A stretch of DNA of 64,000 nt, taken from contig CACENB010000002.1 of the NCBI GenBank assembly GCA_902561015.1, forward strand, positions 1-64,000, written 5' to 3'. The position numbers were made by a program, and so were the translations under genes. This document shows positions 1 through 64,000 of the stretch, piece by piece. Origin of the DNA: an uncultured Pelagibacteraceae bacterium (GTDB taxonomy: Bacteria > Pseudomonadota > Alphaproteobacteria > Pelagibacterales > Pelagibacteraceae). A model generated the notes under the pieces. That model was given only the letters and a program-made list of their open reading frames with translations. It did not search any database and was not told the origin of the DNA. Each line of letters begins with the position of its first letter. Positions within the stretch are counted from its first letter, which is position 1.

Positions 1-210
1 CCCTAGAATTGTTCCACTAGAGTCTAAACTGCATTTTTTTGTTTCTGCAGCTAACGATTTAACTACATTAGCATGAATAGTTTTTACTGCATTCTTTTTA
101 GCAGCACCTGTGTATCCATTATATGCAACAACACCTACTGCAGCTAAAATACCTATGATTGCAACAACAACCAATAATTCTATTAGTGTAAAACCTTTAT
201 TATTTTTCAT
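1..210 (-). CDS. pilA: Type IV major pilin (PilA-like), truncated at window edge
   Basis: Reverse complement of 1-210 gives MKNNKGFTLIELLVVVAIIGILAAVGVVAYNGYTGAAKKNAVKTIHANVV..., a class III pilin leader (G^FTLIELL) and hydrophobic helix. Confidence 0.88.
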   Translation of the reverse strand, partial: MKNNKGFTLIELLVVVAIIGILAAVGVVAYNGYTGAAKKNAVKTIHANVVKSLAAETKKCSLDSSGTILG

Positions 211-310
211 TTTAGTTCCTCTTTTTATTTAATACTTAATTCTTATTAATAATTTATGATATGTAAATACTTTATAAACATTATAATATCTAACAAAAAT
301 AAATGTTTTT

Positions 311-327
311 TGTCCATAATGGGTAAA
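311..327. promoter_or_regulatory. Putative T4P regulatory motif, copy A (TGTCCATAATGGGTAAA)
   Basis: Matches 14/17 with copy at 9361-9377 and 11/17 with copy at 22184-22200; 101 nt upstream of the pilA ATG. Confidence 0.45.
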
Positions 328-374
328 AGTTATACATTTTAGGATCTATTTATGTTATCAGTCTTTAAATATTT

Positions 375-674
375 ATGTCTTATAAAGTAACAGAAGAAGG
401 AAATGTCAGCACTGTCTTTTTAAATGGAGAGATAGACATGGACGTTACCGAGAAAGCCAAAGAGGTAATTTTACCCATAGTAGAGTCAGGAAAAGAAGTT
501 CATTTAAACTTGAAAGATGTTTCCTACATGGATTCTTCGGGAATTTCAGTTTTAATTGAAAGTCATCAAAAAGCTTTGGAGCATAATACTAAGGTCATTG
601 TCAAAGAGGTAAGTAAATCTGTTTTAAAAGTAATTATGATGGCGAAACTTGAACAGATTTTAAACTTAGAATAA
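375..674 (+). CDS. STAS-domain anti-sigma factor antagonist (RsbV/SpoIIAA-like)
   Basis: VHLNLKDVSYMDSSGISVLIESHQKA is the conserved STAS phosphorylation-site region. Confidence 0.85.
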   Translation: MSYKVTEEGNVSTVFLNGEIDMDVTEKAKEVILPIVESGKEVHLNLKDVSYMDSSGISVLIESHQKALEHNTKVIVKEVSKSVLKVIMMAKLEQILNLE

Positions 675-1087
675 TGAATATAGAAGAATCAAAAGATTTT
701 CTTGTAAGTACAGCTAGTTTAAAAGAGGTAAGAACTTTCTCCAGAGGAGTATTTGAAAAAATTAATTTACCACAAGATCAAAAAGATGAACTTGTATTAG
801 CAATAGCTGAAGCAGCACAAAATATCGTTAAACATGCCTATAGAGATATTGCAGAAACATCGGATAGAATGGAGATTAAAATTTCACTTAAAGATAGTGA
901 TTTAGAGATAGGTTTTTTTGATAAAGGAAAAGCAGTAATACCAGAAAATATTCAACATAGAAAATTAGACGATATTAAACCAGGTGGTCTTGGAACTTTT
1001 TTTATAAAACAAATTATGGATGCGGCTGTTTTTAAAAAAGACCAAAAAGAGTGGGTAAACCATTTGGTGCTTACCAAAAAAATTTAA
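674..1087 (+). CDS. Anti-sigma factor serine kinase (RsbW/SpoIIAB-like HATPase)
   Basis: ELVLAIAEAAQNIVKHAY N-box and GGLGTFFIKQIMD G-box; overlaps STAS gene stop by 1 nt. Confidence 0.83.
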   Translation: MNIEESKDFLVSTASLKEVRTFSRGVFEKINLPQDQKDELVLAIAEAAQNIVKHAYRDIAETSDRMEIKISLKDSDLEIGFFDKGKAVIPENIQHRKLDDIKPGGLGTFFIKQIMDAAVFKKDQKEWVNHLVLTKKI

Positions 1088-2319
1088 CCTATTAATGCAC
1101 CAACATTAAAGATTGGTGAATACATCGCAATCATTAATCCACCAATCATAATTCCCATAAAAACAATCATTATTGGTTCAATCAAACTTGACATATTATC
1201 AACAGCTCCATCAAATTCTTCTTCGTAGTACATAGCAACAGAGCCAAACATTTCATCTAATTGCCCAGTTTGCTCACCAACAGAAATTAATTGACTAAAT
1301 GTTGGAGGAAATAATGGTTCTTTTAAAAAAAGTTTTGTTAATGTGTCTCCAGAAAAAACTCCCTTCTTTACATTTTCTAAAGCCTCTGTGACAACTACGT
1401 TATTGCTAACTGATTTAGCAATCTCGATACTCTCCAATAAGTTTACCCCAGCAGCACTCAAATTTCCCATTATTAAAGAAATTCTTGCGAGTAATGATTT
1501 TAATATTAAATCACCAAAGACTGGTAGTTTTAAAATTTGTTTGTGCCATCTATACTTAATCATTTCATTTTTAGCTGTTAAATATTTAAATCCCACAAAA
1601 AAGGAAATTAAACTTATTAGTAAAACCATTCCCCCTGTTCCTCTTAAAAAATCACTCATCGACATGATAACTGCTGTTGGTGTTGGTAATTCTAATCCCA
1701 TACCAGCATACATTTTTGCAAAAACTGGAACAACTTTAATTAACATAAATGCACTAACAGTTATTGCTACAGAAAACATTATAGCCGGATACATCAAAGC
1801 AGATTTAATTTTCTTTTTAATCTTTTCTTTTTTTTCAAGAGAGTCTACGATTTTCAATAAGAATACATCCAACTTACCACTGGCTTCTCCAGCTTTTATC
1901 AGATTACAATAAACGTTATCAAAATATTGAGGATATTTTTCAAAACATTTAGATAGCGTTACCCCTCCCTCTAGGCTTTTTCTTATATCTTCGATTACCT
2001 CTTTAATAGCTGGACCCTCTAACTGATCTCTCAACATAGCTAAAACCTCCAATATTGGTAAGCCTGCTTTAACCATTGTTGCAAATTGCTTTGAGAAAAT
2101 TAAAACATCTTCCACTTTGACTTTTGGTTTACCAAAAGAAAAGCCTTTGCCTTTTGCTTTAGCTTTAGTTTCTCCTTTTTTCTTTTTTGATCTTATTAAA
2201 TTAGTAATAATAATTTTTTGCTCTTTGAGCTTATGAGATGCTTCCTCTTGATTGATAGCCTCAATATCACCTTCAACGTATTTACCGTCTGCAATGCCTT
2301 TATAAGTAAATGCTTCCAT
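1084..2319 (-). CDS. pilC: Type IV pilus inner-membrane platform protein PilC
   Basis: Two GspF/PilC repeats (FSKQFATMVKAGLPILEVL; SLLARISLIMGNLSAAGVNLLESI), downstream of pilB. Confidence 0.93.
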   Translation of the reverse strand: MEAFTYKGIADGKYVEGDIEAINQEEASHKLKEQKIIITNLIRSKKKKGETKAKAKGKGFSFGKPKVKVEDVLIFSKQFATMVKAGLPILEVLAMLRDQLEGPAIKEVIEDIRKSLEGGVTLSKCFEKYPQYFDNVYCNLIKAGEASGKLDVFLLKIVDSLEKKEKIKKKIKSALMYPAIMFSVAITVSAFMLIKVVPVFAKMYAGMGLELPTPTAVIMSMSDFLRGTGGMVLLISLISFFVGFKYLTAKNEMIKYRWHKQILKLPVFGDLILKSLLARISLIMGNLSAAGVNLLESIEIAKSVSNNVVVTEALENVKKGVFSGDTLTKLFLKEPLFPPTFSQLISVGEQTGQLDEMFGSVAMYYEEEFDGAVDNMSSLIEPIMIVFMGIMIGGLMIAMYSPIFNVGALIG

Positions 2320-2340
2320 TACTCTTTAACTATATATTAA

Positions 2341-4092
2341 TTATGAGGTTGTTAAAACCCGCTCATATTCCCTAAAATTAAGCTCACCATTAGCAATTAG
2401 TCGCCTTCCCATATCTTGCATGGTTTGAAAGCCCTCTTTAATTGCAATTTCTCTTAACTCGGGTGTTGTTGCTTTTCTTAATATTGCCTCTTTAACTGGT
2501 TTTGAAACAACCAAAATTTCGTATAGACCTTGTCTACCTTTATAACCAGTGTCTTTACACTTAGGGCAACCTTTTCCTTTAAGAGCTTTAACTCTTGAAG
2601 CTAACTCTGGCGTAAAGCCTAAATCTTGTAAAACTTTTGGATTAACATCATCGTCTGGAACTCTACATTCTTTACATGTTCTTCTAGCTAATCTTTGTGC
2701 TAAAACCATTTGGCAAGCCGCACTAATTAAATAATCAGGAGTGCCCATGTTTTGTAATCTAGTTATTGTGCTTGGAGCATCATTCGTGTGCAACGTACTA
2801 AACACTAAGTGACCAGTTAATGCAGCCTTCAATCCGATATCAACTGTTTCTTTATCTCTCATCTCCCCAACAAGTATTATTTCTGGGTCTTGTCTTAAAA
2901 AAGATCTTAAAGCTGCAGCAAAACTTAAACCAATGTCATCTTTTATTTGAACTTGTCCAACACCATCTAATTCATATTCAACTGGATCTTCAGCTGTTAA
3001 AATATTTAAATGAGGTTTGCTTACTTCTTTTAGAATACTATAAAGTGTCGTTGATTTACCAGATCCTGTTGGTCCTGTCACGAGTATTAAACCTTGAGTG
3101 CTGTGTATAGCTTTTCTTAAATTTTTTAAATCAACATCCTCAAAATTTAATTGTTCTAAAGTTATATCTCCAGCGTCTTTATTTAAAACCCGCATTACTA
3201 TTCTTTCATTATTAGCAGTTGGCAAAATTGATAAACGCAGATCAACAACTTTACCGTCTATCTTAAAATTAATTGCTCCATCTTGAGGCAATCTTCTTTC
3301 AGCGATATCTAATTTACCCATAATTTTAAATCTTGTTACAACAGCCCCATAATTATCATGAAGAAATTTTTTATACTGTTCTTGTTCTTGAAGCATTCCA
3401 TCTAAACGATACCTTACGCGTGAAGAAAATCTGTATGGTTCTATGTGAATATCACTGACACCTGATTTAATAGCTTCTGCTACGACTGCTGTACTAAATT
3501 TTATAACCTCTGACTCGTTCTCAATTGCTTCTATATCTTCCTCTGGAGCTTTCTCTAAAACTTCACCCGCCTCACCTAAGTCAGACTCAAAAGTTTTAGT
3601 TTTTTCTCTATTCTCTTGTCTAATTGTTGCAGTTGTAACATCTCCACTTTCTGACTGAAGTTTCTCTATAAATTCTGAAATTTGAGACACTTTTGCAGCA
3701 TGTAGCTCTATATTTTTTTTGGTTATTGCCTTTAAATTTCTCATAAGACCTAGCTTTGAACTATCTGATATTGCAATATGGAGAGTTTTGCCTTCAACTT
3801 TAAATGGAGCCACAAAATTTACGTTAATATAGTTTGAGGGAAGGACACTTTTAATCTCATCGCTTATTTGAATTTTAGAAAGATCTACAACTTCAAGACT
3901 TTGCTCTTTTACTAAAACATCTAAAATCTTATTTTCGTCAGTTAACTTTAATTCAAAGACTGCATCTATTTGAGACTTATTTCCTTCAGTACTAACTTTT
4001 TTGATGTTAATTAAATCTTTTCCAGAAATAATATCGTTATCAATTAATACATTGATTAAGTTAATTTCACTTTCTCTACTAATTTTAAGCAT
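2341..4092 (-). CDS. pilB: Type IV pilus assembly ATPase PilB
   Basis: Walker A GPTGSGKSTTLYSIL, Asp box LTAEDPVEY, RQDPEIILVGEMRD, zinc cysteines CKECR...CPKC. Confidence 0.95.
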   Translation of the reverse strand: MLKISRESEINLINVLIDNDIISGKDLINIKKVSTEGNKSQIDAVFELKLTDENKILDVLVKEQSLEVVDLSKIQISDEIKSVLPSNYINVNFVAPFKVEGKTLHIAISDSSKLGLMRNLKAITKKNIELHAAKVSQISEFIEKLQSESGDVTTATIRQENREKTKTFESDLGEAGEVLEKAPEEDIEAIENESEVIKFSTAVVAEAIKSGVSDIHIEPYRFSSRVRYRLDGMLQEQEQYKKFLHDNYGAVVTRFKIMGKLDIAERRLPQDGAINFKIDGKVVDLRLSILPTANNERIVMRVLNKDAGDITLEQLNFEDVDLKNLRKAIHSTQGLILVTGPTGSGKSTTLYSILKEVSKPHLNILTAEDPVEYELDGVGQVQIKDDIGLSFAAALRSFLRQDPEIILVGEMRDKETVDIGLKAALTGHLVFSTLHTNDAPSTITRLQNMGTPDYLISAACQMVLAQRLARRTCKECRVPDDDVNPKVLQDLGFTPELASRVKALKGKGCPKCKDTGYKGRQGLYEILVVSKPVKEAILRKATTPELREIAIKEGFQTMQDMGRRLIANGELNFREYERVLTTS

Positions 4093-5646
4093 CTACAAAA
4101 TCCTTGGTGCAATAAATACCAAAAGTTCATCCATGTTATCAGTCTTTGCTTTGCCTTTAAATAAATTTCCAACAATTGGTACATCTCCAGCACCAGGTGT
4201 TTGTTGCTTACTATCGGTTAGAGCATTTTTTTTGATACCCCCAATAACTACAATATCACCATCTGCTATAAGTAATTTTGTGCTAATTTCCATTTTGTTA
4301 ATTGCTGGGTCTCCCGGGTTAGATCTATTAGGTGTATCGTTATTAACCTGTATGTCTAAGAGTACATTACCATCACCAATTATACTTGGAGTTACTGTCA
4401 TTTTTAAAGCTGCTTCTTTAAAGGAAGTATCTGAACCTTCCGCTGAACTTGAGGCATAAGGAATTTCCTCACCTTGAGTAATTGTTGCAACTTGATTATC
4501 TAAAGTAAATATTTTCGGATTTGAGATGGTTTTTCCCATTCCTTGTGACTCTAGCGCAGTAATTTCCATTTTCAAAACTGCAGATCCCGTTGCTTTTAAT
4601 ATTCCAATACCACTTGTTTTACCCGCTGCTGGGAAGTTTGTAATAGAGTCAGTCGTTGCACCTAATGTAGAGGTTGCTGAAGTAATAGCCGCATTTCCAG
4701 AAGATCCAGCTGCTACACCTCCAATTACTCTACCTTTGTCATTAGCATCCATTCTTCTATGGTATCCACCTAAAGCAGTACCTAAAGCTCTTTCAAAGTC
4801 TGAGTTGGCCTCAACAATAAAAGCTTCAATTAAAACTTGTCTAGTTCTAACATCAATCTCCTTTATAATTTTATCAACTACATCTAAATCTTTCTCTTTT
4901 CCTCTAGCAATAATTGATCTTGTAGTTTTTTCTTCAGTGATTTGAACTAAAGAAATTCCACCATCAACTGCTTTGAACAACTCATCTAAAGTAGCCTTAG
5001 CTTCAGCAGGGCTTATGTAATAAAGTCTAAATATTTCTGAAATTAGTGGCTCAACAGAATCCTCTAATTCAACTTTTTTTCTAACAGCTGAAGCTCTAGC
5101 CGATTTTGTCGACTCTTGTTGAGTAAGATTGGAAGGAGAGTGAACTCTTATTAGATTACTTTGAACATCAAAATCAGCTGCATAATTTTTTAGATCTAAA
5201 AGTGCATTAAAAGCTTTGTCCCATGGAATATCAATCAATTGTGCTGTAACTGAGCCAGCGACTTCATCACCAATGAGAATATTTATCTCACCAGCTTTTG
5301 CCATCAATTCTATGGCAGTTCTATAATCTAAATTTTGAAATTTAAATGAAACGTTTTGCTTTAATAACTTATATTCTTCACCGATTAATAAATAGTTCCT
5401 TGCTTTTTGAGAAGAGATCTGTTTTCTTTTGCCAAGTTTAATTACATCTCCCTCTGCTGGTTGAGGTCCCATTTTAACAGTTTTTTCAACTTCTATTTTA
5501 CCTTTGCTTTTAATATCTTCTTTAATAAGAGGCGTGTTATGCTTGAATTTTTTTGTTCCAAGTTTGCCGTCAGTAGCACAACCACTTAAAAATAAAATTG
5601 AGGTAAAACTAAATAAAATAAAAAATTTAAAATTTTTAAAATTCAT
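4093..5646 (-). CDS. pilQ: Type IV pilus secretin (PilQ/MshL-like)
   Basis: Lipoprotein signal (FLSGC), secretin domain with VLIEAFIVEAN and VVIGGIKKNALTDSKQQTPGAGDVPIVGNLFK. Confidence 0.9.
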   Translation of the reverse strand: MNFKNFKFFILFSFTSILFLSGCATDGKLGTKKFKHNTPLIKEDIKSKGKIEVEKTVKMGPQPAEGDVIKLGKRKQISSQKARNYLLIGEEYKLLKQNVSFKFQNLDYRTAIELMAKAGEINILIGDEVAGSVTAQLIDIPWDKAFNALLDLKNYAADFDVQSNLIRVHSPSNLTQQESTKSARASAVRKKVELEDSVEPLISEIFRLYYISPAEAKATLDELFKAVDGGISLVQITEEKTTRSIIARGKEKDLDVVDKIIKEIDVRTRQVLIEAFIVEANSDFERALGTALGGYHRRMDANDKGRVIGGVAAGSSGNAAITSATSTLGATTDSITNFPAAGKTSGIGILKATGSAVLKMEITALESQGMGKTISNPKIFTLDNQVATITQGEEIPYASSSAEGSDTSFKEAALKMTVTPSIIGDGNVLLDIQVNNDTPNRSNPGDPAINKMEISTKLLIADGDIVVIGGIKKNALTDSKQQTPGAGDVPIVGNLFKGKAKTDNMDELLVFIAPRIL

Positions 5647-6142
5647 TTGCCTCTTTTATTTGGTTTTTAAAATTCATAATTATGTATTGGTTATCATCAG
5701 CTTTTTCAAAAACTGCTCTTTTTATACTAACATCAACAAGTTTGACACCACTTAAGACTTCTTCAAATAATTCCACCGTCATAAATTCACCATTGTCATC
5801 AACTAAAGTAATGAAACTGTTATCTTTAGCAGAGAATGATCCAACTAGTTTATAAGATCTTAATTTGACAGCACTTGATGTTGGTGTTGTTGCTGTGACC
5901 ACTTCACTTACTGTAGATGCATCCCCAGCGAAAGGATCATTTAATGGTAACGGCTCCTCTTCTATAACAACTTGTCCTGTCTCATTTTTTATGTTGTCTT
6001 GTTGTGCTGATTGCTTAGCTTTTACTTGCTGGTTTATCTCTTTTGCTTTGTCCACAATGTTTTGATCATGACTGTCTGACATTACTTTCTGTGGAAAAGT
6101 AAAAATTATTAAAACTAGCGTTATCAGTCTAAAAAAATTCAT
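5636..6142 (-). CDS. PilP-like pilus assembly protein
   Basis: Signal peptide; LPLNDPF and SYKLVGSFSAKDNSFITLVDDNGE resemble the PilP/GspC beta domain; sits between pilO and pilQ. Confidence 0.65.
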   Translation of the reverse strand: MNFFRLITLVLIIFTFPQKVMSDSHDQNIVDKAKEINQQVKAKQSAQQDNIKNETGQVVIEEEPLPLNDPFAGDASTVSEVVTATTPTSSAVKLRSYKLVGSFSAKDNSFITLVDDNGEFMTVELFEEVLSGVKLVDVSIKRAVFEKADDNQYIIMNFKNQIKEANEF

Positions 6143-6827
6143 CTGGTAAACCCACTATTGTTAATACACCAGTTACGGCTACCGTACTGGTTGTATTTCC
6201 TTTTATCACTTTAATCGTTTCTTTGTCAAAATTTAACATTTTTTGAGACATGGCTACTTGTCTCTTAAACTTAATATATCCAAGAAAATTGCCCTTTATT
6301 TGGAATTTTACGGGTATTTTATAGTATGCAATATTTTTTTTAACACTGGTATCAACTTTCTTCTTTTTTCTCTTTTTCTTCTTTTTCTTCTTTTGAGTGG
6401 ATGCAATAGCTGATGCCTTCGTTATTGCCTTTGGTTTACCCTTTTCAATTTTTGAAATAACCAAATTGTTGATGCCTGCAAACTCACTAAGAGTTTCGTA
6501 AAGACCTTCTACTTCGGCTTTACTGTGAAATAATGTAGAATATTGCTCATATCTTGGAGTAAGTTTTTTAATTTTAGCTTTACTAGACTTTATCTCCTTA
6601 TTCATTTTTAAAATTTCAGCTTGTTTTTTTTGCATGTTATCAAGCTGAGCTTTTTTCTTATCTACAATCGGACTTAATACAGCATAATAAATTATTAAAA
6701 ATATTACTATCGATGCAAAACCAATTCCAAATTTAATTAAAATCTTTTTATCTATAGATTGAATTTTAGCTTTAATACTTTCTAAAGTTATATTTTTCAG
6801 ATCTAAATTTATATTTTTTAAGTCCAT
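6129..6827 (-). CDS. pilO: PilO-like pilus assembly protein
   Basis: Short cytoplasmic N-terminus, one TM, coiled coil, ferredoxin-like C-terminus (YYKIPVKFQIKGNFLGYIKFKRQVA); position after PilN. Confidence 0.75.
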   Translation of the reverse strand: MDLKNINLDLKNITLESIKAKIQSIDKKILIKFGIGFASIVIFLIIYYAVLSPIVDKKKAQLDNMQKKQAEILKMNKEIKSSKAKIKKLTPRYEQYSTLFHSKAEVEGLYETLSEFAGINNLVISKIEKGKPKAITKASAIASTQKKKKKKKRKKKKVDTSVKKNIAYYKIPVKFQIKGNFLGYIKFKRQVAMSQKMLNFDKETIKVIKGNTTSTVAVTGVLTIVGLPDEFF

Positions 6828-6830
6828 TAA

Positions 6831-9272
6831 TTAACCTTTAACATCCACTAAAACTGTAAAATTCTTTTTTATATCTGCAGAATCCCCTGCTTTACCCTTA
6901 AAATTCATTTTTCCTAATGAGGCTTGAACAACAAGCTCCTGTGCTCCAAGATTGTTTATTAATTTCAAAATATCTTGATCGGTGGCTGCTTGACCTTTTA
7001 TGACCACTTTATTTTTACCATTATATTCCACTGATGCAAATTTGATCCTTTTGGGAACACTCATAGCAACCTGTGCTAATACCCTGTAACTATTCTTTTT
7101 ATTAGATTTTAAACTTGTGCTTAATTTTAATGTGTTTGTAATTAAGCCTAACTCTTTTTTAATTTTCTTTCGTTCTAATGTTTTGGCTTTATGAGTTTTT
7201 AGAACTTTATCATAATTGACTAATTTTTTATTGTAAGATTGAATATTCCAAAACGACAAACCAAAAAGAATTAAGTATATTCCAGCTATTGAGGCAGCGA
7301 TACCTTTGAAAGCAAAACTTGAAAAAGCTTTCATTTTTTTCTCTTTTATCATTCCCTTTCTATTAGGTAATAAGTTTATATTTTTGACAGCAGTTACAAA
7401 TTTATAGTAACCAAAAACATCTAATTTTCTAAACGCTAAACCAATAACTGACGATAAATACGATCTGTTAATTAAATCTACTTTTTCTTTGTTTTGTTGA
7501 GGAATTAATAATCCATCAACTGGATCAAATAAATTAAAACCAACATTTAATAGACCCTTTCTAAAACTTGATAAGAAATCTTCGACATTCTTTAAATCTG
7601 ATACGACTTTTATGTTTCTTATTCTTTTCTCATATTTGGTCTCAAAATCTTGAACAGCTTGTTTTACTTGAGTTAAAAATCTTCTTACGAGTGCCTCTTT
7701 TTCCTCAACATCTTGTGACTCTAATAATATTTTTCTATCTTGGCCCCTTAAAAAAATGTCAGTAATTATTGGGTTATTATCATACAAAATCATCAAATAG
7801 TTTTCATCCAATCCAAATTCTAAAACAGCAGTAAGATTAACATCATCAACTTTGTTTGAAATTTGATTTATTTGGTCGACAGCAGATTTTAATGCAAAGC
7901 ACTTTACGTCAATAATTACAGGATTAAGATTACTTTGTTTAATTATTGAAGTATAATTGTTTATGTCAGCTAATTTTGAAGCAACAAACAAAATATCCAT
8001 TGTGTTAGCTTTTTCGTTTCTATTAATAACTTGATGGAAAATTGAATAATCGTCTAAATTATCAGTTAACTGAACTAAATTTTCCCAAAGTGAATTAGTT
8101 TCAATTGCTTTTTGCAATTCCTCTTCTTTCATCAACGGTGCTGTTACAACTCTTATAATCGCACTTGTGACCGGTATAGCAATTGCAGCGTTTAAAGTAG
8201 TGATTTTAGATTTTTGTAATGCAATTGTAAGTTCAGCTCCTAATTTTTCTCCATTATCTAAAACATTCGCATCATCTGGTAAATCAACTGGATGTGCATA
8301 AAATTTATCTAATACCCATTGATTTGATTTATTAGTTGATACTTGAGCTAATCTTATTTCTTTGTTTGTAATTTCAACTCCAACAATTTCCTCCCCTTTA
8401 ACTGCTGACTTTCCAATTTTAGATTTAAAAAAACTAGTAACTTTTTTCGAAAGTTCATTAGTTTTGAGTGATGGTTTTGAAACCGAACTTTTTTCTAAGA
8501 AGCTTGGCTTTTTAAATTTAATATTTTTTATATTATCTAAAAAAGCAAATTTTGATTTTTTATTTTCTTGTTCGTCCTCTGTTGATTGATTTAAAATAGG
8601 AGCGTCAATTTTAGGTTCGGTTAACGTAGTTGTTTGACTCGTTTGTTCTTTATTAATAATTTGAGTTGAAGTTTCCGGTTGAACAGATGTTTCTTCAGTT
8701 TTAACAGGTTGCTCCTGAATTTCTTTTTCTTTTTCTTTTCCTGCAACAACGTCGTCAAACCATTTTTCTAAAATTGGTATTGCTTCCTCCAAATTAGGAG
8801 TTCCTGATGATGAAATTTTTTGTTTTCCATCATGATAAAGTCTTCCAACCCAATTTTTTGATTTTAATTCACCTTTGTATTTGTCTTGTCGGATATAAAT
8901 ATGTAACCTCCCGTCTTTCTTGTGGATTACCTCATGTGAGGATCCATTATCCTCATCTTTTTTTTCATTTGAAGTCTCGGATGTTTGTTCTTGGGTGGTT
9001 TCTTGATCGTTGTTTTGACTTGATTCTAAACTTCTTTCATCATTTTGATTATCTAAAATTTCATTTTCCTCTTTTTTTTCACTAGTTGTATCTAAATTTT
9101 GTGTTTGATCATTATTTTCGTTATTATTTTGATTTGAGCCAGGGATAGGATCATTTTTTTGATTATCTACACCTTCAGGTTGATTATTTTCATCAACTTT
9201 AGATTGATTCTCACTTTCTGACTGAGACCTCTCCTCTTCAATAATTTTTTTTTCGTCGTCTTGATCGTTCAT
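6831..9272 (-). CDS. PilM-PilN fusion protein with acidic low-complexity N-terminus
   Basis: Actin-like PilM region (VVGVEITNKEIRLAQV ... AVLEFGLDENYLMILYDNNPIITDIFLRG), then PilN signature INLLPNRKG, TM and PilN periplasmic part in one ORF. ORF track starts at TTG 9278; ATG at 9272 is more likely. Confidence 0.85.
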   Translation of the reverse strand: MNDQDDEKKIIEEERSQSESENQSKVDENNQPEGVDNQKNDPIPGSNQNNNENNDQTQNLDTTSEKKEENEILDNQNDERSLESSQNNDQETTQEQTSETSNEKKDEDNGSSHEVIHKKDGRLHIYIRQDKYKGELKSKNWVGRLYHDGKQKISSSGTPNLEEAIPILEKWFDDVVAGKEKEKEIQEQPVKTEETSVQPETSTQIINKEQTSQTTTLTEPKIDAPILNQSTEDEQENKKSKFAFLDNIKNIKFKKPSFLEKSSVSKPSLKTNELSKKVTSFFKSKIGKSAVKGEEIVGVEITNKEIRLAQVSTNKSNQWVLDKFYAHPVDLPDDANVLDNGEKLGAELTIALQKSKITTLNAAIAIPVTSAIIRVVTAPLMKEEELQKAIETNSLWENLVQLTDNLDDYSIFHQVINRNEKANTMDILFVASKLADINNYTSIIKQSNLNPVIIDVKCFALKSAVDQINQISNKVDDVNLTAVLEFGLDENYLMILYDNNPIITDIFLRGQDRKILLESQDVEEKEALVRRFLTQVKQAVQDFETKYEKRIRNIKVVSDLKNVEDFLSSFRKGLLNVGFNLFDPVDGLLIPQQNKEKVDLINRSYLSSVIGLAFRKLDVFGYYKFVTAVKNINLLPNRKGMIKEKKMKAFSSFAFKGIAASIAGIYLILFGLSFWNIQSYNKKLVNYDKVLKTHKAKTLERKKIKKELGLITNTLKLSTSLKSNKKNSYRVLAQVAMSVPKRIKFASVEYNGKNKVVIKGQAATDQDILKLINNLGAQELVVQASLGKMNFKGKAGDSADIKKNFTVLVDVKG

Positions 9273-9292
9273 ACACAATTTAAAATTTTTTC

Positions 9293-9626
9293 TCTAACAC
9301 AATTTAACGAATCTCTAACACAAAATAATACTTTAGTCTAACACAAAATTATAAAATATATGTCCAAAATGAGTTAAATAGTAAAAAAGACAATAAATTA
9401 GCCATTTTTTACAAATTAAAATATTTTATAAATATTATATTTTTAATCTAGATTTTAATAAACTCTAACACAAATCATAAATATTAAATTGTGTTAGAGT
9501 ATTTCTATTTTGTGTTAGAATATTTAATTTTAATTTTATATAAAAAAAGTCAATAAAATCAACAAAAATCAAAATTGTGCTAAATTTAAACTTTTTTGTG
9601 TTAGAGTTTTAACTTTATGTGTTAGA
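9293..9626. repeat. Cluster of eight TCTAACACAA / TTGTGTTAGA elements
   Basis: TCTAACACAA at 9293-9302, 9314-9323, 9337-9346, 9464-9473; TTGTGTTAGA at 9489-9498, 9510-9519, 9596-9605 and ATGTGTTAGA at 9617-9626. Confidence 0.92.
9361..9377. promoter_or_regulatory. Putative T4P regulatory motif, copy B (TGTCCAAAATGAGTTAA)
   Basis: Shared with 311-327 and 22184-22200; 89 nt upstream of the pilMN ATG. Confidence 0.45.
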
Positions 9627-9825
9627 GTTAAATGTTTTATTAATATTACACTCAAAAATTGTAAATTTAATATTCAATTTATTAAAAAATTATCTATTCA
9701 ATTAAAAATTGAGCTTTTTTTTTAAAAAAAAATAATTTTTTTCTCTTTTTGAGCGAAAATTAGATAATAATTAAATTTCTCTCATGATTTATTTAAAAAA
9801 ATTTTTTAAAACACATTTTTTTATT

Positions 9826-10128
9826 TTAATTAGGCTCTCCTCTTATGTCAGTAGTTAATTCCTGATAAATTAGAACTGTAATTGCGTTGAGGTTATTTAT
9901 AATTCTATTAAAATTCCAACTGGTATCAACATTACTACAATTTAATTCTCTAAAGTAATAGACTTTTGCTTGTGGAAGTGTTGGAAATATATCTTCAGAG
10001 ATAATATTAAGCTGATTTGTTTTTTTTTCAATTGTAAAATTATATCTACAAACATTTGACGTCGCCCAAAACAAAAGAGCAGAAATAATTATTGCGAATA
10101 AGATCATTATCTTACTTATTGCAAACAT
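9826..10128 (-). CDS. Small single-TM protein of unknown function
   Basis: 100-aa ORF with N-terminal hydrophobic segment, 9 nt after the SpoIIE phosphatase stop. Confidence 0.6.
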   Translation of the reverse strand: MFAISKIMILFAIIISALLFWATSNVCRYNFTIEKKTNQLNIISEDIFPTLPQAKVYYFRELNCSNVDTSWNFNRIINNLNAITVLIYQELTTDIRGEPN

Positions 10129-10137
10129 AAAAAAGAA

Positions 10138-11508
10138 TTATACTCCGTCTACAACAACAATAGTCAAATCATCTTTTTGAATACGGCCAGACTTAATTAT
10201 ATCCTCAACAATTTTATTTAATCTTTCGTGATTAGGAGTTTGATGATACTTTGTAATATAATTTTTGAAACCATCGGACTCTAACATGTTACCTTCAGGA
10301 TCTTTCATTTCTGTTATACCATCAGTGAATACATACATCGAACTCTCAGAAAATTTTATTTTTGTTTCTTTGTATTTAATCTTCGACATAATTCCTAAAG
10401 GTGGACCCGCTTCAGTATAGTTTGTAAATTTTCCATCTTTAGAATGAATTAGTGGTGGTTCATGTCCTGCGTTAGCAAGTAGTAATTCTTTTTTATTACT
10501 GTCATAAATACCGATAAGCATTGTTACAAACATTCCACGTGCAGCTGTTTCACAAATTTCAGAATTAAGTAAGTTTAATAAATCGGCAGCAGAAAAAATT
10601 GTTTTACTTAAACATCTATAAAGACTCGAAGCCTTTGACATTAAAAGAGAAGATTTAATTCCTTTACCGGATACATCTGCAACACCAAAACCAAATTTAC
10701 CATCACCTAGATCAGAAAAATTATAAAAATCTCCTGATACGACTTTTGCTGGGATATTTATTCCTGCTATAGGAAAGTTTTCTTTTTTATTTTGAGACAA
10801 CAAAGTTTTTTGTATCTCACCAACAATTTCAATTTCTTTTTGCATTCTATTCTTATCAACTAAATCTTTTGCCATCTTAGCATTGTTAATTGCTAATGCA
10901 GCTGGACCAGACAAAGTTTCTAAAAGTTTTCTATCATTCTCTTCAAAAAGTTTATTATTAGTTTTTTTGTTTAGGCAATGAATAACTCCAATACATTCAT
11001 CTGATACAATTAAAGGGGAGCATAGAACTGAATAAGTTGTAAAATTTGTTTTGTTATCTAAATCAAAATAAAATTCTGCAATTTCTCTAATATCTTTTCT
11101 AACATCACCAACTCTAATACATTTTTTCATGACTGCAGCTTTTCCCATAACTCCTTGGGTAATTGGTATTTCAAAATCCTCAAGATATGCTTGATGTTTT
11201 GAAGCAATACATTGGAACGATTGATTTTTTTTATCTATTAAAAAAATATTTGCCGCTTGTGCATTAATTCTTTTTATAATTAATTCTAATGAATTATTTA
11301 GTGTTTCTTTTAAATCAAGAGACATTGCAAACTCTTGATTCATTTTTGTTACTAGCTCTAAATCTTTACTGCTAGTGTCATCTATTTTGATCGTTTCCTT
11401 TTTTTTTACACCAAAAAACATGTCATTTATAAATTGATATTCGTTATTTTTTTGATAGTTTTGAAATTGATGGAAATCATTATTCATACGCCAAATTTCT
11501 ATCTGCAC
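10138..11508 (-). CDS. GAF-domain SpoIIE/RsbU-type PP2C serine phosphatase
   Basis: GAF domain (ANIFLIDKKNQSFQCIAS...) plus PP2C motifs VSGDFYNFSDLGDGKFGFGVADVSGKG, LLLANAGHEPPLI, YVFTDGITEMKD. Confidence 0.9.
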   Translation of the reverse strand: MQIEIWRMNNDFHQFQNYQKNNEYQFINDMFFGVKKKETIKIDDTSSKDLELVTKMNQEFAMSLDLKETLNNSLELIIKRINAQAANIFLIDKKNQSFQCIASKHQAYLEDFEIPITQGVMGKAAVMKKCIRVGDVRKDIREIAEFYFDLDNKTNFTTYSVLCSPLIVSDECIGVIHCLNKKTNNKLFEENDRKLLETLSGPAALAINNAKMAKDLVDKNRMQKEIEIVGEIQKTLLSQNKKENFPIAGINIPAKVVSGDFYNFSDLGDGKFGFGVADVSGKGIKSSLLMSKASSLYRCLSKTIFSAADLLNLLNSEICETAARGMFVTMLIGIYDSNKKELLLANAGHEPPLIHSKDGKFTNYTEAGPPLGIMSKIKYKETKIKFSESSMYVFTDGITEMKDPEGNMLESDGFKNYITKYHQTPNHERLNKIVEDIIKSGRIQKDDLTIVVVDGV

Positions 11509-11586
11509 CTAACAGATGCAATGATGTTTGTACAATACTGCATTAACGGGCTCATAGAACTTTCCTCTCAAATTAAACTCTAAATT

Positions 11587-12354
11587 GTGTTCTATATTAT
11601 AGCATTTGTCCTTGGAAGTATATGGGGGAGTTTTGCAAACGTTTGTATACATAGGCTTCCCATTGAGGAAAGTATCTCTATTAAAAGGTCTTATTGTCCA
11701 AAATGTAATGAGAAAATTAGCTGGTTTGACAATATTCCAATATTATCTTTTTTAATACTTGGTGGAAATTGCAGGAAGTGTAAATCCAAAATTGATAAAA
11801 AATATCTTATTGTTGAATTGTTGAGTGTCACAAGTTTTGTATTAATCTATTCCATCTACGGACTTACTATCACGACATTATTATTAGCTGTGCTAAGTAT
11901 TTTTTTTATTATCATATTCTTTATTGACCTAAAACACTTTATCATTCCTAACACGCTTACTTTTCCATTAATGATAATTGGATTTGTTAAATCGTTTGAT
12001 CCAAACTTAAATACAAGTCTTTTTCCCAATTATTTAAATTCTATAATAGGTGGGGTTATGGGTTACTTAGTAATCTGGTTAATAATTCTTTTTTATAAAA
12101 AATTTAAAAACAAGGAAGGTATGGGGCTAGGTGATGCAAAATTACTCTCTGCAATTGGTTTTTGGTTTGGATGGATCTGTATTCCCTTTATAATTTTTTT
12201 GTCATCCGTAATAGCTCTTCTTGTGGTGACGCCCTCTTTAATAAAAAAATCTAAGACGATGTCTTCTCAAATTCCATTTGGTCCATACATAATAACAGGA
12301 TGTATGATTTACATTTCTTTCTTTGATCAATTTAAAATATATTTATTGTTTTAA
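11587..12354 (+). CDS. pilD: Prepilin peptidase / leader N-methyltransferase
   Basis: GSIWGSFANVCIHRLP, CPKC...CRKC zinc tetrad, FFIDLKHFIIPN and GMGLGDAKLL aspartate motifs. Confidence 0.94.
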   Translation: MFYIIAFVLGSIWGSFANVCIHRLPIEESISIKRSYCPKCNEKISWFDNIPILSFLILGGNCRKCKSKIDKKYLIVELLSVTSFVLIYSIYGLTITTLLLAVLSIFFIIIFFIDLKHFIIPNTLTFPLMIIGFVKSFDPNLNTSLFPNYLNSIIGGVMGYLVIWLIILFYKKFKNKEGMGLGDAKLLSAIGFWFGWICIPFIIFLSSVIALLVVTPSLIKKSKTMSSQIPFGPYIITGCMIYISFFDQFKIYLLF

Positions 12355-15300
12355 TAGTTCTCTCGCCAATTTCCTCTGAACACAGAGATCGCACCGTCGT
12401 TAGAAAGTAAGGATATAAGTGTGTCTGCTTGGTCATCACTGTCTGTTGTTATATTGGCAAATAGTTTGTCTGCAAACACAACCAATTTTGAAAGAACACC
12501 TGGTTGCAAGTAATAACAGCCAGTCTTTTCATCAAAACCAGCTTCCGCACTCATTTGTTTACTTGCCTGACCTATATCTTCAGATGTATTAATTCCACAT
12601 TCATCATCAGCAGCACATACGTAAGCATTTCCAACACTACACTTTGCACCCTCTGGTGGTTGGTAAACTGGGTAGTACACTGTACCCTTGAACACAGTTG
12701 GTGACGCAGTGGCTTTGTGATATAAATTTTGAGTTGACTGACGAGATCCATCACTTGTGAATAATGATTCATCTTGTCTTTTATCAAAAGGCTTATCTAA
12801 TTTAAACACCCAAGCATCTTTAGCGATTGCAGGACAATCACCTTGATCTGATGTTTCGTCAGCTGTATTTACACAATTAGGGCTTAGAGTGTATCCATCA
12901 TCTGCATCAATTTTTCTTGCGTTCATTGCCTCTGCTAAAGAGCCTGAGGCTCCAGTATTAACCATTCTAAAATTTGGAAAATCAAAATCTCTAATTCCAT
13001 ACAAGATGTTATCCATTCCTCTAGACTTTCTAGATATGTCGTTAAAGTCTCCCGTGGCTCCAAATAGATATAAGTTTTTAGTATCTTTTCCAAATGCAGC
13101 ATCCATTCCAAAGAAACTTACTCTACCATTTTCTTGATTGGTATTTAGTGAAAATAGAGTTGTGTGATCAAATAAATCTATTGCGGTAGCACTAGGATCA
13201 TTGGATGTCAGATCATTAGTTAAGTTGATTTTGGAAATTTTTCCCTCATAATCATTCACATAAACTAATGCACCCCGCCATTTTGCTCCTCTAAAAGTAT
13301 CAGGAGTAATCACTACTGGATCACCCAACACTGAATTTGGAAGATCATCTAAGGTGCCACCATAAGCACTTTCAAACGTATTGTCGATATCAACTAAATT
13401 GATTAGTCCATTTCCTCCACTCGCTATTTTACCTGGATATTGGCCTCCGCTTTGTTCATTCATTGTCTCTAAATCAATCACATAGACAGCAGATCCAACA
13501 CCACCAACTTTTCCAAATCCAGCAGGCATAACAGCAACATATCTGTCATCATCAATTGGTTGCTCTCTTTCTACTGGAAGTCTAAATATTCTTGGGGTTG
13601 CCCAAGTCTCGCCCATCTTACTATAATCGTATACCGGATCCTCTGTACCTATATTTGGAATCTTTATAGAAAAGAAGTCTGACTCATCATCAGCTTTTTC
13701 ATCCCCCTCACCAAGATTAATTACCAAATCCTCTCCAAATGTAATTGTAGCTATTGATGCCTCTTGCTCAATCTTGACCACACTTATTGGTTTGGAAACT
13801 CCATTTACAACCCTTTCAACAGGCAAAGATGCTGGATCGTCAACAAATTCATCAGGCATAATATAAGGGAACCTCCACACTCTTCCTTTATAACAGGCAG
13901 CTGTTCCGGTAGAGTAGAAATCGGTTTCACTTACACAATCTTTAATTTTATCTCTTTCTGTATAATCGTCAGCGCCACGATTAGCTACATCGTCGGCTCT
14001 GGCTGTTTCTATATTGTATTTTGCATTTTTATATTCCTCTGAATCATTAATAGTCAATCTCCCACCTGTATAATTTAGTGCCGGTTGTGGATTAGATGCA
14101 CTATTAATTATCGTTCCGTCATGGAGAGCTATCATTACTTTGCTTCTAACAAAGTCATTGTAAACTGAAAATACGTGAAGTGGTTTTAGTGGGTCTGTAA
14201 CATCTAAAATTGAATATCCAGCGCCACCTCTGCCGTAAGGTATCATTAATATGGTGTGCCAAGATTTATTTCCCGCTGTTTCAAAAGTTTTCCCATCGGG
14301 TTTCAGACCAGTAATAAACATATCGTGTACAACAGGTGAACCATCAACAGCAAATATCGCGTTTGTACCCCCTTTGGCATTATCACCAGAACCTTGGTCT
14401 AAATTATCATTGATCATCTCTGGTAACTTTCCAGCAATAAACGGTGGCACAAAAGCCCAACGCTCCTCTCCAGTTTTCGCATCAAATGCGTGCAACATTC
14501 CATCGTTGGCACCAACATAAAGTGTCCTTGGCCTTTGACTTAAGCTATTGGCAAAATTATTGTAACCATTTTTTTGTCTGAAGTATGCTTCTTGGTTTGT
14601 TGATGTATAATTAGTGTTTGCACCAGGAGGTCCGACTTCTACGATCTGAGAGTGATAAATATCTCCAAGAATAGAATCTCTTTTAGCATTTTTTCCATCA
14701 CATCTGTTGGCACCTGTTTTGTAAACAAAATAATCTGTACCTCTTACAAAATTTATTAAGCCTGAGATATCATCTGAATTTCCAGCAGTACCTCCGCAAG
14801 TCGAACCTGGTTTATGGTAATCAGTGACTACATTTCCTAAAATTTGAAATAGTCCATTAATTTGATCAGCATTAGTATCTACCCAGTTATTATAATCACT
14901 ATCTATATAATCTACTCCTTTTAAAGCAGTCCAAATTTTTCTAGTTGATGGTTCCCTTTGTGCAAGTAGTTCAGCTGCATCCCAATTTCCTGGATGACCT
15001 TTTTTATGAATTACAAAACCATCAGGAGTAACCTCTTTTCTCATTAAATGTCCAATCCACTGTTGCCCCTGAGATAATGAAAATTGTCCTTGAAATAAAT
15101 CTCCACCCTCTTGCACCGTAGCAGTTATAGATGGAGCTGAAAATGAAAGTCTGCTTGCAATAATTCTTTCTATCTCACTTTTAAGTTTTGTTACTAATTC
15201 TTTTGGATTCTCAGCAATAATTCTTTGTCTGCATTCTGGGTCTTGTTCAGCTGTACCAAAATTAGGATCATCACAACTGCCAGCTTTTGCTGCCTCTTGG

Positions 15301-17201
15301 AATTGTTCATCTCCTCTATCTTTTATTCCCCCTCCGTAAGCAATAAAAATTGTTTTAACGCCGTGGGCTACACCAAATTCATCTTTATTGACTCCCATTG
15401 CTGCAGTTTCAGTTCTTAAAGCTTTAATTTGTGCTATCGCTCTATCATGGTGTTGCCACATACCATCACCTATTACAATTACGTAATTAAGTTGACATTC
15501 TGGACCATCTTTTGTTATGCCGAGGTTAGGATCTGTCATGTACTCATACGCAAGTTGTGAAAATGCATTTCCATCTGTACCAAATCTTGTTTTCATATTA
15601 TCTACAGCTTGAATTATTCGACCAGATGTATTTGGTCCAATTGCTACTGGTATACAAGAATTGTCATCACACTGAACTGACTTGCCATTAGGATGTTGTG
15701 TTGGGTCAGACCATCCCTGATAATAATCACAATAATCATTACATCTATGATACCATTTTGCTTTAGGACACATATTGTGACATGAGTATTCAGAATTCTT
15801 TACCCATTTACCTTTAGCACCTTTTTTATTCGGTACAGTTCCAGCATTCCAGTATCCGTAACCAAAATATGCCCCACTTGTTAAAGAGCTGTCATTAACG
15901 ACTGCTTTAATCGCTCTTTTAGCTCCTTCTGCCCTACTAATTACTTTGGTACCTAATTCGTTTTGCCACGTAATACCCCCTGCACTGATATCAAACTCTT
16001 GAATTGAATTTTTTGCATTTCCAACCCAAACTCTGTCATTTGAAACATGAAGACCAATAGGTTGAGCAAGAAACGTGCTATCTGTACTAGACTCACCCGT
16101 CCCAAAAGATCCAACAGTAAGTGAAGTGGTTATGTTAGAGGCATTAATTGATAATTTTTGTAGAGTATGACTGGTGTCACTCGTGGCATAAATAATGCTT
16201 GCATCTTGTGGATCGATACTCATTTTTGTTATTAAGTTGTAAACATTACCACTCCCACCTCTTGCAAAACGTGTAGGCGCCCCTGTATCTGGACAATAGT
16301 TTGTACCGTCTGATGAAATACCAATTTTATAAATTTCTCCATTAACGACGTAATAAAGATTGTTTCCACCGTCCATAGAAATTGAATTTGTTTTTTTTAA
16401 ATGATCTCTGAATGTTGAATTAATACTACTTATATCACAAAGTTTTTGGTTACCAGTCGAAAGATTTTTTGTAAAAACAAATTCTGATTGAGTATATCTA
16501 CGGCAAACCCATTTTTTTTTTTTCTTTTTTCCTACTCTTCTCATATCAACACATACATTTTGAAAACCAGTGACAATTAAATGATCATTACTACCAATAG
16601 TCCTTATGTCTAAACCGGAAGGATATAATCTATCAAATCTTCCATCGGTAGTTTTGCCGAACTCTGAGCTATCGATAACTTCTACACAATCTCCTTCGGC
16701 GTCTATTGCAACAACAGATTGGTAGTCAAATGAAATTGAATAAATAACTTCTTTACCTGAAGGCGATACTCCATTGACATCTGAGGACTTATCCATTTCA
16801 CCAACTGTTCTAATTCTGCTGTCTTGTCTGCCAGTCTCAAGTTCGCACGACGGCATACTATTTGATCCTTGGAACAATCTATCTCCCTTGCCATCTCCGT
16901 CTGGATCAACAAATGAGGAGTCAAAATCCTCTGTGTCATAATCAAATTTTACAATTGCACCGTTTTGTTGGCCTACCATTACATCACCGTCATCGAGTAA
17001 AATTAAATCGTTTGGATTATATATTGCTGCTCCACCAAAAGGATTACCATTCATACTAGCTGATGTATCAAGAAGAATTAGTACGTTTGCTTTAACATCA
17101 CCTGAACCTGAGCCTGGAGGTAGTGATTTTGAAAAAACATTCTGACAAAACACCATGACGGTAATTAGCAGGTATAAAAATAATTTATTTATTGTCTTCA
17201 T
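12351..17201 (-). CDS. pilY1: PilY1-like T4P tip adhesin with VWA domain
   Basis: Signal peptide; VWA MIDAS LILLDTSASM; PilY1 C-terminal propeller TLYVGANDGMLHAFDAKTGEERWAFVPPF; downstream of minor pilins. Confidence 0.9.
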   Translation of the reverse strand: MKTINKLFLYLLITVMVFCQNVFSKSLPPGSGSGDVKANVLILLDTSASMNGNPFGGAAIYNPNDLILLDDGDVMVGQQNGAIVKFDYDTEDFDSSFVDPDGDGKGDRLFQGSNSMPSCELETGRQDSRIRTVGEMDKSSDVNGVSPSGKEVIYSISFDYQSVVAIDAEGDCVEVIDSSEFGKTTDGRFDRLYPSGLDIRTIGSNDHLIVTGFQNVCVDMRRVGKKKKKKWVCRRYTQSEFVFTKNLSTGNQKLCDISSINSTFRDHLKKTNSISMDGGNNLYYVVNGEIYKIGISSDGTNYCPDTGAPTRFARGGSGNVYNLITKMSIDPQDASIIYATSDTSHTLQKLSINASNITTSLTVGSFGTGESSTDSTFLAQPIGLHVSNDRVWVGNAKNSIQEFDISAGGITWQNELGTKVISRAEGAKRAIKAVVNDSSLTSGAYFGYGYWNAGTVPNKKGAKGKWVKNSEYSCHNMCPKAKWYHRCNDYCDYYQGWSDPTQHPNGKSVQCDDNSCIPVAIGPNTSGRIIQAVDNMKTRFGTDGNAFSQLAYEYMTDPNLGITKDGPECQLNYVIVIGDGMWQHHDRAIAQIKALRTETAAMGVNKDEFGVAHGVKTIFIAYGGGIKDRGDEQFQEAAKAGSCDDPNFGTAEQDPECRQRIIAENPKELVTKLKSEIERIIASRLSFSAPSITATVQEGGDLFQGQFSLSQGQQWIGHLMRKEVTPDGFVIHKKGHPGNWDAAELLAQREPSTRKIWTALKGVDYIDSDYNNWVDTNADQINGLFQILGNVVTDYHKPGSTCGGTAGNSDDISGLINFVRGTDYFVYKTGANRCDGKNAKRDSILGDIYHSQIVEVGPPGANTNYTSTNQEAYFRQKNGYNNFANSLSQRPRTLYVGANDGMLHAFDAKTGEERWAFVPPFIAGKLPEMINDNLDQGSGDNAKGGTNAIFAVDGSPVVHDMFITGLKPDGKTFETAGNKSWHTILMIPYGRGGAGYSILDVTDPLKPLHVFSVYNDFVRSKVMIALHDGTIINSASNPQPALNYTGGRLTINDSEEYKNAKYNIETARADDVANRGADDYTERDKIKDCVSETDFYSTGTAACYKGRVWRFPYIMPDEFVDDPASLPVERVVNGVSKPISVVKIEQEASIATITFGEDLVINLGEGDEKADDESDFFSIKIPNIGTEDPVYDYSKMGETWATPRIFRLPVEREQPIDDDRYVAVMPAGFGKVGGVGSAVYVIDLETMNEQSGGQYPGKIASGGNGLINLVDIDNTFESAYGGTLDDLPNSVLGDPVVITPDTFRGAKWRGALVYVNDYEGKISKINLTNDLTSNDPSATAIDLFDHTTLFSLNTNQENGRVSFFGMDAAFGKDTKNLYLFGATGDFNDISRKSRGMDNILYGIRDFDFPNFRMVNTGASGSLAEAMNARKIDADDGYTLSPNCVNTADETSDQGDCPAIAKDAWVFKLDKPFDKRQDESLFTSDGSRQSTQNLYHKATASPTVFKGTVYYPVYQPPEGAKCSVGNAYVCAADDECGINTSEDIGQASKQMSAEAGFDEKTGCYYLQPGVLSKLVVFADKLFANITTDSDDQADTLISLLSNDGAISVFRGNWRENY

Positions 17202-17208
17202 TTAAGTA

Positions 17209-17745
17209 TTACCAAAATTGCCTATATTCATTATTTGTAATTATTAACTCTTCTTCAATTATAGTATTAAGCCTTAAAGTTTTGCTGTAATAAAATTTTT
17301 TGTTATTTTTCTCCCAACTTATGTGTCCTAACCATTTTGGATCAAAAACTTCTTCTGCTTCTTCTCCATAATTATCTTGGATATAGTAAAAGAGAAAAGA
17401 TTTTTTATCATTTATTTTAGAGATATTATTATAAGATATCAGTTCATAGCCGATGACCGTTTCACCACCTAAAGAGTGTATTCTAATCTCAGTATCTTGC
17501 GGATGATGATCTGGACACCAGTTTTTAAAATTTGTTGTAGCAAACCAATAATTCACTTTTTCGTCATTTAGATTTAGATCAAGTATCTCAATATTCTTAT
17601 CAATATCAGGCTCACCCAACATATTTGTAACATTAGAGAAACTCTCACCTATTTCAAATTCAAGATCACACTCTTCAGAACTAACCAAGCTAAAGTTTAA
17701 AAAAGCTGAAAAAATTAAAGTAATTATAAATATATTTTTTTTCAT
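17209..17745 (-). CDS. Secreted protein of unknown function in the minor pilin operon
   Basis: 178-aa ORF with signal peptide, between pilX-like and pilY1, same strand, tight spacing. Confidence 0.7.
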   Translation of the reverse strand: MKKNIFIITLIFSAFLNFSLVSSEECDLEFEIGESFSNVTNMLGEPDIDKNIEILDLNLNDEKVNYWFATTNFKNWCPDHHPQDTEIRIHSLGGETVIGYELISYNNISKINDKKSFLFYYIQDNYGEEAEEVFDPKWLGHISWEKNNKKFYYSKTLRLNTIIEEELIITNNEYRQFW

Positions 17746-17749
17746 AATA

Positions 17750-18673
17750 TCAAGTTGGCATTACCACAATGTTTTCCAAAGGTATCAAAATTTCAATTTC
17801 ACCGTTATGTAAGTCATCTCCCCGACCTGCGCCGTAAAGAATCCCACAGGCATATATTTTATACGCTGTTCCTTGCGAGTCAACATTGCTTACATCTGTA
17901 GCGATACTAGATCCATCATTTCTGTACGCAGCTGCACCAATGTTAATTATAAAGTATTCATAAGCAAATCTTTTTAAGAAATTGAATTCTGCCTTAATAA
18001 ATTTTTCTTTAGAACTGAAATCCATTACTGTCTCACCCTCATCATTGGTCACCTCTTGTCCAGTCTCATTTATTACCTCATCATCAGTATTAAAGTTAGT
18101 GCTATCAGCAGCTATACACCCATTATATCCTCCTGCACATAATAATGGCCCAACGATTTCCAAAAAACTTTTTTGTACTGGAAGTTGTCCAGTTCCAATA
18201 ATTTTTACATTATCATCATCATCTGTTTCAAGGTTTTTGAAACTCATTAAACATCGTGAACTATCTCTTGGAATAGTTGTGTCATTTGTTGCAGGTCCTC
18301 TTATAAATGTATGTCTAAAATAAGTGTCTTCAGTCTTGCTCGCATACTCAGTCTTTGTATCTTGCCATATATCAACTTTCAAATTGTATACAGATAATGG
18401 ACCTGGATCTACAGGTGGGTTTCCTAATACATCGTCATCATCAGGCATTTTATTCATCCATGGTCCAAGATATTTATCTAAAATCCATTTCTCCCCTTCC
18501 AGAAGTCCTGCCTCAGCTACATAAAAAGTTTGTTGGTAATGGTCACTATTATTATTACTTTGATGATCTCCAGAAGAAATAACAATCAAGGAACCACCCA
18601 TCAAAGACATTACTATTAAAAGTATAATGGACAAAACTAATGCAAATCCTTTTTCTTTGTTATTTTTAATCAT
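17750..18673 (-). CDS. pilX: Minor pilin PilX-like
   Basis: MIKNNKEKG^FALVLSIILLIVMSLMGGSLIVISSGD...QTFYVAEAGLLEGEKWI typical of PilX/GspK N-termini. Confidence 0.8.
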   Translation of the reverse strand: MIKNNKEKGFALVLSIILLIVMSLMGGSLIVISSGDHQSNNNSDHYQQTFYVAEAGLLEGEKWILDKYLGPWMNKMPDDDDVLGNPPVDPGPLSVYNLKVDIWQDTKTEYASKTEDTYFRHTFIRGPATNDTTIPRDSSRCLMSFKNLETDDDDNVKIIGTGQLPVQKSFLEIVGPLLCAGGYNGCIAADSTNFNTDDEVINETGQEVTNDEGETVMDFSSKEKFIKAEFNFLKRFAYEYFIINIGAAAYRNDGSSIATDVSNVDSQGTAYKIYACGILYGAGRGDDLHNGEIEILIPLENIVVMPT

Positions 18674-19656
18674 TAATTTGCCATACCTATTCCTCCAAGA
18701 TTTCTTGTATGTACAGTTAGAAATATTGAGTCTCTCTTATAAGCGGCATCTTCACCTGTAAATTGTTCTGCTTCTCTTCCAAGTGATAAAATCTGTCTTG
18801 ATGTTCCTTGTTTTAGATTTTTAAAAAATCCAGCTTTAGTAGCTGATCTAAATGTTAAAGTCATATCAACTGATCGAATATCGTAAATTTTGTCTGGATC
18901 TTTTGGATTTGCCTCTACAGCTCGACCAAATTTATCCATAGCAACAAATGACATATCTGTGAGATATTCTCTGACAAGTTCTCCAGAGTAACAATCACTA
19001 CCTGGGCAATTATCGACAACCCAACTTCCCGTATCTTCATCTAAAGGTTGACGCCAGTATTTCTTAGATCTAAAAACACCATAAAATTCATCTCCATCTT
19101 TTCTCAGAGCTCGAGCAAAATAAGATATTTTATATTTTTTATAATATTGTTCTCCAGCACCAATGTCAGCATTTGCATCAAAATCTCCGAAAACAATATG
19201 GATTTGATCACAGCAAACATTATTTATTTTTTCAGCGGTATCAAGTATCTCGTATCCTGGTGCTATAGGCTCTTCAGTACTTACTGCGGTTGCATCACCA
19301 ATTGTATTTCTATAAATAACTACAGGTGCGTGACTATCTCTCTCTGTAGCCGCAGTGTCACCTGCAACAAACTCTAAATAGTCAGTTTTAGGGATTTTAA
19401 TATTTAAAGGTCTTGCCTCATTCTCTGCATTGTAACCATAATAATATTTAAAACCTGCCATCCTTACATCTCTCATTATCATAGAGACAATATCTCTTCC
19501 TGACTTACTTATTCCAGCAACGTCCGTCACTCTAGAGTAAGTATTGTTTATGACAGAATAAGTAGTGTACATTGCGGCAATCAGTATTGAAGATACAACA
19601 ATACCAATAAGCATCTCTATTAAGGTTACACCGGAGTTTTGATGTGTTTTTATCAT
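18673..19656 (-). CDS. pilW: Minor pilin PilW-like
   Basis: MIKTHQNSG^VTLIEMLIGIVVSSILIAAMYTTYS; GRDIVSMIMRDVRMAGF typical of PilW. Confidence 0.82.
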   Translation of the reverse strand: MIKTHQNSGVTLIEMLIGIVVSSILIAAMYTTYSVINNTYSRVTDVAGISKSGRDIVSMIMRDVRMAGFKYYYGYNAENEARPLNIKIPKTDYLEFVAGDTAATERDSHAPVVIYRNTIGDATAVSTEEPIAPGYEILDTAEKINNVCCDQIHIVFGDFDANADIGAGEQYYKKYKISYFARALRKDGDEFYGVFRSKKYWRQPLDEDTGSWVVDNCPGSDCYSGELVREYLTDMSFVAMDKFGRAVEANPKDPDKIYDIRSVDMTLTFRSATKAGFFKNLKQGTSRQILSLGREAEQFTGEDAAYKRDSIFLTVHTRNLGGIGMAN

Positions 19657-20399
19657 TCCTCAGCTCCCCGAGTTTGAAATTTAGGTTCATAGTCTGCTTG
19701 AAAATATAAAAATCGTCTTTTCTTTCCATCGTTTAAGTTAAATTGGATCCTACCAACATACATTCTATCATCGAATATATTATTATTAGTATAAGCACAC
19801 TTGTTTGCAGACCAACGACACATCTCAAACATTTTAATCGACTTTGTATCTTTTTCTGTTTTACATTTTATTAGTTGATCTTGATTTAAAATTGCACCCC
19901 ATTTAAGTAATTGGTTCGAAGCAGCACTTTTACCACCCCATATCGATGCTTCATCTTTTTTATAAAGAGGATCTTTGTCATCCTCTGAACACTTATCTGT
20001 TACAATAGAAGTTTTTATATTGTTAAGTTTTGTATCTGACCCACATGCATCAGTGCTTTCAGTATCTTCAGATTCCTCAAAATCTAGATTAGCATAAAAT
20101 TGTACAAATTTTGCGCATGCTTTTCTGTCTAACTCTGTTGGCATATATGCTTTGCCCTGTTCATATACCAATGCTTTTTCATCATCTTCACTTACACCTA
20201 CGATAGTATCTTTATAGCCAAGCACTCCCTCTGCAATCATTCCAGCTAGATGTCCAGCTTTTGACCTCTCGCTTGAAACATCAATGGAATTAACCGCATA
20301 TCCAACCATTTGAAAAATTCCAATAAAACCAATTCCAACAATTACACTTGCCACAATTGCCTCTAGTATCGACATTCCTTTTTCTTTTTTTTTAATCAT
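19653..20399 (-). CDS. pilV: Minor pilin PilV-like
   Basis: MIKKKEKG^MSILEAIVASVIVGIGFIGIF from ATG at 20399; the upstream ORF extension overlaps the preceding gene and is unlikely. Confidence 0.78.
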   Translation of the reverse strand: MIKKKEKGMSILEAIVASVIVGIGFIGIFQMVGYAVNSIDVSSERSKAGHLAGMIAEGVLGYKDTIVGVSEDDEKALVYEQGKAYMPTELDRKACAKFVQFYANLDFEESEDTESTDACGSDTKLNNIKTSIVTDKCSEDDKDPLYKKDEASIWGGKSAASNQLLKWGAILNQDQLIKCKTEKDTKSIKMFEMCRWSANKCAYTNNNIFDDRMYVGRIQFNLNDGKKRRFLYFQADYEPKFQTRGAEE

Positions 20400-20400
20400 T

Positions 20401-21072
20401 TTATTGACTAACCCACTCTCCAGACGCCCCTTTTCTTTCATTCCATTTTTCAAGTTTTATATTTCCAAATCTTGACCACACAATACGATAATCGCACTGA
20501 GGACCTTTTATTTCATCTTGATCATCACAAACTCCGCCCCGCCCGGACATTTCAAATGAATTGGATCCCTGAAAAAAATTTGAAGTACTATACCATCTTC
20601 CATCTTTAGAAAAACAAACTGCTTCCTCACCATTAAAATTTGTTTCAATATTATTTAATATTTCTTGACTAACTTCAGCTCTATCAGTATCTGCGCCATC
20701 ATGGTCCCAATCTTCTCTATCTAATGAACATCTGTCAGTTTCACTTCGAAAGGTCATGTCTTGAGTAATTTTATTACCTAATGTATCGGCCGTCATTCCC
20801 CTTGATGTAACAGTTAGAGTAGTAATGCCAGTATCCTGATCAATCTCAAAATTCATATAAACTTGAGCAAAAGCGTATAAGCCCCTTTGAACTTGTGAAT
20901 TAATGTTATCAAATATGTTTACCACTCTAATAACATCTGTTTTCACTGCCCTAGATTTATTCCAGTCCATTATTTGAGGGAAAGCAAATGCCGATAGTAT
21001 GCCTACGATACATAGCACAACTATAACTTCTAAAGTTGTAAAACCTTTATTGTTCTCTACCAGCTGATGCAT
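20401..21072 (-). CDS. Minor pilin (FimT/GspH-like)
   Basis: MHQLVENNKG^FTTLEVIVVLCIVGILSAFAFPQIMDW; likely ATG at 21072 (ORF opens at 21093) overlapping the pilT 3' end. Confidence 0.78.
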   Translation of the reverse strand: MHQLVENNKGFTTLEVIVVLCIVGILSAFAFPQIMDWNKSRAVKTDVIRVVNIFDNINSQVQRGLYAFAQVYMNFEIDQDTGITTLTVTSRGMTADTLGNKITQDMTFRSETDRCSLDREDWDHDGADTDRAEVSQEILNNIETNFNGEEAVCFSKDGRWYSTSNFFQGSNSFEMSGRGGVCDDQDEIKGPQCDYRIVWSRFGNIKLEKWNERKGASGEWVSQ

Positions 21073-22060
21073 CAATTTTACCTGCTTTAACAAGTTCTTC
21101 CAATGATTTGGTCATTGTAATCATTCCTTCCTTAACGGCGGTCTGCATGATGCTTGGTATTTGGTGGATCTTAGATTCTCTAATTAAGTTTTGAATTGGT
21201 GCAGTACATTTCATTACCTCAAAGGCACCACAACGACCTTGCCCGTCTTTTGTTTTAAGAAGTCTTTGGGTTACGACCATTTTTAAAGATGTAGAAATTT
21301 GAGCTCTTATCTGCGCTTGTTGTTCTGGCGGAAATACGTCTATGATTCTGTTTATGGTACTTGGAGCACCACTTGTATGCAAAGTTCCAAAAACAAGGTG
21401 ACCTGTCTCAGCTGCAGTTAAAGCAAGTGAAACTGTTTCAAGATCTCTCATCTCTCCTACTAATATAACATCTGGATCTTCTCTCAATGCGGCTTTTAAG
21501 GCGCTTGCAAAAGATTGAGTTTGTTTTCCTACCTCTCTATGAGAGACAATACTCTTTATATCTTTATGAATAAACTCAACTGGGTCTTCAACTGTTATAA
21601 TATTTGATGTTCTTGTCTTGTTAATTTCATTCACTATGGCTGCAAGGGTTGTTGACTTACCCGAACCTGTTGGACCTGTCACCAGGACCAAACCTTTATG
21701 CATATCAATAATATCATAAAGAACAGGTGGTAGATCAAATTGATCCATTGTCGGAATTACACTCTCAACTCTTCTTAATACTGCAGCAGGTCCATGAATA
21801 GTTTTGTAAAAGTTTGCTCTAAATCTTAGTCCACTCAAAGTTACTGAGGAATCTAATTCATGAGTATCCTTAAATCTATTCATTTCAATTTCATTACAGT
21901 TTGTTGATAATAAATCTTGAAGATCCTGAGCTTTAACTACAACCTCTTGAATTTTATGAATTTCACCAGTTTGACGGTAAGCTAAAGGCCAACCACTTCT
22001 AATATGAAAATCGGAAATCTTTTTATTATTTTTGGCGAGTTCTTCTAATTTTTCAAACAT
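21047..22060 (-). CDS. pilT: Type IV pilus retraction ATPase PilT
   Basis: GPTGSGKSTTLAAIVNEIN, ITVEDPVEFIHKD, ALREDPDVILVGEMRDLETVSLALTAAETGHLVFGTLHT. Confidence 0.95.
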   Translation of the reverse strand: MFEKLEELAKNNKKISDFHIRSGWPLAYRQTGEIHKIQEVVVKAQDLQDLLSTNCNEIEMNRFKDTHELDSSVTLSGLRFRANFYKTIHGPAAVLRRVESVIPTMDQFDLPPVLYDIIDMHKGLVLVTGPTGSGKSTTLAAIVNEINKTRTSNIITVEDPVEFIHKDIKSIVSHREVGKQTQSFASALKAALREDPDVILVGEMRDLETVSLALTAAETGHLVFGTLHTSGAPSTINRIIDVFPPEQQAQIRAQISTSLKMVVTQRLLKTKDGQGRCGAFEVMKCTAPIQNLIRESKIHQIPSIMQTAVKEGMITMTKSLEELVKAGKIDASAGREQ

Positions 22061-22109
22061 AATAATTATTTATAAGTGATTATATAATTATATCACTTTA
22101 AAAGTAAAA

Positions 22110-22138
22110 TTTACTATGATTAATAATCATTCAGTAAA
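22110..22138. promoter_or_regulatory. Interrupted dyad TTTACT-ATGATTA-A-TAATCAT-TC-AGTAAA upstream of pilT
   Basis: Perfect ATGATTA-A-TAATCAT palindrome at 22116-22130 extended by TTTACT/AGTAAA. Confidence 0.35.
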
Positions 22139-22183
22139 AAGTTAGAAAATTCAAAAAATCTTATGATACAACTTCAGATAGTA

Positions 22184-22200
22184 AGGTCAAAATGGGTTAC
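22184..22200. promoter_or_regulatory. Putative T4P regulatory motif, copy C (AGGTCAAAATGGGTTAC)
   Basis: 12/17 with 9361-9377 and 11/17 with 311-327; 124 nt upstream of pilT ATG. On the minus strand it reads AACCCATTTTGACC-N16-TATCAT, resembling -35/-10. Confidence 0.4.
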
Positions 22201-22265
22201 TTACTATTTTATCTCATCTAATACGATAGACTCTTAAAAAAATTTAAATTACCTTTTGTGAACTA

Positions 22266-22505
22266 ATGAGTACTGAAAATTTAAATGCAAACCAAATTGA
22301 AAATGCAATTAATCAATCTGATATTGGTCATTATATTGAGAAAAGTTTAGACAACTTTTCAATTCCAAATACCGACAAAGAATTCTGGAAGCTTTATAAT
22401 AAAAATAATCCAGATGATGACGGTGACCAAGTAAAAACTGTTTTTGGTATTTGCTTTACTTTTTTTGCACTGCTTATATTGGGATCATACTCCTGTCTTT
22501 TATAA
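22266..22505 (+). CDS. Small protein of unknown function with C-terminal TM segment
   Basis: 79-aa ORF ending in FGICFTFFALLILGSYSCLL, divergent from pilT. Confidence 0.5.
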   Translation: MSTENLNANQIENAINQSDIGHYIEKSLDNFSIPNTDKEFWKLYNKNNPDDDGDQVKTVFGICFTFFALLILGSYSCLL

Positions 22506-22536
22506 GACAATAATTTTTTCAATGATTAATTTTTAA

Positions 22537-23199
22537 TTAATCAACTCTCCAGTCAGTTTTGAATGTAACATAGTTTACTTGGATACATCTTCTCTCTTTA
22601 ATAATCTTTTTTTTTTCCATTCCATGCCAGGTATTCGGTCCGCTGGAAAAAAGATACCCATAATTGTGTTTATAAGGAACTGTTTTCACTTTTTCTAATT
22701 TATCGTTGTAAAAATCAGTCCCCAAATCTTCTGACTCGCCTTCTTTATTAACAAAAATTAATCCTGACATTAGTTTTTCTTTGATATCACAGTGCGGTTT
22801 CAACCAAAAACCTTCACGATCACATATTACTTCTAATCTAACGTAAGAGTTAGATAGATCTTTGCTAATCATTTTTGAAATAGCCTCATAGGTTTCTTTG
22901 GATTGTAATTCGTTAATGAATTTTACTAAATTTGGAAATTGTGATGAATTTTCTTTTGTTACAAAGCATCTAAATTTTATCGCCTTACCTCCAGACGCTA
23001 TTCCCTCTCTAAATTCTGCCGCTCCACCATCAATTGCTCTAGTACCGTCATAAGTAAGATTATGTTTGCTGACATCCGGTATATCAGCGGTAATTATTTC
23101 TTGAATCGTTTTATCGCTTAAGGCATTTTTATATTCCCAATGATCAAACGGGAAATCATACTTTTTTGATTGTTTTAAAATCGAATTAAGAAATGTCAT
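22537..23199 (-). CDS. 2OG-Fe(II) oxygenase-like protein
   Basis: RLEVICDREGFWLKPHCDIKEKLMSGLIFVNKEG (HxD) and a distal PNTWHGMEKK...RRCIQVNYV region. Confidence 0.65.
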   Translation of the reverse strand: MTFLNSILKQSKKYDFPFDHWEYKNALSDKTIQEIITADIPDVSKHNLTYDGTRAIDGGAAEFREGIASGGKAIKFRCFVTKENSSQFPNLVKFINELQSKETYEAISKMISKDLSNSYVRLEVICDREGFWLKPHCDIKEKLMSGLIFVNKEGESEDLGTDFYNDKLEKVKTVPYKHNYGYLFSSGPNTWHGMEKKKIIKERRCIQVNYVTFKTDWRVD

Positions 23200-24136
23200 A
23201 GTTTTTTATTTTGCTCTTTATATATCTTGATATTCTATATGTTTCATTAAGTTTATCATATCTCCAATTATCTACTTTGTCATTTAGATCTCTAATAATA
23301 TTAAGTTCTTTAAAAATTTCAAAAAATTTTTTAAATCTATCGTTATTTTTGACATGTGGCATGTGTGCTACATAAATCGGTTTACCAGTAATTGCCGCTT
23401 CAGAAATCATAGATGTAGAGTCACAAGTAACAACTATATGATCTGAAAGTCTCAAGGATGATAGGTATGCTTTTTTATCAATATCTGTAATGACGATCTG
23501 GTTTTCATCAAAATAATTTTTCGCTTTTTCAATTATCTTTTTAGGAGTTCGCATTGAGGGAATTAATATCAACTGATATCCATTATTTAAAAAGTTTTGT
23601 TTAATCTTATAAAAAATGTTCTCTATTTCTGTTTCCTTATAATCATAATATTTATTAGGTCCTCCAACTATTAGAGTAACTATTTTTTCTTTATTGATTC
23701 TAGGTTTCAAATAAGAAATATTTTCATCTAATTCTTTCTCTGTTAAATAATGAATAGCTCCTTTGCTAGAAATAACATTTTCTCCTATCAAACCATCATG
23801 TTCAGGAGCAACCACAAAATCAAACTTAGATAACGAAACCTTTGGATCTTGAATATGAATATTAATAATTTTATCCTTAAGTTTTTTTTTTAAAAAAAGT
23901 GATGGAATTACACTTTTTCTGCCACAAGAAATAACAATATTTAAATCATTATCAATTTTGTTTTTAAATACAAAACTATGTATTGGAGTTATTTTTGGTG
24001 GAATAAGTTTCCAAAAATTATTAAGTTCAATTTTTTCGTGTATAAAATCAATATCTAAAGCCTTCGCTAGTCCTTCAACCTGGCTAATCATGCCGTGCAT
24101 ACCTTCGGTCAATAATAAACCTTTTAATTTAGTCAT
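23186..24136 (-). CDS. ELM1/DUF1022-like family protein
   Basis: LTEGMHGMISQVEGLAKALD, GRKSVIPSLFLK, IVGGPNKYYDY, VTCDSTSMISEAAITGKPIYV. Confidence 0.7.
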   Translation of the reverse strand: MTKLKGLLLTEGMHGMISQVEGLAKALDIDFIHEKIELNNFWKLIPPKITPIHSFVFKNKIDNDLNIVISCGRKSVIPSLFLKKKLKDKIINIHIQDPKVSLSKFDFVVAPEHDGLIGENVISSKGAIHYLTEKELDENISYLKPRINKEKIVTLIVGGPNKYYDYKETEIENIFYKIKQNFLNNGYQLILIPSMRTPKKIIEKAKNYFDENQIVITDIDKKAYLSSLRLSDHIVVTCDSTSMISEAAITGKPIYVAHMPHVKNNDRFKKFFEIFKELNIIRDLNDKVDNWRYDKLNETYRISRYIKSKIKNYDIS

Positions 24137-24157
24137 TAATCACTATATAGCTTTCAT

Positions 24158-25102
24158 ATGAGTCAAAATCCAACTAAACACACAAAAGTGTTAATAATTG
24201 GATCTGGTCCAGCCGGATATACCGCAGCAGTTTATGCAGCAAGAGCAATGCTTAACCCTATCTTGGTTTATGGCTCAGAACCTGGAGGACAGCTCACCAC
24301 AACTACAGACGTAGAAAATTATCCTGGTTTTGCCGATGTTATACAAGGTCCATGGTTGATGGATCAAATGAAAGAACAAGCTAAAGCAGTTGGGACTGAA
24401 ATGATAGAAGATCACATTAGTTCAGTTAATTTAAAAACTTCTCCTTTTGAAGCAATCGGTGACACCGGTCAAAAATACACTGCAGACAGCATTATTATCT
24501 CAACTGGTGCTCAAGCAAGATGGTTAAACTTAAAATCTGAACAAGAATTTAGAGGGTTTGGCGTTTCGGCATGTGCGACTTGTGACGGATTTTTCTTTAA
24601 AGACAAAGAGGTTGCAGTTGTAGGTGGTGGTAACGCAGCTGTTGAAGAAGCAATGTTTCTTACAAAATTTGCTTCAAAAGTAAAATTAATCCACAGAAGA
24701 GACAGTTTAAGAGCAGAAAAAATGCTTCAAAAAAAATTAATGGAGAACAAAAAAATTGAAATTATCTGGGACTCGGTTGTAGAAGATATTGTCGGAGACC
24801 AAGACCCTAAGAATGTTAAAGGAATTAAAGTAAAAAATGTAAAAACAAACAAAATTGAAGAAATTAAATTAGATGGAGTTTTTATTGCCATCGGTCATGA
24901 TCCCGCTACACAATTATTTAAAGATCAACTTACTATGGATAAAGAAGGCTATTTAATTACTAAACCAGATTCTACAGAAACAAATATTCCTGGTGTTTAT
25001 GCAGCTGGCGATGTTAAAGATAAAACATTTAGACAAGCGGTAACTGCAGCTGGAATGGGTTGTATGGCAGCTTTGGAAGCTGAAAAATTTTTATCACATT
25101 AA
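24158..25102 (+). CDS. trxB: Thioredoxin reductase
   Basis: GSGPAGYTAAVYAARA, redox motif CATCDGFFFKDKEVAVVGGGNAAVEEA, YAAGDVKDKTFRQAVTAAGMG. Confidence 0.96.
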   Translation: MSQNPTKHTKVLIIGSGPAGYTAAVYAARAMLNPILVYGSEPGGQLTTTTDVENYPGFADVIQGPWLMDQMKEQAKAVGTEMIEDHISSVNLKTSPFEAIGDTGQKYTADSIIISTGAQARWLNLKSEQEFRGFGVSACATCDGFFFKDKEVAVVGGGNAAVEEAMFLTKFASKVKLIHRRDSLRAEKMLQKKLMENKKIEIIWDSVVEDIVGDQDPKNVKGIKVKNVKTNKIEEIKLDGVFIAIGHDPATQLFKDQLTMDKEGYLITKPDSTETNIPGVYAAGDVKDKTFRQAVTAAGMGCMAALEAEKFLSH

Positions 25103-25103
25103 A

Positions 25104-26051
25104 GTGAAAAATAATTTACATGTATTTTTAGGTGCAACTGTAGCTGATGCTGCAGCAAGACCTTTACATTGGGTTTATAATCAAAAAAAACTCAATTCTT
25201 ACATAAAGGGAAAAAAAGACTTCTCCTTCTTAAAAGAAAATAAAAGTCCTTTTTATAATATTAAAACAGGTAATGTTTCTGGATATAATGAAATTGGTCA
25301 GGTCATGTTCAAGACATTGCTTGAAGGACATGATGATATCAACTCAAGATTTAAAAAAAATATTCTTAAAAATTTCGGCCCTGGAAGTATTTATTGGAGG
25401 AATCTAGGACTTAGATCAAAATATAAAAAAGTTAAAGACTGGCGTGGCATAATTAGTGGTCCCTGGATTCATCAAAATGTAATTGAAACTGTAAAAAATA
25501 TAAAATTAAAAAAAAAATTTACTGGTGGGGTTAAAGTAAATGAGTCAGATGGTTTTTGTGCCAGCCTTCCATATTTTCTTTATGGTTATGATTTTAAAAG
25601 TTTAGAGAAGATAATCGCTACTGTAACAGTTTCAAAGATCAGTCACAAATATGCATTAGCAAAATTTCACATTATAGATCTTGCTCTTAAAGGTGCAAAA
25701 AATCCAATAAATGAATTTGTTAAAAAATTTAAAAAAAACCCTACTTACAAGATAATTATAGATGACATAATTAAAATTAAAAAATTAAAATCAAAGTCTC
25801 ACTCATTGATTGTAAAAAAACTAGGAATGGCATGCAGCTATCCAGGTACGTTTAATAGCTCCGTTCATGCAATACTAAGTTCAACAAACTATCAAAGAGC
25901 TATTTTAAAAACAATTAAGGCTGGTGGATGTAATTGCTCAAGAGCAAATTTTATTGGTGCGTATTTTGCGGCATTAAAAGGATTAAACTCTATTCCAAAA
26001 TCGTGGATTGAAAAAACTCTTCCAGCAAAAAAGATTTTAAATCAAAAATAA
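25104..26051 (+). CDS. ADP-ribosylglycohydrolase-family protein
   Basis: LGATVADAAARPLHWVYN N-terminal motif of ADP-ribosylglycohydrolase-like proteins; GTG start. Confidence 0.6.
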   Translation: MKNNLHVFLGATVADAAARPLHWVYNQKKLNSYIKGKKDFSFLKENKSPFYNIKTGNVSGYNEIGQVMFKTLLEGHDDINSRFKKNILKNFGPGSIYWRNLGLRSKYKKVKDWRGIISGPWIHQNVIETVKNIKLKKKFTGGVKVNESDGFCASLPYFLYGYDFKSLEKIIATVTVSKISHKYALAKFHIIDLALKGAKNPINEFVKKFKKNPTYKIIIDDIIKIKKLKSKSHSLIVKKLGMACSYPGTFNSSVHAILSSTNYQRAILKTIKAGGCNCSRANFIGAYFAALKGLNSIPKSWIEKTLPAKKILNQK

Positions 26052-26053
26052 AA

Positions 26054-29436
<3,383 letters not shown>

Positions 29437-29455
<19 letters not shown>

Positions 29456-30192
29456 TAATTACTGGTGGGGCAACTAGAATTGGAGCTGCAATAGCTGAAG
29501 AATTATCTGGCCCGAATATAGAAATAATTATCCATTATAATAAATCAAAATCCAAAGCTGAGAAGTTAAAGACGAAATTGCAAAAATATGGAGCAATTGT
29601 AAATTTGGTTCAAGGTGACTTAAGTAAAGAAAAAGATATTTCGAGAATTATCAAATTTTCAAAATCCAAAATGAAATTTTTTGATTGCTTAATTAATAAT
29701 GCTTCAATATTTGAGAATGACAAATTAAAAAATTTTAACTCAGACAGTTGGGAGAAGCATATTTCAACAAATCTTAAAGCCCCAGCTTTTTTATCAAAAG
29801 AGTTTTCGAAAAATACTAGGGGAAAAAATAACAATATCATTAATATTATTGACCAAAGAGTTTTTAAGTTAACCCCCTTTTTCTTTTCATATACTCTCAG
29901 TAAAAGTGGACTTTACACTTTAACTAAAACCAGCGCCATGAGCCTTGCACCAAAAATACGTGTAAATGGGATAGCTCCTGGTCCCACAATAAAGAATAAA
30001 AGACAATCAGAAAAACATTTTCGAAAACAATATTTAGCAACACTGTTAAAACAACAGGTAAATGTTGAAGAAATATGTAAAGCTGTAAAGTTTTTTATTG
30101 AAAATGATTCCATTACAGGGCAAATTTTGGCTATGGATAGCGGTCAAAGTTTAAATTGGCAAACCCCCGACGTAATAAACAGTAAAGAATGA
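29437..30192 (+). CDS. SDR, pteridine reductase/FolM-like
   Basis: TGGATRIG (TGxxxRxG cofactor motif), [22 protein letters not shown]; two genes upstream of folB; GTG start. Confidence 0.78.
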
Positions 30193-31097
30193 GATTTTTA
30201 ATTCTTACTATTTGGTTATATCTTACATCAATAGTTTATGCGGATAATCATAATATTAACCAAAGTGGATTTTTATCAAAAAAATTAAAGGTAACAAAAT
30301 TATCAAAGATAGATAATCCTAAAGAAAAAATAATTTTAATTTATAATCACGGTCAAAATACTTTTGATGGCTCAGGCAAATCTTGTACAGATTATGGGCA
30401 AATTAGAAATCAAGCTTCACTTGTTGGTGAAAGAATAAATGGAAAAGAGATTATGGTTTATAATCTTTGTACTCATAAATTAAAAGGCGATATGCCATTA
30501 AAATGGTGGGTATCAAAAGATAAACCGTATGTAGGAAAAACAAAAATAGACAAAAGGGTTGAGGCTAATTTGCAATTAGTAAAAAAAATTAATTCTTTGG
30601 GTATTCCAAGAAATCAAATTTTTGTAACTGGACATTCTTGTGGAGGTCTTACAACTTTATTATTTTTTTCAAGACACCCCGATCAAGCAGCTGGAGGAAT
30701 AGCATATATGCAGGCATGTTTTGGTAAAATTTCGAAACAATATAAAGTTAAAAAACTAGGAGCTGATAAAGCTTTAGAAAATTTTAAAAAGAAAAGACCT
30801 GGACCATATAAAATTCGTGAAAAATTTAATGATGAAATTAAAAATTTGAAAGTACCGCTACTAGCCTTTACCCATCCGAAAGATAATTATGAGGGATTAC
30901 TATCAGACTGGCTGGAAGATATACCTGGCATGAAAAGAATAGTTATCTCGGATGATTTAAAAATTAATGGGGTAAAATGTAAAAAGAAGGGAAAATATAA
31001 AACGGAGCCTATTAAGAGAGGACACGATATGGACCAGGGCACTTGTTTCCAGTATTATAATTCAGAAATAAAAAAATATATCAAATCAAGAATTTAA
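30189..31097 (+). CDS. Secreted alpha/beta hydrolase-like protein
   Basis: Signal peptide; nucleophile elbow FVTGHSCGGLTTLLFFSRHP; late HPKDNYEG and KRGHDMDQG. Confidence 0.6.
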   Translation: MRFLILTIWLYLTSIVYADNHNINQSGFLSKKLKVTKLSKIDNPKEKIILIYNHGQNTFDGSGKSCTDYGQIRNQASLVGERINGKEIMVYNLCTHKLKGDMPLKWWVSKDKPYVGKTKIDKRVEANLQLVKKINSLGIPRNQIFVTGHSCGGLTTLLFFSRHPDQAAGGIAYMQACFGKISKQYKVKKLGADKALENFKKKRPGPYKIREKFNDEIKNLKVPLLAFTHPKDNYEGLLSDWLEDIPGMKRIVISDDLKINGVKCKKKGKYKTEPIKRGHDMDQGTCFQYYNSEIKKYIKSRI

Positions 31098-31101
31098 TTT
31101 T

Positions 31102-31527
31102 ATGAGAAAGAATAACTTTAGAGTTGTTAAAATTGATAAGAAAAAATCTCTTTTTAATTATGAGAAAAAAATTTTAATCAACGAACTAATTCTAGATTTA
31201 AAACTTGGTTATTATGATTTTGAGAAAGTTAAAGCACAAAAAGTAAAATTTAGCTTAGAAATAGATTGTGAAGACAAAAAACCAACTAATGATAAGGATA
31301 TTAAATCAATTGTAAACTATGGCACGGTGGTAAAATTAATAAAGAACTTAGTAAAAAAGAAACATTATAATTTTTTAGAGACATTGGCTGAGGCTGTATT
31401 TGATGAACTATTTAAAGACAAGAGAATAGGTAAAATAACTTTAAAAATTGAGAAACTAGAAATCTTAAAAAATTGCTCATCTGTTGGAATTCAAATTTCA
31501 AAAAAAAGAAGTCATGATAAGCTCTGA
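31102..31527 (+). CDS. folB: Dihydroneopterin aldolase (FolB)
   Basis: [27 protein letters not shown]...[34 protein letters not shown]. Confidence 0.82.
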
Positions 31528-33349
31528 AATTGGAAAAGAAGTTATTAAAAAAGAACTTTCATTAATTCCTAAACTACCTGGCGTTTATCGAATGTTAAAT
31601 GAAAAGGACGAGATTCTTTATGTTGGAAAAGCTAAAAATTTACCCAATAGATTAAAAAGTTATATCTCTGAAAAAAATCATATTATCCGAACAGAAAGAA
31701 TGTTGTCCCAAACAAGGAAACTTGAGGTAACAACAACATCTAACGAAAGTGAAGCTCTACTTTTAGAAGCAAATTTAATTAAAAAATATAAACCTAAATT
31801 CAACATACTTTTAAGAGATGATAAGTCTTTTCCATTCATATTTATTGGCAATAAAGATAAATGGCCTCAAATTAAAAGACATAGAGGAAAGAAAACTAAA
31901 GAGGGATTTTATTTTGGCCCTTTTGCCTCTGCCGGTTCTGCAAATTGGACAATTAAAATGATACAAAAAATTTTTCATTTGAGAGTTTGTGATGATACTG
32001 TTTTTAAAAATAGAGAGAGACCTTGTATTTTATATCAAATCAAAAGGTGTTCTGCTCCATGTGTTGATTATATAAAAAAAGAAGATTATCAACAAACAGT
32101 AAAGGACGCGATTGAGTTTGTTTCTGGTAAGTCGAGAAGAATTCAAAAAAATTTATCAGATCAAATGGAAAAGGCTAGTGAGGATTTAGATTTTGAAAAA
32201 GCAGTAATTCTTAGAGATAGAATAAAGTCTTTAAATATAATTCAATCATCTCAGAGAATAAATGAAGCCAATCTTGTAGAGGCAGATGTAATTGCTGGTT
32301 ATAAGGAGTCTGGTAAAACTTGCATTCAAGTATTCTTTTACAGGTCAAAACAAAATTGGGGTAATCAGTCCTTTTTCCCAAAACATGATCCAGATGAAAA
32401 ATTAAGTAACATTTTAAATTCTTTCATTTCTCAATTTTATGAAAATAAAAGTGTTCCTTCCTCAATAATTTTATCTGAGGAAATAAAAGAAAAAACTTTA
32501 ATTGAAAAAACTTTGTCCCATAAGGAAAATAAACAAATAGTTATTTCTGTAGCAAAAAAAGGAGCAAAATTAAAAGTTATTAACCAAGCTATTAAAAACG
32601 CAAAAGATAGTCTTAATAGAAAACTATATGAGAGCAAAAATAATCGAGATTTATTCGACTCGGTAGCGAATAAATTTAATTTAGAAACAAATATCAATCT
32701 CATAGAGGTTTACGATAATAGTCATATTCAAGGAACAAATAGCGTTGGTGCTTTAATTGCTTATGGTGATGAAGGATTTATCAAAAAAAGATATAGAAAA
32801 TTTAACATAAAAATAAAAAAAAATGAGCAAGATGACTATGGAATGATGAAAGAAGTTTTATCAAGAAGGTTCAAAAGAGCTGTCCAAGAAAAAGATAATT
32901 ACCTTACTTTTCCTGACTTAGTTTTAATAGATGGCGGAAAAGGCCAATATTCAGTTGCTAGAGAAAGTTTAAATGAGCTAGGGCTACATGATATTCCTAT
33001 AATTGCAATAGCCAAAGGGAAATTAAGAAATAGTGGAAACGAGACATTTTTTCATAATGGTAAAGAATATAAATTTGAAAAAAATGACCCTACCCTTTTT
33101 TTTCTCCAAAGAATCAGAGATGAATCTCACAGATTTGCAATAAGTGCTCATAGAGCTAAACGAAAAAAGGGTTTAAGTAAGTCCCTTTTGGATCAAATAG
33201 ATGGTATTGGAATGATAAGAAAAAGAGCATTGCTTAATCATTTTGGTTCTGCAAGAGCAGTTGAATCTGCAAGTCTTGATGAAATTAAATCTGTTGATGG
33301 TGTAGAAGAAAAAGTTGCTAAAAAGATATATAACTTTTTTCATGAATAA
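31514..33349 (+). CDS. uvrC: Excinuclease ABC subunit C
   Basis: [63 protein letters not shown], HhH C-terminus; start ATG at 31514 (ORF opens 31484). Confidence 0.96.
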
Positions 33350-33357
33350 AAATAAAA

Positions 33358-33942
33358 ATGCTTAAGAAAATACCTAATATATTGACTATTGGAAGAATTT
33401 TGATTGTTCCATTTTTTGTTTTAGCATTTTATCTCCCTGGTTTTTATGGAGACTTTACTGCATTAATTCTTTTTTTAGTCGCATCATTTACTGATTTTTT
33501 AGATGGTATGTTAGCTAGATTACTCGGAGAAGAGTCTAAGCTAGGTGAGTTACTAGATCCAATTGCAGATAAAATAATTGTTGCTGCAGCTCTCATTCTT
33601 TTAGTAATGGACGGTACAATTAGAAATTATGAAGTTATTGCTGCTATAATTATTCTGACGCGTGAAATATTAGTTTCTGGTCTAAGAGAATTTTTAGCTA
33701 AAGGTAAAATTAAACTTCCTGTTTCAAATCTAGCTAAATTGAAAACTGTCTTACAGATGGTTTCGATTGCTCTTTTATTATCAGGAGATACTGGAAACAA
33801 AATTATAAATTTTCAGGATTATAACGCTCAAACAATAGGAATTATTTTACTATGGCTCTCTGCAGCTTTAACTCTTTTTACCGGATACGAATATATGCGG
33901 AAAGGAATTGATCACGCTATTTCAGAAGATAATAAAGATTAA
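33358..33942 (+). CDS. pgsA: CDP-diacylglycerol-glycerol-3-phosphate 3-phosphatidyltransferase
   Basis: CDP-alcohol phosphatidyltransferase motif TDFLDGMLARLLGEESKLGELLDPIADK. Confidence 0.93.
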   Translation: MLKKIPNILTIGRILIVPFFVLAFYLPGFYGDFTALILFLVASFTDFLDGMLARLLGEESKLGELLDPIADKIIVAAALILLVMDGTIRNYEVIAAIIILTREILVSGLREFLAKGKIKLPVSNLAKLKTVLQMVSIALLLSGDTGNKIINFQDYNAQTIGIILLWLSAALTLFTGYEYMRKGIDHAISEDNKD

Positions 33943-34820
33943 GCTGCTTTTTTCTTTTTTACTAAAGTTTGATAGCTTTCATTAAGATTAATTATCATAT
34001 CACAAACTTTGTATTGGTTTTCAGCGATGCAAGATACTGGGGTTACCTCTGCAGCAGTACCAGTTAAGAAACATCCAACAAAATTTGGGAGTTCACTTGG
34101 ATTTATTTTTCTTTCGTGAACTTTAATATTTTTAGATTTTGCAATATCGATTACAGTTCTTCTTGTAATACCATCTAAAAACGAGTCAGGAATTGGGGTA
34201 TGCAGCTCTCCATTTTTATCTTTGAAAAAAATATTTGCACCTGTGGCCTCAGCAACATTTCCCTCATAATCTAACATTAACGAGTCTGTATAACCCTGTT
34301 TTTCAGCTTCGTGCTTTGAAAGAGTACATATCATATAAAGTCCTGAAGCTTTTGTATCCCAGGGAATAGTATCTGGTGCAGGTCTTCGCCATTTAGATAT
34401 ATTTAACTTAATACCCTCTACTTTAAGTTTTGGATCAAAATATGATCCCCACTCCCAAGTAGCTATTGCAACATGAATTTTTGTATGCTGAGCAGATATT
34501 GCCATCATCTCACTCCCTCGCCAAGCAACAGGCCTAACATATCCATTTTCAACTTTTTGGGTTGCAATTATTTTTTTACTAGCTGAATTAATTTCCGCCT
34601 CTGTATATGGAATTTCGAAACCCATTCTTTTGGCTGAATAAAATAATCTTGAAGTATGCTCCTCTAATTTAAAGATCGAACCATCATAAACTCGCTCTCC
34701 CTCAAAAACACAACTCGCATAATGTAAACCATGACTTAAAACGTGTAATTTAACCTCTGACCAATCGACTAAATCGCCATTGTACCATATTTTACCTGTT
34801 CTTTTATCGTAAGGTATCAT
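33939..34820 (-). CDS. ilvE: Branched-chain amino acid aminotransferase
   Basis: LHYASCVFEGERVYDG, SLMLDYEGNVAEATGANIFF, TGTAAEVTPV. Confidence 0.9.
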   Translation of the reverse strand: MIPYDKRTGKIWYNGDLVDWSEVKLHVLSHGLHYASCVFEGERVYDGSIFKLEEHTSRLFYSAKRMGFEIPYTEAEINSASKKIIATQKVENGYVRPVAWRGSEMMAISAQHTKIHVAIATWEWGSYFDPKLKVEGIKLNISKWRRPAPDTIPWDTKASGLYMICTLSKHEAEKQGYTDSLMLDYEGNVAEATGANIFFKDKNGELHTPIPDSFLDGITRRTVIDIAKSKNIKVHERKINPSELPNFVGCFLTGTAAEVTPVSCIAENQYKVCDMIINLNESYQTLVKKKKAA

Positions 34821-34886
34821 GAATGAAATATTTATTTATTAAAAAATATCTTTGTATCTATAATATGTCAATATAACTTACCTATA

Positions 34887-35324
34887 ATGAAAGAACTTTT
34901 ATATCTAAAAGATGACCAATTGAAAGATTTGATTGAGAAAATATTTGTTGGCTATAGAGAAACCTTTTCAGACTCAAAGAAAATTCTAGACAAATACTCA
35001 ATTGGTTTAGCTCATCAAAAAGTTATACATTTATTATCAATGTATGAGGGTATTTCAATTTCTAAATTACTTGCAAAACTAAAAGTAACAAAACAAAGTT
35101 TAAATAGGGTGTTAAAAGATTTGATAAAACTTGAGATTATTGTTTTTAAAAAAGATGAGATTGATACAAGAATTAAACATGTTTATTTGAATGAAAAGGG
35201 TAAAAAAATTTTTGAGGAAATATTTTTGTTACAAAAAAAAAGAATTTATAATGCACTTCTAGATTCAAGTTCTGAAGAGGTAATTAATTTCGATAAAGTC
35301 CTAAAAAAAATCATCAATGGATAA
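34887..35324 (+). CDS. MarR-family transcriptional regulator
   Basis: wHTH: ISISKLLAKLKVTKQSLNRVLKDLIKLEIIVFKKDEIDTRIKHVYLNEKGKK. Confidence 0.82.
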   Translation: MKELLYLKDDQLKDLIEKIFVGYRETFSDSKKILDKYSIGLAHQKVIHLLSMYEGISISKLLAKLKVTKQSLNRVLKDLIKLEIIVFKKDEIDTRIKHVYLNEKGKKIFEEIFLLQKKRIYNALLDSSSEEVINFDKVLKKIING

Positions 35325-35994
35325 TTTTATTGCTCATATATTAGTTGTAGATGACGACGATGGAATTAGATCTTTAGTAAGAAAGTATCTAAATGAAAAT
35401 AAATTTTTAATATCTACAGCGGAAAATGCAGAAGATGCTAAAAAAAAAATAGAATTAATAAAGTTCGATTTAATTATATTAGATATAATGATGCCAGGTA
35501 AGAGTGGATTAGAATTTATTCAAGAAAATAAAAAAAAATTGGAGACTCCAATTATCTTATTAACTGCTAAAGGTGAACCAAGTGAGAGAATTGAGGGCTT
35601 AGAAATAGGAGCTGATGATTATTTACCTAAACCTTTTGAGCCTAAAGAATTAATTTTAAGAATTAAAAATATTTTAAATAAGACAAAAAAAGTTAATCAA
35701 AAAAGAGTAATTGAATTCGATAAAATAAAAATTGATCTTAATAAACTTATGATTTTAAAGGATAATAAGGAATTTAAGATTAATAATACTGAAAAAATTA
35801 TTTTAGAGAAAATGATCAATAATCCAGGCAAGACTTTTTCTAGAGAAAATATTGGGATACTAATTAATTTAGATAAAGAAAGATCTATAGACGTAATTAT
35901 TACTAGATTGAGAAAAAAAATTGAGGATGATCCAAAAAATCCTAAATTTTTACAAACAATGAGAGGAGTTGGTTATGTTTTATGGATTAAATAA
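35317..35994 (+). CDS. OmpR-family response regulator
   Basis: Receiver DDDDGIRSLV...LIILDIMMPGKSGLEFI...LLTAKGEPSERIEGLEIGADDYLPKPFEPKEL plus wHTH IDVIITRLRKKIEDDP. Confidence 0.93.
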   Translation: MDNFIAHILVVDDDDGIRSLVRKYLNENKFLISTAENAEDAKKKIELIKFDLIILDIMMPGKSGLEFIQENKKKLETPIILLTAKGEPSERIEGLEIGADDYLPKPFEPKELILRIKNILNKTKKVNQKRVIEFDKIKIDLNKLMILKDNKEFKINNTEKIILEKMINNPGKTFSRENIGILINLDKERSIDVIITRLRKKIEDDPKNPKFLQTMRGVGYVLWIK

Positions 35995-37294
35995 AATTAT
36001 CAAAAATACTCTTCCAAAAAGTTTGTTTTATAGAGCACTGCTTATTGTGGCAGTTCCAGTTCTAGTGTTACAGCTTGTAGTAACAGTTGTTTTTTTTGAC
36101 AGCTTATGGATCAAAACAACCAAAGGTATGACTAGAGCGCTAGTAAATGAAATAAGCACACTTCTTGAATTCTATAAAAATGAAAGTTACGACAAAAATG
36201 AAATAAATAATCTTTTTTCAATTTACCAAGACTTAAATTTTGAATTTGTAAAAGATGAAAAGTTTGATTTTAATTACACCGATAGATGGTTTAGTCCAAT
36301 AGATAGAACTTTAAGACGTGAGCTGAAATCTAGATTTAAGTTAGATAATTTTTGGTTTGATACAATCGGCTATAAAGAATTAATCGATATTAGAATTAAA
36401 TACGAGGATGGTTACATTAAATTTCTTGTACCTAGAGACAGAGTTACAAGTTCATCAGCAAGAATATTTGCACTTTGGATAACTGTTCCAGCGTTGATTA
36501 TGGTTTTGATATCTTTGATTTTTTTGAAAAATCAAACAAGACCCATAACTAACCTTGCTAGAGCAGCAGAAAAATTTGGTAAAGGTGAAGAAATCGAGGA
36601 ATTTAAACCATCAGGTGCTTCTGAGATAAGACGTGCGGGTTACGAATTTGATAAAATGAGAAAAAGAATAGTAAGACATCTAAACCAAAGATCTGAGATG
36701 TTATCAGGAATTAGTCATGATTTAAGAACCCCTCTTACAAGAATGAAATTACAAATCACTTTTATAAAAGATAAAGAACTTTCAAAAAAATTAACAGAAG
36801 ATGTTGACGAAATGGAAAAAATGCTCAATGAATATCTCCAATTTACAAGTTCATCTTTTGCCGAAAAAGATGAAATGTTCAATCTAACAGATCTGATCCA
36901 TGAAATTATAGAAAAATATGATAACGATAATATTTCATTAGAGCTTATGCCAAGAGTTTATTTTAACGGAAGAAAAAATTTAATTACCCGTTGTATCAAT
37001 AACCTTCTAAATAATGCAATTAAATACGCTAAAAAAGTTAACATAGAATTAAACAAAAATAACAATAATCTTTTTATTAAAATTGAGGATGATGGTCCAG
37101 GTATTCCAAAAACTGAGTATGAAAATGTATTTAAACCATTTTATAAAATTAATAAAGGAAGAGCAGACTCAAAATCTAGTGTAGGATTAGGATTATCAAT
37201 AGCATCAGATATAATAAAATCCCATGGAGGCAATATTAAATTAGACAAATCTAAGATGAATGGTTTAAGCGTTAAAGTTTTTTTGCCCGTTTAG
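35969..37294 (+). CDS. EnvZ-like sensor histidine kinase
   Basis: Two TM, HAMP, SGISHDLRTPLTRMKLQ, N-box NLLNNAIKYA, GLGLSIASDIIKSHGG; overlaps the response regulator gene. Confidence 0.92.
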   Translation: MVMFYGLNKIIKNTLPKSLFYRALLIVAVPVLVLQLVVTVVFFDSLWIKTTKGMTRALVNEISTLLEFYKNESYDKNEINNLFSIYQDLNFEFVKDEKFDFNYTDRWFSPIDRTLRRELKSRFKLDNFWFDTIGYKELIDIRIKYEDGYIKFLVPRDRVTSSSARIFALWITVPALIMVLISLIFLKNQTRPITNLARAAEKFGKGEEIEEFKPSGASEIRRAGYEFDKMRKRIVRHLNQRSEMLSGISHDLRTPLTRMKLQITFIKDKELSKKLTEDVDEMEKMLNEYLQFTSSSFAEKDEMFNLTDLIHEIIEKYDNDNISLELMPRVYFNGRKNLITRCINNLLNNAIKYAKKVNIELNKNNNNLFIKIEDDGPGIPKTEYENVFKPFYKINKGRADSKSSVGLGLSIASDIIKSHGGNIKLDKSKMNGLSVKVFLPV

Positions 37295-37523
37295 ATTTAA
37301 GGTTTTTCTTTAATTTAATCTTTTCAATTTTTTTCTCTAAAATTTCTACTCTTTTAGAGAGAATTTCAAACTCATCTTTGCTAGTTAATTTAAGTTTAAA
37401 AACCAATTCGTCTCTTTTTGATTTTAAAATTGAGAGTATCTCAGACGTAATATCTTTTGAAGAAACTATACCTTGCTCAATTAACTTGGCAAATCTATCG
37501 ATTACAAATTTTGAGTTTTTCAT
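37272..37523 (-). CDS. UbiK/YqiC (BMFP) accessory factor-like protein
   Basis: Short helical/coiled-coil protein with BMFP-like C-terminus DEFEILSKRVEILEKKIEKI. Confidence 0.65.
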   Translation of the reverse strand: MKNSKFVIDRFAKLIEQGIVSSKDITSEILSILKSKRDELVFKLKLTSKDEFEILSKRVEILEKKIEKIKLKKNLKSKRAKKL

Positions 37524-37572
37524 ATATTTATATAATAACTTATTATAGTTTAATTTATAATTATTATTTGAA

Positions 37573-38355
37573 ATGTTTATTAATAATTTTGACCCAGTAG
37601 CTATTCAAATTTTTTCCCTTGAAATAAGGTGGTATTCTCTAGCTTATGTTGTTGGTATTTTACTAGGGTGGTTTTTAAGTAAAAAATTTTTTATTTCTGA
37701 AACAAAAGTAAGTGAAAAATTTGATGATTACCTAACTTATCTAATTTTAGGTTTAATTATTGGTGGTAGATTAGGATATGTCATATTTTATAACCTTGAA
37801 TTTTATACTAACAATTTGTTAGATATTTTTAAAATTTGGCAAGGTGGTATGTCATTTCATGGAGGAGTTATAGGGATTGTAATTGCAAGTTATTTTTTTG
37901 CAAAAAAAAATTCACAAAGTTTATTTAATTATTTAGATATTGTATCTCTTGTTGCGCCCATAGGTATTTTTTTTGGTAGAATAGCAAATTTTATAAATTC
38001 AGAACTTTATGGTGTCGAAACTAATGTGGCTTGGGCAGTCCAATTTATACAAATAGATAACTTGTACCGACATCCCACCCAGCTATATGAAGCATTTTTT
38101 GAGGGTATAGTTCTATTTTTAATTCAAATATACTTTAAAAATAAGAGTTTCTCCGAAAGACCTGGTTTTATCTCCGGTATATTTTTAATTTTTTACTCAA
38201 TTTTTAGATTTACAATTGAGTTTTTAAGAGTTCCTGATGAACAATTGGGTTATTTATTATTCAATCTGACCATGGGACAACTTATAAGTATCTTTTTTTT
38301 AATAATTGGATGTTATTTATTAATCTCTAAATATGAAAACAGACAAAATAGTTAA
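37573..38355 (+). CDS. lgt: Prolipoprotein diacylglyceryl transferase
   Basis: WYSLAYVVGILLGW, GGRLGYVIFYN, GGMSFHGGVIG, GRIANFINSELYG, HPTQLYEA. Confidence 0.95.
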   Translation: MFINNFDPVAIQIFSLEIRWYSLAYVVGILLGWFLSKKFFISETKVSEKFDDYLTYLILGLIIGGRLGYVIFYNLEFYTNNLLDIFKIWQGGMSFHGGVIGIVIASYFFAKKNSQSLFNYLDIVSLVAPIGIFFGRIANFINSELYGVETNVAWAVQFIQIDNLYRHPTQLYEAFFEGIVLFLIQIYFKNKSFSERPGFISGIFLIFYSIFRFTIEFLRVPDEQLGYLLFNLTMGQLISIFFLIIGCYLLISKYENRQNS

Positions 38356-39376
38356 TCTACCCCTAGACAAGTTTATCAATATCTCTTTGTATAATAAAAA
38401 GTCTGGGTATTACATAAAAAAAAATCCATTTGGCAAAAAGGGAGATTTTATCACAGCTCCTAATGTATCAAGGTTATTTTCTGAAATGATTGCCATTTGG
38501 GTTGTAAGTTTTTGGAAAAGTATAGGGTCACCTAAAGAATTTAACTTAATTGAACTTGGTGCAGGAAACGCTGCAATGATGAAAATTCTCATAGAAAGTT
38601 TTAAAAAATTCCCATTATTTTTCAAATCCTGCAGGTTGGTAATTTATGAAATAAGCCCTACTTTGAAGAAGATACAAAAAAAAGAATTATTAAATTCAAA
38701 TATTAGTTGGATAAACGATTTAAGAAAAATTAAAAAAATTCCTAGTATATTTGTTGCAAATGAGTTTTTTGATGCACTTGCAATTAAACAATTTCAAAAA
38801 AAAGGTAATCTATGGTTTGAAAAATTTGTTAGTTTAAATAAAGAAAAAGCTTTTTTCTCAGAAAAAAAGATTAATATGAGGAAATATGAAAAAAAGATTG
38901 ATTTTAAAATATCTAAAAATCAAAATTTTATAGAATATTCAGAGCTTGGTATTAATCACCTTAAGCAAATTTCAAAGATAATCAAAGTGAGATCTGGAGG
39001 AATTTTAATCATAGATTATGGATATACTGAAGATAAAATGAAAAATACTTTACAAGCATTATATAAACATGAATATTCAGATGTTTTAGCTAAAATTGGA
39101 AGTTCCGATATCACGCATAATATTAATTTCCAATTATTTGAAAAAATTATCAAGAAGATTGGTGGATTAAAGCATAGTTTAACAACACAAAAAGAATTTC
39201 TTATAAAATTGGGAATCCATGAAAGAGCTGAGATGATTGCAAAAAATCAAAACTTTTTAAAAAAAGCAGATATTTATTACAGATTAAAAAGACTAACAGA
39301 TGAAAAACAAATGGGAAAATTATTTAAAGTTATGTTAATAAAAAACCAAAATAACAATTTTAATTTAGGATTTTGA
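38333..39376 (+). CDS. SAM-dependent methyltransferase, MidA/NDUFAF7 family
   Basis: GYYIKKNPFGKKGDFITAPNVSRLFSEMIAIW, LIELGAGNAAMM, FVANEFFDALAIKQF, IDYGY. Confidence 0.86.
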   Translation: MKTDKIVNLPLDKFINISLYNKKSGYYIKKNPFGKKGDFITAPNVSRLFSEMIAIWVVSFWKSIGSPKEFNLIELGAGNAAMMKILIESFKKFPLFFKSCRLVIYEISPTLKKIQKKELLNSNISWINDLRKIKKIPSIFVANEFFDALAIKQFQKKGNLWFEKFVSLNKEKAFFSEKKINMRKYEKKIDFKISKNQNFIEYSELGINHLKQISKIIKVRSGGILIIDYGYTEDKMKNTLQALYKHEYSDVLAKIGSSDITHNINFQLFEKIIKKIGGLKHSLTTQKEFLIKLGIHERAEMIAKNQNFLKKADIYYRLKRLTDEKQMGKLFKVMLIKNQNNNFNLGF

Positions 39377-39377
39377 T

Positions 39378-40136
39378 CTGATTACCTCTCAAAAATTATC
39401 AAAAAACAAAAACATAAGTCATGGTTTTTTCAACAAGAATGGAGGTAAATCAAAAGGAATATATAAGAGTCTTAATTGTGGCCCTGGTTCTCTTGATAAT
39501 AAAAGTAACATTTTAAAAAATTTAAAAATTGTCAAAAATAAAATAGGAAAAAAAACAAAAAATATCTATTTAGTTCATCAAATACATAGCAATAAATTAG
39601 TTTTTCTTAATGGAAATTCTAAATTAAAAAAAAGAATTAAAGCTGATGCAGTTATAACTGATCAAAAAAAACTTCCGATAGCTGTATTGACTGCTGATTG
39701 CGTACCAGTGTTGCTATATGACTTTAAAAGAAAAATTATCGCAGCTATACATGCTGGTTGGAAAGGTGCATATAAAGGCATAATCAAAAACGTTATTAAT
39801 TTTATGATTAAAAAAGGGTGTAATCCAAAAAATATTATTGGAGCAATTGGTCCGTCAATTACTCAAAAAAACTACGAAGTAAAAGCCGACTTTAAAAAAA
39901 AATTTATTAAAAAACACAAAAAAAACAAAATTTTCTTTAAAAATAAAAAAAAGTTAATTTATTTTGACTTACCAAATTATGTCAAAACTCAACTTAAATC
40001 GCAAAAAATCAATAGAATTGATATGATTAAAATTGATACATTCGATAAAAAAAATAATTTTTTTAGTGCAAGAAGATCATTGAAATTAAACCTTAATGAT
40101 TATGGTAGAAATATTTCAATAATTATGATTAATTGA
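39378..40136 (+). CDS. PgeF/YfiH laccase-domain protein with non-canonical start
   Basis: Frame continues upstream of the tracked ORF (39687): [40 protein letters not shown]...HQIHSNKLV...[12 protein letters not shown]...[14 protein letters not shown]. In-frame stop TAG at 39366-39368; first possible start CTG 39378 or ATT 39381. Confidence 0.82.
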
Positions 40137-40143
40137 GTTTTTC

Positions 40144-41076
40144 ATGAAATTATTAACTGGAAATAGCAATAAAATCCTAAGTAAAAATATCGCCAAATAT
40201 TTAAAATCTAAACTTGTCAATTCCAGTATAAGAAAGTTTGCAGATGGTGAAATTTATATCGAAATAAATGAAAACATAAGAGGGAATAGTATTTTTATAA
40301 TTCAATCAATTTCTTCGCCAGCTAATGATAATTTAATGGAATTATTATTATGTATTGATGCTTTAAAAAGATCATCAGCAAAAAATATAACTGCTGTAAT
40401 TCCTTATTTTGGTTATGCAAGACAAGATAGAAAAGTTGTACCAAGAACCTCTATATCAGCAAAGCTTGTTTCAAATTTAATTACTCAAGCTGGAGCAGAC
40501 AGAATTGTTACAGTAGATTTGCATGCTGGTCAGATACAGGGTTTTTTTGATATCCCTGTAGATAATCTTTTTGCAACTCCAATATTTGCGCGGCATATTA
40601 AAAAAAAAATTAAAACTAAAAATATAATCTGCGTTGCACCAGATGTTGGTGGGACAGAGAGAGCTAGGGCTCTCGGAAAAATTTTAAATGTTGGACTTGC
40701 TATAGTTGACAAGAGGAGACCTAAACCAGGCCAATCTCAAGTAATGAACGTAATCGGTGATGTCAAAGGTAAAACTTGTATTCTTGTTGATGACATAATT
40801 GACTCCGGTGGAACTATAGTTAATGCAGCTAAAGCTTTAAAAAATAGAGGTGCCAAGGATGTTTTTGTTTATATTACGCATGGCGTGCTAAGTGGAGATG
40901 CAGTTAAAAAAATTAAAAATTCTGTCATTAAAAATTTAGTAATAACCGATACAATTGACAATTTTGATAGAACAAAAAATGTAAAAAATATAGAAGTTTT
41001 ACCAATTTCTGGCCTAATGGGTGAGGCTATTAAAAGAATTTCTAATTCAACTTCAGTTTCAGATTTATTTAAATAA
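40144..41076 (+). CDS. prs: Ribose-phosphate pyrophosphokinase
   Basis: [68 protein letters not shown]. Confidence 0.96.
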
Positions 41077-41119
41077 TTACCTTGATTATTTATCAACATG
41101 GGTTAAAAACCTCTGTTTT

Positions 41120-41849
41120 ATGAATTCATTAGAAGCTAACATCAGAGATAATAAGACTAAGGGCGAATTAAATGCTATCAGAAATAGTGGAGAAGTGCCT
41201 GCAATTGTTTATGGTGGCAAAGACGAAAATCAAAAAGTTTCTATCTCAAAAAAAAAAGCTTAAATACTTAATCGAAAAAAAGAATTTTTTATCTAATATT
41301 ATAACATTGAATGTTGGTGGTAAAAATCTTAATGTTTTACCTAGAGAAGTAAAATATCATATCTTAAGTGATGATCCTACTCATGTTGATTTTTTGAGAA
41401 TTTTACCTGGTGTTAAAATCAAAATTGAAGTTCCAGTAAACTTTATCAACCATGAAAAATCTCCAGGACTTAAAAGAGGTGGTGTATTAAATATTGTTAG
41501 AAGAAAAGTTGAATTAAAGTGTCCTAGCGAAAAAATTCCTGAAAATATAACAATTGACTTAGATGGTGTAGATATTGGTGAAAGTTTTAAAATTTCTTCT
41601 GTGAAATTAGATAGTGAGGTGACTCCTACAATTCAAGGAAGAGATTTTGTAATCGCAACCTTAGCGGCGCCGACTGTGATGAAAGAGCCTGAGAAACCAG
41701 CTGAGGCCGAGACAACAGAGGGTGAACCAGGAGCAGAAGGATCAGAAGCAGCAGCAGCTGATGGTGAAAAAACACCAGCTGAAGGTGAAAAAAAAGATGC
41801 TGATGATAAAAAAGGTGCTGATAAAAAACCTTCAGAAGAAAAAAAATAA
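41120..41849 (+). CDS. rplY: Ribosomal protein L25/CTC, reading frame interrupted at A10 run
   Basis: MNSLEANIRDNKTKGELNAIRNSGEVPAIVYGGKDENQKVSISKKKA* in one frame continues as LKYLIEKKNFLSNIITLNVGG...VDFLRILPG in another; switch at A10 (41248-41257). Confidence 0.82.
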
Positions 41850-41883
41850 TCTAATTAAATTGGATATAACTTCTCAATAATTT

Positions 41884-42444
41884 ATGCTTTTGTTTGTAGG
41901 TCTAGGAAATCCAACTCCAGATAGCGAAAATAACCGTCATAATGTTGGTTTTAAGATTATAGACAACATTAATAAAAAATTTAGTCTTTCTAAGCAAAAA
42001 CCTAAATTCAAAGGTCTTCTTACAACTGGAAATATCAACAATAAAAAAATTTATGCAATTAAGCCTCTAACATTTATGAACAATTCAGGTATTTGCATAA
42101 GAGAATTAATTGAATATTTTAAAATTGAAGCTGAAGACGTGATAGTTTTTCATGATGATCTTGATGTTGAATTAGGAAAAATTAAAGTAAAATTTGGTGG
42201 GTCAAGTGCAGGTCATAATGGGATTGCCTCAATTGATAAATTCATCGGCAAAGACTACTCAAGAGTTAGGATAGGTATTGGAAAACCCAAGAACGGTATT
42301 GAGGTTGCAGATTATGTTTTACAAAATTTTGATGAAGATGAAACAGTTGGTATTAAAAAAATTTCAGATAGTATTACTGAATCAATCTCTATTTTGGTAG
42401 AAAAAAAATTAGATCTATTCTCAAGCACTGTTAATAATAGATAA
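41884..42444 (+). CDS. pth: Peptidyl-tRNA hydrolase
   Basis: FVGLGNPTPDSENNRHNVGF, PLTFMNNSG, VFHDDLDVELGKIKVKFGGSSAGHNGI. Confidence 0.96.
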   Translation: MLLFVGLGNPTPDSENNRHNVGFKIIDNINKKFSLSKQKPKFKGLLTTGNINNKKIYAIKPLTFMNNSGICIRELIEYFKIEAEDVIVFHDDLDVELGKIKVKFGGSSAGHNGIASIDKFIGKDYSRVRIGIGKPKNGIEVADYVLQNFDEDETVGIKKISDSITESISILVEKKLDLFSSTVNNR

Positions 42445-43517
42445 TGAGCTTGAAATGTGGGATCGTTGGTTTACCAAATGTTGGTAAGTCTACATTGTTT
42501 AATGCCTTAACAAATTCAAATAAAGCACAAGCTGCAAATTTTCCATTTTGTACAATTGATCCTAATATCGGTATTGTTGCTGTACCAGATGATAGGCTTG
42601 CTAGTTTAGCAAAAATATCCAAATCTAAAAAAATCATTAATACAACAATCTCATTTGTTGATATTGCAGGATTAGTCAAAGGTGCTTCAAAGGGTGAAGG
42701 TCTTGGAAATAAATTTCTTTCTCACATAAGAGAAGTTGATGCAATAATTCATATGATAAGATGCTTTGACTCGAATGATATACAAAATGTAAATTCAACT
42801 GTAGATCCAGTAAGAGATCTAGAAATTATTGAAACAGAAATGATGCTTGCTGACCTTGAGTCGATACAAAAAAGGCTAGAAAAAAACAATAAAAAAAATG
42901 TTGACGAGTCAATAATTAAAATTCTTGAGCATGCTTTAGAATGTATCAATAATGATAAGGATATTTCTGTATTAAAAAACCAATTTGATAAAAAACTATT
43001 AAATCAAAGTGGGCTTTTGTCACTAAAACCTAAAATATTTGTATGTAATGTTGATGAAAAAAGTGTTCAGAGTGGTAACAATTACTCAAAATCTTTTATA
43101 GATAAATTTGGCCAAGGAAACACATTAGTTATATCTGCTGATATAGAAAATCAAATTAACGAATTAGACATTGATGAAAGAAAAAACTATATGGATATGA
43201 TTGGTTTAAAGAGCACAGGGTTAAGTCTATTAATACAAAAAGCTTATAATATTCTCGGATTAGAAACTTACTTTACGTCTGGTCCAGAAGAAACTAGAGC
43301 ATGGACTATTAGAATAAATAGTACTGCGCCTGAGGCAGCAGGTGAAATTCATTCAGATTTTGAAAAAGGATTCATTAGAGCTGAAACAGTTTCATATAAT
43401 GATTTTATTAGTAATGAAGGTTGGGTGAATTCAAAAACTAATGGTAAAATGAGATTAGAAGGTAAAGATTATATTGTTCAAGATGGAGATATTCTAAACT
43501 TTCGTTTCAATACGTGA
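42444..43517 (+). CDS. ychF: Redox-regulated ATPase YchF
   Basis: GIVGLPNVGKSTLFNALT, FVDIAGLVKGASKGEGLGNKFLSHIREVDAI, TGS domain C-terminus. Confidence 0.96.
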   Translation: MSLKCGIVGLPNVGKSTLFNALTNSNKAQAANFPFCTIDPNIGIVAVPDDRLASLAKISKSKKIINTTISFVDIAGLVKGASKGEGLGNKFLSHIREVDAIIHMIRCFDSNDIQNVNSTVDPVRDLEIIETEMMLADLESIQKRLEKNNKKNVDESIIKILEHALECINNDKDISVLKNQFDKKLLNQSGLLSLKPKIFVCNVDEKSVQSGNNYSKSFIDKFGQGNTLVISADIENQINELDIDERKNYMDMIGLKSTGLSLLIQKAYNILGLETYFTSGPEETRAWTIRINSTAPEAAGEIHSDFEKGFIRAETVSYNDFISNEGWVNSKTNGKMRLEGKDYIVQDGDILNFRFNT

Positions 43518-44273
43518 CCAAATTCTTTTCATACTAAAATAAACTAAAATTGTAAGAATGATTAAATATACGATTGCTTTAAATCCCATTTTATGTCTAG
43601 ATTCTAGGTGTGGTTCTGCTGCCCACATCAAAAAAGTAGTTACATCTTTTGACATCTGTTCAACAGTAGCCTTTGTACCATCTGAGTACTCAATTAACCC
43701 ATCAGATAATTGATTGGACATTTTTATTTTATTACCGTACATATATTTATTGTAGTAAACACCATCATCTAAAGTAACTCCTGGTGGTGGATCTTCGTAC
43801 CCTTGTAATAATGAATAAATATAATCTACTCCACCTCCTCTTGCTTTAACCAACACAGACATATCAGGTGGATAAGCCCCTCCGTTAGCCGCTTGAGCTG
43901 CTTTTACATTATCATATGGCATTACAAATTTATCAGACAATTTTCCTGGTCTTGTAAACATCTCCCCATCAGAATTAGGGCCATCTGTTACTTCAAAAGA
44001 GGCTGCGATTGCTTTGGCCTCAGCTTCAGTAAATTCGGGGCCCCCTTCTTGGGCTAAATTTCGATAACTTAAGTACTTCATTGAATGACAAGAAGAACAT
44101 ACTTCTGTGTAGACATGATAGCCTCTTTGCAAAGCTGCTCTATCAAACTTACCAAATAAACCTTTAAAACTCCAATCAGTAGTCAAGTATTCGACTTTTT
44201 CTGCAGCATATACTTTAGGCAAAAAGGAAATTAAAAAGAAGATGTAAAAATATAATTTTAAGAGTTTTTTCAC
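43494..44273 (-). CDS. petC: Cytochrome c1
   Basis: Signal peptide, heme motif [17 protein letters not shown]-terminal TM anchor. Confidence 0.92.
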
Positions 44274-45538
44274 TTTAACTTATCTAACCTACTATCATCT
44301 CTGGCGGCTGCTAAATTTGAAGAGCCACCTAAAACTGGTTCTGTAATGCTTAATGGAACTGGTAATGTTCTCTCCTTAAAGCCTAAAATAGGTAAAATAA
44401 CTAAAAAATGTAAAAAATAGTACGCGGTCGCTACTCTAGCAATAAGCAAATATAAACCTTCAGCAGGCATTGCTCCTACGTATCCCAAAATTAAAACATC
44501 AGCTACAAGGATCCAATAAAATTGTCTGTACAAAGGTCTAAATACTGCTGATCTTATTTTTGAGGTATCCAACCAAGGTAAGGCTGCTAAAATAAAAATA
44601 GCTGATAGCATTGCTATTACACCCATTAATTTATCAGGTACTGATCTTAAAATTGCGTAAAATGGTAATAGGTACCACTCGGGAACAATATGAGCTGGTG
44701 TAACAAGCGGATTTGCTTCTATATAATTATCTGCATGACCCAAAATATTTGGTGTATAAAAAACAAAAAAAGCAAAAACAATCATGAACATTAATAAAGC
44801 AAAAGCATCTTTTATTACTATGTAAGGATGAAAAGGGACAGTATCTTTAGAGGGTTTTTTAACATCTATACCAATTGGGTTATTATTACCTGGAACATGT
44901 AATGCCCATATATGAAGAACAACTAAACCTAAAATTAAAAAAGGAATTAGATAATGAAGAGTAAAAAATCTTGTCAATGTTGGGTTATCAACTGAATACC
45001 CTCCCCATAACCATGTTACAATACCTTCACCAACTAATGGAATCGCGCTAAACAAGTTTGTAATGACAGTTGCTCCCCAAAAACTCATTTGTCCCCAAGG
45101 AAGTACGTAACCCATAAAAGCTGCTGCCATCATTAATAAATAAATAATAATACCTATAATCCAGATTATTTCTCTTGGAGCTTTATAGGATCCGTAGAAC
45201 AAGGATCTAAATATATGTATATAGACAGCTAGAAAAAACATTGATGCTCCATTTGCATGAATGTATCTTATTAACCATCCATAATTCACATCCCGCATTA
45301 TATGTTCCACACTATCAAATGCCATATCGGCATGAGCAATATAGTGCATAGCAAGAACTAAACCTGTAACTATTTGGGTAACTAAACAAAAAGTTAGAAT
45401 ACCACCAAATGTCCACCAATAATTTAAATTCTTAGGAGTTGGATAATCAGTTAAGTGGTTTGCTAAAGTTAATAATGGTAATCTATCATTGAACCATTTT
45501 CCAAAATTTGACTTAGGTGTATATTCGTGATCACTCAT
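44270..45538 (-). CDS. petB: Cytochrome b of bc1 complex
   Basis: [65 protein letters not shown]. Confidence 0.96.
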
Positions 45539-45543
45539 AGTTT

Positions 45544-46053
45544 TTATCCGATCTTAATGGTATTAGCGTTAACAAATTCATATTTAGGAATTTCCATGTT
45601 TGTAGGTGCCGGTCCTTTTCTAATTCTTCCAGAGATATCGTAATGAGATCCATGGCATGGGCAAAACCAACCGTTGTAATCACCTTTTTGGTCTAAGGGT
45701 ACGCAACCTAAATGTGTGCATACTCCAAGCATTACAAGCCACTCTGGATTTTTAGCTCTATCCTCATCTTTCTCTGGATGTTTCAAATCTTTTAGCTCGA
45801 CTGCTTTTGCTTCATTAATTTCGTCTTGAGTTCTTCTTCTAATAAAAACAGGTTTACCCCTCCACAAAACTGTAATAGTTCTTCCTGGGTTCATTGAGCT
45901 CACATCTACTTCAGTACTAGCTAAAGCCTTAACTGAAGCGTCTGGATTCATTTGATCTATCATCGGCCAAACTGTAGCCCCTACTCCTACAGCTCCAAAT
46001 GCAGCTGTAGCTGTAAATAAAAAATCTCTTCTTTCAGTTTTTTTTTTAGACAT
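45544..46053 (-). CDS. petA: Rieske iron-sulfur protein
   Basis: CTHLGCVPL and [25 protein letters not shown] Tat-like signal. Confidence 0.95.
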
Positions 46054-46145
46054 CTTTAAATTTAATTAAATATACTCAAAATAGATTTTTTCTACTTAAA
46101 TATATGTTTCATATAATATAAAATATTTAATTTACTACTGAAAGA

Positions 46146-46622
46146 ATGACACATAATAGTTCAATATTTACAGGGCCCAAAATTGCTTTATTTGAACCTG
46201 ATATACCCCAAAATACAGCAGCTATAATAAGAACTTGTGCTTGTCTTGGGGCAGAATTAGAAATTATAGAGCCATGTGGCTTCTTGTTAAATGATAAGAG
46301 ATTTAAAAGGGTTGTAATGGATTATATGGACAATAAAGAGATTAAGTTTTATCAAAGCTTCGATAGATTTTATAAAGATAAAAAGAATCATAGAATTGTA
46401 TTGATGACAACTAAGGCTTCTATTTCTTATACTAAATTTAAGTTTGAAAAGAATGATACTATTTTATTCGGGAGAGAAAGTGCTGGGGTACCTGAAAAAG
46501 TACACGGATTAATTAAAAACAAATTAAAGATACCTATGAAAAATAATAAAAGGTCGCTTAATATTTCATCATCTGTTGCTATTATTTTAGCTGAGAGCCT
46601 AAAACAAACAAATTTAATTTAA
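46146..46622 (+). CDS. trmL: tRNA (cytidine/uridine-2'-O)-methyltransferase TrmL-like
   Basis: SPOUT: IALFEPDIPQNTAAIIRTCACLG, LFGRESAGVPE, RSLNISSSVAIILAE. Confidence 0.9.
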   Translation: MTHNSSIFTGPKIALFEPDIPQNTAAIIRTCACLGAELEIIEPCGFLLNDKRFKRVVMDYMDNKEIKFYQSFDRFYKDKKNHRIVLMTTKASISYTKFKFEKNDTILFGRESAGVPEKVHGLIKNKLKIPMKNNKRSLNISSSVAIILAESLKQTNLI

Positions 46623-46623
46623 T

Positions 46624-47451
46624 ATGGATTTAGACATTAGAAAAGATTTAGCAAGTAATTGGTTTAAAACTTTACAAGACTCAATATGTCATAGCATAAT
46701 TGAGCTGGAAAAAAATAAAATTAAATTTAAATCAACAACATGGAAAAGAAATCAAAAAAAAGATGAAGGTGGTGGTGAATATAGAATACTTAAAGATGGA
46801 AAAATATTTGACAAAGTAGGTGTAAATTTTTCAAAAGTTTATGGAAAATTTCCAAAACATTTTCAAAAACAAATTCCAGGAGCTGAGAAAAATCCAAATT
46901 TTTGGGCATCAGGTATTTCTGTAGTTATGCATATGAAAAACCCTCTAATTCCAGCGATGCACTTTAATACTAGGTATATTTGCACATCTCATGATTGGTT
47001 TGGTGGAGGTATGGATGTCACTCCATCCAAAAAAGATGAAAATGAGAAAAAGGAATTTCACAAAATATTAAAAAAGATGTGTAATCGTCATAACAAAAAA
47101 TATTATCCAAAATATAAAAAATGGTGTGACGAATATTTTTATTTACCTCACCGAAAAGAAGCAAGAGGTATTGGAGGAATTTTTTTTGATTACAAAAAAA
47201 ATGATTTTGAAAAAGATTTTAAATTTGTCAGGGAAGTCGGTACCACATTTGAATTAATATTTAAAAAAATTATCAAAAAAAAGTTAAAAAAAAAATGGAC
47301 TTTAAAAGATAAGGAAATGCAATATATAAAAAGAGGTAGGTATACAGAATTTAATTTGCTTTATGATAGAGGAACAAAATTTGGATTGCAAACAAGTGGA
47401 AATGTTGAGGGTATTTTAATGTCGTTACCGCCTATTGCAAAATGGAAATAA
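46624..47451 (+). CDS. hemF: Oxygen-dependent coproporphyrinogen III oxidase
   Basis: PAMHFNTRYI, WFGGGMDVTPS, YLPHRKEARGIGGIFFDY, RGRYTEFNLLYDRGTKFGL. Confidence 0.96.
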   Translation: MDLDIRKDLASNWFKTLQDSICHSIIELEKNKIKFKSTTWKRNQKKDEGGGEYRILKDGKIFDKVGVNFSKVYGKFPKHFQKQIPGAEKNPNFWASGISVVMHMKNPLIPAMHFNTRYICTSHDWFGGGMDVTPSKKDENEKKEFHKILKKMCNRHNKKYYPKYKKWCDEYFYLPHRKEARGIGGIFFDYKKNDFEKDFKFVREVGTTFELIFKKIIKKKLKKKWTLKDKEMQYIKRGRYTEFNLLYDRGTKFGLQTSGNVEGILMSLPPIAKWK

Positions 47452-47452
47452 A

Positions 47453-47929
47453 ATGGATAAAGAGCCAATCACTTTAAACGGTTTAAATAAACTTAAAGAG
47501 GAACTAATTTTTTTAAAAGAGAAAAAACGTCCTAAAATTGTTGCCGCAATTGCTGAAGCACGCTCACATGGAGATTTAAAAGAAAATGCTGAGTATCATG
47601 CTGCTAAAGAGGAACAATCTCATAATGAGGGGAGAATTACTGAAATTAATGACATAATTGCAAGAGCAAATGTCATTGATGTTACAAAATTAAATAATGA
47701 CGGCAAAGTTATTTTTGGATCAACAGTTTTTTTGGAAAATTTAGATACAGGTGAAAAAATAAATTATAAGATTGTTGGAAAGGATGAGGCAGATCTCAAA
47801 AATAAATTAATTTACTATCAATCACCAATAGGAAGAGGGCTTATTGGAAAAAATAAAAATGATCTAGTCGAAATTAGTACTCCTGCTGGTAAAAAAAACT
47901 TTGAAATTAAAGATGTTAAATATATTTAA
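47453..47929 (+). CDS. greA: Transcription elongation factor GreA
   Basis: LKEELIFLKEKKRPKIVAAIAEARSHGDLKENAEYHAAKEEQ; ATG at 47453. Confidence 0.95.
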   Translation: MDKEPITLNGLNKLKEELIFLKEKKRPKIVAAIAEARSHGDLKENAEYHAAKEEQSHNEGRITEINDIIARANVIDVTKLNNDGKVIFGSTVFLENLDTGEKINYKIVGKDEADLKNKLIYYQSPIGRGLIGKNKNDLVEISTPAGKKNFEIKDVKYI

Positions 47930-49200
47930 TTATTAATTATGTTTTCAATCTGTTGCTCTGATATTTGAAAATTATTTTCGATCCATTTACTCTCAATAAG
48001 TTTTAGTTTTTCTCCTAACATTTTTCCCTCTGGAATATCGTATTTTGACATTAAAAAATCTGCTTTAAACGGCATTGTAGGTAAAGATTTTATTTCAAAT
48101 TTGCTAATTAATGCCAATATATTGTTATCTAATTTGTTAGTTTTTAATATCCTATAATTTAGAATATCCAAGACTGTCTCTTTGCCTGAATGATAAAAGA
48201 TCAAATTTAAATTTTTTTCAGTAAAAGTTTTTGAAGTTATTTTTTTTTTATAAAAATCACTTAAATTTCTAATTCTTTTTTGGTCCTTTTTAGATAGATT
48301 AAATTTATAAATGAAATACTCCACATTATCAGTTTCATCGATAATTAATAATGAAATGATAAAAATAAAATCAACTTTAGAGAGCATATCCTTTAGATTA
48401 GTATTTAGCTTAGAAAAAATATTAAATTGTTTTAGTTGAGGAAAAACTGAGACTAAAATTTCTAAAATTATTTTATCTTTTGATAAACTTTCTAACACAT
48501 TTGGTTTGAGAATCTTTCTTAGTTCATCTATCAGTCTTTCTTTAGAAAGATTTGCGATGCCCATAAGATTCATTTTTAAAACTTTAACAATTTTAGGATC
48601 ATGTGGTTGTTTAGAATAATTTAAAAAAAATCGTAAATATCTTAATATTCTCAAGTAATCCTCTTTAATTCTTTTTTCTGGGTTACCAATAAAATTAATT
48701 TTACCCTTTTTAATATCCTCATAACCGTTGTATGGATCAAATAAGTTGCCCTCTTTATCTGAATAAATAGAATTGATGGTGAAATCTCTTCGCGAAGCGT
48801 CGGTTTTCCAATCTTTAGAAAATTTGACTTTTGCATGACGGCCATCAGTTAAAATATCTTCTCTTAAACTCGTAATTTCAAATTTACTATCCCCTATTAT
48901 TGCTGTTATTGTGCCATGATCTATTCCACTCTCATAGAATTCAACGTTGCTTTTTTTGAGTGCAGAACAAACCTCAGTTGGATCTATATTTGTTGCTAAA
49001 TCGATATCATCAAAATTTTCATTATTTATAACTTTTCTTATGCAACCACCAACATATCTAAGTTCACTTGTAGATGAATAAGAATTGATAATATTAAATA
49101 TTTGAGACACAGGGGTTTTTTTGGATATGTTCCTTATTTTCTTGCTTACGAGGTCTAGATTATTTCGTCTGAAAAAAAATTTGTCTATTAAACTTTTCAT
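47926..49200 (-). CDS. cca: CCA tRNA nucleotidyltransferase / poly(A) polymerase family
   Basis: ELRYVGGCIRKVINNENFDDIDLATNI, RRDFTINSIYSDKEG, NFIGNPEKRIKEDYLRILRYLRFF. Confidence 0.92.
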   Translation of the reverse strand: MKSLIDKFFFRRNNLDLVSKKIRNISKKTPVSQIFNIINSYSSTSELRYVGGCIRKVINNENFDDIDLATNIDPTEVCSALKKSNVEFYESGIDHGTITAIIGDSKFEITSLREDILTDGRHAKVKFSKDWKTDASRRDFTINSIYSDKEGNLFDPYNGYEDIKKGKINFIGNPEKRIKEDYLRILRYLRFFLNYSKQPHDPKIVKVLKMNLMGIANLSKERLIDELRKILKPNVLESLSKDKIILEILVSVFPQLKQFNIFSKLNTNLKDMLSKVDFIFIISLLIIDETDNVEYFIYKFNLSKKDQKRIRNLSDFYKKKITSKTFTEKNLNLIFYHSGKETVLDILNYRILKTNKLDNNILALISKFEIKSLPTMPFKADFLMSKYDIPEGKMLGEKLKLIESKWIENNFQISEQQIENIINN

Positions 49201-49203
49201 ATT

Positions 49204-49277
49204 TGGCTGGGGCGCTAGGATTCGAACCTAGGATGCAGGTACCAAAAACCCGTGCCTTACCGCTTGGCTACGCCCCA
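49204..49277 (-). tRNA. tRNA-Gln(UUG), CCA encoded
   Basis: Minus strand: TGGGGCGTAGCCAAGCGGTAAGGCACGGGTTTTTGGTACCTGCATCCTAGGTTCGAATCCTAGCGCCCCAGCCA; anticodon loop TTTTGGT within CGGGT/ACCTG stem; T-arm GGTTCGAATCC. Confidence 0.93.
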
Positions 49278-49310
49278 ATATAAAATTGATATAACACAAA
49301 AAAATAAAAT

Positions 49311-50153
49311 TTATATAGTTTTTGAGCTTATACACCAATATTTTGTATAATCTTTATTAAATTGTCTAAGTGCTTTGTCGCATTTTTTTTTAGAATTATA
49401 ATAGGCAATAAAAGCCGATCCAGAGCCAGTCATTCTTACAAACTCAGGATTATACAAATTTGTTAAGTAAATTTTAATTTTTTTCAAAATCGGGTGTTTA
49501 ACCAAGACAATTTCCTCTAGGGAATTACTCATTTTTTTTAAAAAATTAAGATTAAACATTTTTTTTCGTGGAGTATTAAAGTTGGCAGTATCATACTTTC
49601 TTACATCTGCGTAAATAGCTTTTGTCGAGCAGCCAAAATTAGGTTTAACAACTAATGTGTATAATTTTATACAATTTTTGAATTTTTTAGTCTGGTTTTT
49701 AGAAGTTAAAACTTGATAATCATTAGTTAATCCTAAAATAACATCTGATCCTAAATATCTAGCTATTGAACGAATTTTTTCTTTGTCTAAAGAGAATATT
49801 TTTTCCTTAACAAAATAATTAAGAATACTGGCGGCATTCATTGAACCCCCTCCTAAGCCAGACTGTTGCGGTACATGCTTGACTATCTCGATATGAAATT
49901 TTTCTTGAAGTAATTTTTTTTTATCAAGTATTTTTAATAATTGAGTAACACTGTTTTTCGAGCCAATATTTTTAGAAAATTTGCCTCTAAATTTTACAAT
50001 ATGATTTTTTTTTTTAATTTTTCTTATGAGAATAAGATCATAGATATTTATGAAAGCGACTAGGCTTTCTATTTTATGGAGCTTTGACGATTTACCTACA
50101 ACATTTAGTGCTAAATTAATTTTAGCATATGACTTGATCTTCTTAAATTGCAT
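49311..50153 (-). CDS. ispE: 4-diphosphocytidyl-2-C-methyl-D-erythritol kinase
   Basis: SYAKINLALNVVGK, VPQQSGLGGGSMNAASIL, VRMTGSGSAFIAYY. Confidence 0.92.
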   Translation of the reverse strand: MQFKKIKSYAKINLALNVVGKSSKLHKIESLVAFINIYDLILIRKIKKKNHIVKFRGKFSKNIGSKNSVTQLLKILDKKKLLQEKFHIEIVKHVPQQSGLGGGSMNAASILNYFVKEKIFSLDKEKIRSIARYLGSDVILGLTNDYQVLTSKNQTKKFKNCIKLYTLVVKPNFGCSTKAIYADVRKYDTANFNTPRKKMFNLNFLKKMSNSLEEIVLVKHPILKKIKIYLTNLYNPEFVRMTGSGSAFIAYYNSKKKCDKALRQFNKDYTKYWCISSKTI

Positions 50154-50156
50154 TAA

Positions 50157-51845
50157 TTAAGATTTTTTTATACCTCTTATTAATTTAAGATTAATTTTAT
50201 CTTTCATATCTTTCTCTGCTTTTTTCATTTTAAGTACATTTTTCCAAAAATATCTTGCTTGTATTTTTTGGTCTAATTTCCATAAGATATCACCATAGTG
50301 ATCATTTACTATTGGATCTTCAGGCATCAACTCTACTGCTCTTTGCAAAAATTTTTCAGCTTTAGAATAATCCTCTATTAAATAATAAGCCCAACCAATT
50401 GAATCAATTATATATGGATCATTACTTTCTAACTCATAGGCTATTTTAAGCATATCTAATGCTTCATCTATTTTATAATCTCTCTCAAGCCATGAATATG
50501 CTAAGTAATTTAAAACGTAGGCATCATTTGGTTCTATATTTAAAGACATTAACAAATCTTTATCTGATTTCTCGTATTCACCGATTCTCTCATAGCTTCC
50601 GCCCCTTCTGTAAAGTATATCAGCTTTAACTATGTTATTATCGTTTAGATCCTCAATTACTTTTGAATAATATTTTATTGCATTTTCATAATCTTTAGAA
50701 CTTTTATAAAAGTTAGCTATATCAAAAATCATCTTATGATTATGTTTTTTAATTTTGTTGAATTCAGAGGTTATAAAAGCAACTGACCTTTTTTTGTTAT
50801 TATCTTCCTTGGCAATAATTTGTGCTTCTTTTTTAATACGAAACCAATAATAAATATTATCTACTTTATCAAATCCTTTTAAAATTTTTTTTGCTTTAAC
50901 AAAATCTTCATTAAAGTAATAATTTTCAGCTACTAAAGACAAATTATATATAAACTTTGGATTTAAATAATTTGAGAGATATAAATAAAAATTAGATTTT
51001 TCAAAATCGTCTTGAGATGAATAAAGATTAGAGACCAAAAATAAAAATTCACTAATTACGTGATTGTGATTTTTGCATGAAAATATATTAGTAAATTTTT
51101 CATATTTTCTATCCTCCACCCAGTTTTTAGATTGGGATATTAATAATTTAGAATTTATATAATCATATTCTGATAAAACATTATGAATAATAGAAAATCT
51201 CTCTTTTTCGATTAAATAACTGGTATAAAAAAACACGTATCTTGAGTAATCAGAGTCACTTTTATTAATTACCTCTAGAAAATAATTTTCAGTATTTTTG
51301 TCGTCTAAATAGCATTTTTGAAAAGCATCTGAAATTTTCGATAAATTTCCGTAACTTGTTCTGTTTTCAAAATAGTTTTTTTCTTTAAAAACATAGATGT
51401 ATTCTTTTAAAATATTAAGAATTGCCAACTTCAATTTTTCTTCATTGAAAAAATCTGTTACTCTATTTAGCTGATCGTAGGCATCATCAAAATTACCACG
51501 TTTTAAACTATCGATAATTAATAACAAATATGCATCAAAAAATTCTGTATTTTCTTTTTCTTTATTTAACCTAATAACATTGATCGCTTGAGAAACTTTA
51601 TTTTCTAATACTAAACTTGTTACATATCTTTTTAAATATGGATCATGCTGATTAATCAATATTTTTGATGAATTATAAAAATTCAATGCATCAGAATTTT
51701 TCTTATTTTCGAAAGCAACTATCCCAGAAAAATAATTTGATAAATTTCTTGGATTGAAATTATTGAAACTATTGCTTTTAGAATAAAGATGAGTCTGATA
51801 GAATAGTACAATTATTATTGCTGTTAAAACCTTTTTTAAATACAT
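50157..51845 (-). CDS. TPR-repeat protein with signal peptide
   Basis: Repeats such as ADILYRRGGSYERIGEYEKSDKDLLMSLNIEPNDAYVLNYLAYSWLERDYKIDEALDMLKIAYELESNDPYIIDSIGWAYYLIEDYSKAEKFLQRAVELMPEDP. Confidence 0.88.
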   Translation of the reverse strand: MYLKKVLTAIIIVLFYQTHLYSKSNSFNNFNPRNLSNYFSGIVAFENKKNSDALNFYNSSKILINQHDPYLKRYVTSLVLENKVSQAINVIRLNKEKENTEFFDAYLLLIIDSLKRGNFDDAYDQLNRVTDFFNEEKLKLAILNILKEYIYVFKEKNYFENRTSYGNLSKISDAFQKCYLDDKNTENYFLEVINKSDSDYSRYVFFYTSYLIEKERFSIIHNVLSEYDYINSKLLISQSKNWVEDRKYEKFTNIFSCKNHNHVISEFLFLVSNLYSSQDDFEKSNFYLYLSNYLNPKFIYNLSLVAENYYFNEDFVKAKKILKGFDKVDNIYYWFRIKKEAQIIAKEDNNKKRSVAFITSEFNKIKKHNHKMIFDIANFYKSSKDYENAIKYYSKVIEDLNDNNIVKADILYRRGGSYERIGEYEKSDKDLLMSLNIEPNDAYVLNYLAYSWLERDYKIDEALDMLKIAYELESNDPYIIDSIGWAYYLIEDYSKAEKFLQRAVELMPEDPIVNDHYGDILWKLDQKIQARYFWKNVLKMKKAEKDMKDKINLKLIRGIKKS

Positions 51846-51856
51846 TGGTATATTCT

Positions 51857-52576
51857 ATGTCTAAAAAACCCCTAAATCAAAATACTAAATTTACGCAAGA
51901 TTTCATTAAAACATTTGAGACAGATTTTATCTTCAATAATGAGCCACAAAATAGATATAAAGATTTAAAAAGTGATCTGATTAATTTAAACTCGCAAAAA
52001 AAACAAAAACTATCTAATCTTAAAAATCAAATAAATACAATTGAGGATTGCAATCTAAAGAAAGCTTCAAAAAATCTTTTATTTAGTAGAGGAAATATCA
52101 ATAGTTCTATTATGTTAATTGGCGATGCACCTGGTGAAGAAGAGGATGAGTCTGGGTTACTTTTTCAAGGTGATGTAGGAAAACTTTTAAAAAAGATGCT
52201 CTTAGCTATCAATGTATCGATGGATAATATTTATTTAACTTATTCAATAAACTATAAGACAACTGATGAAAGAAAACCTAATACTAGTGATATAAAAAGA
52301 TATTCTAAATTTTTGAAAGAACATATTTCAATAATTAATCCACAAATGTTAATTCTAATGGGTGGAACTGCGATGGAGGCTGTCACTGGGTTAAAGAGTA
52401 AAATTTCAGATGAAAGAGGGAAATGGAAAGAAATAATTATAGGAAGTAAAACAGTCCCCTTAATGATTAGTTACAGTCCATCATATTTAATTAGATTTCC
52501 GGAGAACAAGAAATATTCTTGGGAAGATTTAAAAATTATTAAGCAAAAAATTCAAGATCTAAATATAAAGTTTTAA
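51857..52576 (+). CDS. Uracil-DNA glycosylase, family 4-like
   Basis: IMLIGDAPGEEEDESGLLFQGDVGKLLKKML, DNIYLTYSINYKT, ISYSPSYLIRFP; likely start at 51857 (ORF opens 51818). Confidence 0.85.
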   Translation: MSKKPLNQNTKFTQDFIKTFETDFIFNNEPQNRYKDLKSDLINLNSQKKQKLSNLKNQINTIEDCNLKKASKNLLFSRGNINSSIMLIGDAPGEEEDESGLLFQGDVGKLLKKMLLAINVSMDNIYLTYSINYKTTDERKPNTSDIKRYSKFLKEHISIINPQMLILMGGTAMEAVTGLKSKISDERGKWKEIIIGSKTVPLMISYSPSYLIRFPENKKYSWEDLKIIKQKIQDLNIKF

Positions 52577-53145
52577 TGAAATTAATTGCTGGAGTTGATG
52601 AGGTTGGACGTGGAAGTTTAGTGGGACCTGTATATGCAGCGGCTGTAGTTTTAAATCACTCGATAAACAAAAAACTATTAAAAGACTCTAAAAAGTTATC
52701 AAAAAAAAGAAGAGAAATTTTAGCTCAGTATATCAAAAAAAATTCTACATGGGCCATAGCAAAAGCATCGATCAGTGAGATTGAAAAAAAAAATATCTTA
52801 CAGGCTAGTTTGATGGCAATGAAAAGAGCAATACTTAAATTAAAAAAAAAACCCTCAATGATTTTTATTGATGGAAATAAATTACCAAAGATAGAAAACT
52901 ACAAACTTAAATCTGTAATCAAGGGAGATCAAAAAATACCATCAATTTCTGCTGCATCAATTATTGCAAAAGTGGCTCGTGATAATTTTATTTCAAAATT
53001 AGGTATCAAATATAAAAGTTACTCATGGGGAGAAAATTATGGGTATGGAACAAAAAAACATTTAAGAGCTATCAAAAAGTTTGGGACCACAGTTCATCAC
53101 AGAAAGACTTTTTCACCTTTAAATAAATTAAATACCTCAAAGTAA
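52576..53145 (+). CDS. rnhB: Ribonuclease HII
   Basis: IAGVDEVGRGSLVGPVYAAAVVL, KDSKKLSKKRR, AASIIAKVARD. Confidence 0.96.
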   Translation: MKLIAGVDEVGRGSLVGPVYAAAVVLNHSINKKLLKDSKKLSKKRREILAQYIKKNSTWAIAKASISEIEKKNILQASLMAMKRAILKLKKKPSMIFIDGNKLPKIENYKLKSVIKGDQKIPSISAASIIAKVARDNFISKLGIKYKSYSWGENYGYGTKKHLRAIKKFGTTVHHRKTFSPLNKLNTSK

Positions 53146-53188
53146 TAAACACTAGATATAGGTATTTCTAAAATAAAATACACAAATT

Positions 53189-53241
53189 GAGTCTTCATAA
53201 TTCAATCATAGGTTGACCCAAGAATCTTTTTCGAGTCTAAT
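53189..53241 (+). promoter_or_regulatory. Predicted ccrM promoter with three GANTC sites
   Basis: TTGACC 53213-53218, 17-nt spacer, TCTAAT 53236-53241; GANTC at 53189-53193, 53222-53226, 53233-53237 (last overlaps the -10). Confidence 0.55.
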
Positions 53242-53253
53242 TTATTTTTATAA

Positions 53254-54324
53254 ATGAACTCGATTTTCAAAAATAAATTAATTAATGGTGATAGCCTAAA
53301 GGAACTAAAGAAAATTCCAGATGAGACTTTTGATTTAATTTTTGCAGATCCGCCCTATAACTTACAATTAAAAAACAAACTTACAAGACCTGATAGAACA
53401 GAGGTTAATGCAGTAAATGATAAATGGGATCAATTTGAAAATTTTAAAAAGTATGATGACTTTACTTATTTGTGGTTGACTGAGTGCAAAAGGATTTTGA
53501 AAAAGAATGGAGCTATTTGGGTAATTGGTAGTTATCACAATATTTTTAGAGTTGGAACAACAATACAAAATTTAGGTTTTTGGATTTTAAATGATGTCAT
53601 TTGGAATAAAAAAAATCCTATGCCAAATTTTAGAGGAACACGTTTTACAAATGCTCATGAAACTTTAATTTGGGCTTCAAAATCTGAGAAATCAAAATAT
53701 ACTTTTAACTATCAATCTTTAAAATGTTTAAATGATGATATTCAAATGAGGTCTAATTGGGAATTACCAATTTGTAATGGTTCTGAAAGATTAAAAAAGA
53801 ACGGTAAAAAAGTACATTCTACGCAGAAACCTGAGGCTCTACTTCATAGAATTTTACTAGCAACTTCAAATAAAAATGATTTAATTTTAGATCCTTTTTT
53901 AGGGTCAGGAACAACAGCATCTGTTGCTAAAAAATTAGGAAGAAATTATTACGGAATTGAAAAAGAAAAAACTTATTTTAAAGCTGCTGAAAAAAGATTA
54001 AAAAAAACTAAACCTATAGAAGATAATTATTTAGATACCCTGCAGAATGGTAGATCTAAACCAAGAATACCATTTGGCTCTTTGGTTGAATTAGGAATAA
54101 TTAAACCAGGCGCCACAATTTTCGATAATAAAAAGAAAATTAGTGCAAAAATTATGGCTGATGGCAGTATCAAACACGCTAAAACTGAGGGCTCAATTCA
54201 TAAAGTAGCAGCTACAATTTTAGGTGCTGAAAGCTGTAATGGATGGACCTATTGGCATTATAACTTGAATGGAAACGCAGTTCCTATCGATCATTTGAGA
54301 CAAAGGTTGATCTCTAATATTTAG
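53254..54324 (+). CDS. ccrM: CcrM-type adenine-N6 DNA methyltransferase (GANTC)
   Basis: LIFADPPYNLQLKN, STQKPEALLHRILLATS, DPFLGSGTTASVAKKLGRNYYGIE, CcrM-specific C-terminal region (SIHKVAATILGAESCNGWTYWHY). Confidence 0.94.
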   Translation: MNSIFKNKLINGDSLKELKKIPDETFDLIFADPPYNLQLKNKLTRPDRTEVNAVNDKWDQFENFKKYDDFTYLWLTECKRILKKNGAIWVIGSYHNIFRVGTTIQNLGFWILNDVIWNKKNPMPNFRGTRFTNAHETLIWASKSEKSKYTFNYQSLKCLNDDIQMRSNWELPICNGSERLKKNGKKVHSTQKPEALLHRILLATSNKNDLILDPFLGSGTTASVAKKLGRNYYGIEKEKTYFKAAEKRLKKTKPIEDNYLDTLQNGRSKPRIPFGSLVELGIIKPGATIFDNKKKISAKIMADGSIKHAKTEGSIHKVAATILGAESCNGWTYWHYNLNGNAVPIDHLRQRLISNI

Positions 54325-55466
54325 TTTTTATATATTTTCCCAAGATAGCCTTCTAAAAACTTTTTGTTTTTTACTAATCTTTTTAAAAAAATATTTCTTA
54401 ATAATGTTGTTAAAGGATTAGACAAATGAAAAGCGAATTGATTAAATTTTGAGCGATTATTTACCATCTTTATTTTATCAACTCTATTTCTAAAAAAATT
54501 ACTCTCATTATTATTCTCTATATTCTCAAATAATTCATATGCACCTTCTATTGATTGTGATGCACCTTGAGCAAATGATGGTGAAAAAGCAAAAAAAGCA
54601 TCTCCTATTAGATGAATGTTATTATTATTAACCTCAAAAAAATCATGACTTACAAATACTGGATATATCTTTAAATCATTAATACTATCAAAAAATTCTT
54701 TATTTAAGTGCGGAACTTTTTCTAAAATTTTTCTGATAAAATTATCATCTTCAAACAAAGAAAAATCTTTTTGCTCATCCCTTGAAAGTTTGAATCTCAT
54801 TATAGCTATAAAGTTTAAATCACCATTAGGAGAGACTGGATAAATAACATAATGAAAATTTGAACCTAAAAACAATGAGATATTTTTTTTATCAGCCATG
54901 TTTGAAGAACTTGGTATAATTCCTCTAATAGCTAAAGTGTCATTAAATTTTGGTTCAATTTGATTTTTTGATAACAGATATTTACTCTTTGAAAAGACTC
55001 CATCTGAAATAATTAGGTAATCAAATTCATAAATTTCATTATTTTCAAAAGAGATTTTAACGATTTGATCTTGTTGTTCTATCTTTGAAATAGTGTGGTC
55101 AAATTTTATTTCTTTCTCTAAATCCTTTTTTAAAAAATTAATAAGTGATGATCTTTTAAGAGTAGTATATTTACAATTTTCAGTATTAAAATCTGATATA
55201 TTTAATTCACATATCTTATTAAAATTCTTAATTGAGTAAAAATTAATTTTATCTGGATTAAATTTTTCACTGTTTTCTAATTTATCAAACTGGATTTTAT
55301 TTAATAGTTTAATGCTGTTGACAGATAATTGAATACCGTAACCTTCTTTTAAATTTATGAGGCTATTTCTCTCAAAAATATTTACTTGATACTTTTTATT
55401 TCTCTTAAATAAATTGGCAATAAATAGCCCTGAAATTCCAGCACCAATTATAGCTACTTTTTTCAT
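54321..55466 (-). CDS. FAD-dependent monooxygenase (UbiH/salicylate hydroxylase-like)
   Basis: VAIIGAGISGLFIANLFKRN, IISDGVFSKSKYLL, HLIGDAFFAFSPSFAQGASQSIEGAYEL. Confidence 0.86.
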   Translation of the reverse strand: MKKVAIIGAGISGLFIANLFKRNKKYQVNIFERNSLINLKEGYGIQLSVNSIKLLNKIQFDKLENSEKFNPDKINFYSIKNFNKICELNISDFNTENCKYTTLKRSSLINFLKKDLEKEIKFDHTISKIEQQDQIVKISFENNEIYEFDYLIISDGVFSKSKYLLSKNQIEPKFNDTLAIRGIIPSSSNMADKKNISLFLGSNFHYVIYPVSPNGDLNFIAIMRFKLSRDEQKDFSLFEDDNFIRKILEKVPHLNKEFFDSINDLKIYPVFVSHDFFEVNNNNIHLIGDAFFAFSPSFAQGASQSIEGAYELFENIENNNESNFFRNRVDKIKMVNNRSKFNQFAFHLSNPLTTLLRNIFLKRLVKNKKFLEGYLGKIYKN

Positions 55467-56446
55467 TAATTTTTTTCTAAATATTTAACAACTTTCTTAG
55501 TAAATGATGGAAGCATATAATTATCTAATTTTCTTCTATCAAACCAGTAAGATGAAGGAAATTTTTTTGCATTTTTGAGATATTGAATTTTTATATTCAT
55601 ATTCATGTTCGACATTTTAAAATTAAGATTTTCATTAAAATTTTTTGGGTTAGATAGCTCTTCCATTGGAAAAATTGTTAAATTTTTAAGAAAACTAAAT
55701 TTTGTGTTTTTTATAAGCAAATACCTTTGATTTTTTTTATAAACTTTAAGAATAAAATATTTTTCTTTATTCTTTTTTGTAATTTTAGCTAAATCAAAAT
55801 CTTTCTTCTTAAAAGACTTACAATTTTTTGAGATTGGACACCCACTACATTCAGGATTTTTAGGTTTGCAAATAATTGCTCCCAATTCCATTAAAGCTTG
55901 TGCATAATCACTTGCTCTTGATGAAATTCCAAAAATAGATTTTTTTTCTATTAGATTGTCTTTTTGAATTTCCTTATCTTTTTTTAAATAAAGATATCTT
56001 TTTAAAACTCTTTCAATGTTTCCATCTAAAGGAATACAGGATTTATTAAAGGCAATAGCTAAGATTGCATAAGCAGTATAATTGCCGATACCAGGTAAAG
56101 ATATCAAATCTTCATAATTATTTGGAATTTTTCCATGATATTTACTAATTATAATTTTAGCAGTTTTTTGTAAATTTCTTACTCTTGAATAATATCCAAG
56201 ACCTTCCCATAATTTTATTAATTCATTTTCTTTAACTCTAGAGAGGTCCACAAGACTGGGTAATTTTTTTATAAATCTATTAAAAAAAGGAATAACAGTT
56301 ACAACTTGTGTTTGTTGTAACATAAACTCACTTACCAATGTATAATAATGCTTTTTATACAAAGGTGTTTTTTTCCGCCATGGTAAATTTCTTTTATTTA
56401 AATCATACCATTTAAGAATTTTTTTTGTTATGATCTTTTCTGTCAT
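55466..56446 (-). CDS. mutY: A/G-specific adenine glycosylase
   Basis: LPWRKKTPLYKKHYYTLVSEFMLQQTQVVTVIPFFNRF, LPGIGNYTAYAI, Fe-S cysteines CKPKNPECSGCPISKNC. Confidence 0.94.
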   Translation of the reverse strand: MTEKIITKKILKWYDLNKRNLPWRKKTPLYKKHYYTLVSEFMLQQTQVVTVIPFFNRFIKKLPSLVDLSRVKENELIKLWEGLGYYSRVRNLQKTAKIIISKYHGKIPNNYEDLISLPGIGNYTAYAILAIAFNKSCIPLDGNIERVLKRYLYLKKDKEIQKDNLIEKKSIFGISSRASDYAQALMELGAIICKPKNPECSGCPISKNCKSFKKKDFDLAKITKKNKEKYFILKVYKKNQRYLLIKNTKFSFLKNLTIFPMEELSNPKNFNENLNFKMSNMNMNIKIQYLKNAKKFPSSYWFDRRKLDNYMLPSFTKKVVKYLEKN

Positions 56447-56935
56447 ATGTATTTCAAAAATAATACTAAGCAGAGATTAAGATCCATTCAAGGCTTAAGA
56501 TCTTTTAAAGACACCTTACCAACAAATATAAAAAAAGTTATTAACAAAAGAGGCCATATTTTTTCTGAAATACTTAATAATTGGAAATTTTTGGTAGGAG
56601 AAAGTCTCTTTAAAGTTTGTTTCCCAAAATCATTTAAAAATTCAAATAAATTTGGAGTTAGCACATTGCTAATTATGGTAAAGAGAGGTCATGAGATAGA
56701 TTTAGAATATTCTAAAAAAGAAATCATGGATAGAGTAAATAATTTTTTTGGAAATACAATTATTGAAAGAATTAAATTTACTACCTTTGAAGAGGAACGA
56801 AAGCAGGTAATCAACGACAAAATAGAGAAGAAAGCTGTGACAAGAAAAACATTCCATAAAAAAATTGAGAGTGTTAGGAATGAAAAAATTAAAAAGTCCC
56901 TAATTGAACTAACTAAGGTATTCAGAGAAAAATGA
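56447..56935 (+). CDS. DUF721/DciA-like protein
   Basis: Basic protein with GHIFSEILNNWKFLVGESLFKVCFPKSF, matching DUF721 organisation; divergent from mutY. Confidence 0.7.
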   Translation: MYFKNNTKQRLRSIQGLRSFKDTLPTNIKKVINKRGHIFSEILNNWKFLVGESLFKVCFPKSFKNSNKFGVSTLLIMVKRGHEIDLEYSKKEIMDRVNNFFGNTIIERIKFTTFEEERKQVINDKIEKKAVTRKTFHKKIESVRNEKIKKSLIELTKVFREK

Positions 56936-57504
56936 AAAAAAATATATTATTAATTTTGATTATTTTAGGATTTTCTCTTAAGGTAAATGCTGATAATCGA
57001 ATTGTTTCTGGACAAAATGATGCTAAGATAACAATTATTGCTTACGAGTCTCTGACTTGTAGTTTTTGTGCAGATTTTCATAACAAGATTTACCCACTAC
57101 TTAAAGAAGAATTTATTGATACCGGTTTGGTAAAAATAGAATTTAGACACTTTCCCTTAGATATTGTCGCTCTTAATGCATCAAAAATTTCACAGTGCAA
57201 AGAAGATCAAAGTTTAGAAATTATGATGAGTTTATATTCTGATCAGCAGGCTTGGATAAAAGGTAAAACAATAGAAGAGGCTAATGAAAATTTAAAAAAA
57301 TTTGTTGAAAACAAAAATTTTAACTTAGATTTTGAAAAGTGCATAAGTGATAAAAAAATTGAAGATTTCGTTTTAAATGATCGAATCGAAGGCACTAAAA
57401 AATTTAAGGTAAATTCCACTCCTACGATTATAATTAATGGAAAAAAGTTTGAGAAAACTCTTAATTATAAAAATTTAAAAAAATCTCTAGAAAAGCTGAT
57501 ATAA
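56932..57504 (+). CDS. DsbA-family thioredoxin-fold protein
   Basis: Signal peptide; AYESLTCSFCADFHNKIYP, FRHFPLDIVALNAS, VNSTPTIIINGKKF. Confidence 0.9.
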   Translation: MKKNILLILIILGFSLKVNADNRIVSGQNDAKITIIAYESLTCSFCADFHNKIYPLLKEEFIDTGLVKIEFRHFPLDIVALNASKISQCKEDQSLEIMMSLYSDQQAWIKGKTIEEANENLKKFVENKNFNLDFEKCISDKKIEDFVLNDRIEGTKKFKVNSTPTIIINGKKFEKTLNYKNLKKSLEKLI

Positions 57505-57512
57505 GCTAATTA

Positions 57513-59909
57513 ATGGAGTTTAAAAAAATCCAACTAAATGGGTTTAAGTCTTTTGCTGATAAAACCAATTTCTTAATCGAAGATGGTTTAACTGGTATAG
57601 TTGGACCTAACGGTTGTGGAAAATCAAACATTGTCGAGTCCATTAGATGGGTTATGGGTGAAACATCTGCAAAAAGTTTACGTGGCTCAGGAATGGAGGA
57701 TGTAATTTTTTCTGGTACTTCAAATAAACCATCTAAAAATATTGCTGAGGTTTCTATAACAGTTAAAAATGATAGCGGTGAGGGACCTATTCAATATCGA
57801 GAAATTAATGAGATTAATGTTAGAAGAAAAATTGAAAAAGATAAAGGATCCAAGTTTTACATTAATGATAAAGAAGTAAGAGCAAGGGATTCTCAAATGT
57901 TTTTTGCTGATTTATCCACTGGAGCTCATTCTCCATCGATGATTAGTCAAGGTAGAATTGGAGCACTAGTGACTGCTAAACCTACTGATAGAAGAGCAAT
58001 TCTCGAAGAGGCAGCCGGTATCTCTGGTTTACATGTAAGACGACATGAGGCTGAGTTAAGATTGGGTGCAGCTGAAAATAATCTTAAGAGAGCAGATGAA
58101 TTAAGAAAACAGCAAGAAAGACAATTGGCAAATCTTCAAAAACAAGCGGAGGAGGCTTCAAAATATAAAAACATAACAGATGAAATAAAAAAAATTGAAG
58201 CAGGTCTTTACTATCTGAAACTAATAGAAATTGACAAAGAAATAACAATTGAAAATGAAATAAACAAAGAGGCCGAAGGTGAGGTTAGTGGATTTAATGA
58301 AAGAATTACAGAGATTGAAAAGTTAATCAAACTAGAAACAGAAAAAGTTACTCCATTAAGAGAAAAAAACATTGAAAATCTGTCTAAAATTCAAAGATTG
58401 AATTTAGAACTTCAGAGTTTGGATAAAGAAAATACTAGGACTCAAGAAGAGATTGAGAATATTAAAAAGTCATTAAAAACACTTGATGAAGATGTTTTAA
58501 GAGAAAAAGGAATTATTATAGATGCTAATTCTAATGAGAAAAGACTCAAAGAGGAAAAAAGTGACCTAATAGAAGTTGATTCAAAATATTTTGAGACAGA
58601 AAAAAAATCAAATGAGGATCTTGATAATTCAAAAAATAATTTAATTGATGAAATAGGAAAAATTAAAACTTTAGTAAGTTCAAATCAAAATGATAGTGCA
58701 TTGGATGTTCTAAATGATCTTGAAAAAATTATTGATAAATATGCTGATAGCTATAGTAAAAATCAAAATATCAAAAAAGAGTCGGTTAAAAGAAATGAGA
58801 GAATTAAAATAATTGAAAAAGAAATTGAAAGCTGGAAAAATTTACTTTCAAATTCTGAAAAAATGGTAAATGAATTAACTAGTAGAAAGAATAATCTAAC
58901 CAATCAATTAGAAATACTTGATAACCAACCAAAAATACAAGCTGAAAAAAAAGGACAAATTTCTGAGAATTTAAGAAATTCAGAGGAAGAAAAAGAGGAA
59001 AATGAAAAAATTATAAATAGTACTGATGAAAAAATTGACTCACTGAGAACCAAACTTAATGAAATACAAGAACAATCTATTCAAATAAGAGAGAGAAAAG
59101 CAAGTTCTGGTGCAACTGTTGAAGGGTTAAGAAAAAGAAAAAATGATCTTATAGATCGAATTACCTCTGAGCTTAATTTGACCGAGGAAAATATCTTAGA
59201 AAATTCAAACTTAAATGGTGTTGAAGAATTACCTGATGCTGTCAATCAAGAAGATTTATTAGATAAAAAAAAACAGGCGAGAGAAAAATTAGGGTCCGTT
59301 AATTTAAAAGCAGACGAAGAAACTAATAAATACGAGGCTGAAATTAAAAAAATGGAATCTGACCGAGCAGACTTAGTGACAGCAATTGTAAAATTAAAAG
59401 ATAGTATTAATGAACTCAACCAAAAGGGTAGAGAGAGATTGGTTGAAGCCTTTGAAAAAGTTAATAGAAAATTCAACGAAGTTTATACAAAATTATTTAA
59501 TGGTGGTAATGCAAAACTTGAACTGGTTGATTCAGATGACCCTCTAGAAGCAGGTTTAGAAATGTTGGTTAGTCCCCCAGGAAAAAGACTTCAATCAATA
59601 ACTCTATTATCTGGTGGAGAACAAGCTTTGACTGCACTATCACTTATCTTCGCAGTTTTTTTAACAAATCCTTCTCCTATTTGTGTGCTAGATGAAGTAG
59701 ATGCTCCTTTGGATGATGCTAATGTTACTAGGTTTTGTAATCTACTAGATGAACTAACTAAAATAACAAATACAAAGTTTATCATCGTAACTCACCACGC
59801 ATTGACAATGTCAAAAATGAATAGATTATACGGTGTAACTATGCCTGAAAAAGGGATAAGTCAGCTGGTAGCAGTTGATTTACAAAAAGCAGAGAGTATG
59901 GTTGCTTGA
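57513..59909 (+). CDS. smc: Chromosome segregation SMC-family protein, short
   Basis: GIVGPNGCGKSNIVESIRWVMGETSAKSLRGSGMEDVIFSG; C-terminal LLSGGEQALTALSLIFAVFLTNPSPICVLDEVDAPLDDANV; only 798 aa. Confidence 0.92.
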   Translation: MEFKKIQLNGFKSFADKTNFLIEDGLTGIVGPNGCGKSNIVESIRWVMGETSAKSLRGSGMEDVIFSGTSNKPSKNIAEVSITVKNDSGEGPIQYREINEINVRRKIEKDKGSKFYINDKEVRARDSQMFFADLSTGAHSPSMISQGRIGALVTAKPTDRRAILEEAAGISGLHVRRHEAELRLGAAENNLKRADELRKQQERQLANLQKQAEEASKYKNITDEIKKIEAGLYYLKLIEIDKEITIENEINKEAEGEVSGFNERITEIEKLIKLETEKVTPLREKNIENLSKIQRLNLELQSLDKENTRTQEEIENIKKSLKTLDEDVLREKGIIIDANSNEKRLKEEKSDLIEVDSKYFETEKKSNEDLDNSKNNLIDEIGKIKTLVSSNQNDSALDVLNDLEKIIDKYADSYSKNQNIKKESVKRNERIKIIEKEIESWKNLLSNSEKMVNELTSRKNNLTNQLEILDNQPKIQAEKKGQISENLRNSEEEKEENEKIINSTDEKIDSLRTKLNEIQEQSIQIRERKASSGATVEGLRKRKNDLIDRITSELNLTEENILENSNLNGVEELPDAVNQEDLLDKKKQAREKLGSVNLKADEETNKYEAEIKKMESDRADLVTAIVKLKDSINELNQKGRERLVEAFEKVNRKFNEVYTKLFNGGNAKLELVDSDDPLEAGLEMLVSPPGKRLQSITLLSGGEQALTALSLIFAVFLTNPSPICVLDEVDAPLDDANVTRFCNLLDELTKITNTKFIIVTHHALTMSKMNRLYGVTMPEKGISQLVAVDLQKAESMVA

Positions 59910-59922
59910 TTAAAATAATCGG

Positions 59923-60198
59923 ATGTCTAAAAATCAGTTCAAAACTCGCTTAGAAATTGCAAAAAAAAAGCTCTCAAAGAAAGATAATGGAAATAAAAAC
60001 CAAAATTCATCGCCTATTGGCTCAGCTTTTAAGCTAAGTACAGAACTAGTATCTGCAGTTGCTGTAGGGACAATTATTGGGTTTATTTTAGACAATACCT
60101 TTGGTACTAAACCATGGTTAATTTTAATTTTTTTTTTTGTAGGTGTAGTCGCAGGTATTACGAATGTGATTAGATCTGCCAAAAATATGCAAAAATAG
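59923..60198 (+). CDS. atpI: AtpI-like ATP synthase accessory protein
   Basis: Small two-TM protein (AVAVGTIIGFILDNTFGTKPWLILIFFFVGVVAGITNVIR) directly upstream of atpB. Confidence 0.85.
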   Translation: MSKNQFKTRLEIAKKKLSKKDNGNKNQNSSPIGSAFKLSTELVSAVAVGTIIGFILDNTFGTKPWLILIFFFVGVVAGITNVIRSAKNMQK

Positions 60199-60209
60199 AC
60201 ATAAAATTT

Positions 60210-60944
60210 ATGGCAGCAAATCCAATGACTCAATTCGAAGTTTACAGAATTGGACCAGAAATAAAAATCGGAGCTTTTGACATCTCATTCACAAATGCAA
60301 GTTTGTTTATGGTAATCAGTTCTCTTGCAATTCTCATGATCTTTAACTTAGGTGCTAAAAAAAATTCTATGCTACCTAATAAGATTCAACTATTAGCAGA
60401 ATTAAGTTACACATTCGTATCTAAAATGATCAGCGATACAGCAGGATCTAAGGCCAAACCTTATTTTGCATTTATATTTTCATTATTTATGTTTGTACTT
60501 TTTTGCAACATGTTCGGAATGATACCTTATACCTTCACAGTCACTAGTCATATAATAGTAACATTTGTTTTAGCTGCATTCATATTCATTGGTGTAACAA
60601 TTATTGGTTTTATAAAACATGGATTTGGTTATTTAAAACTTTTTGTACCAAGCGGGGTTCCTGTTGTTTTATTGCCTTTGATAGTTGTTATTGAGATAAT
60701 CTCTTATCTAAGTAGACCTATTAGTTTATCTGTAAGACTTTTTGCTAATATGATGGCAGGTCACACAATGATGAAAGTTTTCGGGGGCTTTGTTATAAGC
60801 CTTGGGATAGTTGGAGGATGGCTTCCTTTAACATTTTCTGTTGCATTAACTGGTTTGGAGATCTTAGTTGCTTTTCTTCAGGCTTATGTTTTCGCAATTT
60901 TAACATGCATTTATTTAAATGATGCATTAAATTTACACCATTAA
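60210..60944 (+). CDS. atpB: ATP synthase subunit a
   Basis: FGMIPYTFTVTSHIIVTF, SLSVRLFANMMAGHTMMKVF, ALTGLEILVAFLQAYVFAILTCIYLNDAL. Confidence 0.97.
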   Translation: MAANPMTQFEVYRIGPEIKIGAFDISFTNASLFMVISSLAILMIFNLGAKKNSMLPNKIQLLAELSYTFVSKMISDTAGSKAKPYFAFIFSLFMFVLFCNMFGMIPYTFTVTSHIIVTFVLAAFIFIGVTIIGFIKHGFGYLKLFVPSGVPVVLLPLIVVIEIISYLSRPISLSVRLFANMMAGHTMMKVFGGFVISLGIVGGWLPLTFSVALTGLEILVAFLQAYVFAILTCIYLNDALNLHH

Positions 60945-60962
60945 CTAACAAAGGAGGATATA

Positions 60963-61190
60963 ATGGAATTAGAAGCAGCAAAAATGATCGGGGCAGGTTT
61001 AGCAGCAATCGCTTTAGCTGGCGCCGGTGTTGGAATTGGGATAATTTTTGGGAATTATCTTTCAGGAGCAATGAGAAACCCTTCTGCAGCACAAAAACAA
61101 TTTCCTAATTTGCTTTTAGGATTTGCTCTCGCAGAAGCAACTGGGTTGTTTGGTTTGGTAGTTGCATTAATCATTCTATTTGCATTTTAA
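60963..61190 (+). CDS. atpE: ATP synthase subunit c
   Basis: GAGLAAIALAGAGVGIGIIFGNYLSGAMRNPSAAQ...FALAEATGLFGLVVALIILF. Confidence 0.97.
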   Translation: MELEAAKMIGAGLAAIALAGAGVGIGIIFGNYLSGAMRNPSAAQKQFPNLLLGFALAEATGLFGLVVALIILFAF

Positions 61191-61192
61191 AT

Positions 61193-61786
61193 TTGATGAT
61201 TAGAAAATATTTTTTTCAGTTAATATTTTTATACCTTTTTTTTTCAAAAGAGGTTTTTGCAGCTGAAAGTGGTGGTATGCCTCAATTAGATCCTGAATTT
61301 TGGGTTTCACAGATTTTTTGGCTTACATTGGTTTTTGGTACTCTGTATATTGTTTTATCTAAGCTTATACTCCCAAAAATTAGTGCAAACTTAGAATTAA
61401 GAAAATCTCAAATACAAGAAAACATTGAGGCTGCAGATAAGCAGAGGAAAGATAGTGAATTAAAGCTTAAAGAATATGATGATATAGTTTTAAAAAGTAA
61501 ACTTGAGTCAAAGAATCTTTTTAATGAGACTAGAGAAAAAACGCTTAAAAATATTAACATTAAAAGAGATACTTTAGAAAAACAAATTGATGAAGAAATT
61601 AAGAAAGCTGAAACTGAGATTGACCAGCTTAGGAAAAGTGCTCCGGAAAAAATAAATAAGATCGCAATTGAAACATCCTCAGAGATACTTAAAAATTTGA
61701 TAGGTACTGAAATTAACAACAGTAGTATTTCAGCGATAGTTGATGATTTATACAGGAAAAATGGAGGCAAGTACTATGGTAATTGA
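61193..61786 (+). CDS. ATP synthase subunit b' (AtpF2/AtpG-like)
   Basis: MPQLDPEFWVSQIFWLTLVFGTLYIVLSKLILPKISANLELRKSQI; downstream of atpE. Confidence 0.92.
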   Translation: MMIRKYFFQLIFLYLFFSKEVFAAESGGMPQLDPEFWVSQIFWLTLVFGTLYIVLSKLILPKISANLELRKSQIQENIEAADKQRKDSELKLKEYDDIVLKSKLESKNLFNETREKTLKNINIKRDTLEKQIDEEIKKAETEIDQLRKSAPEKINKIAIETSSEILKNLIGTEINNSSISAIVDDLYRKNGGKYYGN

Positions 61787-62273
61787 TTCAACATTCTGGG
61801 TGGCAGTTTCATTTTTTATTTTTTTTGGTGGGTTGGTTTATTTAAAAGTGCCACAAAAAATAAATGAAATATTAAATAAACTCATTACTGACATAAAAAA
61901 TGAAATTGATGAGAGTGAAAAACTTCGAAAAGAAGCAAAAGATTTATTAAACAATGCTCAAAGTAAACTTGATACTGCACAATCTGTAAGAAATGAAATT
62001 TTGGAACAGGCTAAAAAAGATAGCGATAGATTAATAATAGATCTTAATGACAAATTCCATAAGTCTTCAGAAATTAAAAAAGCATCTGCTGAAAACAAAA
62101 TAGTTCAAATGAAAGAGGCAGCAATTAAAGAAATAAAGGATGCTTCGGTAAAAATCGCAGTAGATTCTGTTAAAAAAATTATTACCACATCCGTTGATAA
62201 GTCTAAACTAGATAACTTGTTTCAAAAAAATTTAGAAGAGACTAAAGAAGAGTTAAAAAAAATTAATTCATAA
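61776..62273 (+). CDS. atpF: ATP synthase subunit b
   Basis: MVIDSTFWVAVSFFIFFGGLVYLKVPQKINEIL then long helix; ATG at 61776 overlapping b' stop. Confidence 0.92.
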   Translation: MVIDSTFWVAVSFFIFFGGLVYLKVPQKINEILNKLITDIKNEIDESEKLRKEAKDLLNNAQSKLDTAQSVRNEILEQAKKDSDRLIIDLNDKFHKSSEIKKASAENKIVQMKEAAIKEIKDASVKIAVDSVKKIITTSVDKSKLDNLFQKNLEETKEELKKINS

Positions 62274-62313
62274 TTTTCTTACAATTTTTTTAAAAAAACT
62301 ATAAATTATTAAA

Positions 62314-63774
62314 ATGAATTCTATTGTGGTAGGCTCAGGTTTTGGTGGTATTGCTGCAGCTCTAAGATTAAAAGCTAAAGGTCATCAAGTAACATTAGTT
62401 GAAAAACATCCTGATCTTGGTGGTAGAGCAAGAGTTTTTAAAAAAAATGGTTTCACTTACGATGGTGGACCCACTGTTATTACTGCACCCTATTTAATTG
62501 ATGAATTATTCAAATTATTTAAAAAAGACTCAAAAAATTACATAGAACTTTCCCCTCTTAAAATTTGGTATCAATTTATTTTTGAAGATAACTCAAAATT
62601 TAATTACTCAGGTGATGAAACTGAAATGAAGAAACAAATTGCAGAAATTAGTAAAGATGATGTTGAGGGATACGAAAAATTAGTAAATTTTACAAAAAAG
62701 ATTTTTGACAAGGGTTTTTTAGAACTTGCGGATGTTCCTTTTGATAAACCTTTTTTTATGATGCGGCAACTTCCTTCACTTCTAAAACTTAAAAGTTATA
62801 AATCAGTTTATTCATTAGTTTCGTCTTTTATAAAAAATGAAAAACTAAGAAGAATGTTAAGCATGCATCCTCTTTTAGTTGGTGGAAATCCTTTTACAAC
62901 CACTTCTATTTATGGACTAATATTATATTTAGAGAAAAAATGGGGAATTCATTACTCAATGGGTGGGACAGGTAATATTATTAAAGGTTTTGAAAAACTT
63001 ATGAATGAAGTTGATATTAAAATCATAAAGGGCCATGAAGTAGAAAAAATTATTTCAAGCGGAAATAAAATAACTGGAGTCAGACTTGATAATGATACTA
63101 ATATTTTAGCTGATAATGTTATTTGTAATGCCGACCCACCTGCAGTTTATGAAAAGTTGCTTAATGGAAACTCAAAAAATTCAATCATGTTCAAATGGAA
63201 AAGAGAAAGGATGGAATACTCTATGGGGTTATTTGTTTATTATTTTGGAACAAAAAAAACTTACCAAAACGTTGAACATCACACAATAAAATTTGGAAAT
63301 AAGTATAAAGAACATCTCGATGACATATTTGAGAATAAAAAATTAAATGATGATATAAGTTATTATCTACATAGACCCTCTGCTACTGACAAAACTATGG
63401 CTCCTACTGGACAAGATTGTTTTTATGTTCTTGTTCCAGTTCCAAATAATCAATCTAAAATTAATTGGTCTATTCAGGGAGAAAAAATGAAAAATTTGGT
63501 AATTGAAAAAATGGAAAAAGATCTTATGCCAAACTTAAGAAAGAATATTGTTGAAGATTTTTATTTAACACCAGACTATTTCGAAAAAGATTTAAACACA
63601 AAGTATGGATCTGGCTTTTCAATTCAACCAAAATTTACACAATCCGCTTATTTTAGATTTCATAATAAATCTGAAATGTACGATGGACTCTATTTTGTTG
63701 GAGCTGGGACACATCCAGGGGCTGGTGTGCCTGGCGTACTATCTTCAGCTAAAGTGTTAGATAAAATTTTATAA
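62314..63774 (+). CDS. crtI: Phytoene desaturase
   Basis: VVGSGFGGIAAALRLKAKGHQVTLVEKHPDLGGRARVFKKNGFTYDGGPTVITAP; C-terminal YFVGAGTHPGAGVPGVLSSAKV. Confidence 0.95.
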   Translation: MNSIVVGSGFGGIAAALRLKAKGHQVTLVEKHPDLGGRARVFKKNGFTYDGGPTVITAPYLIDELFKLFKKDSKNYIELSPLKIWYQFIFEDNSKFNYSGDETEMKKQIAEISKDDVEGYEKLVNFTKKIFDKGFLELADVPFDKPFFMMRQLPSLLKLKSYKSVYSLVSSFIKNEKLRRMLSMHPLLVGGNPFTTTSIYGLILYLEKKWGIHYSMGGTGNIIKGFEKLMNEVDIKIIKGHEVEKIISSGNKITGVRLDNDTNILADNVICNADPPAVYEKLLNGNSKNSIMFKWKRERMEYSMGLFVYYFGTKKTYQNVEHHTIKFGNKYKEHLDDIFENKKLNDDISYYLHRPSATDKTMAPTGQDCFYVLVPVPNNQSKINWSIQGEKMKNLVIEKMEKDLMPNLRKNIVEDFYLTPDYFEKDLNTKYGSGFSIQPKFTQSAYFRFHNKSEMYDGLYFVGAGTHPGAGVPGVLSSAKVLDKIL

Positions 63775-64000
63775 TGTCTGATAAAAGTTACTTGTCTGTT
63801 TATGCTAAGTCATTTAGCTGGGCTGGTTTTTTTTTACCAGGAAAAACACTAAAAAAATGTTCTGTATTATACGATTTCTGTAGAGTTGCAGACAATATTG
63901 CAGACGATAAAGACGAAATAGAGGTCAAAAAAAAAAAATTTGCTAAATTTGAAAATGACTTCTATCAAAAAAAATTTGATAACCTTATTATAAAGAATAT
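63774..64000 (+). CDS. crtB: Phytoene synthase, truncated at window edge
   Basis: Translation MSDKSYLSVYAKSFSWAGFFLPGKTLKKCSVLYDFCRVADNIADDKDE; overlaps crtI stop by 1 nt. Confidence 0.88.
   Translation, partial: MSDKSYLSVYAKSFSWAGFFLPGKTLKKCSVLYDFCRVADNIADDKDEIEVKKKKFAKFENDFYQKKFDNLIIKN

Follow-up and report, generated by a model that had tools for sequence, protein, structure and literature searches.

A conserved dyad upstream of type IV pilus genes in Pelagibacteraceae as the probable operator of a tandem winged-helix regulator

The window analyzed here is a 64-kb stretch from an uncultured Pelagibacteraceae (SAR11) genome assembly (834 kb in 37 contigs, 68% complete) and carries part of a type IV pilus locus. 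Three of its minus-strand genes are considered below: the 5' part of the pilin gene pilA (1-210), a pilMN gene encoding a fusion of PilM_2 and PilN (6831-9272) and pilT, encoding an ATPase of the PilT/PilU family (21047-22060). Their ATG start codons lie at 210, 9272 and 22060. Genes for a STAS anti-sigma-antagonist and an RsbW-like kinase (375-1087, plus strand) are divergent from pilA, and a partner-switching set comprising STAS protein, RsbW-like kinase and GAF-SpoIIE phosphatase is found inside the pilus locus at 375-1087 and 10138-11493.

Within the genus, type IV pilus genes form part of the accessory genome: pilMN is present in 142 of 399 genomes. In the available passages of an earlier report, type IV pilus loci of Pelagibacteraceae are noted beside an adhesin gene; these passages share with our study the family of organisms and the treatment of pilus genes as variable loci, and regulation of the pilus genes does not come up in them (PMC12636525). 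Three pilus lineages could be distinguished, together with six distant loci. The extended lineage, to which the window belongs, has a PilMN with a long N-terminal arm; in the compact lineage pilMN and pilT are divergent and PilMN has no arm; and in a third lineage the arm is present and PilMN identity is only about 48%. The partner-switching set is also present in compact-lineage loci.

A sequence-only reading of this DNA had proposed a shared 17-nucleotide motif upstream of pilA, pilMN and pilT, and the three strings are indeed present at 311-327, 9361-9377 and 22184-22200, on the strand given, 101, 89 and 124 nt 5' of the respective genes. The proposed consensus holds exactly for the pilA and pilMN copies, which have no further exact counterpart in the window or elsewhere in the assembly, but the pilT copy departs from it at no fewer than four positions. 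With three mismatches allowed, the 17-mer was seen 5 times in the window against 3.0 expected, which is chance level, and a genome-wide scan at the same tolerance returned 34 matches versus 44 for the reversed control and hence no enrichment. As a conserved unit the 17-mer was discarded: among the loci first fetched, matches with two mismatches or fewer occurred only at the closest relative's pilA. The core of the motif is instead a 13-bp imperfect dyad, GTYCA-WWW-TGRGT, first read as RCYCA-WWW-TGRGY from a side-by-side comparison of relatives' upstream regions, and the 17-mer is not kept as such. The pattern GNYCAWWWTGRGT occurs at exactly three places in the window, the three pilus copies, where 0.42 would be expected and none of 100 shuffles reached three. 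Read on the plus strand, copy A (GTCCATAATGGGT, 312-324) lies between pilA and the STAS gene, copy B (GTCCAAAATGAGT, 9362-9374) lies 5' of pilMN and copy C (GGTCAAAATGGGT, 22185-22197) lies 5' of pilT.

Scanning the assembly for the dyad revealed two sites with a 32-bp spacing upstream of a gene for a 325-amino-acid protein, located outside the window on another contig of the same genome (contig C3, 50388-51362). The protein contains two winged helix-turn-helix (wHTH) stretches matching the Pfam model HTH_24 (E = 1e-8), and no Pfam or NCBIfam model covers its whole length. An hhalign comparison shows homology between its two halves (E = 5e-11 over 146 columns), and a structure model (pLDDT 86) has the order helices, wHTH, helix two times over. 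Of the orthologue loci, 29 extend far enough upstream to be examined, and all 29 have both sites at a spacing of exactly 32 bp; the pair also precedes the genes of divergent relatives with 31-41% identity in G409, G012, G179, G061, G177, G167 and G363. The two sites flank a TTGACA-like hexamer, a -35 element (TTGACA) that immediately precedes the near site. Because every one of the 29 testable orthologue promoters has the pair with the same spacing, the regulator very probably controls its own gene through these paired sites.

We scanned the source genome itself with patterns rather than with a matrix. The pattern GNYCAWWWTGGGTY occurs three times, twice at the regulator gene and once at pilT, and its reversed control does not occur; the other good dyad matches inspected are intragenic, and the good intergenic matches found were those at the pilus genes and the regulator. 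In genome G179, the strict pattern is found only at the regulator's own promoter pair. Across the genus, the regulator has matches in 287 of 399 genomes, and its presence, which we considered as a marker of the pilus, shows no association with pilMN (142/399). The tandem-wHTH regulator is common in Pelagibacter without pili too, and some pilus-bearing genomes with incomplete assemblies have no match to it.

For a comparison independent of the pilus copies, we built a matrix from 21 distinct sites taken from regulator promoters only. Scored with this matrix, the three pilus copies rank first (pilA, 16.4), second (pilT, 15.3) and third (pilMN, 14.7) in the 64-kb window, and they keep ranks 1 to 3 when training of the matrix is restricted to genomes in which pilMN was not detected. 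Dinucleotide shuffles reached the observed score in 2 of 5000 trials for pilA, 0 of 5000 for pilMN and 3 of 5000 for pilT.

Upstream regions of relatives, which are not independent samples, were scored against their own dinucleotide shuffles with a threshold of p <= 0.05. A site was found at 20/28 pilA promoters of the extended lineage and 17/24 of the compact lineage, and at 29/33 and 22/25 pilMN promoters, respectively, leaving 12-30% of pilA and pilMN promoters without a convincing site. The compact-lineage pilT region carries a site in 19 of 26 cases, in a stretch that for the most part coincides with the pilMN region of this lineage. Few true pilT promoters were testable beyond this lineage: most rows labeled pilT in the extended and third lineages turned out to represent the paralogue pilB instead and were not counted, and G015 and G036 gave weak matches. 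Matrix matches near third-lineage pilA fall within coding sequence, at the 3' end of pilC, and were rejected, so this lineage has no site. Among control promoters (SpoIIE, pilY1 and pilD), the site was found in 0 of 64. The expectation that the motif be conserved upstream of orthologous pil genes is thus borne out for pilA and pilMN in two lineages, and in part for pilT through the region that it shares with pilMN. The suggested tie to partner switching is not supported: the SpoIIE-phosphatase promoter has no site (0/23), and only the position of copy A in the intergenic region shared by pilA and the STAS gene leaves room for it.

Taken together, we consider it very likely that the motif is the operator of the 325-residue tandem-wHTH protein, that this protein controls itself and that pilA, pilMN and pilT belong to its regulon. 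What the sequence shows directly is the sites, the way they are paired and conserved at the regulator gene, the matrix they have in common and the internal duplication of the protein; that this protein is what binds the sites is our inference. The regulator would be a fused dimer whose two unequal halves read the imperfect dyad GTYCA / TGRGT; it would regulate its own gene through two sites 32 bp, or three turns, apart; and single sites at pilA, pilMN and pilT would bring the pilus genes under the same control. Because the motif is very probably the site of one self-controlling regulator, the pilus genes would form one small regulon, and the earlier proposal of a single co-regulated pilus regulon gains support from the recurrence of this operator at pilA and pilMN in two lineages.

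Another regulator, either a paralogue of the tandem-wHTH protein or an unrelated factor, could bind the same dyad and have the regulator gene merely as one of its targets. Some genomes (G033 and G177) do carry two related proteins, and a related protein subfamily (G277, G032, G306 and G331) lacks the paired operator. However, a 32-bp pair kept at the protein's own promoter even in divergent members of the family is what autoregulation typically produces, and this assembly, though 68% complete, has one match to the protein. We therefore regard a different binder as rather unlikely and retain the tandem-wHTH protein as the candidate regulator.

Regulators of the wHTH class that control themselves and a small regulon are a known kind. 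Dimeric winged-HTH regulators of the MarR/OhrR type are autoregulated via dyads in their own promoters, and the system described here resembles them in combining a winged HTH with a dyad operator in the promoter of the regulator gene itself. Locally, the fold of the regulator matches OhrR, RovA, MexR and PcaR, among others, with no match significant overall. The system differs from the MarR/OhrR type in having two homologous halves per chain, an asymmetric dyad and a fixed 32-bp operator pair, and we rejected membership of the MarR family itself, given the two halves in one chain and MarR profiles that match only weakly and locally. In PilS/PilR-sigma54 control of pilA, too, a dedicated transcriptional regulator acts on the pilin gene, but the site and regulator family here are unrelated; the sigma54 element TGGCAC-N5-TTGCW (-24/-12) is absent from the three pilus promoters even with up to two mismatches allowed. 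In the literature searched, we found no description of the fused-dimer family, of its operator or of its pilus targets.

How the operators lie relative to promoters bears both on the nature of the dyad and on the sign of regulation. The end of the motif had been likened to a -35 element, and the dyad does overlap -35-like hexamers at two of the three genes. At pilMN, a sigma-70-like core promoter on the minus strand (9348-9377) consists of TTAACT (9377-9372), an 18-nt spacer and TATAAT (9353-9348) and overlaps copy B; at pilT, TTGACC is followed after 16 nt by TATCAT, just as claimed for copy C, in a sigma-70-like promoter that overlaps this copy (22163-22190, minus strand) and is of a kind no commoner than in shuffles. 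Among pilMN promoters the dyad's outer half overlaps a -35-like TTGACC or TTAACT with a TATAAT-like hexamer 18 nt on, and a TATAAT-like hexamer at this fixed offset is present in 52% of 23 related pilMN promoters versus a mean of 2.5%. The likeness breaks down at pilA, where the single promoter-like match in the region lies outside the dyad, and for pilA in the extended lineage no promoter could be positioned on the dyad.

Were the motif a mere promoter element, a -35 region common by chance or through a common sigma factor, the overlaps at pilMN and pilT would be accounted for. The conserved part, however, is the dyad and not the hexamer, the regulator's promoter possesses a TTGACA in addition to its two separate dyads, and the arrangement at pilA and the finding of good intergenic matches only at the pilus genes and regulator speak against it as well, making this explanation very improbable. 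The dyad looks like a protein-binding site and not simply like a -35 element. That AT-rich intergenic DNA produced the copies by coincidence, as the chance frequency of the relaxed 17-mer would allow, is scarcely credible given the shuffle counts, the top three ranks under an independently trained matrix and the recurrence of the site in relatives. Returning to the dyad as operator of the tandem-wHTH protein, we favor repression because the operators overlap the -35 element or spacer at the regulator and pilMN promoters, and we hold a repressing role to be somewhat the likelier sign.

The pilMN leader carries a second kind of repeated sequence. Eight TTGTGTTAGA repeats, seven exact and one with a single mismatch, lie in the window at 9292-9627, neighbors being mostly 21-25 bp apart, and all seven exact copies in the assembly sit at pilMN. 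Three are direct repeats on the minus strand between the pilMN -10 hexamer and the start codon (9293, 9314 and 9337, with steps of 21 and 23; 9293-9346); the others lie upstream (9464-9626), at 9464 (minus strand), 9489, 9510, 9596 (plus strand) and 9617 (plus strand, one mismatch). At 289-298 on the minus strand, just downstream of the pilA operator, a lone TTTTGTTAGA differs from the array repeat by one mismatch and echoes the pilMN layout. Pairs of TTGTGTTAGA are present in 67 of 399 genus genomes, and the examined cases adjoin pilMN of the armed type. In 76 loci examined, the array was found throughout the extended and third lineages, except in two loci cut by contig ends, and was absent from all compact and distant loci. 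One genome with an array and no pilMN match turned out to hold a truncated pilMN that carries the N-terminal domain described below. Six viral contigs carry an exact TTGTGTTAGA pair at the spacing of the pilus array.

Within the arm of PilMN lies a hyperconserved N-terminal domain of 64 residues (8748-8939, minus strand), which we propose as the reader of the array. It has 31 invariant columns in 35 sequences, is predicted to form strands and a C-terminal helix (pLDDT 88) and has no Pfam match. Fold searches gave PDB matches with E >= 0.3, a weak viral best match (E = 0.03) and an intron endonuclease (E = 0.05, TM 0.58). The DNA-binding domains of AP2 proteins and integrase arms, which are built on a beta-sheet, likewise combine strands with a C-terminal helix, as predicted here next to a repeat array, but the PilMN domain has no significant sequence or fold match and is fused to a pilus platform protein. 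A phage origin of the domain was considered and rejected: no relatives were found, only a weak PHROG match (E = 5e-4). In another family of the class, there is a weak match to the domain (E = 0.0015; G522:C9:464341-464478).

The domain perhaps reads DNA, its co-occurrence with the array resting on few evolutionary events. Under a more specific hypothesis, PilMN, the platform protein of this pilus in the inner membrane, would bear on its flexible N-terminal arm a sequence-specific DNA-binding domain that recognizes the TTGTGTTAGA array of the pilMN leader; the base of the pilus would thereby act back on its own genes or tether them. We put this forward tentatively, as a proposal slightly more likely to fail than to hold. 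No precedent for such a link between machine and promoter was found in the literature searched. The tie between the array and a domain of the platform protein suggests a direct physical link from a surface machine to its own promoter, and a candidate regulator with its operator and a short list of targets makes control of the pilus in these bacteria directly testable.

Follow-up and report, generated by a model that had tools for sequence, protein, structure and literature searches.

An array of short phased sites at the pilMN promoter of Pelagibacteraceae co-occurs with an integrase-type predicted DNA-binding domain in PilM

The window analysed here, a stretch of 64,000 nucleotides from an uncultured Pelagibacteraceae bacterium, carries on its minus strand a pilMN gene (nt 6831–9278) coding in one polypeptide for an N-terminal extension, a PilM part, a transmembrane helix and a PilN part. 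Its conserved start is probably the ATG at nt 9272–9270. The PilM part was recognised by PilM_2 with 61.7 bits (cut-off 27); the PilN match was marginal (22.0 bits, cut-off 22.8) and the score with TIGR01175 (74.6) fell below its cut-off of 133. The neighbouring genes, encoding a secretin, a T2SSE/MshEN ATPase, a T2SSF protein and a prepilin peptidase, place the product among the PilM/PilN proteins of type IV pili. The type IVa proteins share this make-up of an actin-like PilM part, one membrane helix and a PilN part, and also the operon context of secretin, T2SSE ATPase and T2SSF; in type II secretion, GspL is another protein in which PilM-like and PilN-like parts are joined (PMC3724824). Unlike both, the window protein has an extra predicted DNA-binding domain on a long variable linker. 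From other species it is known that PilM and PilN bind each other, and membrane anchoring is established there too (PMC3724824). Because the one strong hydrophobic stretch (about residues 654–677) lies between the PilM and PilN parts, the N-terminal domain is expected to be cytoplasmic, and the tether from this domain to the PilM body measures about 110 residues. The pilus operon is also flanked by a GAF-SpoIIE phosphatase (nt 10138–11508) and by an RsbW-like kinase ORF (nt 674–1087, judged from sequence only), a pair resembling partner-switching regulation. Around nt 24000 a minimum of the cumulative GC skew and a switch in gene direction were observed, and the minimum may reflect gene orientation alone.

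Upstream of pilMN, the first-pass annotation had described eight copies of a 10-mer between nt 9293 and 9626, and all of its coordinates and orientations proved correct. Exact copies of TCTAACACAA are read on the plus strand at nt 9293–9302 (in the proximal cluster, nearest to the pilMN start), 9314–9323, 9337–9346 and 9464–9473, and on the minus strand at nt 9489–9498, 9510–9519 and 9596–9605. The eighth site, on the minus strand at nt 9617–9626, is TCTAACACAT, one mismatch away from TCTAACACAA and the commonest variant among relatives (23/456 sites). The reported within-group spacings of 21, 23, 21 and 21 bp were found again, as was the further TCTAACACAT at nt 48491 inside the cca ORF. A degenerate ninth site with two mismatches was detected at nt 9575–9584, 21 bp from the site at nt 9596; phased sites of this kind are rare overall (5/69). 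The whole assembly of the window (834 kb, 37 contigs) contains eight exact copies of TCTAACACAA, against a composition-based expectation of about 3.6 per genome and 0.0015 per 334 bp. With seven of these eight in the array, the word is not spread evenly or at random over the genome. The remaining copy falls within a coding frame on contig 35. A regulon was discarded as an explanation, the word being clustered nowhere else and its sole other exact genome copy being coding. The same holds for plasmid-type iterons or a replication origin, since no rep or dnaA was found among the neighbours examined (pil genes, GAF-SpoIIE phosphatase) and the word stands at pilMN in every genome.

The array is, by comparison of sequences, conserved and not the product of chance. 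In 12 of 101 relatives the word was found no more than 250 bp from its reverse complement, always directly upstream of pilMN, and the reversed control never matched. Sites of the TCTAACACAA type were present in all 66 distinct loci that encode a domain-bearing PilM and have enough readable upstream DNA, with a total of 456 sites, 399 of them (87%) exact, and full arrays typically made of 7–9 sites. Taking in a preferred flanking C (73% of sites), the pilus consensus reads CTCTAACACAA. In the upstream DNA of these loci the 10-mer alone is nearly invariant, its flanks being unalignable across divergent genera. Each genome has one array. It is found at the pilMN promoter, also in loci with a different upstream gene (L101, L104, L154). 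Close relatives with the same pil operon thus keep the array, and they keep its phase: the proposed placement of the sites about two helical turns apart holds across relatives, where distances between neighbours of the same orientation peak at 20–23 bp and all inter-site distances fit a period of 10.7 bp (R 0.84; 0.77 for those above 40 bp), although the distances are partly inherited and not independent. The layout is less constant. Counted from the start codon, loci of the window type have three proximal sites at about −30, −51 and −74; further out come a middle group, at about −200 to −247, and a distal pair. In other clades the order and direction of sites are rearranged and the words kept. 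The change of orientation noted in the window, with its symmetry of four sites each way, is real there but neither conserved nor essential, given that in L100 and in L159, L163 and L166 all sites point one way. A second conserved element, approximately TGTTGATTTTATTGRCTTTTTT, was observed in the same upstream DNA. It lies at nt 9543–9565 and 9383–9405 of the window (minus-strand sense). In most domain-bearing loci one or two copies, facing either way, stand between the site clusters, and 41 of 55 loci contain TAAAATCAA. The element might be the site of an accessory protein or a promoter.

The extra N-terminus of PilM consists of a variable, acidic, low-complexity linker and one near-invariant island of about 65 residues (consensus HxVIHKKDGRLHIYxRQDKYKGELKSKNWVGRLYxDGKQKISSSGTxNLxxAIPILEKWFDD). 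In the window the island corresponds to nt 8748–8936 on the minus strand, residues 115–177 of the TTG-started ORF (HEVIHKKDGRLHIY...KWFDDV). It is the only conserved part of the extension, and an invariant island amid diverging linkers is what strong and specific constraint on the island would be expected to leave. Pfam gave no significant match for the PilM domain, nor any known DNA-binding family for it, and sequence searches of the PDB with the domain retrieved no match. A structural model built from 19 diverse homologues (pLDDT 85) has strands at residues 3–6, 11–20, 23–35 and 38–43 and a helix at 49–71, a predicted beta-beta-beta-beta-alpha fold in which strands are followed by one helix, as in the arm-binding (AB) domains of tyrosine recombinases. 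Among the 50 PDB matches listed by Foldseek, only 3rmp and 3jtz reached a TM score above 0.5 by query and of at least 0.5 by target; their values of 0.50–0.53 are the highest both ways among the matches listed, with non-significant E values of 1.6 and 2.1. These entries are the arm-type binding domains of the P4-like and HPI integrases. Three strands and a helix make up the AB domains of the Tn916 group (PMC8138268), and the PilM domain model differs from them by a short fourth strand that precedes the three.

When the domain profile was run on 398 genomes of the order (Pelagibacterales/SAR11), it retrieved 69 PilM proteins and two ORFs of about 425 residues. An independent search of the same genomes for two words 19–25 bp apart found a tandem TCTAACACAA pair in 66 of them, about one in six, and all 66 encode a domain-bearing PilM-PilN; the tandem positions compared, among those listed, are no more than about 1 kb from the domain. 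Neither trait is present in 329 genomes. Three have the domain and no strict tandem. One of these (G224) does possess an array, built of TGTAACACAA variants, and the other two (G274, G366) reach a contig end with too little upstream sequence. Alignment of pilMN starts from 29 genomes gave the same picture: the array accompanies all 16 PilM proteins of about 750–840 residues (fragments included), and upstream of the 13 of 567–593 residues not even a one-mismatch word was found within up to about 1.4 kb. No repeated words of any kind were found upstream of domain-less PilM loci. On a tree of the PilM core, with the domain excluded, three changes are needed, in which both traits always move together, and well-supported branches force two of them. 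The tree was a quick one with some long branches and several genomes are incomplete assemblies; few independent events are claimed, and to judge from the tree the co-occurrence is mostly shared descent with only about three independent changes. One locus (L153, genome G353) carries domain and array on a PilM core of the domain-less type, inside a domain-less clade, suggesting that promoter and N-terminus recombined as one unit.

The two ORFs of about 425 residues are tyrosine recombinases (Pfam Phage_integrase, E ~1e-7) with the domain at their N-terminus (L144, L145). The PilM domain is 50–59% identical to these N-termini, with E values of 1.8e-26 and 7.4e-26. A third Pelagibacteraceae integrase was found by a name search (L146). 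In a sample of 395 alphaproteobacterial genomes outside the order a single further match appeared, again at the N-terminus of an integrase (L143, E 5.6e-4). Domain-profile matches to histidine-kinase-like and CoA-transferase-like ORFs (G315, G400, G340, G188, G049) were weak and considered spurious. An N-terminal arm-binding domain distinguishes the integrases of mobile elements, and some AB domains escape Pfam (PMC8138268); no significant Pfam match was obtained for the N-termini of the present integrases either. The distribution of the domain over PilM proteins and integrase N-termini thus suggests that an integrase was its original home and the PilM fusion derived. In the window protein the domain is followed by PilM and PilN, without core-binding or catalytic recombinase parts, and the protein is not an integrase.

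The repeats at the integrase loci, counted without reference to the pilus word, are close to the array. At two of the three loci (L144, L145) the most repeated words are of the CTCTTACACAA type, which differs from the pilus CTCTAACACAA by one base (10/11 identical); three hits lie near each integrase, as compared with about 0.1 expected, and none of 500 shuffles did as well. In L144 one copy of the tandem pair ACTCTTACACTACTCTTACACAAA stands beside the integrase and a second at a distance of 4.9 kb, the two being identical over 24 bp only, amid unrelated flanks. Corresponding tandem pairs in different letters occur in L145, and the repeats of the third integrase are weak. In one pilus array (L100), TCTTACACAA is followed 11 bp on by TCTAACACAA, which is the arrangement seen at the integrase locus. 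An integrase adjoins tRNA-Leu. An integrative element was observed at tRNA-Leu(CAA) in L144 (nt 3935–8872); besides the tyrosine integrase it has a serine resolvase and a tRNA-Leu gene of its own. The genome that harbours it (G134), of the same genus as that of the window, has both the integrase with CTCTTACACAA repeats and a PilM array (C2:342318–343139), and cross-regulation between element and pilus is possible there.

The pilMN promoter predicted on the minus strand at nt 9348–9377 is made of TTAACT (nt 9377–9372) and TATAAT (nt 9353–9348) separated by 18 bp. Promoter calls are not significant at every locus, and the match in the window alone is no better than in shuffled sequence; it falls, however, at a position conserved in relatives. 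The third site of the array (nt 9337–9346) begins 1 bp past the predicted −10, and the predicted transcription start lies within it; five of the eight sites would be upstream of the transcript. Most loci of the window type have a TTGACC-N18-TATAAT-like sequence ending 1–2 bp before a word, and in the clade L094–L099 one word fills the 17-bp spacer of TTGACA-N17-TATTGT (or TATTAT). A protein bound at the predicted promoter site would block initiation, and a site in the spacer or directly after the −10 points to autorepression of the pilus operon.

Our favoured reading, to which we assign a probability of roughly 0.7, is that PilM has captured an integrase arm-binding domain, binds the array with it and represses its own operon through this operator. 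The first-pass annotation had proposed a multi-site operator or nucleoprotein region for the pilus genes, and this proposal is supported: all domain-bearing relatives have the array at their pilMN promoter and the domain-less ones lack it. Its regulator of pilus assembly also stands, but not as an unknown one: the regulator is most likely PilM itself, acting via the integrase-type N-terminal domain. The PilM-PilN fusion would expose this domain on a disordered linker while its PilN helix anchors the protein in the inner membrane, and the domain would recognise CTCTAACACAA as an arm-type site. Some eight sites in phase along one face of the helix might allow several membrane-bound copies of PilM, possibly an assembled platform, to bind together; the site covering the promoter would then block RNA polymerase, so that completed or surplus PilM would repress its own operon. 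What we infer here is that PilM binds the array, that its effect is negative and that the state of assembly is sensed; the effect might instead be activation. Simultaneous binding by several copies of one assembled platform is speculation. Tentatively, and with a good deal less confidence than for the operator itself, the phased sites may be gripped by several PilM subunits of one membrane platform, in which case the finished machine and not free protein would shut the operon and hold the locus at the pilus base.

The same domain could bind the array mainly to tether the locus to the membrane platform of the pilus, for positioning, segregation or co-localised synthesis, with secondary effects on transcription. 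PilMN is predicted to be membrane-anchored, for a simple repressor some eight phased sites in 330 bp would be a large number, there is a single array per genome and a phage-borne version of the domain also precedes a predicted membrane helix. We nevertheless regard tethering as unlikely, since a pure tether could be anywhere and the array invariably occupies the pilMN promoter, one site covering its core, even next to a different upstream gene. We give still less credence to binding by a separate protein, such as a free integrase or an unidentified regulator, with another role for the PilM domain: the genome with both a matching integrase and a PilM array would allow cross-binding, but no such integrase was seen in most of the sampled array genomes (two in 398 genomes), and the array vanishes whenever the PilM domain does.

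Readings in which no protein reads the sites fare worse. A functionless remnant of the attachment site of a mobile element once inserted beside pilMN would account for the resemblance to the integrase-locus repeats. Purifying conservation makes it very improbable, as divergent genera keep one word at 87% identity over 456 sites amid unalignable flanks; moreover the spacing is phased and neither a recombinase nor a tRNA adjoins the array. Least credible of all is a structure of the nucleic acid itself, either hairpins in a leader RNA or a DNA cruciform of the inverted words. Folding of the window strand does beat shuffles (z −5.6) through pairing of these words, yet the differing orientation and layout of the clades speak against a hairpin or cruciform function, and the one-directional arrays of L100, L159, L163 and L166 keep words and spacing. 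In addition, five of the eight sites would lie outside the transcript from the predicted promoter, Rfam gave no match, and the near-invariant words show no covariation of paired bases.

PilM as its own regulator would resemble several known systems in part. With the AB domain and arm-type sites of tyrosine recombinases (lambda Int, Tn916 Int, P4 and HPI integrases) it shares a homologous N-terminal domain of about 65 residues, with beta strands and one C-terminal helix, and short repeated sites of about 10 bp, including 11-bp tandem pairs at a Pelagibacteraceae integrase and in the array L100. The differences are that the domain is here fused to PilM-PilN, that the sites are usually 21 bp apart and that no recombination function is involved. 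In KplE1, IntS uses arm-type sites to repress its own promoter (PMC2951348), and here too candidate sites for a protein with an arm-binding domain overlap its own promoter; unlike in KplE1, the regulated protein is a membrane-anchored component of the pilus platform, with about eight sites and no attachment core. Membrane-tethered one-component regulators such as ToxR and CadC carry a cytoplasmic N-terminal DNA-binding domain on a membrane protein. PilMN is predicted to have the same architecture, but without a winged helix, and its remainder is a structural part of a secretion or pilus machine.

A component of the type IV pilus base would thus apparently be its own transcription factor, by means of a DNA-binding domain from a mobile element and matching sites. 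If true, this would be a direct physical link from a membrane machine to a promoter, of which no description was found in the literature searched, nor was any relevant report found there that links PilM to a DNA-binding domain or to integrase arms. Pelagibacterales are among the most abundant bacteria of the ocean (PMC12636525). Little is known of their pili and of regulation in their streamlined genomes. The prediction is a simple one: one small domain, one 10-bp word, one target.

No matching integrases were found in isolated phages. The TCTTACATAA present in viral contigs was set aside, since it falls in the codons of the domain itself. Five viral contigs (L137, L138, L139, L140, L141) encode short proteins, in frames of 119–158 residues, that have the same domain without a recombinase part; in L137, L138 and L141 the domain is followed by a hydrophobic C-terminal stretch. 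Such viral proteins could compete for the pilus array.
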